From a virus: a DNA stretch of 24,995 nucleotides. The stretch is from positions 1 through 24,995 of IMG/VR virus record IMGVR_UViG_3300046458_000156, one strand, 5' to 3'. The translations under genes and the position numbers were made by a program. Each line of letters starts with the position of its first letter. The first letter of the stretch is position 1. Shown piece after piece: positions 1 to 24,995 of the stretch. The notes under the pieces were generated by a model. It ran no database searches, was not told the origin of the DNA, and saw nothing but the letters and a program-made list of their open reading frames with translations.

Positions 1-2625
1 ACCATCAGCGTTTTCCTGAATGGCCAGCGCCTGCTGCTCAAGGTCGTCGGCATTCTGTTTAATGTCGTCAGCCATGCCAGCAATTTTTTCATTGCTGTCC
101 ACCGCGTTCTCGATTAGGTCCTTAAACGTGTCCGATTCTTTGATATCCTCCAGGATGGCATCAGTGATGTCGGAAACATCGATGCTGGCCTGGCCCCGAA
201 CCCAGTCTGTGAACCCCGATTCGTTGCCGGTTCGGTCCACCAGCTGCGCCCGGTACCAGAAAATCTGTCCCGCCTTGAGGCCCATCTGCTGATGTTTGCG
301 CTGCGGGTAAGGCACATCGGCCAGCAGCATCGCATCATTTTCGGCCCCGGTCTGGCTGTACTGGATTTCAGTCTTCAGTGTATCGTCGGTGTTCGCCGGG
401 AACCCCCAGTTCAACTCGATTCCAAACACCACGTTTTCAGAAGCGATAAAGCCAACTGGCTTCGGTGGATTGCCCACTTTACCCGTCAGCGTTTTCTCTT
501 CTGAATATCCCCAGCCAGATGAAATTTCCGCAGCATTGATGGCGCGCACACGCACCAGGTAGCGCCCGGCGTAAATGCCCGGTACGTCAAAAGACGTGGT
601 GGAGCTGCGCGGTACGTTCACCCAGTTCCCGTCGTTGCGGCGCCACTGCGCTTCATAGGCGATAGCATTCTGCGCCTGGTCCCAACTGACGCGCATTGTT
701 TCAACGCTGATATTCTGCTGAACCATCGAGAAGGAGTTGATCACGATGTTTGCTGGCGGCGCCTGATTGCCCGGAGGAATAACACTTATCGGGCGCTGGT
801 CGATGATCGCCCCTGTATCAATGCGGGCGTATTTATCCGGATCGTGATTAGCTCCGGCGATGGTAAATGTCCCATCATCGTTGTCCGTCACACTAACTAC
901 ACGGTATTGCTGCGAGTAAAGTTCATCACTCTCTAACAACCAGACAGCTTCAGCGTTTGGTGTTTCGCTATACGGCGTGGTGACAGTGACCGCTTTATCT
1001 GAAATCGCCTGGATAGTGCGTGACTGAGCAACACCGGAAGGCATGTTAACGATTAGCCTGTCTCCTGCCGCGGCGCCAGGAGCTCGATCAAGATTGATAA
1101 CCCGGCCATTTGCACTGGCAATTCTTCCGCCCAGATCGCGACCCGAAAGATTCCTGTCCGCCACAGCGATGACATATCCGGGTTGTGGAATATTGCCGTC
1201 CAGCCCGACATTGAAGGTCACCACTCGGTCTTTATTATTGGTGAGAATGCCCCAGCGCCCTTTTCGGTTCGCCTCCGATTGTCTGGTGCAGCCAATGGCC
1301 GTCAGCTCGAGCTGATTGAAGCCATAGCGTGCCACCAGCGCCTGCTCAAAAACCGGCTCCATAGCATCAGCATAGGCATTATCCGGATCGGACCAGGAGA
1401 CCAGCGCGTTTGTGTACCGGCTCTTGGTCGTGCTGCTGGAGTAGGTGAACTTACCGTCGACAACGTTGGCGTGGGTGTAACTGAAATCGACATCACGCGG
1501 CATATCCGCGAGGCAGACAATCTGATCATCGCCCCAATAGGTCATGCCCCTGAATATGGCAGCGAAGTCTCGTAGCACGGTGTAGGCGTCGTTTCTGTCC
1601 TGAATGTAGACGTTGCAGGTATATCGCGGCTCGGTACCACTCCCGCCCTTGCCGTCTGGTACCTGTTGATCGCAGTACTGCGCAACCTGGTAAAGCGTCC
1701 ATTTGTCGATATTGGCCGCAGTGAGACGATTGCCTAACCCGAAGCGGTCAGTGATCACCAGATCGTAAAAAATCCATGCAGGATTCTCCGTCCACGCCCA
1801 CTTAAACGTGCCCGTCCAGGTCCCGCTGTAGGTTCGGGTCTCGGGATCGTAGGTATCGGGAACACGGATTACGCGTCCGCGGGGTTCGCAGGAAATCTGA
1901 GGGATGGATCCGTTAAACTGGCTCGAGTCAAACTCGATATAGAGCAACGCCGTATTCGGGTAACGCAGTTTGGCGTCAATCACCTCAGTAAAGCTTTGCA
2001 GCGTCATTGCATCGCCGATTTTTGCGCTATTTGCATCAGCGGTTATCTTACGCAGACGAAGCGTCCAGGTGCTGCCCGCCTGCGGTAAATCGATACGGTG
2101 GCTGCGCTCGTAACCGGAGGTCGTTTTCCCCGTAACGCTGGTATTTAATACGGTCTGCCATGTACCACCGTCGGTCTGCAGATCGATAGCATAATTGATG
2201 GAATAGCCAACAAGATCGCCGTCGTCCTCTTGCTTAAAAAGAGAGGGCCATTTCAGACGCAGGCGCACAGCCGACAGCTGGGTATTAGTGAATGTGCGGG
2301 TCCAGGCGGTTGCACTCGAAACCTCAGCCCCCACGCTAATTTCGTTTTCGGTACCGGGAATACCCGGGATGTATTTCTGAGCCTGCGTTCCCGGGCGGAA
2401 CTCCCACGTGACGCCACTGAAGTTCTGCGATCCGTCGGCGTTCTCGAGCGCGGTACCATCCAGGTAAATATCCTTTCCTGTGAGGTGGCCAGCGAACTCT
2501 CCCTCTCCAAGCGCGATGAGGATTTTCGCCTTTGCTACAGATTGGAGGTCGTCTGGCTGTTCGGTCGGGGTTCTTGAACTGGAGTCGCCACCTTTACGGC
2601 CCTTAATAGCAGTTGCTGTAACCAT
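1..2625 (-). CDS. J: Host-specificity / central tail tip protein J (C-terminus cut by window edge)
   Basis: The reading frame is open from the ATG at 2625 to the left edge, giving 875 residues without a stop; the C-terminus lies outside the window. The N-terminus (MVTATAIKGRKGG, then AKILIALGEGEFAG and YIPGIPGTENEIS) and the middle (AIFRGMTYWGDDQIV) are typical of lambda gpJ, the tip protein that binds the host receptor and plugs the tail tube. Fibronectin-III-like segments follow (for example GQIFWYRAQLVDRTGNESG), and the last visible residues form a heptad-rich stretch (EKIAGMADDIKQNADDLEQQ) that is probably a coiled-coil stalk. The gene is last in the tail operon here, as in lambda. Its ribosome-binding site is weak (GGGCGA). 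A strong terminator hairpin ends only about a dozen bases upstream of the ATG, because a foreign cassette separates J from gene I. I checked the frame at several internal places and found no frameshift. Confidence 0.95.
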   Translation of the reverse strand, partial: MVTATAIKGRKGGDSSSRTPTEQPDDLQSVAKAKILIALGEGEFAGHLTGKDIYLDGTALENADGSQNFSGVTWEFRPGTQAQKYIPGIPGTENEISVGAEVSSATAWTRTFTNTQLSAVRLRLKWPSLFKQEDDGDLVGYSINYAIDLQTDGGTWQTVLNTSVTGKTTSGYERSHRIDLPQAGSTWTLRLRKITADANSAKIGDAMTLQSFTEVIDAKLRYPNTALLYIEFDSSQFNGSIPQISCEPRGRVIRVPDTYDPETRTYSGTWTGTFKWAWTENPAWIFYDLVITDRFGLGNRLTAANIDKWTLYQVAQYCDQQVPDGKGGSGTEPRYTCNVYIQDRNDAYTVLRDFAAIFRGMTYWGDDQIVCLADMPRDVDFSYTHANVVDGKFTYSSSTTKSRYTNALVSWSDPDNAYADAMEPVFEQALVARYGFNQLELTAIGCTRQSEANRKGRWGILTNNKDRVVTFNVGLDGNIPQPGYVIAVADRNLSGRDLGGRIASANGRVINLDRAPGAAAGDRLIVNMPSGVAQSRTIQAISDKAVTVTTPYSETPNAEAVWLLESDELYSQQYRVVSVTDNDDGTFTIAGANHDPDKYARIDTGAIIDQRPISVIPPGNQAPPANIVINSFSMVQQNISVETMRVSWDQAQNAIAYEAQWRRNDGNWVNVPRSSTTSFDVPGIYAGRYLVRVRAINAAEISSGWGYSEEKTLTGKVGNPPKPVGFIASENVVFGIELNWGFPANTDDTLKTEIQYSQTGAENDAMLLADVPYPQRKHQQMGLKAGQIFWYRAQLVDRTGNESGFTDWVRGQASIDVSDITDAILEDIKESDTFKDLIENAVDSNEKIAGMADDIKQNADDLEQQALAIQENADG

Positions 2626-2636
2626 GTTTCGCCCAT

Positions 2637-2660
2637 AAAAAAAGCCACCCGTGGGTGGCT
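2637..2660 (-). terminator. Intrinsic terminator ending the accessory gene at 2684-3253
   Basis: On the minus strand an 8-bp perfect stem (AGCCACCC / GGGTGGCT) is followed at once by seven T. It lies between the stop of the 189-aa accessory gene and the ATG of J. J can only be reached from upstream late transcripts if polymerase reads through, as Q-modified polymerase would. Confidence 0.85.
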
Positions 2661-2683
2661 GGCAGTGATTTGAACATGGAAGG

Positions 2684-3253
2684 TCACGATTTCAGCAACA
2701 ACTTGTAAAAATACGCTTCGTCGTAGAGTCGTAGAAATCTCAAAGCACAAGTTTTGATATAATCGGCTTGCTGATGTGGCCTAACATTCCCATGTAGCTG
2801 GTAATTTAAGTAATAATAACCAAGACCTTCTTCGTAGTTATTTACAAAGTCGTCGTGTAATGCACTCCAGTAAGAAACAACACGGTTTAACAGGCCAGCA
2901 GGCAAGTCATACCATTGGACAAAGGTTTTACTTAATTCACTCCAGAGATCATGCTCGCTCAGTGGGTAAGCAAGCTTTTTAAATGTCAGGCGTAAAGACA
3001 AAACAAACGCCTCGTGATCATCTGGCAGTTGATAACCTACTTCGTCGATATATGCGTCGAAATAATGAAACACCTCATCTTTAGATATTTCTTTATCTAA
3101 CCCTAACGATGCCAGTATTAACAAGTTTGATGAACTGCTCCCTACTGAAATCTGCTGTTCAGCCCAATCAGTAAAAGCTCTACGATCCAGTCCCGGCTTG
3201 TTTAATTTTCGAATGCCAAGCAAATCATGAAAATCTACGGCATAGCCATCCAT
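2684..3253 (-). CDS. Unknown 189-aa protein, moron-like cassette between tail genes I and J
   Basis: The product is soluble, mostly helical, and rich in aromatic residues (RHD-poor, many Y, F and W). It has no signal peptide or membrane segment. The N-terminal part contains FTDWAEQQISVGSSSSNLLI followed by LASLGLDKEISKDEVFHYF; the pattern WA...L..G..S..L..LA.L....EV..YF resembles, from memory, a widespread uncharacterised bacterial family, but I cannot name it. The C-terminal third is basic and aromatic (GLGYYYLNYQLHG). I chose ATG 3253; an in-frame TTG at 3265 is the alternative. Base composition is visibly more AT-rich than in the flanking tail genes, and the gene has its own terminator. 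In lambda, I and J are adjacent, so this is an insertion. Expression in the lysogen with a role such as exclusion or defence is inference. Confidence 0.75.
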   Translation of the reverse strand: MDGYAVDFHDLLGIRKLNKPGLDRRAFTDWAEQQISVGSSSSNLLILASLGLDKEISKDEVFHYFDAYIDEVGYQLPDDHEAFVLSLRLTFKKLAYPLSEHDLWSELSKTFVQWYDLPAGLLNRVVSYWSALHDDFVNNYEEGLGYYYLNYQLHGNVRPHQQADYIKTCALRFLRLYDEAYFYKLLLKS

Positions 3254-3313
3254 AAAATCCGCCAATTACTTAATCATACCTTTCAAGACGATACACTTGC
3301 TGCGCTGACGTTG

Positions 3314-3928
3314 CTACTGCTGATCTTCCACGTAGATGCCGGCGGAGATAATGGCACCGCCAATGCGTCGCTTGCCATAAAGAAGTGGGACCGGATTTCC
3401 CTGTGCTGTGGTGTTCGTGACACCGCCAAAAGCGTAACTGGCCTGATTATCAGCAGACTGCTTACTGGCAAGGCCGGCCGTCTGCGGCGACATCATTTGA
3501 ACTACGCCGCCGATCATCATCGCAGCACCGAACTTCGCTACCCCATAACCTGCCGCTGATAGCGTGCCAGCAGAAAAGTAACCAATCGCAACGCCGACGA
3601 CGACAAGTACCGCCCCGAGTATCGTCTGGAATGCGCCTGCTTTTTTGCTACCAATGATTACTGGCGCGATACGGATATCTTCACAACCTTTATCCATGTC
3701 GAGTTCATCAGAGATCAGGTTGCGCTTCCCACTGAAAACCGCGTAAGTCAGGCCCCGCTGCTTGCTGGTGTTCAGGTAACGCTCAAAGCCAGGAAGGATG
3801 ACGCAAAGAGCGCGGACGGCTTCTTTCGGAGAAGATACGGAGAGGTTAAACTCGCGACCAAAGGTAGCCCCGAGGATGCCATAAAGGCGAATCGTTCTGA
3901 TTGAGTCATGTGTTTTAATCACAAGCAA
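3314..3928 (-). CDS. I: Tail tip assembly protein I
   Basis: The product of about 204 aa matches the lambda tail assembly protein I family: an N-terminal ubiquitin-like part (THDSIRTIRLYGILGATFGR, SPKEAVRALCVILPGFERYL), then IRIAPVIIGSKKAG, then a hydrophobic Gly/Ala-rich segment (AVLVVVGVAIGYFSAGTLSA), ending in NPVPLLYGKRRIGGAIISAG. It acts with K, L and J in building the tail tip. The start is uncertain. A TTG at 3928 lies 4 bases after GGAG; a GTG at 3922 lies 10 bases after it. No in-frame ATG fits. A terminator hairpin ends just upstream of the ribosome-binding site. The gene is intact, although accessory cassettes flank it on both sides. Confidence 0.92.
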   Translation of the reverse strand: MLVIKTHDSIRTIRLYGILGATFGREFNLSVSSPKEAVRALCVILPGFERYLNTSKQRGLTYAVFSGKRNLISDELDMDKGCEDIRIAPVIIGSKKAGAFQTILGAVLVVVGVAIGYFSAGTLSAAGYGVAKFGAAMMIGGVVQMMSPQTAGLASKQSADNQASYAFGGVTNTTAQGNPVPLLYGKRRIGGAIISAGIYVEDQQ

Positions 3929-3936
3929 TCCACTCC

Positions 3937-3964
3937 AAAAAAAAGCCCATCGACTAAGATGGGC
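3937..3964 (-). terminator. Intrinsic terminator ending the accessory gene at 4015-4662
   Basis: On the minus strand GCCCAT pairs with ATGGGC (6 bp, 7 with an added G-C pair) around a short loop, followed by eight T. It sits between the membrane-protein cassette and the start of gene I, the same layout as the terminator before J. Confidence 0.82.
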
Positions 3965-4014
3965 GCAGATAAATTATATGGCAATTAGGTCAGAATATTG
4001 AATGAATGCTCGAC

Positions 4015-4662
4015 TCAAACCCAACTTTTAATCCATTGCCAAAATGAAGAGCACTGTTTTAGTGATTCAACCGACTTCATTTCAGGATGGTTAAGATTGA
4101 ACGTCACGAAACTATTTGGGCACTGTGCGGAAATTGAAAAATAGCTCACCAAACAGGCATCAACCTTCGCACCATCAGTGGAATGGTACACACCATCAAT
4201 CAGTGAGGCGGTTGGTGGAAGATACTTCGCCTTCATCAACTGATAATTCAAATCCATTAAGTCCATCACAGGCGCCATAGCACAAGCTTGAGCTGCATTG
4301 AGATAGGATTGCCGATCTCCCCGGCAATTATTGGAAGCATCGATGAATGCGTCTCGTAAATCAGATCGCAGATTTACATAGTCTGGATCAAGAGCCTTAG
4401 AGCTTGAGAAAACGCTGATAATACTTAATAAAACGCCCAGAGCGAACATTACCCCGCCGACTTTAAAATCGAGGACACCCCATATCATCCATCTCAACAA
4501 AAATAATGACAATCCAAGTCCTGTGAATAATTGCCCACCGCCAGCCCACAGATTGAAATCACAGCTAAAAATATTATTAACTAAAAGTAAACCACCAATA
4601 ACAGTAGGAGCTGAGATGGCAGTCCATTTTAGAAAATCCTTTGTTCCACTGTTTAGTTGCAT
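4015..4662 (-). CDS. Unknown membrane protein with Cys-rich C-terminal domain, moron-like cassette between K and I
   Basis: The product is 215 aa. Three hydrophobic segments are visible at about residues 14-32, 43-62 and 68-86, separated by a polar turn with K67. A polar domain of about 130 residues follows, with five cysteines (113, 127, 170, 181, 204). With Lys8 and Lys12 at the N-terminus the positive-inside rule places the C-terminal domain in the periplasm, where the cysteines could form disulfides. No family is recognised. K and I normally adjoin in lambdoid phages, so this is an inserted gene; it is clearly AT-richer than its neighbours and has its own terminator. The ribosome-binding site is weak. 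Inner-membrane proteins encoded by morons often block superinfection, but nothing in the sequence proves that here. Confidence 0.75.
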   Translation of the reverse strand: MQLNSGTKDFLKWTAISAPTVIGGLLLVNNIFSCDFNLWAGGGQLFTGLGLSLFLLRWMIWGVLDFKVGGVMFALGVLLSIISVFSSSKALDPDYVNLRSDLRDAFIDASNNCRGDRQSYLNAAQACAMAPVMDLMDLNYQLMKAKYLPPTASLIDGVYHSTDGAKVDACLVSYFSISAQCPNSFVTFNLNHPEMKSVESLKQCSSFWQWIKSWV

Positions 4663-4676
4663 GCATTAAACCAACC

Positions 4677-4706
4677 ATTCTAATGTTTCAAAAAAACCAT
4701 TATTAA
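4677..4706 (-). promoter_or_regulatory. Possible sigma-70 promoter for the membrane-protein cassette
   Basis: On the minus strand TTAATA (4706-4701) and TAGAAT (4682-4677) are 18 bp apart in an AT-rich stretch just after the stop of K. They match the consensus at 4 and 5 of 6 positions. The predicted start lies within about 10 bases of the ATG, so the leader would be very short. This is a weak call, made because an independent promoter is expected for a cassette with its own terminator. Confidence 0.3.
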
Positions 4707-5416
4707 ATAAAAAATGATTTGTGACGAACGGTTTTAATTGTTCGTTCTCGCCAGTACCCGCCGTAAGGCACACGCTGACTCAAGTGGCCATACAAATGAT
4801 GCAGCAACATGGTGCCTTCTAAAATGATGCCGGCATGATTCCATTTGTTAGCCTGGACCTGCATGATCACCATATCGCCGGATTGAACCGGCCCATTAAA
4901 CTCTCGGAACCCACATTCATACCAGCATTCCTGATAGAAATTATCCGAATAACTGTCCTCCCACCACGGATAATCCACACGATAGTCGGTCAACTCGATG
5001 CCATAAGTTTGCCGATAATAACTCATCACCAGACCCCAGCAATCGTACACACCCAGAACAAACGGACGCCCCACCAGCGGCAGCTCACCACGCGGTTGAA
5101 TAGTGCGCAGATCTCCCTCCGGCCAACTCACGATATGCCAGGGCAAAAGCGTCACATCACATTGTGCTTTATCCTGTTCGCTCGGCTGAGTCGTTGCGTC
5201 AGGGTGGCTATGAACAATGGCCGTTACCGATCCCCAGTCTTCGGCAGCCGCATAATCCTCTGGCGAAAGATGAAACTGCTCTGTCGGATCAGAAGAAAGG
5301 TTGCGGCAGGGAAAATAGCGCTCCACCCGGCTTTTCTGAGCCACCACGCCGCAGCATTCGCGTGGATACTCCTTCGCGGCATGCGCCATGATGGCGCTAA
5401 TCGTTTTCTGACGCAT
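4703..5416 (-). CDS. K: Tail tip protein K: JAMM isopeptidase-like plus NlpC/P60 peptidase
   Basis: The 237-aa product has two peptidase-like domains, as in lambda gpK. The N-terminal JAB/Mov34 domain (about residues 1-110) keeps the metal-site pattern: Glu20 in PRECCG, His69-Ser-His71, Ser79 and Asp82. The NlpC/P60 domain (about 115-237) has the catalytic cysteine Cys126 in YDCWGLV, His194 in WNHAGIIL and His206 or His207 as the third residue. It acts in tail tip assembly and may cut peptidoglycan peptides during DNA entry. The gene starts 2 bases after the L stop codon. The last codons (HKSFFI) are AT-rich and border the inserted membrane-protein cassette, so the extreme C-terminus may have been altered by that insertion. 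Confidence 0.93.
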   Translation of the reverse strand: MRQKTISAIMAHAAKEYPRECCGVVAQKSRVERYFPCRNLSSDPTEQFHLSPEDYAAAEDWGSVTAIVHSHPDATTQPSEQDKAQCDVTLLPWHIVSWPEGDLRTIQPRGELPLVGRPFVLGVYDCWGLVMSYYRQTYGIELTDYRVDYPWWEDSYSDNFYQECWYECGFREFNGPVQSGDMVIMQVQANKWNHAGIILEGTMLLHHLYGHLSQRVPYGGYWRERTIKTVRHKSFFI

Positions 5417-5418
5417 GG

Positions 5419-6174
5419 TTAGCTCCTGATGAGAGAGGTGCCCGGGAAGCCACCGAAGGGTAATTCTTCATTCTCGCCAAACCTCAACCGGCATGCGGTC
5501 AGCGTTCCATTGCAGGCATCAAGGGAAGGACCGCCTACCGGGTTATTGTTCAAGTCGAAGTATCTGGCGCCGGCATAATCGCACCCGTCACCAGAGCGAT
5601 ACTTGTTGCGAATACACCAGGTACATAGCGAATGGAGCTGCCGCGTCGGAATCATTAACCCCTGAAGATCCATAGGGCTGGAGAGAATAAACTCGACGCT
5701 TTCCCCTGCCAGTTCGTTGTTCTTTCCATCGATGTAGAACACGCGCTTTCTCACTTGCAATGGATCTGCAGTCGCATTTCCCTCAGGAAAGTTTCTGGCA
5801 TCCAGATAATGAGCAAAAGTATCGTGGATAGTGACCTTCGCCTGGAGCATATCGTCGTAGGCCAGACAGAGCGCAGTGATCGAGCTGTCGATGTTTGCCA
5901 CGGTAAGAGTTGGTTGCGCGCTGCTGCCGTCCGTTGATGCTTCAAGCCCTTCAAGCTGAAAAGGCCAGGCAGCATATTCCTTTCCCTGCCACCAGATACT
6001 TTTCGCTGCAAGTTTCGTCTCATCACCGCCAGCAGCGGCAATTTCATCAGCCGTATGGGGCAAGTTGTAGGCATGGAAGCGCAGGACGTCATCAACACCA
6101 AAAGTGGACCCATCAACCTCAATGAGGCGGATCTTATTGCCGGGTTCAAGTCGCTGGTAATCTTCTGTGATCAT
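5419..6174 (-). CDS. L: Minor tail protein L (tail tip, Cys-ligated metal cluster)
   Basis: The 251-aa product matches the phage minor tail protein L family. The C-terminal cysteines at 184, 198, 221 and 228 keep the spacing of the Fe-S cluster ligands in lambda gpL for the last three (23 and 7 residues apart); Cys187 is an additional one. The motifs LHSLCTWCIRNKYRSGDGC and LDACNGTLTACRLRFG mark this region. The protein forms part of the tail tip between the tube and J. Its ATG overlaps the M stop codon by 4 bases (ATGA), which indicates translational coupling. Confidence 0.93.
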   Translation of the reverse strand: MITEDYQRLEPGNKIRLIEVDGSTFGVDDVLRFHAYNLPHTADEIAAAGGDETKLAAKSIWWQGKEYAAWPFQLEGLEASTDGSSAQPTLTVANIDSSITALCLAYDDMLQAKVTIHDTFAHYLDARNFPEGNATADPLQVRKRVFYIDGKNNELAGESVEFILSSPMDLQGLMIPTRQLHSLCTWCIRNKYRSGDGCDYAGARYFDLNNNPVGGPSLDACNGTLTACRLRFGENEELPFGGFPGTSLIRS

Positions 6175-6518
6175 GGTGCGTATGCCTGTTTGAAAGTGGC
6201 TGTAATGGTCATTACTTTGCTCGAGAGCGGCTGCGCTTTCACTGAATCAGCCTCAACGCGGTAAAGTCCTATCTCGCCAATCGGTGATGTCCAGATAAAC
6301 GATTTTGTAATGTGCAAACGGCAGAAATTTAGAGCGGCTAGCATCTCGATTGTTTTACCCGTAAGGGTTATTGGCCAGGACTGCTTTTCGGGATGGATGC
6401 CCTCACCTGCAATCTGCTCATAGCCGTCACCGAAAGATGCGGCGCGAGTCGAGTGACTAAACTCGCCTTCCATGCCTGCCTGTATCTGGGTTCGCCAGGT
6501 GAATGTTTGGATCGCCAC
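6171..6518 (-). CDS. M: Minor tail protein M
   Basis: The 115-aa product belongs to the phage minor tail protein family (lambda gpM). Motifs seen are TFTWRTQIQAGMEGEF, the SFGDGYEQIAGEG core typical of the family, and a C-terminal ITATFKQAYAP. It joins the tip complex to the end of the tail tube. It is preceded by a terminator-like hairpin after the tape measure gene and overlaps L by 4 bases. CCGGAGG, within 10 bases of the start, is a good ribosome-binding site. Confidence 0.93.
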   Translation of the reverse strand: MAIQTFTWRTQIQAGMEGEFSHSTRAASFGDGYEQIAGEGIHPEKQSWPITLTGKTIEMLAALNFCRLHITKSFIWTSPIGEIGLYRVEADSVKAQPLSSKVMTITATFKQAYAP

Positions 6519-6533
6519 TTATCCTCCGGGCAT

Positions 6534-6552
6534 AAAAAAACCGCCGAAGCGG
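6534..6552 (-). terminator. Terminator-like hairpin after the tape measure gene
   Basis: On the minus strand CCGC, a TTCG tetraloop and GCGG are followed directly by seven T. The stem is only 4 bp but has a very stable UUCG-type loop. It starts next to the tape measure stop codon and ends before the M ribosome-binding site. Confidence 0.65.
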
Positions 6553-6553
6553 G

Positions 6554-9500
6554 TCAACGTGATTTCGTTGCATTCCATATCATACCGCCGGGCTGGAGTT
6601 GCCGGGCAATGCCCGCCCGAACAGACTGATCGATCGTCTGCTTATAAGCCCGGGTGATCGCTTCGTCATTACCTGATGTTTGCTGCTGTGCATTTTCGTT
6701 CTGCACGACTACTGAGGTTTGCACCGTAACACCACCAGCGCCAGCGGATTGCAGCCCATACATCGGCGCATTGCCAACATAACCGCCGTCAGCGTAACCC
6801 TGATCACCACGCATCATTGCGTAGAGATTGCCAACGCCGATCGCGCTGGTAGCCTCTTTGGTGAATACAAACTCACCACCATGCACGATACCCTTCGGCT
6901 GGTATTTCCCACCATCACCGGTGTAGCCGCCGTTGTCGAACGCCGGGACCAGGCCGCCCTGGGAGAAACCGAAAAAGGCTCCAACAGCCGTCCCGCCAAA
7001 CGCTGATTTCATACTGTTGACCATAGCCAACTGGACCAGCATCTGGGCAATGCCCTTAAGGAATGTGGTCAGAAAATCCGTGAAGTTGGCTTTGCCAGTT
7101 GTGAAAAAATCCGTGAGCGTTGATGCCATGCCCGTAAATGCGGACTGGGAAAGGTTTTGCATCTGCCCATAGACATTGGAGGCACTGTCTTCGAACTCAG
7201 ACCACCCCTTCTTCGCACCGGTCAGCCAGTCTCCACGCAGCCGATCCTCAGCATCGTAATAGTCAGTCGCCGCCTTGAGTTGCTTCTGATAACCGTTGTC
7301 GTCCAGAGAACTGCCAGAATTTTTCCAGCCGGCAGCCAGCTGGCTTTTCGCAAGTTCACGCTGAGCTTGCCGATCGCTCATCCCGGCTCCGCCTGTCAAC
7401 GCGGCCTGCTTCTCGGCCATCTGAGTGGCGTATTTCTGCGCGGTATCCATCCGCTTGTTCAATTTTTCCTGCGCTGAGACCTGATCACCCAGTAGCGCTT
7501 TCTGGCGCGCCAGTTGAAGAACCAGGTCCTTACTAGCCAACAGCGATTGCTCCTGTTTAGTAAGCGAGCGGGACCGGGAAGCCTCTTCCAATACCTGAAA
7601 TCTGGCTTCAGTGGTCCATAAGTTTTTGCGCTGCTGACTGATCGTGTCATTCAGGTCTTTATGCTTCTGCAGGGCATACAGCTGCGCCTGTAGCGCCAGC
7701 AATTCAGACTGAGCAGAATCTTCAGCTCGTAAACCGGACGAGAGTGTTTCCCCCTTCGCCTTTGGCGTTTTGGGGTCTTTATACAGCTTCTCGATCCCGG
7801 CTCGCGCTTTGGCAATGTCCTCAGCCGTCCAGAGTGTCGCCGTCCCGTTTCTTGCAGCTTTTGCATTATCAGCAATGGCTTTGTTCAGTTCGTCCTGTGC
7901 CTGACGACGCTTCTCTGCGGCCTCAGTACCGGCATCAAGATAGCGATTCATGATCTGCTGGGCAGTTATCGCATCTTCGTTAATTTCTTTTCCTGCGGAT
8001 ATCGCCCCGTTCAAGTCGTCCTGAAGAGTGATGGCTCCCAGCATGGGGTTAATCTGGGCTTTCAGCGATGCAATGGCTGCCAGCTGCGCTTTACGGCGAT
8101 TATCGTAATCCCTGTCCTGCGAACTGGTGTCGTAGCTATAGCCGTACCCCATCTTCTGGCGCTCAGGCAATAACTTACTTTCACGATCTGCCAGGTCAGC
8201 CTGCATTTTTGCAAGCATGTCTTGCGGGGCTTCTGGGCGCCCAATATTGAGCAACTCGTCCCACATCCCTTTGAAGGCATTGCGCGCGGCAAGTGCAGCT
8301 CTTTCAACCAGACCGAGATTATCGAGGATCTGCTGGCTTCTGCGCTGTTCAGCCTGGCTATATGCATCAGCTGCAGCTTGCCCGGCCGCCTCTTTATCAC
8401 CCCGGCGTTCCAGAGAAGAGATATATTCAAACTGAGCCGCAGTCAGGTAATGCAGTTGATTGTTAAGCTCCTGCGATGCCTGAGTTGGTTCGGCGTACAA
8501 TTTCTGGAAGTTAGCGATGGTTTTATCAACCGCCTGCCCGGTTGCCTGCTCCATCGCAACCGCCGCGCGACTCACGGTTTCAAGCTTGTTTGCATCAAAC
8601 TTTCCGGACCCGACCACCTGAGCCAGAACGGAAGATGCCGCATACTGGGTTACACCGCCACCTGACAAAGACTTTGCCAGTGCAGTCAACTGTGTGGCAG
8701 TTCGGCCCGCATAGTTGCCGGTCAGGATCAGTTGCTTATTATACTCAGTCGCCTCTTGCGACCCTTTATACCAGGCTGCGATCAGCAGGCCAGCAACACC
8801 TATCATCCCCCCGAGGGCCAACTTTGCTGGCGTCACCAGCGAAAGCATGGCTTTCAGCGCATTACCCACCCCGCCAAACGTGTCTCGCAACTGGCCGCCT
8901 TGTTGGATAGCAACCATGTATACCGGCATGCCCGACGCAAGCGAGGTAACGATGTCGGTCATTTGCATTGGCAGGTAACGCATCGCATTACGATACTGCC
9001 CCGCACTGATTGCGCCGTTCTTCCAGACGTTTTCTTGTTCCTTCAGTTTGGCGATCATCGGAGCGGCCTGCTGCGTCACTCCCAGCTGTGCGGCTTTTAG
9101 CTCAAGGATTTCGGCGCGAGTTTTTCCGATTGCAGCTGTCTGCTCCTCCAGTGAGGCGATGAATGTTTTCCCTGATACAACTGCCCGTTGTGCCGCCTGA
9201 GCCTGCTCAATGCGAGCCCGCCCTTCCGCCGTTTCGGCCTCCATGACCTGCGCCAGTTTCGCCCGGGTCGTCTCCAGCACGCTGTTGTAGCGGGTGAAAT
9301 CTTCATCGTCCACCAGCCCTTTACCGCGAAATTTTGCCAGGCTTTCCTGAATTGAGTCCAGCTCATCCAGCGCCTTATTCACCGGGCTGATTTTGTTCAG
9401 CAGGTTCTGCAATTCCTGGCGCTGTTGCTTCAGGCTCTCACTGTTTTTCTTCTGATTATCGACACCGGTGCGGAACGTACTGTTCAGGTCATCCGCTTTA

Positions 9501-9607
9501 TCGGCGGCGGTGGTCGCAGTATCCTGAAAGCGTTCCAGCTCCCGATTGCCGCGCTCCAGTTCGCTGGTGTTGACGCGCAGCGAAATGGTGGCGATATCGT
9601 TACTCAT
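6554..9607 (-). CDS. H: Tail length tape measure protein
   Basis: The 1017-aa product is the longest in the window and lies directly after the frameshifted chaperone pair, the invariant place for the tape measure. The N-terminal third is helical and charged (coiled coil, about 1-200). A hydrophobic segment follows (KLALGGMIGVAGLLIAAWYK, about residues 255-285) within a lambda gpH/TMP_2-like region that includes RYLPMQMTDIVTSLASGMPV. Long Gln/Ala/Lys-rich coiled coils come next. The C-terminal part has the tape-measure motif GGYTGDGGKYQPKGIVHGGEF. The protein sets tail length and leaves the tail ahead of the DNA during injection. Its ATG overlaps the GT stop codon (ATGA). The predicted tail is of ordinary lambdoid length. 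Confidence 0.95.
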   Translation of the reverse strand: MSNDIATISLRVNTSELERGNRELERFQDTATTAADKADDLNSTFRTGVDNQKKNSESLKQQRQELQNLLNKISPVNKALDELDSIQESLAKFRGKGLVDDEDFTRYNSVLETTRAKLAQVMEAETAEGRARIEQAQAAQRAVVSGKTFIASLEEQTAAIGKTRAEILELKAAQLGVTQQAAPMIAKLKEQENVWKNGAISAGQYRNAMRYLPMQMTDIVTSLASGMPVYMVAIQQGGQLRDTFGGVGNALKAMLSLVTPAKLALGGMIGVAGLLIAAWYKGSQEATEYNKQLILTGNYAGRTATQLTALAKSLSGGGVTQYAASSVLAQVVGSGKFDANKLETVSRAAVAMEQATGQAVDKTIANFQKLYAEPTQASQELNNQLHYLTAAQFEYISSLERRGDKEAAGQAAADAYSQAEQRRSQQILDNLGLVERAALAARNAFKGMWDELLNIGRPEAPQDMLAKMQADLADRESKLLPERQKMGYGYSYDTSSQDRDYDNRRKAQLAAIASLKAQINPMLGAITLQDDLNGAISAGKEINEDAITAQQIMNRYLDAGTEAAEKRRQAQDELNKAIADNAKAARNGTATLWTAEDIAKARAGIEKLYKDPKTPKAKGETLSSGLRAEDSAQSELLALQAQLYALQKHKDLNDTISQQRKNLWTTEARFQVLEEASRSRSLTKQEQSLLASKDLVLQLARQKALLGDQVSAQEKLNKRMDTAQKYATQMAEKQAALTGGAGMSDRQAQRELAKSQLAAGWKNSGSSLDDNGYQKQLKAATDYYDAEDRLRGDWLTGAKKGWSEFEDSASNVYGQMQNLSQSAFTGMASTLTDFFTTGKANFTDFLTTFLKGIAQMLVQLAMVNSMKSAFGGTAVGAFFGFSQGGLVPAFDNGGYTGDGGKYQPKGIVHGGEFVFTKEATSAIGVGNLYAMMRGDQGYADGGYVGNAPMYGLQSAGAGGVTVQTSVVVQNENAQQQTSGNDEAITRAYKQTIDQSVRAGIARQLQPGGMIWNATKSR

Positions 9608-9918
9608 TCCACCCTCTCTTTATGCATGATGTTCAGCGCTGCACGCTCCATTACCCGGATATCTGAAAGCGCGGTTACTTCGTCGCTCACGTTATGCAAA
9701 CGCATCACCCAGGGCAGCACGTTGTAGTCCAGCCCGGACGCGCCGCCCATTCCCGTACGCCATTGAGTACTAACGGCCTGGAACACGACAAACGAAGGCC
9801 AAACGTCGGGCCATACATCCACGATCTCATCATCGTAATCGTCAGGACTCAGCCCGTAGGGAGCAAGGTCGGCTGCCGTGGGTTCAGGCGTATAGAACGC
9901 CGAGGCAACCGCTATCAG
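9604..9918 (-). CDS. Tail assembly chaperone T part, expressed by -1 frameshift (GT fusion)
   Basis: This is the -1 continuation of the upstream chaperone gene. It is open from the slippery site to the stop at 9604, adding about 104 residues (beginning LIAVASAFYTPEPTAADLAP, ending MHKERVE). It resembles the DUF1799-type proteins found at this position in many siphophages. A GTG at 9822 could give a shorter independent product, but there is no clear ribosome-binding site and the region before it reads well as protein. The fusion of about 208 aa corresponds to lambda gpGT, which coats the tape measure and recruits tube subunits. Confidence 0.85.
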   Translation of the reverse strand: MIAVASAFYTPEPTAADLAPYGLSPDDYDDEIVDVWPDVWPSFVVFQAVSTQWRTGMGGASGLDYNVLPWVMRLHNVSDEVTALSDIRVMERAALNIMHKERVE

Positions 9919-9924
9919 TTTTTT
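9871..9924 (-). promoter_or_regulatory. Programmed -1 frameshift signal in the tail chaperone gene
   Basis: The zero-frame codons gaA AAA AAC tga form the canonical heptamer A AAA AAC (9924-9918) right at the stop codon. After a 7-base spacer an outer stem GGTTGCC / GGCAGCC (9910-9904 with 9877-9871, one G-U pair) encloses an inner hairpin GGCGT-TCTAT-ACGCC (9901-9887). Heptamer, spacing and structure are all as expected for a frameshift stimulator. Confidence 0.88.
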
Positions 9925-10229
9925 TCGCGCTGGCCCATCAGTTCACGGTAGTAGGTTTCCGGAATGGTCTTCATGGCCGCCGGGTAATTCTCCAGAAGTA
10001 CACTGAGGTTGTCGGCGTTGAACGCATCAGGTAGCGCCCAGCCTGCAATGATTTCCATCAGGAAATCCGTGGCTGTTTTGCCTTCCAGCTTTTCCAGATC
10101 GGCCAGCTCTTTAAGCGGCTTGTGGTTGAAGGTGAAGGTCAGTACGCCGTCTTCATCACCGGCGCGTGGGATCGTGACGTTTGCTTTAAAAGTTGGTTTG
10201 GGCTGGAGCGTGAATTTAGTCGCCATCAT
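9915..10229 (-). CDS. Tail assembly chaperone G
   Basis: The product is 103 or 104 aa and acidic, with the core MATKFTLQPKPTFKANVTIP and the pattern LKELADLEKLEGKTATDFL. It lies between the tail tube and the tape measure genes, as lambda gpG does. Two ATG codons stand in tandem; the second (10226) has the better distance from GAGG. Most ribosomes stop at 9915 and make G; a minority slip at the A-rich heptamer to make GT. The two proteins act only in assembly and are absent from the finished tail. Confidence 0.88.
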   Translation of the reverse strand: MMATKFTLQPKPTFKANVTIPRAGDEDGVLTFTFNHKPLKELADLEKLEGKTATDFLMEIIAGWALPDAFNADNLSVLLENYPAAMKTIPETYYRELMGQREKN

Positions 10230-10240
10230 GGCCTCGTATT

Positions 10241-10265
10241 AAAAATGCCTCCACGCGGGAGGCAT
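10241..10265 (-). terminator. Terminator-like hairpin after the tail tube gene
   Basis: On the minus strand ATGCCTCC pairs with GGAGGCAT (8 bp, 5-base loop), followed by five T. It lies between the tube gene and the G gene. It may lower expression of the chaperones relative to the abundant tube protein, or protect the 3' end of the tube message. Confidence 0.75.
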
Positions 10266-10289
10266 GCATTAAGGGAGCAGCCGCCGGTA

Positions 10290-10961
10290 TTACGCGGCGG
10301 CCTCGGTCACTTTATAGAATGTCATCGCCGGCGACTGAAGGTTCAGTACCACACTCACCGTCTCCACCTCATTGACCGCTGTGGCCGGCGTGTCGTCAAA
10401 GGATGCCGTGGCTGCCCAGTAACGGTTTTCTTTCGCCTTTGGAACGTACATGTAAGCCGCGACCGTCTCTTCGTCCTCATCCAGTTGGCGCAGCAGCGGG
10501 TAAACAGGAAGCGTGGAATCGTGGGCGATCGAGTAGGCCTGCGATACAGCAGATTTGTAGGTGTTAAGGTTGCGCTGGCGGTCATCGCTCAGGAACTGGA
10601 TTTGTGTTGTGTTCTGATCGCCACCAGATTTCGATAACTCTGTAATCTGTGGTAGTTCAGTCCACTCCAGCACCTTACGAATCGAGCCGCTGCCGCCTCC
10701 CACGGCATATTTGTTCTTGTTAATGGTATTGATATTTCGCAGCGTGACCGCGCTTTCAGCAATTGCATCGATTTTCGCAATGACGTTATCAATTCCGGAC
10801 CAGTTGCAGTTCACATGGACGATATCACCCACATCAAGTTCCTCCGCGGAACTGACGGTGATCACCACGTTTTCGGCGTTCGTCGCGCCAGTGAAAGCAA
10901 TTGCCGGGCCATATCCCGACGCCAGATAGACGTGAGCGCCGTTAGGCAGTGCAAAGCCCAT
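10290..10961 (-). CDS. Major tail tube protein
   Basis: The 223-aa product is assigned mainly by position, between the tail terminator and the chaperone G gene, and by composition: beta-rich, few cysteines, with MGFALPNGAHVYLASGYGPA at the N-terminus and NLQSPAMTFYKVTEAAA at the C-terminus. It resembles the tail tube family common in enterobacterial siphophages. It has no Ig-like extension, unlike lambda gpV; in this phage the Ig domain is on the capsid protein instead. Strong terminator-like hairpins flank the gene on both sides, as fits a highly expressed, insulated message. The ribosome-binding site GAAGGAGT is strong. Confidence 0.85.
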   Translation of the reverse strand: MGFALPNGAHVYLASGYGPAIAFTGATNAENVVITVSSAEELDVGDIVHVNCNWSGIDNVIAKIDAIAESAVTLRNINTINKNKYAVGGGSGSIRKVLEWTELPQITELSKSGGDQNTTQIQFLSDDRQRNLNTYKSAVSQAYSIAHDSTLPVYPLLRQLDEDEETVAAYMYVPKAKENRYWAATASFDDTPATAVNEVETVSVVLNLQSPAMTFYKVTEAAA

Positions 10962-10977
10962 AGGAGTTACTCCTTCG

Positions 10978-11005
10978 AAGAAAAGAAAACCGGCGCGCGG
11001 CCGGT
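10978..11005 (-). terminator. Terminator-like hairpin after the tail terminator gene
   Basis: On the minus strand ACCGGC pairs with GCCGGT around a 5-base GC loop, followed by TTTTCTTTTCTTC. It is one of several such elements inside the late operon. Confidence 0.7.
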
Positions 11006-11030
11006 CTGGTTTGAAAAGGTGAGAAGCTGG

Positions 11031-11441
11031 CTAGCTGACGATATCTGCCCGGTAGTTCAGGCTGACAGGGACCGTGTAAGAGACGTCCGTCGAAATACCT
11101 CGGAAGATACCCGGCGCGCCGCTGATCGAAGTGATGAAGCCGTTACCTTCAACTTCCAGCCCTTCCGAGAAAAGCTCAGCCACTCGACCCGCCAGCGCCA
11201 CAGCAACTGAGCGGCCAGTGCCAACGGGAGCCACAACGTTGATCTGGTACACACCAGAATAAACCCGACAGCGCAGACCGAGATCGAGCGTGCGAGGCGT
11301 GGCGGGCATGTCGTGTACCGCGAGGTAAATCGCATCGGCAGGCGGTGTGAACGGCACATTTTCCCAGGCGACCGCGATGCCCTCCGCATCGGCCCAAACA
11401 CCAAGCCTTGCGGCCAGCGCCGCAGCAATATCTGGGATCAC
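11031..11441 (-). CDS. Tail terminator protein (DUF4128-like, lambda U position)
   Basis: The 136-aa product starts MIPDIAAALAARLGVWADAE, carries VAWENVPFTPPADAIYLAVH in the middle and ends in a beta-rich part, SYTVPVSLNYRADIVS. This pattern fits the DUF4128 proteins that occupy the U (tail terminator) slot. It caps the tube and provides the surface that joins the head. The ATG overlaps the stop codon of the upstream gp10/Z-like gene by 4 bases. Confidence 0.82.
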   Translation of the reverse strand: MIPDIAAALAARLGVWADAEGIAVAWENVPFTPPADAIYLAVHDMPATPRTLDLGLRCRVYSGVYQINVVAPVGTGRSVAVALAGRVAELFSEGLEVEGNGFITSISGAPGIFRGISTDVSYTVPVSLNYRADIVS

Positions 11442-12022
11442 TTCGCCACCTCCCTGATCGCTTCATCAAAGAACCGCTGGAACTCTGCTGCCGTTATTCG
11501 CACCATACCGCCCGGCGCCTGAGTGGAATGCCCCATTTCAAGCGGGTAGGCGTAAGGAACGTTGTTGCAGAAGTAGATTGAACTCATTCCTACTTTGAAT
11601 AGAGAAAGTGTGTAATTCCCTGCGGCTTTGGTGAGATCGCCGGTCTTATCAATCCGACCGGTTTCCTCAGTAGTGGGCGCATCAAATGACACCTGCCAGT
11701 TGCCGCGAAACCGCCCACCGGTGTAGCCAGGCGGCGCTTTGATATCCATCCCATCGACAACCCGGGCCTTTTTCTTCAGTCGTCCGGTTTTTGTAAGATT
11801 GGAAGGGTCTGCTCTTTGCGCTTCGTTGTAGTCATACACAGCGCGGTTATAGGCAGTGGCCGTCTGATTGATTCCCCAAAGCTCAGGGTTACCGACGGGA
11901 GACATCATTACCAGCTGATTAAGGATTCTTATTCCAACCGCGCGAACCACCGCATCCTGGTTGGCTTTTGCCTTATTGACGAACGCAGTGATATCCGCGA
12001 TGAATGCAGAATTCTCACTCAT
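11438..12022 (-). CDS. HK97 gp10-like / minor tail protein Z-like protein
   Basis: The 194-aa product has a helical N-terminus (FIADITAFVNKAKANQDAVV) followed by RFRGNWQVSFDAPTTEETG, SIYFCNNVPYAYPLEMGHST and APGGMVRITAAEFQRFFDEA. The order of GRFRGNW, then NNVPYA..LE.G, then a C-terminal helix is that of the gp10/Z family, which finishes the tail at its head-proximal end. It sits between the head connector and the tail terminator, as expected, and starts 1 base after the upstream stop codon. Confidence 0.86.
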   Translation of the reverse strand: MSENSAFIADITAFVNKAKANQDAVVRAVGIRILNQLVMMSPVGNPELWGINQTATAYNRAVYDYNEAQRADPSNLTKTGRLKKKARVVDGMDIKAPPGYTGGRFRGNWQVSFDAPTTEETGRIDKTGDLTKAAGNYTLSLFKVGMSSIYFCNNVPYAYPLEMGHSTQAPGGMVRITAAEFQRFFDEAIREVAK

Positions 12023-12023
12023 A

Positions 12024-12374
12024 CTAGGCCCTCAATTGCGTTTTATAGCAGAGCACCACATCTGCCGGCTTCGAAGGATTCGGTTTCACCACCCGATGCG
12101 TTATATCGTCCACGTAGATCAGGTCTCCGGTTTTGATTTCATGCTCTGCGGTAAACACGATACGAACATCCCCGCTTTCGATTACCGTTCCGTCGATCTC
12201 GCCTGGCTGATAATCCGTTTTTACGCCCGTGGCTGTGAAACGAATATCGTCAGACCTGTGCTCAACACCAGCAATCACCGTCACCGAGCCCTTACGGATA
12301 ACGTTATACAAAATGCCGTTCTTCCTGATCATGCGGGTGGCAGTGGCTTGCATGCGCAGATAGTTGATGGCCAC
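12024..12374 (-). CDS. Head-tail connector / head closure protein (position-based)
   Basis: The product is 116 aa from a GTG at 12374 that shares one base with the stop codon of the DnaT-like gene (TAGTG). The protein is beta-rich (NGILYNVIRKGSVTVIAGVE, IETG-like repeats such as HEIKTGDLIYVDDITHRVVK). This shape and place, between the DnaT-like neck protein and the gp10-like protein, fit the head closure proteins of HK97- and SPP1-like phages. No diagnostic motif is visible. A longer frame upstream of the GTG is only the shadow of the preceding gene. Confidence 0.75.
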   Translation of the reverse strand: MAINYLRMQATATRMIRKNGILYNVIRKGSVTVIAGVEHRSDDIRFTATGVKTDYQPGEIDGTVIESGDVRIVFTAEHEIKTGDLIYVDDITHRVVKPNPSKPADVVLCYKTQLRA

Positions 12375-12856
12375 TACGCACGCTCCGCAAAGGAATTGAT
12401 GGCATAGCCACGACCACCAGCCAGATCGCCAAGAATTGCCATGACTGCCGGGTAGGACGGTGTAAAAACTTCGCCATCTGCAACCGCGTAGGTCATGGTG
12501 ACTGCGCCTTCCACGCGCTCGGTCTTCACAGCCGCCTCGCGGGTGCTTGCAAGCAGATCGCCGTCTATCGCCTCGACCGCAAGCATGCACTGTGCGGTAA
12601 TAACCTCCTGAGGTAGTGCATCAGGTGGAAGATCGTGACCATCAAGCACCACGTTCAGGCGCGGCCATGCAAGCGGTTGTCGGGACTTCGCCTTTGAGCC
12701 TACCCACTCCAGACCTTCCAGATAGTCCATCGCCTTAATCAGCAATGGAGATAGCTTCTCAGGCAGCTCAATGCCACGCAGCACGGCGAAAGATAACAGG
12801 TCTTCCTCGCTGGCGTAGCTGTTGGCGCCATCACTGGTGATATCGGTATTAATCAT
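12374..12856 (-). CDS. DnaT-like head-tail adaptor / neck protein
   Basis: The 160-aa product matches the phage DnaT-like family by the early SYASEEDLLSFAVLRGIELP, the helix LLIKAMDYLEGLEWVGSKAK, the motif QPLAWPRLNVVLDGHDLPPD and the later LPQEVITAQCMLAVEAIDGD. Despite the name, members next to the capsid gene are adaptor proteins that bind the portal. The ATG at 12856 is preceded by GGGATATTTCC; a GNRA-loop hairpin separates it from the Ig-like reading frame. Confidence 0.85.
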   Translation of the reverse strand: MINTDITSDGANSYASEEDLLSFAVLRGIELPEKLSPLLIKAMDYLEGLEWVGSKAKSRQPLAWPRLNVVLDGHDLPPDALPQEVITAQCMLAVEAIDGDLLASTREAAVKTERVEGAVTMTYAVADGEVFTPSYPAVMAILGDLAGGRGYAINSFAERA

Positions 12857-12872
12857 GGAAATATCCCGAATG

Positions 12873-12888
12873 TGGGGCTTTCGCCCCA
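12873..12888 (-). other. Stem-loop with GAAA tetraloop after the Ig-like frame
   Basis: On the minus strand TGGGGC-GAAA-GCCCCA forms a 6-bp GC-rich hairpin with a GNRA loop, 4 bases after the stop of the frameshifted capsid extension. No T run follows, so it is more likely a message-stabilising or processing structure than a terminator. Confidence 0.55.
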
Positions 12889-12892
12889 TGCG

Positions 12893-13180
12893 TTACTCGC
12901 CGGCTGGTGCGGTGAAAGTGATTTCATCACTGGTTTTCGCCACACCATCAACCGTGCCAGTGACCGTAAAGGTACCTGCTTCGCCAGCGGTAAGTTTCAC
13001 CGTAGCGCCACCAGCAGAGCCAGTCTGCGAGCTCTCGGTGCTGAGCGTGCCGCCCGTCGATGACCAGGCAACGGTCTTGCCTGCAACACCGGAGCCGTTG
13101 CGGGTGTATTTCAGAGAGAGCGTTACCGCGTCGGTGCTGTCAGCGGTCGCGGATGATTTATCCGCTGACAGCGTTACTCC
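12893..13180 (-). CDS. Ig-like domain extension of the major capsid protein, reached by -1 frameshift
   Basis: This frame has 95 codons plus a stop and contains no ATG, GTG or TTG near its beginning; it runs on directly from the capsid gene in the -1 frame. The translation begins GVTLSADKSSATADSTDA and continues VTLSLKYTRNGSGVAGKTVA, then WSSTGGTLSTESSQTGSA, then VKLTAGEAGTFTVTGTVDG. This is the bacterial Ig-like (Big_1/Big_2, invasin-type) signature: V.LSAD, the N..P/V.G..V.W core, and A.G.FTVTGTV near the end. Fusion gives a capsid subunit of about 410 residues instead of 316. Ig-like domains on phage surfaces are thought to bind weakly to cell-surface carbohydrates. The alternative, an independent decoration protein, lacks a start site. 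Confidence 0.88.
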   Translation of the reverse strand, partial: GVTLSADKSSATADSTDAVTLSLKYTRNGSGVAGKTVAWSSTGGTLSTESSQTGSAGGATVKLTAGEAGTFTVTGTVDGVAKTSDEITFTAPAGE

Positions 13181-13183
13181 CCC
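13136..13183 (-). promoter_or_regulatory. Programmed -1 frameshift signal at the capsid stop codon
   Basis: The capsid gene ends gcG GGG GAG taa. The five G (13183-13179) let a Gly-tRNA on GGG slip back one base with full re-pairing. Six bases after the G run starts a perfect 11-bp stem, GCTGTCAGCGG with CCGCTGACAGC (13172-13162 and 13146-13136), with a 15-base loop. The distance is right for a frameshift stimulator. The slip site is not a classical X XXY YYZ heptamer, because the A-site GAG does not re-pair, so P-site slippage near the stop is more likely. Confidence 0.82.
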
Positions 13184-14124
13184 GCAGCAGTTCCCAGCTT
13201 GATCAGAACGCCGGCCGTGGATTTGTTGCTGGTGAAGTGCTTCTTCCAGTTGCCGGCAGTACCGATTTTGGTCAGGTCTGGGTTATCGCCTTTTGACGTA
13301 TCCCAGCTGTAGCCAAGCAGATCGACGTTCACAACGCCTTCGGCGCGATAGCCAATCGCGAGGTTTTCCTGATCGTTGATGTCATAGGAGCGGAAACCTG
13401 GTGCCTGAGATTCGGTCACGGTCACCGCGCCGGTCACCAGCCCCAGAATAGCGTCGGCGTCCATGGTGTCGGTTACCAGAACAGGTTTACCGAGGGTGCC
13501 CGGCTGGCCGCCGTACACCACCACTCCTGCTTCTTCATAGATTTTATTGGCGATCGCCTCATCAACGATGTCGAAGTAGGTGGCGGAGTGCATGACGAAC
13601 AGGACCACACGGTTAAACTTGTCGCCGTACTTACGCAGACCGCGCGTCAGGGTCTTTTTGCCATCCGTTTCGATATCAGCGGTCACCACCATTTCAGCGT
13701 TTGCGCCGATCGCCGCGGTCAGTGCCTTCAGACCGTACTTAACGTAGCCTTCCAGCGTTGCGTCAGCCACATCGGTGCCAATCACCTCAGAGAACTCGTC
13801 AACGGAGCGGCCACGGCGTTTGAATGCTTCTTCGGTGGTTTCATACGGGCCATATTTCCATGGCGCTTTAACGGACACCGCTTCGGCCGCACCGATTTTT
13901 TTACCCGTTACTTTGTCGGTGGAATTCACATCACGCGATTCGATGGAGCCACCAACCGTGTAGAACGCGCGCTTGCGGAAATCTCCGTCAATCAGTTCGT
14001 TGTCCAGCAGGATCGCACCGTTGGAGGAGGCGTTGAAAATCTCAAGATTGTCCTGGCGGCGCTCCAGAAAAGCGGTTTGCGCCAGGTCGTCATAAATAAT
14101 CAGATCGGTATTAACAGTCGTCAT
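13174..14124 (-). CDS. Major capsid protein
   Basis: The 316-aa product lies between scaffold-like and neck genes. Features seen include the N-terminus MTTVNTDLIIYDDLAQTAFL, the segment SVKAPWKYGPYETTEEAFKR resembling an HK97-type extended loop region, and a C-terminal domain with VLFVMHSATYFDIVDEAIAN and GLVTGAVTVTESQAPGF. It is probably an HK97-fold coat protein of the Gp13-like group; the family name is from memory. It forms the shell after scaffold removal. Most translation ends at TAA 13174-13176; a fraction is predicted to continue into an Ig-like domain by frameshifting. Confidence 0.9.
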   Translation of the reverse strand: MTTVNTDLIIYDDLAQTAFLERRQDNLEIFNASSNGAILLDNELIDGDFRKRAFYTVGGSIESRDVNSTDKVTGKKIGAAEAVSVKAPWKYGPYETTEEAFKRRGRSVDEFSEVIGTDVADATLEGYVKYGLKALTAAIGANAEMVVTADIETDGKKTLTRGLRKYGDKFNRVVLFVMHSATYFDIVDEAIANKIYEEAGVVVYGGQPGTLGKPVLVTDTMDADAILGLVTGAVTVTESQAPGFRSYDINDQENLAIGYRAEGVVNVDLLGYSWDTSKGDNPDLTKIGTAGNWKKHFTSNKSTAGVLIKLGTAAGE

Positions 14125-14136
14125 CGGGTAAATCCC

Positions 14137-14907
14137 TTATTTCGGAAGTTTGAGGAAGGCCTGCTGGCCATGCTTGCGGATGTAGTCCGCCTTGTTGCTG
14201 GCGCTCATTTCGGAGCGTTTCAGGCTGCCGCCACCGTTCGGTTTATGCCCGCCCGCGCCAGTACCTTCAGCGCGTGGGAACAGATGAGGAGCCGTCTCCT
14301 TGAGAGACTCCGCCCACTCAAGCGGGCTTAGCGGGGTTTTCCCGTCTTTACCGAACAGAACATCGCCATTCGCATCAACCGCTACGGCCTCGCCTTCGTC
14401 GTTGAGCTTGAAAGTGCCTTTGGCACGCAGGATCAGGTCATCCGATGCTTCCGGTAACGCACCGGTTTTAGCGGCAGCTGAGCGGATAGCATCGCCAAGA
14501 ACGCGATCCCGGAATTTGTTGGAAAACGCTTCGGCTTTATCCGCGCGTTCATTTGCCGTCTTGATTTGCTTATCGACATCAGCGCGAAGACGCTCGGTGC
14601 GTTTATCCAGCACCTCGTCAATTTTCCCGGCGGCGATTAGCTTTGCCTCTTCATCGTCGGAGAAACGCTGCAGGATGCCGCGTACGGCGTCAGGATCGAT
14701 ACCATCGAAGCGGGACAGGTTCTCTTTCTGCTGCTTGATGGTCCCCAGCAATTCGGAGTTTTTGGTTTTCAGACCAGTGACTTCACTGGTCACACGCTCG
14801 TCAATCAGCTTCTGGATTTCCGGTGTGATTTCGACAGCGCCACCGCCACCACCTTCGCCGCCGCTTTCTGGAGCGTAAAATTTAAGAAGCATATTTCGGA
14901 TTAACAT
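14137..14907 (-). CDS. Capsid scaffold-like protein
   Basis: The product is 256 aa from the ATG at 14907, chosen because GAGGGGAC lies at the right distance; an upstream in-frame ATG would place the terminator hairpin inside the coding region. The protein is highly charged and helical (VTSEVTGLKTKNSELLGTIK, then RLRADVDKQIKTANERADKA), with a Gly-rich stretch near residue 20 and a basic C-terminus (GGSLKRSEMSASNKADYIRK). This design, a coiled coil with a basic capsid-binding tail just before the coat gene, is that of phage scaffolds. The organisation is conserved in many siphophages although primary sequence is not. Confidence 0.85.
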   Translation of the reverse strand: MLIRNMLLKFYAPESGGEGGGGGAVEITPEIQKLIDERVTSEVTGLKTKNSELLGTIKQQKENLSRFDGIDPDAVRGILQRFSDDEEAKLIAAGKIDEVLDKRTERLRADVDKQIKTANERADKAEAFSNKFRDRVLGDAIRSAAAKTGALPEASDDLILRAKGTFKLNDEGEAVAVDANGDVLFGKDGKTPLSPLEWAESLKETAPHLFPRAEGTGAGGHKPNGGGSLKRSEMSASNKADYIRKHGQQAFLKLPK

Positions 14908-14942
14908 AATGTCCCCTCGGGATTTTGTCGGGCCTCGCCCAT

Positions 14943-14968
14943 AAAAAAGCCCCGGCGGGTGCCAGGGC
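14943..14968 (-). terminator. Intrinsic terminator before the scaffold gene
   Basis: On the minus strand GCCCTGGC pairs with GCCGGGGC (8 bp with one G-U) around ACCC, followed by six T. It separates packaging and portal genes from the scaffold-coat unit. Confidence 0.78.
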
Positions 14969-14987
14969 ATGATGTAAGTGATGTTTG

Positions 14988-16085
14988 TCAGTTATCAGTC
15001 GCTGATAGCTGTTTGAGTTGCTCCAGAGTGATCCACTCGCCTTTATCGGTGAACATGTCGCTCATATCGATTTCACCGGCACGGAGCAGTCGCCCGCGTT
15101 CTGCGCCCAGCACCTGATCCTGCCGCTGCGCCGGCTGACGTTTTAGCCACTCCAGATACGTGGTTTTCCCCGGCACCTGCCCGTCCATACTAGCGCGGAT
15201 GCCCTCGTCCATTTCGTCTATATCAACTCCGAGCTCACGCCAGGACTTGAGGATCAGCGTTTCGGTTGAACGACAGCAGAAGTGAATTTTCCCGGGCCCC
15301 TGCAGGTAAGGCACCTTATGCCCCACCGGCTTATTGTCCAGGGTGTAACGCAGCAGATCGCGAACGATGCAATCGTGGCTGGTTTTGTTGTCCAGCGTGG
15401 ATAACCACTGCTTACCTTTCACTATATCGCTGTTGGCGCTGGTGAAGCTGTTACGCGCAGTCGCGGCCAGATGATTAACGGCCGTTTTGGCTATGCTGGC
15501 GGCATTTGCCCTGCTCATTTGCAGCGCGCCGTCGCGGTAGTCCTTGTTGGCGTGGCCACGAACGTTTCGCGCGATCGCTTCCACCGTGTTGCCTGCCAGA
15601 TAACCACGCCGGACGGCGTTAACGACGCGCGTCAGCCTGTCCGACTCCAGATTACTCGCCCACTCGCTCAGAAGTCGCCCCTGAAAAGGCTGCGCCATCG
15701 CCGCGGCATACACCATGTCGGCGGTAACGCCCTGCAGCGGATAGCGGGACAACACCTGGGAAGGAAGAAGCGAGTCGAACAGGCTCAGCTGATAACTGGC
15801 CTCATTCTTTGCGAGAGCCACCAGCTCATTTTCCAGTCCGGTCTGCATCGCGGATACGGCCTGGTGATTCAGTTCACGCACGCTACCGAGCAGACTTTCC
15901 AGCCGTTTAACGGTGAAGCTATCCGGTGACAGCCTGTCCAGCGCATCCAGCAAACGCGCCGACAGCTCTGCGTCTGTCTCGTTTAGGAGCTTAACCATCC
16001 TGTTGGCCACGCCAGTGGCGTAACGGCTAAGCCACACGGAATGCGCAATCGCCTCATCACGCAGACTTTCGTTGACGGTCGGCAT
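14988..16085 (-). CDS. Phage head morphogenesis protein (Mu gpF-like)
   Basis: The 365-aa product lies next to the portal gene. The second half carries the family pattern ARNVRGHANKDYRDGALQMS, NHLAATARNSFTSANSDIVK, and the signature WLSTLDNKTSHDCIVRD followed by GKIHFCCRSTETL, with Cys and His positioned for a metal site. Minor head proteins of this family (Mu gpF, SPP1 gp7) bind the portal and enter the capsid in few copies. The start is 1 base after the portal stop codon. The gene ends before a strong terminator. Confidence 0.9.
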   Translation of the reverse strand: MPTVNESLRDEAIAHSVWLSRYATGVANRMVKLLNETDAELSARLLDALDRLSPDSFTVKRLESLLGSVRELNHQAVSAMQTGLENELVALAKNEASYQLSLFDSLLPSQVLSRYPLQGVTADMVYAAAMAQPFQGRLLSEWASNLESDRLTRVVNAVRRGYLAGNTVEAIARNVRGHANKDYRDGALQMSRANAASIAKTAVNHLAATARNSFTSANSDIVKGKQWLSTLDNKTSHDCIVRDLLRYTLDNKPVGHKVPYLQGPGKIHFCCRSTETLILKSWRELGVDIDEMDEGIRASMDGQVPGKTTYLEWLKRQPAQRQDQVLGAERGRLLRAGEIDMSDMFTDKGEWITLEQLKQLSATDN

Positions 16086-16086
16086 A

Positions 16087-17475
16087 TCAGCCCCCTGTCA
16101 ACGTGGGCGCCTGGTTGCGAAGCGCATCGATGACATCGTCGGGGTTGTCTGCCGGGTCGATCAGGTCGAGTTTCTGCAGTGCCCGAATCATATCGGTATC
16201 GCGCAGCGCGCCAGACTGCCAGGCGTTCACGATCGCCGTGACCATACCGGACTCGGCTACCTTCGCGATGAATTCCTGATTGATGGTGTAGGCAGGAGAC
16301 TCGTCATTGAGGCCGAGGTATTTTGCGCACCAGCCCAGCGCCAGCGTATAAGCCTCAGAAACGTTCGATACACAGATACCGAGCACCGACGTTGATGAAG
16401 TTTGCTCCCCGCTTGCCTGCGTCGCGGTCTTCGCCGTGGCGTTCTGCTCAATCAGTCGCGCGCCCAGTTGAACCATGTAGTCGCGCTTGCTGTCCATGGC
16501 TTCCTTCGCCAGCATGTTCGGCTGCGCCTGCGCATAACCAAAAGAACCTTCTTTTGGAAGCAGCAGCGGAGAACGGGAGCCGATTTTGACGCCCTTCTTC
16601 TCCAGGTGATCGCGCCACCCGGTATCGAGACCGGTCATGTATGGCTGAACTTGACCGCAGAACCACACGCTGTCTTCATAGTCCGCACTGTTGCGGTAAT
16701 GACCGTGGTTAATCTCCACCAGCGCGGCCAGCGGGGAATCATCGATTGTCGAATCGTTATTCTGCGCACCGACAAAGGTGAATGGGATTTCATCCCAGTA
16801 ATCCAGTCCTTTGGGTTTGGGGTGGTACTCGCTGTCGATGGAATAAGTCCCGCTGGCGGTACCGCCGCTACGGCGCCATACCCTGCAGATAAACTTCCCG
16901 TCCTCCAGCGCCAGCTCGCGGTACTGGATTTCGTCTTTGTAGGCGTAGCCATCCGGCTGCTCAACACATTCACGCAGTACCACCAGCACCAGCTGATCGC
17001 GCCCATTGATGCGCTTCGTTCGCCAGTTGATGATGTTTTCAGCCGGATAGCGAAGGATAATCGCCTCATTGGTGGCCTCAGCGTAATCGACGTAAATTCC
17101 GTCGCGCGCAACCTCCAGCACGTTTTCAGTCACCAGCTGGGACTGCTGATAAATGCTCGTACCCGCTCCGTCTGCGTTATTCAGCAGATACATGAGCTTT
17201 TCAGGGCCACTGAACGTCGGATCTTTTCGGTACGCCAACCCAAGCAAGCCTATTTTCGTATTCCCCGTAATGGCGTAGAAAACCGCGCGGCTCAGATAGT
17301 CCTCGTTGCGCTTACGGTTGCGCGAGGATTTATCAGTCGGATCGAGGAACGGCAGGTATTTATTGCCAGCATCCTTAACCGCCTCAGCCCCCTTGCAGAA
17401 ATCGCGGTATTTCCGCCAGGCAGCAGAAGCCGCCCGGTGTTCTGGTCGAACCCAGGTGATGTCGTCGTTTGCCAT
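16087..17475 (-). CDS. Portal protein (DUF4055)
   Basis: The 462-aa product begins MANDDITWVRPEHRAASAAW and contains YLPFLDPTDKSSRNRKRNED, GLLGLAYRKDPTFSGPEKLM, ARDGIYVDYAEATNEAIILR, RYPAENIINWRTKRINGRDQ and WDEIPFTFVGAQNNDSTIDD. These are features of the DUF4055 portal group. It forms the dodecameric ring through which terminase pumps DNA. It lies between large terminase and the Mu F-like gene, with 1-base gaps on both sides. The C-terminal part ends in DPADNPDDVIDALRNQAPTL. Confidence 0.92.
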   Translation of the reverse strand: MANDDITWVRPEHRAASAAWRKYRDFCKGAEAVKDAGNKYLPFLDPTDKSSRNRKRNEDYLSRAVFYAITGNTKIGLLGLAYRKDPTFSGPEKLMYLLNNADGAGTSIYQQSQLVTENVLEVARDGIYVDYAEATNEAIILRYPAENIINWRTKRINGRDQLVLVVLRECVEQPDGYAYKDEIQYRELALEDGKFICRVWRRSGGTASGTYSIDSEYHPKPKGLDYWDEIPFTFVGAQNNDSTIDDSPLAALVEINHGHYRNSADYEDSVWFCGQVQPYMTGLDTGWRDHLEKKGVKIGSRSPLLLPKEGSFGYAQAQPNMLAKEAMDSKRDYMVQLGARLIEQNATAKTATQASGEQTSSTSVLGICVSNVSEAYTLALGWCAKYLGLNDESPAYTINQEFIAKVAESGMVTAIVNAWQSGALRDTDMIRALQKLDLIDPADNPDDVIDALRNQAPTLTGG

Positions 17476-17476
17476 A

Positions 17477-18784
17477 TCAGAAAGTGGTGTCCATGGTGAT
17501 TGAGTATGCCGGTTTCACGATCGGGTAATCCTTCACGATGAAGTACCCACCAGCGTCGTTAGGGTGATCGTTATCTGCTGACTTATCCGGTTCGCCGTTT
17601 GCCGCCCATATCTGCTGCTCGAGGCTTTCGGTATAGACCGGGCAGTTCTGGACGTTCACCAGATACCGGCGTTCACCGTTAGCGTTGCAGAACATGGCAT
17701 TCATCGAGTTGATGCGGTCTTTAACCGGCGGGTTGGCATCATCGACAATTACGCTGAATCCGGCGTCGTTAAGCTGAGCAATATCGGTCTTGCTGGCGTT
17801 CTGCGATTTGCGGGATTCGCCTGAGGCATCCGGATAGATGTAAATCTCCCGGCTTTTAACATAGCGGCCATCCTCGTATCGCCAGAACTCCTCCTGAATG
17901 CGTTTGATCATCGCCGGTGTGTCGTAAACCTTCACCAGCTCACGAACGGCGCGCGGCAGACTGTTGCGTTTCACGTGAACAATCGCAGCCATTTTCCCCA
18001 CGTTGAAGTCCATGCCGATAAACAGTGGATCGTTGTCCTGAATCTCTTCAGTGCAGTTATTCAGTTTACGGTTGAAGGTGTGGTAAATGGTCCCGCTGTT
18101 GAGGTTCGTGAACTTCCCGCGCAGATAGGCCTGGATCAGCTCGTCCGGGTATGAGCTGAGCAATGACGGAATGTAATCGTCAGGGAGGTTCTTCGCATTG
18201 TCGAACGTGCTGGCCTGAATCAGTCCGTACAGGGCAGCCAGTTCAGGCCTATCCCGCACCGCCTTCACAAATTGCTGATAGACGAACTTGAAGCCTTCCG
18301 GTGTCGTTGTAACGTCAATGCCGTTTCGCAGACCCGGAACGTTGTAGCGCATACGTGCGATGATTTTTCGCCACGCCTGCTGCGCTTTCGCCGCCGGCAT
18401 AACGTCCAGCTCGTCGACCATCGCGTTACCGATTTTGAAGCCGACTATTGAGCCGGGTTTCTCCATCGACCGGCAGATCGTTGTTCCGCGATAGCGCCGC
18501 CCTTCGTAGAAATGGACCTCTTTGTTCCCCTCATTGATTTTGACGCTCAGCCCCCAGTCGTGGGCCACTTCCTCAACGGTTGGATAAAAGATGTCCCGTA
18601 TTTGCGGGTAAGTCGGCGCGAAGTAGCCCTGGTTAATCTTCGGAAACTCCCACATTCCCTTACAGATGCCGCCACAACCCACCCACGTCTTACCCGAACC
18701 GAAACCGGCAACGTAGGCTTTGAACTTATGCTGCATCGCGAGGAATCGCGCCTGAGGAATGTTAAGTGTCGGGCTGATCCCCAT
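17477..18784 (-). CDS. Terminase large subunit
   Basis: The product is 435 aa from the ATG at 18784 (MGISPTLNIPQ), which is 7 bases after GAGGG; ATG codons at 18787 and 18799 are alternatives in the same frame. The ATPase domain has Walker A GFGSGKT (residues 27-33) and Walker B MVDELDV with Asp124-Glu125. The RNase H-like nuclease domain shows Asp259 in IGMDFNVG, Asp319 in YPDASG and Asp410 in HPNDAGGYFI. The protein cuts concatemeric DNA and drives it into the head. It overlaps the small subunit gene by about 23 bases. Confidence 0.95.
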   Translation of the reverse strand: MGISPTLNIPQARFLAMQHKFKAYVAGFGSGKTWVGCGGICKGMWEFPKINQGYFAPTYPQIRDIFYPTVEEVAHDWGLSVKINEGNKEVHFYEGRRYRGTTICRSMEKPGSIVGFKIGNAMVDELDVMPAAKAQQAWRKIIARMRYNVPGLRNGIDVTTTPEGFKFVYQQFVKAVRDRPELAALYGLIQASTFDNAKNLPDDYIPSLLSSYPDELIQAYLRGKFTNLNSGTIYHTFNRKLNNCTEEIQDNDPLFIGMDFNVGKMAAIVHVKRNSLPRAVRELVKVYDTPAMIKRIQEEFWRYEDGRYVKSREIYIYPDASGESRKSQNASKTDIAQLNDAGFSVIVDDANPPVKDRINSMNAMFCNANGERRYLVNVQNCPVYTESLEQQIWAANGEPDKSADNDHPNDAGGYFIVKDYPIVKPAYSITMDTTF

Positions 18785-19751
18785 CATCTGCCCTCGCATC
18801 CACTACGTTGATATTGATTTGCACTGGGGTTGGTTCTTCGTCCTCCCCGTCACCGGCCAGCTCTTTGCGGAGTTTCTCAATCTCCAATAGCCGGCGGTCG
18901 ATTTCAATCTGCTGCAGGCGCTGCGCGAATTCGCTATCCGCCAGGCCAAGCCGCTTCATCACAGCTTCAAACATGCGCTCTCGGCTGATGGCTGTGATTT
19001 CAACGCCGTTCTTACCGACCTTCACACCTGAATAAGCGAGCCGGGAAACCGCCGGAAGTTTGCGCGTATCGGGGAAGTAAGCCTGGCCAAGTCCGTCACC
19101 GTTGCAGCGTGGGCACGCGGGGTTTGGTTCCCGGTTGTGGTCGTAGCCATAGCCGCCGGTGTCCTCAGGCTGTCTTGCCTCTTCTCGTCCTTCAACCTTT
19201 GCAAGCTCCTCATCAAACTCTACGGCATCCCGCCACTGGTAATGATGACCAAAACCCCAGCAGTAACGGCACGCGCCGCGGCGGTATTGTGAGAGCTGAT
19301 TTGCATCAAAGGTGGCGAGCTGCCACATCTGCGCGAGCACTTCATCGGCACTGCCAAGTGTGCGCGCAATGGAGGCTTTCTGCTGCTGCGCAATTGCCTG
19401 CGCAACGTTAGGATTCGCTATGAGCTGGCGGCCGTAGTTTGGGTCACTGTATCCGGCACGCTCTGCGGCGGCCGTAGCGTTCTGGTCCTTGAGATATTCA
19501 GCAACGAAGAGTTTTAACTTCGGGCTCAGGTTGCTCCCCACCAATTCCTCTGCGCATTTATCGGTTTGCGCACTGCGCAATTTCTTCTGCGCAGGTTTTT
19601 GCGTACTTTGCGCAGAAGGTTTTTTGATGTATCGACGGGCGGTAGCGTAATTCAGTCCCTGCGCTTCACACCATTCCTTCGGTGATACGCCTGTTGCGGC
19701 ATGTTCGGACAGGAACCGTTGCTGAAGCTCGCCCCAGTCCGGTTTTGCCAT
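18762..19751 (-). CDS. Terminase small subunit with zinc-finger-like insertion
   Basis: The 329-aa product is about twice the size of a typical small terminase. The N-terminal helix-turn-helix part (about 10-43: SEHAATGVSPKEWCEAQGLN, YATARRYIKK) is followed by a Ser/Ala/Gln/Lys linker with a 7-residue repeat (SAQSTQK, PAQKKLR, SAQTDKC). The Terminase_2-type domain spans about 75-145 (LSPKLKLFVAEYLKDQNATA, AERAGYS). Next come two CxxC pairs (Cys161/164 in CRYCWGFG and Cys213/216 in CPRCNGDG), resembling DnaJ-type zinc fingers, and a C-terminal coiled coil. It recognises the packaging site and recruits the large subunit. RBS AGAGGGG is strong. Confidence 0.9.
   Translation of the reverse strand: MAKPDWGELQQRFLSEHAATGVSPKEWCEAQGLNYATARRYIKKPSAQSTQKPAQKKLRSAQTDKCAEELVGSNLSPKLKLFVAEYLKDQNATAAAERAGYSDPNYGRQLIANPNVAQAIAQQQKASIARTLGSADEVLAQMWQLATFDANQLSQYRRGACRYCWGFGHHYQWRDAVEFDEELAKVEGREEARQPEDTGGYGYDHNREPNPACPRCNGDGLGQAYFPDTRKLPAVSRLAYSGVKVGKNGVEITAISRERMFEAVMKRLGLADSEFAQRLQQIEIDRRLLEIEKLRKELAGDGEDEEPTPVQININVVDARADDGDQPDT
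19551..19614 (-). repeat. Cluster of five TGCGCA palindromes inside the small terminase gene
   Basis: TGCGCA begins at 19551, 19567, 19574, 19588 and 19609. The copies at 19567, 19588 and 19609 are exactly 21 bp apart and encode a 7-residue repeat containing AQ; the other two fall in different codon phases. Around them lie two larger dyads: TTGCGCA-C-TGCGCAA, and TTCTGCGCA with TGCGCAGAA. Two further TGCGCA copies, outside this cluster, lie near 19387 and 19399. Packaging sites of several phages lie inside the small terminase gene, so this is a candidate recognition region. Confidence 0.5.
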
Positions 19752-19834
19752 AAGCCCCTCTAGTTTTTATCTTTCAGTTAATGGATATTAGTAAGATGAA
19801 TCAATGAGGTACTCAGGGCAAAGCATTTCCCGCG

Positions 19835-19863
19835 TTGTGTTTAGTGCCATAATTTTCCATTAT
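19835..19863 (+). promoter_or_regulatory. Weak candidate promoter for the DUF4145 gene
   Basis: TTGTGT (19835-19840) and CATTAT (19858-19863) are 17 bp apart, about 20 bases before the ATG. They match the consensus at 3 and 4 of 6 positions. The call rests on spacing, AT-richness and the need for a plus-strand promoter. Confidence 0.3.
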
Positions 19864-19884
19864 TAACTTTATGAGATTTAGAAA

Positions 19885-20523
19885 ATGGCAATGCTTTCAA
19901 TAGATAAAACATGTCCACATTGCTTAAAAGATAACGCCGTCCTAAGTTTGATAAAGGACGCAACTCTTTTACCAGGAATTTACTCTGCGGTTTTTCAGTG
20001 CCAGTCTTGCTTCAAGCTTATGGTGGCAGAGATTCAAACGAGTTCGTATGGTAGCCCTTCTAATCAAGCTAATAACGCTCTCTTCCCTTTAAGAGCTGGC
20101 GAAGATACAAAAATGATCGTTTTGGGCACGTACCCCGAAGCTGTTTCTCTTGAAGCCCCTGCGCATACTCCAGAACGAGCGGCCAAATTTTTCGTTGAAG
20201 CGAAAGAAGATTTCGCGCGTGGACGATATGAAACCAGTGCAATGAATTGCAGGAAAGTAATTGATATAGCTACAAAATTTCTTCACCTAAAAGAGGTAGA
20301 TAAGCTTGTTAGACGCATATCTGCGCTTAGGGAAACAGGTTTAATAACGCAAGAAATGGCTGACTGGGCTCATATAGTACGTATAGATACTAATGGTGCT
20401 GTTCATTCTGACGAGGAGTTTACTGCTGACGAGGTTGATCAGTTGCTTAAATTTACAGAGGTGTTTTTAACGTACTCATTTACGTTACCCGCAATGGTCA
20501 AAGCCAAGCGAGAACCTGAGTAA
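19885..20523 (+). CDS. Zinc-ribbon DUF4145 protein, plus-strand accessory gene
   Basis: The 212-aa product has an N-terminal zinc ribbon (Cys10/13 in CPHC, Cys39/42 in CQSC) and a C-terminal helical DUF4145-like domain (about residues 95-200: AAKFFVEAKEDFARGRYETS, AMNCRKVIDIATKFLHL, WAHIVRIDTNGAVHSDEEFT). DUF4145 occurs alone and fused to restriction-type helicases and other defence-associated proteins; its activity is not known to me. The gene is AT-rich and opposes the late operon, between terminase and lysis genes, a place where lambdoid phages often carry lysogenic-conversion genes. Expression in the lysogen and a role in defence or regulation are inference. An 8-bp inverted repeat (GCCATTAC / GTAATGGC) lies just after it, without a T run. 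Confidence 0.85.
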   Translation: MAMLSIDKTCPHCLKDNAVLSLIKDATLLPGIYSAVFQCQSCFKLMVAEIQTSSYGSPSNQANNALFPLRAGEDTKMIVLGTYPEAVSLEAPAHTPERAAKFFVEAKEDFARGRYETSAMNCRKVIDIATKFLHLKEVDKLVRRISALRETGLITQEMADWAHIVRIDTNGAVHSDEEFTADEVDQLLKFTEVFLTYSFTLPAMVKAKREPE

Positions 20524-20570
20524 GCTACCAAAGCATGTGCCATTACGCTGGGACTTCTCAGGGTAATGGC

Positions 20571-20591
20571 AAAAACCGCCCGAAGGCGGTT
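20571..20591 (-). terminator. Intrinsic terminator after the 80-aa accessory gene
   Basis: On the minus strand AACCGCC-TTCG-GGCGGTT forms a 7-bp stem with a TTCG tetraloop, followed by TTT. It lies 21 bases after the stop codon of the 80-aa gene. It also separates that gene from the convergent DUF4145 gene. Confidence 0.75.
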
Positions 20592-20612
20592 AATTCAAGT
20601 AGTTTTAACTAC

Positions 20613-20855
20613 TTAATATGCAACGTGTCTGGCTGAGGATACATCAAATCCTTCCATGTGTTCGAAAAGGCTTTTTCTCGCGCCTTCCAAATTTGAAAAA
20701 TGCTTGAATGGATGCCGGTTATCCGGCTGATTTAACTCCCAATCCCAATGTTCTTTACCTTCAATTTCTGCTTTTGTGATTCTTGCATGTACTGGGCTGC
20801 CAAGCTCATCGTAATAAAAAACATACTGTTCGACTACAAGGTAAGGTGCCGACAT
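20613..20855 (-). CDS. Unknown 80-aa accessory protein downstream of Rz
   Basis: The product starts at ATG 20855 (MSAPYLVVEQYVFYYDELGS), behind a good ribosome-binding site, AGAGGGAG. It is soluble, aromatic and mildly acidic (EIEGKEHWDWELNQPDNRHP, KHFSNLEGARKSLFEHMEG) with no signal peptide, membrane segment or cysteine. I do not recognise a family. It follows Rz after about 160 AT-rich bases, has its own terminator, and could be read from the late transcript or from its own promoter; TATGAT about 32 bases before the ATG is a possible -10 element but no convincing -35 is seen. It occupies the slot where lambda carries bor and related conversion genes. Confidence 0.7.
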   Translation of the reverse strand: MSAPYLVVEQYVFYYDELGSPVHARITKAEIEGKEHWDWELNQPDNRHPFKHFSNLEGARKSLFEHMEGFDVSSARHVAY

Positions 20856-21015
20856 AATTACTCCCTCTTTTAATGTGAGATAATCATATCGGCATAAAAC
20901 CAAATTTATTTACAGAATATTTTCGGACAAATAGCACCGCGAATGCGAGGCTCTGAGAAATTGCTACGGTTAGAATTCGAAGAAGAGCCTGTGTACTAAC
21001 CTCAGGGATGAGGCA

Positions 21016-21477
21016 CTATTTCAGGCACTGATCTTTGATGTAGTTCTGTAGATAGCCGACCTGCTTCGTCACTGTGACGATTCGCTCTCTGAGAGTGAAA
21101 TAATCCCGTTCAGCGGAGTCATTAAGTCGGGGGCTGGAAGCATCGCCCATGCTGCCGGTGCCGGTCGTTCCGTTCGCGGGACAGTTGGCGTTGATGCGCA
21201 GCCCGCACTTACCAGTGCTAACGCAACGCTGCAGATCATCAAGCTGCTTTTTCGCATCTGCTAATTCTCCGGTGTATTTGGCATCAAGTGCAGCAACATC
21301 ACGCTGACGGGTTTGCATGTCGGTGATAGTGGCTTTAGCCAAGCTGAATTGCTCAGTGGCTTTATCACGCTGGTCTTTGTAGGTGATGGCGTTATCGCGG
21401 TAGTGGTTAATCGCCCAGGCCATAGAGACCAACAGGCAGATGACAATCGCGCAGATGATTGCCGTTAGACGACTCAC
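21016..21477 (-). CDS. Rz: Inner-membrane spanin subunit Rz
   Basis: The product is 153 aa from a GTG at 21477 that overlaps the endolysin stop codon (GTGA), the same length as lambda Rz and starting with the same pattern ([20 protein letters not shown]). One N-terminal membrane anchor (about 4-24) is followed by [20 protein letters not shown] and a periplasmic coiled coil ([20 protein letters not shown]), ending [20 protein letters not shown]. Rz joins outer-membrane Rz1 to span the periplasm and disrupt the outer membrane after endolysin action. Two cysteines (RCVSTGKCG) lie in the middle and could form disulfides. Confidence 0.95.
21069..21257 (-). CDS. Rz1: Outer-membrane spanin lipoprotein Rz1 (nested in Rz)
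   Basis: The 62-aa product lies entirely inside Rz in another frame. It has a lipoprotein signal peptide with lipidation at Cys20 (ALALVSAGC), and a proline-rich mature part ([20 protein letters not shown]) ending [16 protein letters not shown], close to lambda Rz1 (TPLNGIIS). The lipoprotein is sorted to the outer membrane and binds the C-terminus of Rz. The nested arrangement is normal for lambdoid spanins. Confidence 0.94.
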
Positions 21478-22010
21478 TGGTCTATCCCCCAGCACGCCAG
21501 CGCGCTTTCCTGGTCACGACGCTCAACCTGACCATAGCAGCCGTTCTTCTGGCCTTTGGTCAGTCGACAATCCCTGCCGCCGTCTTTAATCCACCAGCGG
21601 ATTGCTTCGCATGCCCCTTTACGGTCACCTGCGTTGATCCGCTTATAGAAGGTAGAAGGGAAACATTTACCGGGCCCGATGTTGTACGGACAAAACGATG
21701 CAACCCCCGCTTTCTGGGGTTCAGTCAGCGGTACATTGATATTGCGTTCAACCCAGGCAAGGGCTTTATCACGCTCAATAGCATTCACCTGATCGCATTT
21801 CGGCTGCGTCAACTTCATGCCCTTCTCAACACGCTTTCCATCCACCAGCGTGGCGCCGCGGCAAATTGTCCAGATCCCGGAACCATCTTGATAGGCAGTC
21901 GTGCTGTTACCCTCTTTCTCATTCAAGAACTGATCGAGGATGACAGATGCCGGTGCGCCAGCGAGAATCAGTCCCAGAACGGCAGCACTCAGCTTTGCTC
22001 TGTTTCCCAT
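21474..22010 (-). CDS. R: SAR endolysin (glycoside hydrolase family 24 lysozyme)
   Basis: The product is 178 aa. The N-terminal weakly hydrophobic Ala/Gly/Leu segment (about 8-25: [18 protein letters not shown]) has no cleavage site and looks like a signal-anchor-release domain. The catalytic triad keeps T4 lysozyme spacing: Glu33 (EKEG), Asp42 (YQDG), Thr48 (IWTI). Several cysteines (CRG, KCDQV, FCPYN, GKCF, ACEA, DCRL, GCYG, ACWG) suggest disulfide control of activation. It cuts peptidoglycan once the pinholin has depolarised the membrane. The ATG shares one base with the holin stop codon. Confidence 0.94.
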
Positions 22011-22225
22011 TATTCACCTCGCGCGGCCTTACGCCGATCCTCTTTAATTTTGAAATATAGGTTTGTCAGGTATGTCAGGAAACCGAAAAGGAGGCTGCCA
22101 AGGACGCCTAAAGCAGCCCATTGAGATGGACTGACCTTATCGAGCACTTGGAACAACCAGAATCCGGCATTCCCGGCTGATGCCCCATAAGCAATACCCG
22201 TTGTTAGTTTGTCCATGCGATACAT
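22010..22225 (-). CDS. S: Phage 21-type pinholin / antiholin (dual start)
   Basis: The 71-aa product has the dual-start pattern of S21: Met1-Tyr-Arg-Met4-Asp-Lys (S21 has MKSMDK). Met4 at 22216 would give the 68-aa pinholin and Met1 the antiholin, whose extra positive charge (Arg3 here, Lys2 in S21) delays release of the first membrane helix. Two transmembrane segments follow ([40 protein letters not shown]) and the C-terminus [15 protein letters not shown] is nearly that of S21. Pinholins make small holes and need a SAR endolysin, which is the next gene. GAGGTGAGAG precedes Met1. Confidence 0.94.
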
Positions 22226-22342
22226 GCTCTCACCTCGCGTCGTTAGCGGGTGTTGAAAGTTATAAGACGATTAGCCGTTATGACTAAAGCTGAGGGGGTG
22301 TTCTACCGATAATGATTTGAACATTTACTCTAGGAATTTTTT

Positions 22343-22714
22343 ATGCAGACAGTCTCTACTTACAAAGACCTTGCAAACGCAATAGTCTGTGGTTCAAACA
22401 AAATAGAAGTCACTGGTGATATAACGAAGGGTACGGTAAAAATCGTCGCCAGCGGCGCAATTACATGGGCTATTGCTATTGGCGCAATTAGCATCGCGTA
22501 CGCAGCATTTGCTATGACACCCGCGACGGGAGGAACTAGTTCCGCATTATCAATGATTGCTGCACCGGCTGCAGTAGCCAGCATTGGATTACCAGCAACC
22601 ACGGCAGCAATTGCGATTGCGACTGGAGCAGGGTCGATATCGGCCATTAAAAAATTAAGACAATATAAAATCGAATCACATGTAGATGGTAAAGCGATTT
22701 TAGTTAAAAGATAA
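22343..22714 (+). CDS. Small hydrophobic protein of unknown function, plus-strand gene in the late leader
   Basis: The product is 123 aa. A polar N-terminus (TYKDLANAIVCGSNKIEVTG, DITKG) is followed by two long Ala/Ile/Gly-rich hydrophobic stretches (about 33-58 and 68-98) and a basic tail (IKKLRQYKIESHVDGKAILV, KR). I recall similar uncharacterised bacterial proteins with the same N-terminal YxDL...I.VTGDI and Ala/Ile-rich helices but know no function; membrane insertion is likely. The start is ATG 22343 with TAGGA upstream. The gene runs against the late operon between tR' and the holin, so late transcription is antisense to it. Lysogenic expression, and exclusion or toxicity, are possible. 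Confidence 0.75.
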   Translation: MQTVSTYKDLANAIVCGSNKIEVTGDITKGTVKIVASGAITWAIAIGAISIAYAAFAMTPATGGTSSALSMIAAPAAVASIGLPATTAAIAIATGAGSISAIKKLRQYKIESHVDGKAILVKR

Positions 22715-22760
22715 TTACGGAAGAATCACACAGGTACAGAAGTGTGCTCTTGAAAAACAT

Positions 22761-22793
22761 AAAAAAGCCCCACGGTGTTAACCGCAGGGCTTT
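22761..22793 (-). terminator. Late leader terminator tR'
   Basis: On the minus strand a 13-bp stem (AAAGCCCTGCGGT with ACCGTGGGGCTTT, two G-U pairs) around TAAC is followed by a T run. It ends about 57 bases after the late start. Without Q, transcripts would stop here. On the plus strand the same hairpin is followed by only three T and may weakly end the 22343-22714 gene. Confidence 0.85.
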
Positions 22794-22816
22794 ATACGAA
22801 GGCAATAACCCATCGT

Positions 22817-22851
22817 TAGAGCAAAATTACCACAGATTCGGGAAAAGTAAA
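22817..22851 (-). promoter_or_regulatory. Late promoter pR'
   Basis: On the minus strand TTTACT (22851-22846), a 16-base spacer, TAATTT (22829-22824), 6 bases and the start AACGATGGGTTA at 22817. Lambda pR' has TAAATT, 6 bases, then the same AACGATGGGTTA, which carries the -10-like element that causes the sigma-dependent pause where Q loads. It lies directly after Q and before tR' and the lysis genes. Confidence 0.85.
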
Positions 22852-22873
22852 TAGCTCACGATAAAATAACGCC

Positions 22874-23689
22874 CTATTTTGTTATCTGTTTAAGTTGCTC
22901 CTCTGCCCATGCCTCTTCGACATCGAACTTGTTGATTAGCTGATCGTAGAATGGCTTAACGGATTTCTTCCAGGTATCTAGCGTGATGGCATCAGTTATC
23001 TGGCAAACAGCTGCATACGCCTCAGTCGAAGGGATTCGCTCATAGCCGCGCCCACTGCAGCGTTTGCAATCGGCCAGAACCGGTACGCCCTGCTTGTCGG
23101 TGAGCTCTTTGTTAACCGCTTTTCCGCGGCCCCTGCAGTCGCTGCAGGCACAGCTAACCACCTTTTTCCCGTTGCAGACTGAGCAGAGAACACGAACAAC
23201 CTCTTTCACCTGGCGCTTCACTTCATAATCGCCCGGAGATTGCTTCAGGTCTTTTGCGAACTGTGGAAGTTTCATGGTGTAGTGCGATTTCATCGTGAAC
23301 ACATCGGCCTCGATATAACCCTTGCCTGAGCAGCAGTCACACTGCTTTACGCTGGCGGCGCTACGCGAGTAATCTTCGAAAGCGAAGGAAGCAAGCTGAT
23401 GCATAACTAGCGGTTTAACTCTGGCATCCAGCTTACGTAACGCAGCAACCTTATCGCACTTTGTCAGCGCATACTGAGCCAAGAGATTGATCGCCCTCTC
23501 CCGGTCGTTATTGCTAATGCCCATCTTCCCTAGAAAAGCACTGTAGCCCAATGCGGCCCGTTCCTGGGTCATACCCATTGCCGCCATGATATCGGTGCCG
23601 GTCAAAGAATCTGAGGCAGTTGCGCGCGGAGAGTCGCTGATCAGCGTGGATTTTGCGAAGTGGTATTTCACTGTATTTTCAAGATTCAT
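22874..23689 (-). CDS. Q: Late antiterminator Q (phage 82 type)
   Basis: The product is 271 aa from ATG 23689, preceded by AGGAG. The N-terminus ([20 protein letters not shown], then ASDSLTGTDIMAAMGMTQER) and the middle FAFEDYSRSAASVKQCDCCS match the Q82 antitermination family. Four DnaJ-type zinc motifs are seen: Cys117/120 (CDCCSGKG), Cys169/172 (CSVCNGKK), Cys182/185 (CSDCRGRG) and Cys208/211 (CKRCSGRG). The C-terminus ends DVEEAWAEEQLKQITK, also as in Q82. Q binds the paused polymerase at pR' and makes it ignore tR' and later terminators. The start overlaps the ylcG stop codon (ATGA). Confidence 0.94.
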   Translation of the reverse strand: MNLENTVKYHFAKSTLISDSPRATASDSLTGTDIMAAMGMTQERAALGYSAFLGKMGISNNDRERAINLLAQYALTKCDKVAALRKLDARVKPLVMHQLASFAFEDYSRSAASVKQCDCCSGKGYIEADVFTMKSHYTMKLPQFAKDLKQSPGDYEVKRQVKEVVRVLCSVCNGKKVVSCACSDCRGRGKAVNKELTDKQGVPVLADCKRCSGRGYERIPSTEAYAAVCQITDAITLDTWKKSVKPFYDQLINKFDVEEAWAEEQLKQITK

Positions 23690-23826
23690 GCAGCAGCTCC
23701 TGCCATGTAGTAAATGCGAATAAAGTTGCGGAGGATGCGATAGTCCACCAGCACCGAACCGGGGCGCCGATAAACGCGGAGACGTTGCCAACGTATGCCG
23801 AGTATTTCGACCAGCTCTGGGCTCAT
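23686..23826 (-). CDS. ylcG: YlcG family small protein
   Basis: This 46-aa protein ([20 protein letters not shown], then [20 protein letters not shown]) has the YlcG pattern of a WxxLRxYRxPGSVLxDYRILxN core, known from cryptic prophage DLP12 and many lambdoid phages between rusA and Q. The function is unknown. Both ends overlap neighbours by 4 bases: its ATG with the RusA stop codon, and its TGA with the Q ATG. This suggests it couples translation of Q to the upstream genes. Confidence 0.85.
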
Positions 23827-24185
23827 AGGGCCTCCAGTTCTGTAATAGTCAGTTCGAGACGGCCGCCTTTCACGATCGGCATTTTAACAACGCGGTAATC
23901 GATAACCTGGCAATCATCCATCCAGAAACCCGCCTTGGTTAAAGCGTCGAATGCAGCTTTTTGCAGGTTATCCAGATCGCGGCGCCGGCGGTCAGGCATG
24001 TGGCATTCAATACGCATTTTGAGCGGTGCGGCCGTGCTGATATTCAGCAGACTTTTGCGAACAATAATGGCCACGGCGTTCCGGTAGGCGACGCCTTCGG
24101 CGCTTATATGCGTACGCCCTCGGTTGTGTCGGTAATAGCGATTGTTGCTCGGCGGCCAGGGTAATGTAATTCGGTATGTATTCAC
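23823..24185 (-). CDS. rusA: Holliday junction resolvase RusA
   Basis: The product is 120 aa from a GTG at 24185, the same length as E. coli RusA. The N-terminus [20 protein letters not shown] and the catalytic region [20 protein letters not shown] are near-identical to it. The essential Asp70, Asp72 and Asp91, and Lys76, are all present, so the enzyme should be active. It cleaves four-way junctions made during phage recombination and replication. A longer in-frame extension upstream has no family support and covers the preceding gene, so the GTG is preferred. Confidence 0.95.
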
Positions 24186-24187
24186 TC

Positions 24188-24388
24188 TTACCCCCACATC
24201 CGGTTTCGCCACCGTCGATCGGTGCGCGGTGGATTTTTGCTTTCCGGCAACCGAACGCTGACGGTCCAGGTGAGATAGTCGGAGTTCAGGCTGCGCTCTA
24301 CCTTTACGCCGCGGCGCTGGTATTCCGCCATGAGCTCGTCGGCCTGTTCGGTACTGCAATCGGTGTGATGGAACCAGGTAAATTTCAT
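24188..24388 (-). CDS. Conserved hypothetical 66-aa phage protein
   Basis: The product starts [20 protein letters not shown] at ATG 24388 and continues [20 protein letters not shown], ending with a basic tail ([14 protein letters not shown]). The alpha-beta pattern of [12 protein letters not shown] and [17 protein letters not shown] is, from memory, common in enterobacterial prophages before rusA, without known function. It lies 4 bases after the DUF1367 stop codon and 2 bases before the rusA start, so it is part of the same operon. A longer frame upstream only reads through the neighbouring gene. Confidence 0.75.
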
Positions 24389-24392
24389 TCCC

Positions 24393-24995
24393 TCACCCCG
24401 CGAAGCCAAGCAGCTGCGCGGCGACATTTTCGGCCTCATCACGACTGCGGAATGAACGGGACAGGACCCAGCGCCAGAGTACATCGAGCGCAGCTTTATA
24501 GAGCTGCTGGAATTCGAGCTCGTCCATGTTGGCGAATGAGATGCTGCGAGGATGTTTTTTGAGTGTTCCGTCGGGTAACTGAATGGCATCAAAGTGCCCT
24601 GCCTCGACGATCACCCATGAACGGTAAGCATCGAAGGATTTGCACAGGCTAATGCCATTTGTGACGCGCCGATACGCAACCTGTTCCAGATACTGCTCAG
24701 CAGCATCGATAAGCGCACCCTCATTCCCGCCATAAGAAGCCAGGAATTTTGCGTAGCCATTGATCAGCTTCCGCTCGTTACTTGAGATAGCCCCGCCGGT
24801 TGGTTCCCAGTATTCAAAACCAAGATTGAGAAGCGCGAAAAAGCGCCGGTGAAATGCCGGGTTTCGTACCCGCCTGAACTCGGCAACAAGAACATCGCCG
24901 AGCCGGGTTTTTGATTGCAGGATATCGCTGGTCTCGGGCGTAGCCGGGATCAGTATTCCTGAATGGTGTTTAATAAGTTGTAATTCTAGCGCCAT
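24393..24995 (-). CDS. DUF1367 family phage protein
   Basis: The 200-aa product is complete, its ATG being the last three bases of the window. The DUF1367 signature is visible throughout: GILIPATPETSDILQSKTRL, VRNPAFHRRFFALLNLGFEY, WEPTGGAISSNERKLINGYA, RVTNGISLCKSFDAYRSWVI and the end ALDVLWRWVLSRSF. Its function is unknown; it lies in the nin-like region of recombination genes upstream of rusA, where other phages carry ninB-type recombination factors, so a DNA-related job is plausible. It is tightly linked to the 66-aa gene downstream. Confidence 0.92.
   Translation of the reverse strand: MALELQLIKHHSGILIPATPETSDILQSKTRLGDVLVAEFRRVRNPAFHRRFFALLNLGFEYWEPTGGAISSNERKLINGYAKFLASYGGNEGALIDAAEQYLEQVAYRRVTNGISLCKSFDAYRSWVIVEAGHFDAIQLPDGTLKKHPRSISFANMDELEFQQLYKAALDVLWRWVLSRSFRSRDEAENVAAQLLGFAG

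Follow-up and report, generated by a model that had tools for sequence, protein, structure and literature searches.

The locus raises the question of what an AT-rich gene is doing between I and J, two of the tail genes in a lambda-like temperate phage, and whom it serves. The window analyzed here is the whole stretch of 24,995 nucleotides from IMG/VR virus record IMGVR_UViG_3300046458_000156. It covers the late region of the phage on the minus strand, in the order tape measure, M, L, K, a cassette at the K-I junction, I, the gene in question (the cargo gene), and J (Table 1). The nearest named phages across the tail-tip region include mEp390, mEp234, and HK446. The protein of the K-I cassette had no match in Pfam, NCBIfam, PHROGs, or PADLOC.

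Table 1. Features of the tail-tip region, with positions in the window
Feature	Position	Strand	Remarks
Tail-tip gene J, N-terminal 875 codons, runs off the window	1-2625	minus	Named J homologs in phages and E. coli
Backbone hairpin before J, intrinsic-terminator-like	2643-2660	minus	Also in empty junctions
Cargo gene, 189 aa	3253-2684	minus	ATG at 3253, stop at 2686-2684
19-nt element AAGWGTATCKTCTTGAAAG	3280-3298	minus	Lies upstream of the cargo gene's start; both cargo subfamilies conserve it
Tail assembly gene I, start codon uncertain	3314-3928	minus	PHROG tail assembly protein, E 3.2e-74
Terminator-like hairpin between K-I cassette and I	3945-3964	minus	
215-aa cassette at the K-I junction, by eye probably a membrane protein	4015-4662	minus	Neighboring cargo
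Tail gene K	4703-5416	minus	PHROG minor tail protein, E 5.4e-130
Tail gene L	5419-6174	minus	PHROG minor tail protein, E 8.5e-118
Tail gene M	6171-6518	minus	PHROG minor tail protein, E 9.5e-32

Two phage types meet in a mosaic joint at about 6100-8800. Likeness to Escherichia phage PHB10 runs from 8826 on and takes in the head and early tail genes. HK022-type likeness reaches to about 6040 and takes in the tail tip. A 212-aa ORF lies on the opposite (plus) strand at 19885-20523, beside the terminase small-subunit gene. By eye it has zinc-ribbon-like CxxC pairs and what we take to be a DUF4145-like look. It is possibly another cargo gene.

The cargo gene and the I-J junction

The original prediction placed an AT-rich gene of 189 aa between I and J, and this description held. 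Counted from its TTG, the ORF (2684-3265) has 193 aa; the start that is conserved, an ATG at 3253, gives 189 aa. Its GC content is 0.402, against about 0.52-0.57 in the flanking genes J and I, a composition unlike that of its neighbors, as in a moron. Relatives of 188-189 aa with 68-96% identity are encoded on 17 IMG/VR contigs. The dN/dS ratio was 0.13-0.16 between the window gene and the relatives on L002 and L003, and 0.20-0.26 in three of four pairs inside the other cargo subfamily. A nearly identical pair from that subfamily (L011 and L018) gave 1.02, a value that says little. Between the window gene and the other subfamily, pS was 0.83-0.87, at which synonymous sites are saturated, and pN was 0.18-0.20. 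The cargo ORF is intact and under purifying selection.

The junction was surveyed in the best 80 loci by similarity to the N terminus of the window J, a ranked and not a random sample, in which 79 new loci were measured. The I-J gap, counted from the last sense codon of I, was 54-59 nt (empty) in 59 of the 79. It was 320-1034 nt (filled) in the other 20, with nine length classes. Two of the filled loci, L043 and L044, are the same contigs as L002 and L003, and tblastn found no relative of the cargo protein in the 18 others. The cargo gene is missing from 77 of these 79 best J-like loci (59 empty, 18 with other cargo), a distribution unlike that of a structural tail protein, which would be kept along with the tail module. 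In all 17 IMG/VR relatives the gene lies at the I-J junction, and it starts 60 nt past the I stop, or 63 nt past the last sense codon of I. One filled locus (L007) and one empty locus (L060) form a near-isogenic pair. They are identical at 954 of 1003 upstream positions (95%) and at 1463 of 1501 downstream positions (97.5%). The gene is accessory, lies between conserved phage genes, and is missing in close relatives. It is a dispensable single-gene cassette, or moron, in an HK022/mEp-type phage.

Both junctions of the tail-tip cluster had been expected to accept cargo, and the survey agrees. Of 73 loci among the best J-like ones, 13 had a K-I gap of 11-35 nt and 60 had one of 320-3683 nt. The K-I and I-J junctions of lambdoid phages are cargo slots with rapid turnover. 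Length variation was greater at K-I than at I-J. In a Pfam scan of nine proteins, eight of them I-J cargos and the ninth encoded near a P2-type integrase, the one clear match was to UPF0257. Among the alternative I-J cargos of L046, L064, L078, and L113, some are opposite in strand to the late operon and so must carry their own promoters. A similar noncoding stretch recurs between several alternative I-J cargos and the terminator. L113, which we take to be HK022, has a 509-nt I-J gap holding other genes; if it is HK022, cargo at the I-J slot was already known. Since the I-J cargo is so diverse (nine length classes, both strands, and one UPF0257 match), a role cannot be read from the site. This diversity leaves room for some other host-conversion or anti-defense role that has nothing to do with toxins or superinfection, such as inhibition of a restriction or abortive system of the host. 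Nothing specific points there, and we hold such a role to be quite improbable.

A terminator with an 8-bp stem had been predicted right before J as part of the cassette. The hairpin is present at 2660-2643. It has 7 pairs with a 4-nt loop, followed by a T run, and reaches 8 pairs only if the loop is 2 nt. Its assignment to the cassette did not stand. A strict stem rule detects the hairpin before J in 49 of the 59 empty loci, 16 of the 20 filled loci, and 14 of the 17 loci with the cargo gene. In the 14 J-survey loci that failed the rule, reading by eye shows it with a mismatch or a G-U pair. The region's terminator count was 6, against 4.0 +/- 2.1 in shuffles, which is not itself significant; conservation is the evidence. 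A cassette that brings its own terminator is rejected because the empty junctions have the hairpin too. The cargo must have entered between the I stop and a terminator already there. A moron's own terminator would be expected 3' of the gene; the one that stands there belongs to the backbone.

The 19-nt element lies on the other side of the cargo gene. Its pattern has one match in the window and none in 100 shuffles. A scan of all IMG/VR contigs found exact matches in 17 stretches, on the very 17 contigs that encode the relatives; these loci also supplied the pattern. The element travels with the cargo gene and is a possible regulatory element. No sigma-70-like promoter was found before the cargo gene by a consensus scan or by reading hexamers by eye; the conserved 19-nt element is present there.

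This arrangement bears on a reading in which the tail operon transcript is the only one to include the gene. Its product would then help late in the lytic cycle, by modulating tail-tip assembly, progeny infection, or late superinfection exclusion. The gene lies on the same strand as I and J with no promoter found upstream, has a conserved upstream element tied to it, and keeps to the tail-tip junction in 17 of 17 members of the lambdoid clade. Its absence from 77 of the 79 best J-like loci argues against such a helper. So does the PHROGs search, in which the protein matched no tail family and the best match (E 0.24) was of unknown function. Relatives also stand apart from tail genes, on plasmids and at the integrase-proximal edges of prophages. 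We regard a late lytic helper as unlikely.

A protein family of phages, prophage edges, and plasmids

The protein was expected to be soluble and helical, which the analysis supports, and to carry the pattern WA...L..G..S..L..LA.L....EV..YF. The window protein contains the motif WA...I..G..S..LLILASL....EV..YF. In a 27-member alignment, with identity to the window protein down to 19%, the residues W30, A31, E32, G38, S41, L45, I46, L47, A48, S49, L50, Y64, and Y68 are invariant, and the motif serves as the family signature. Residues 24-56 are the least variable block, with a mean entropy of 1.01 against 1.54-1.89 in the other well-occupied blocks. The window protein has a pI of 5.15, no transmembrane segment, and a maximum 19-residue hydropathy of 1.13. 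The pI is 4.5-5.4 in all 27 aligned members; transmembrane segments were checked in the window protein. At 189 aa it has the size and solubility of a small cytosolic immunity protein.

An AlphaFold2 model from the 27 sequences is all helical (pLDDT 81.8, pTM 0.78), with an uncertain stretch at 140-155. The first model, from eight near-identical sequences, had a pLDDT of 45.3 and was useless. A Foldseek search with the pLDDT-81.8 model gave 0 hits at E <= 0.001 in PDB and BFVD. The best VIA-align match had a Z of 5.7 over 65 residues, to a designed tVHS-like protein and then to clamp-loader subunits. This is a common helical arrangement and is uninformative, for or against the families it names.

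The window protein had no match in Pfam, NCBIfam, or PADLOC, the last of which holds described systems only. Pfam searches with 17 members found no immunity family, many of which have no profile model, and gave three weak unrelated hits from single members (best E 0.059). The best E value in a PDB sequence search was 0.43; with a later alignment it was 0.032, to H2B. Both were taken as chance. No match was found in phage records. No relative was found in E. coli genomes, where one search matched only the last 36 nt, which are the stretch of the terminator and J. Two scans of GTDB genome contigs, which used short exact-match peptide patterns against a single genome for each species, found no relative, which does not imply chromosomal absence.

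A plasmid search with the window protein alone gave no relative at E 0.01. Its relative L011 led by tblastn to four Enterobacterales plasmids, from Pantoea, Rahnella, Serratia, and Leclercia (E 2e-6 to 4e-5). An alignment that included the plasmid relatives reached 17 further distant IMG/VR loci, and a later alignment reached five more. A profile-profile comparison matched the I-J clade to the distant clade over 177 columns (E 2.9e-18, probability 99). The original prediction pointed to a bacterial family seen outside phages, and the four plasmids and the prophage edges show that the family occurs outside phage tails. Its homologs are not confined to structural tail proteins. No Pfam, NCBIfam, PHROGs, or PADLOC model recognizes the protein. 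The cargo protein is an acidic, soluble, all-helical member of an uncharacterized mobile family of Enterobacterales phages, prophage edges, and plasmids. The family appears to be undescribed in the libraries searched. Searches of the mainly openly accessible literature on orphan immunity in prophages and morons (e.g., PMC3150448, PMC3482391, PMC10539506, PMC10884400, and PMC9122126) showed no description of it either.

Neighbor genes for Pfam and PADLOC searches were chosen by eye from 26 distant-relative loci (L118-L143), and the counts given here are not frequencies. The neighborhoods of relatives hold both interbacterial toxin/immunity genes and anti-phage systems, and so are compatible with either of the suggested roles, against phage or against competitors. 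Relatives at P2-like prophage edges lie directly downstream of an intact or decayed integrase (e.g., L122, L126, L127, L131, L137, and L140, by eye). In L122, L126, L131, L140, and similar loci, a second, decayed integrase C-terminal fragment lies just before the family member, as if cassettes had been added one after another at the attachment site.

On the Serratia plasmid, the relative is one gene of an array with CdiA fragments (DUF637 modules), a Toxin-deaminase, DUF596 genes, SMI1/KNR4, a type-17 toxin, and Imm31. The Toxin-deaminase (PF14424) is split over two ORFs (E 1.2e-20 and 3.5e-7). It is followed by a 127-aa ORF and then by the relative. With the 127-aa ORF right after the deaminase, the relative is not clearly its cognate. 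The truncated relative in L134 has Hcp (PF05638, E 1.4e-32) and a gene with an L,D-transpeptidase domain (7.9e-5) about 1 kb away. The Leclercia plasmid relative is near a RelE/ParE pair, and the L130 relative is near HipA (E 2.6e-17). Anti-phage systems near relatives are AbiEii in L124 (PF08843, E 1e-26), AriAB/PARIS in L132 (E 1.4e-138), an AriA/OLD-like ATPase in L134, and a PDC-S06-like ATPase in L127.

A Serratia/Rahnella-type unit of about 715-940 bp, with 87-97% identity, occurs in five settings (L119, L120, L124, L128, and L132). The unit is a single-gene mobile cassette.

A 146-aa gene (GVEFHITRAE.WAEN..) shares 4 nt with the end of the relative in L139-L143, which are close kin to one another. 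It also lies beside a family member in L137; these are P2-like prophages. Among the places where it has homologs are Pantoea plasmids and, on a Pseudomonas plasmid, a class 1 integron region. The six plasmid loci opened, out of 19 found, are ordinary plasmid and integron settings, and the 146-aa gene is unsupported as a marker of toxin loci.

Orphan immunity and anti-phage defense as candidate functions

The cargo gene is most likely a passenger that protects its carrier bacterium. We favor a single-gene moron that would work like an orphan immunity protein of the CDI or polymorphic-toxin type, with a probability of roughly 0.4. On this reading the cell would make the protein as a lysogen, or at a late stage of induction. 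The protein would bind and block a toxin domain that a rival bacterium injects, and the prophage would pay its way through protection of its host. The common scaffold may be the pair of N-terminal helices that bears the WAE..G..S..LLILASL signature, and the toxin-facing part may be the more variable remainder.

The case for orphan immunity comes from the CdiA array around one relative, from the mobile cassette that stands alone, and from the pattern of a conserved scaffold with a variable remainder. The unit of about 0.7-0.9 kb recurs in five unrelated settings, as would a standalone immunity cassette. The truncated L134 relative with Hcp about 1 kb off also counts in its favor. Orphan arrays carry functional, expressed immunity genes (PMC3150448). 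Orphan immunity proteins can protect against foreign effectors (PMC10539506).

An immunity protein is expected to have its cognate toxin next door. No toxin gene was seen by eye beside the window gene and none was recognized in the window; the Serratia relative is one gene from a toxin. The cargo is for this reason not classed as an immunity protein, only as working like an orphan one. No sigma-70-like promoter was found for the expression in the lysogen that this reading presumes. No named immunity family was matched, and homologs of the 146-aa partner, in the six plasmid loci opened, lie outside toxin loci. At least four relatives lie near anti-phage systems (AbiEii, AriAB/PARIS, OLD/AriA-like, and PDC-S06), at least as many as near toxin/immunity genes, which also counts against orphan immunity.

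Those four systems fit the closest rival, a single-gene anti-phage (superinfection) defense. The lysogen would make the protein, which would stop rival phages by a Tab-like logic, perhaps by sensing or blocking some component of the phage such as a tail protein. Several relatives lie directly downstream of a P2-like integrase at a prophage edge, and defense hotspots are known in P2-like and other prophages (PMC9122126). A moron in the late operon can be a constitutively expressed defense, as is Tab (PMC10884400). The protein itself has no PADLOC match, and no nuclease, NADase, kinase, or membrane feature was recognized in it. One relative lies inside a CdiA toxin/immunity array, and the neighbors that suggest defense were picked by eye and not systematically. 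We place defense close behind orphan immunity, as a serious candidate with the odds leaning against it.

The orphan-immunity reading may extend beyond this phage. HK022-type lambdoid and P2-like phages, which are unrelated temperate phages, may carry at different places in their genomes one undescribed helical family that immunizes lysogens against toxins injected by their neighbors, and prophages would then be vehicles of orphan immunity. We put this wider claim forward tentatively, and less firmly than the reading of the cargo gene itself. If the immunity reading is true, lysogeny would change the winner of contact-dependent bacterial competition. Such a prophage benefit is little documented in the literature searched. 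If the defense reading is true, the gene encodes a new one-gene anti-phage protein. Through this cargo, a lambdoid tail-tip slot is linked to a family that also occurs at the edges of P2-like prophages, in plasmid islands, and in a CdiA toxin/immunity array.

Relation to known systems

The likeness to Tab, the tail assembly blocker of Pseudomonas phage JBD26, lies in the kind of gene. Both are temperate-phage morons in or near the late operon that could act for the lysogen. Tab has 83 residues, however, and lies between the terminase genes (PMC10884400).

The family also shares its setting with the hotspots of P2-like prophages, since its relatives occupy variable edge regions there. The edge used by the relatives adjoins int, whereas the E. 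coli P2 defense hotspot adjoins cos (PMC9122126).

Orphan CdiI and polyimmunity loci differ from the window gene in that it has no identified cognate toxin or named Imm match and sits in a phage tail operon. They share with it a small, acidic, soluble protein on a mobile standalone cassette, and one relative lies in a CdiA orphan array.

The HK022-type I-J cargo is likewise an accessory, AT-rich gene slotted between conserved tail genes. The window family is not the cargo of HK022, is without a recognizable promoter, and uses the terminator of the backbone. What appears to be new here is the protein family, which is absent from the libraries searched; moron cargo at this type of I-J slot was known already.
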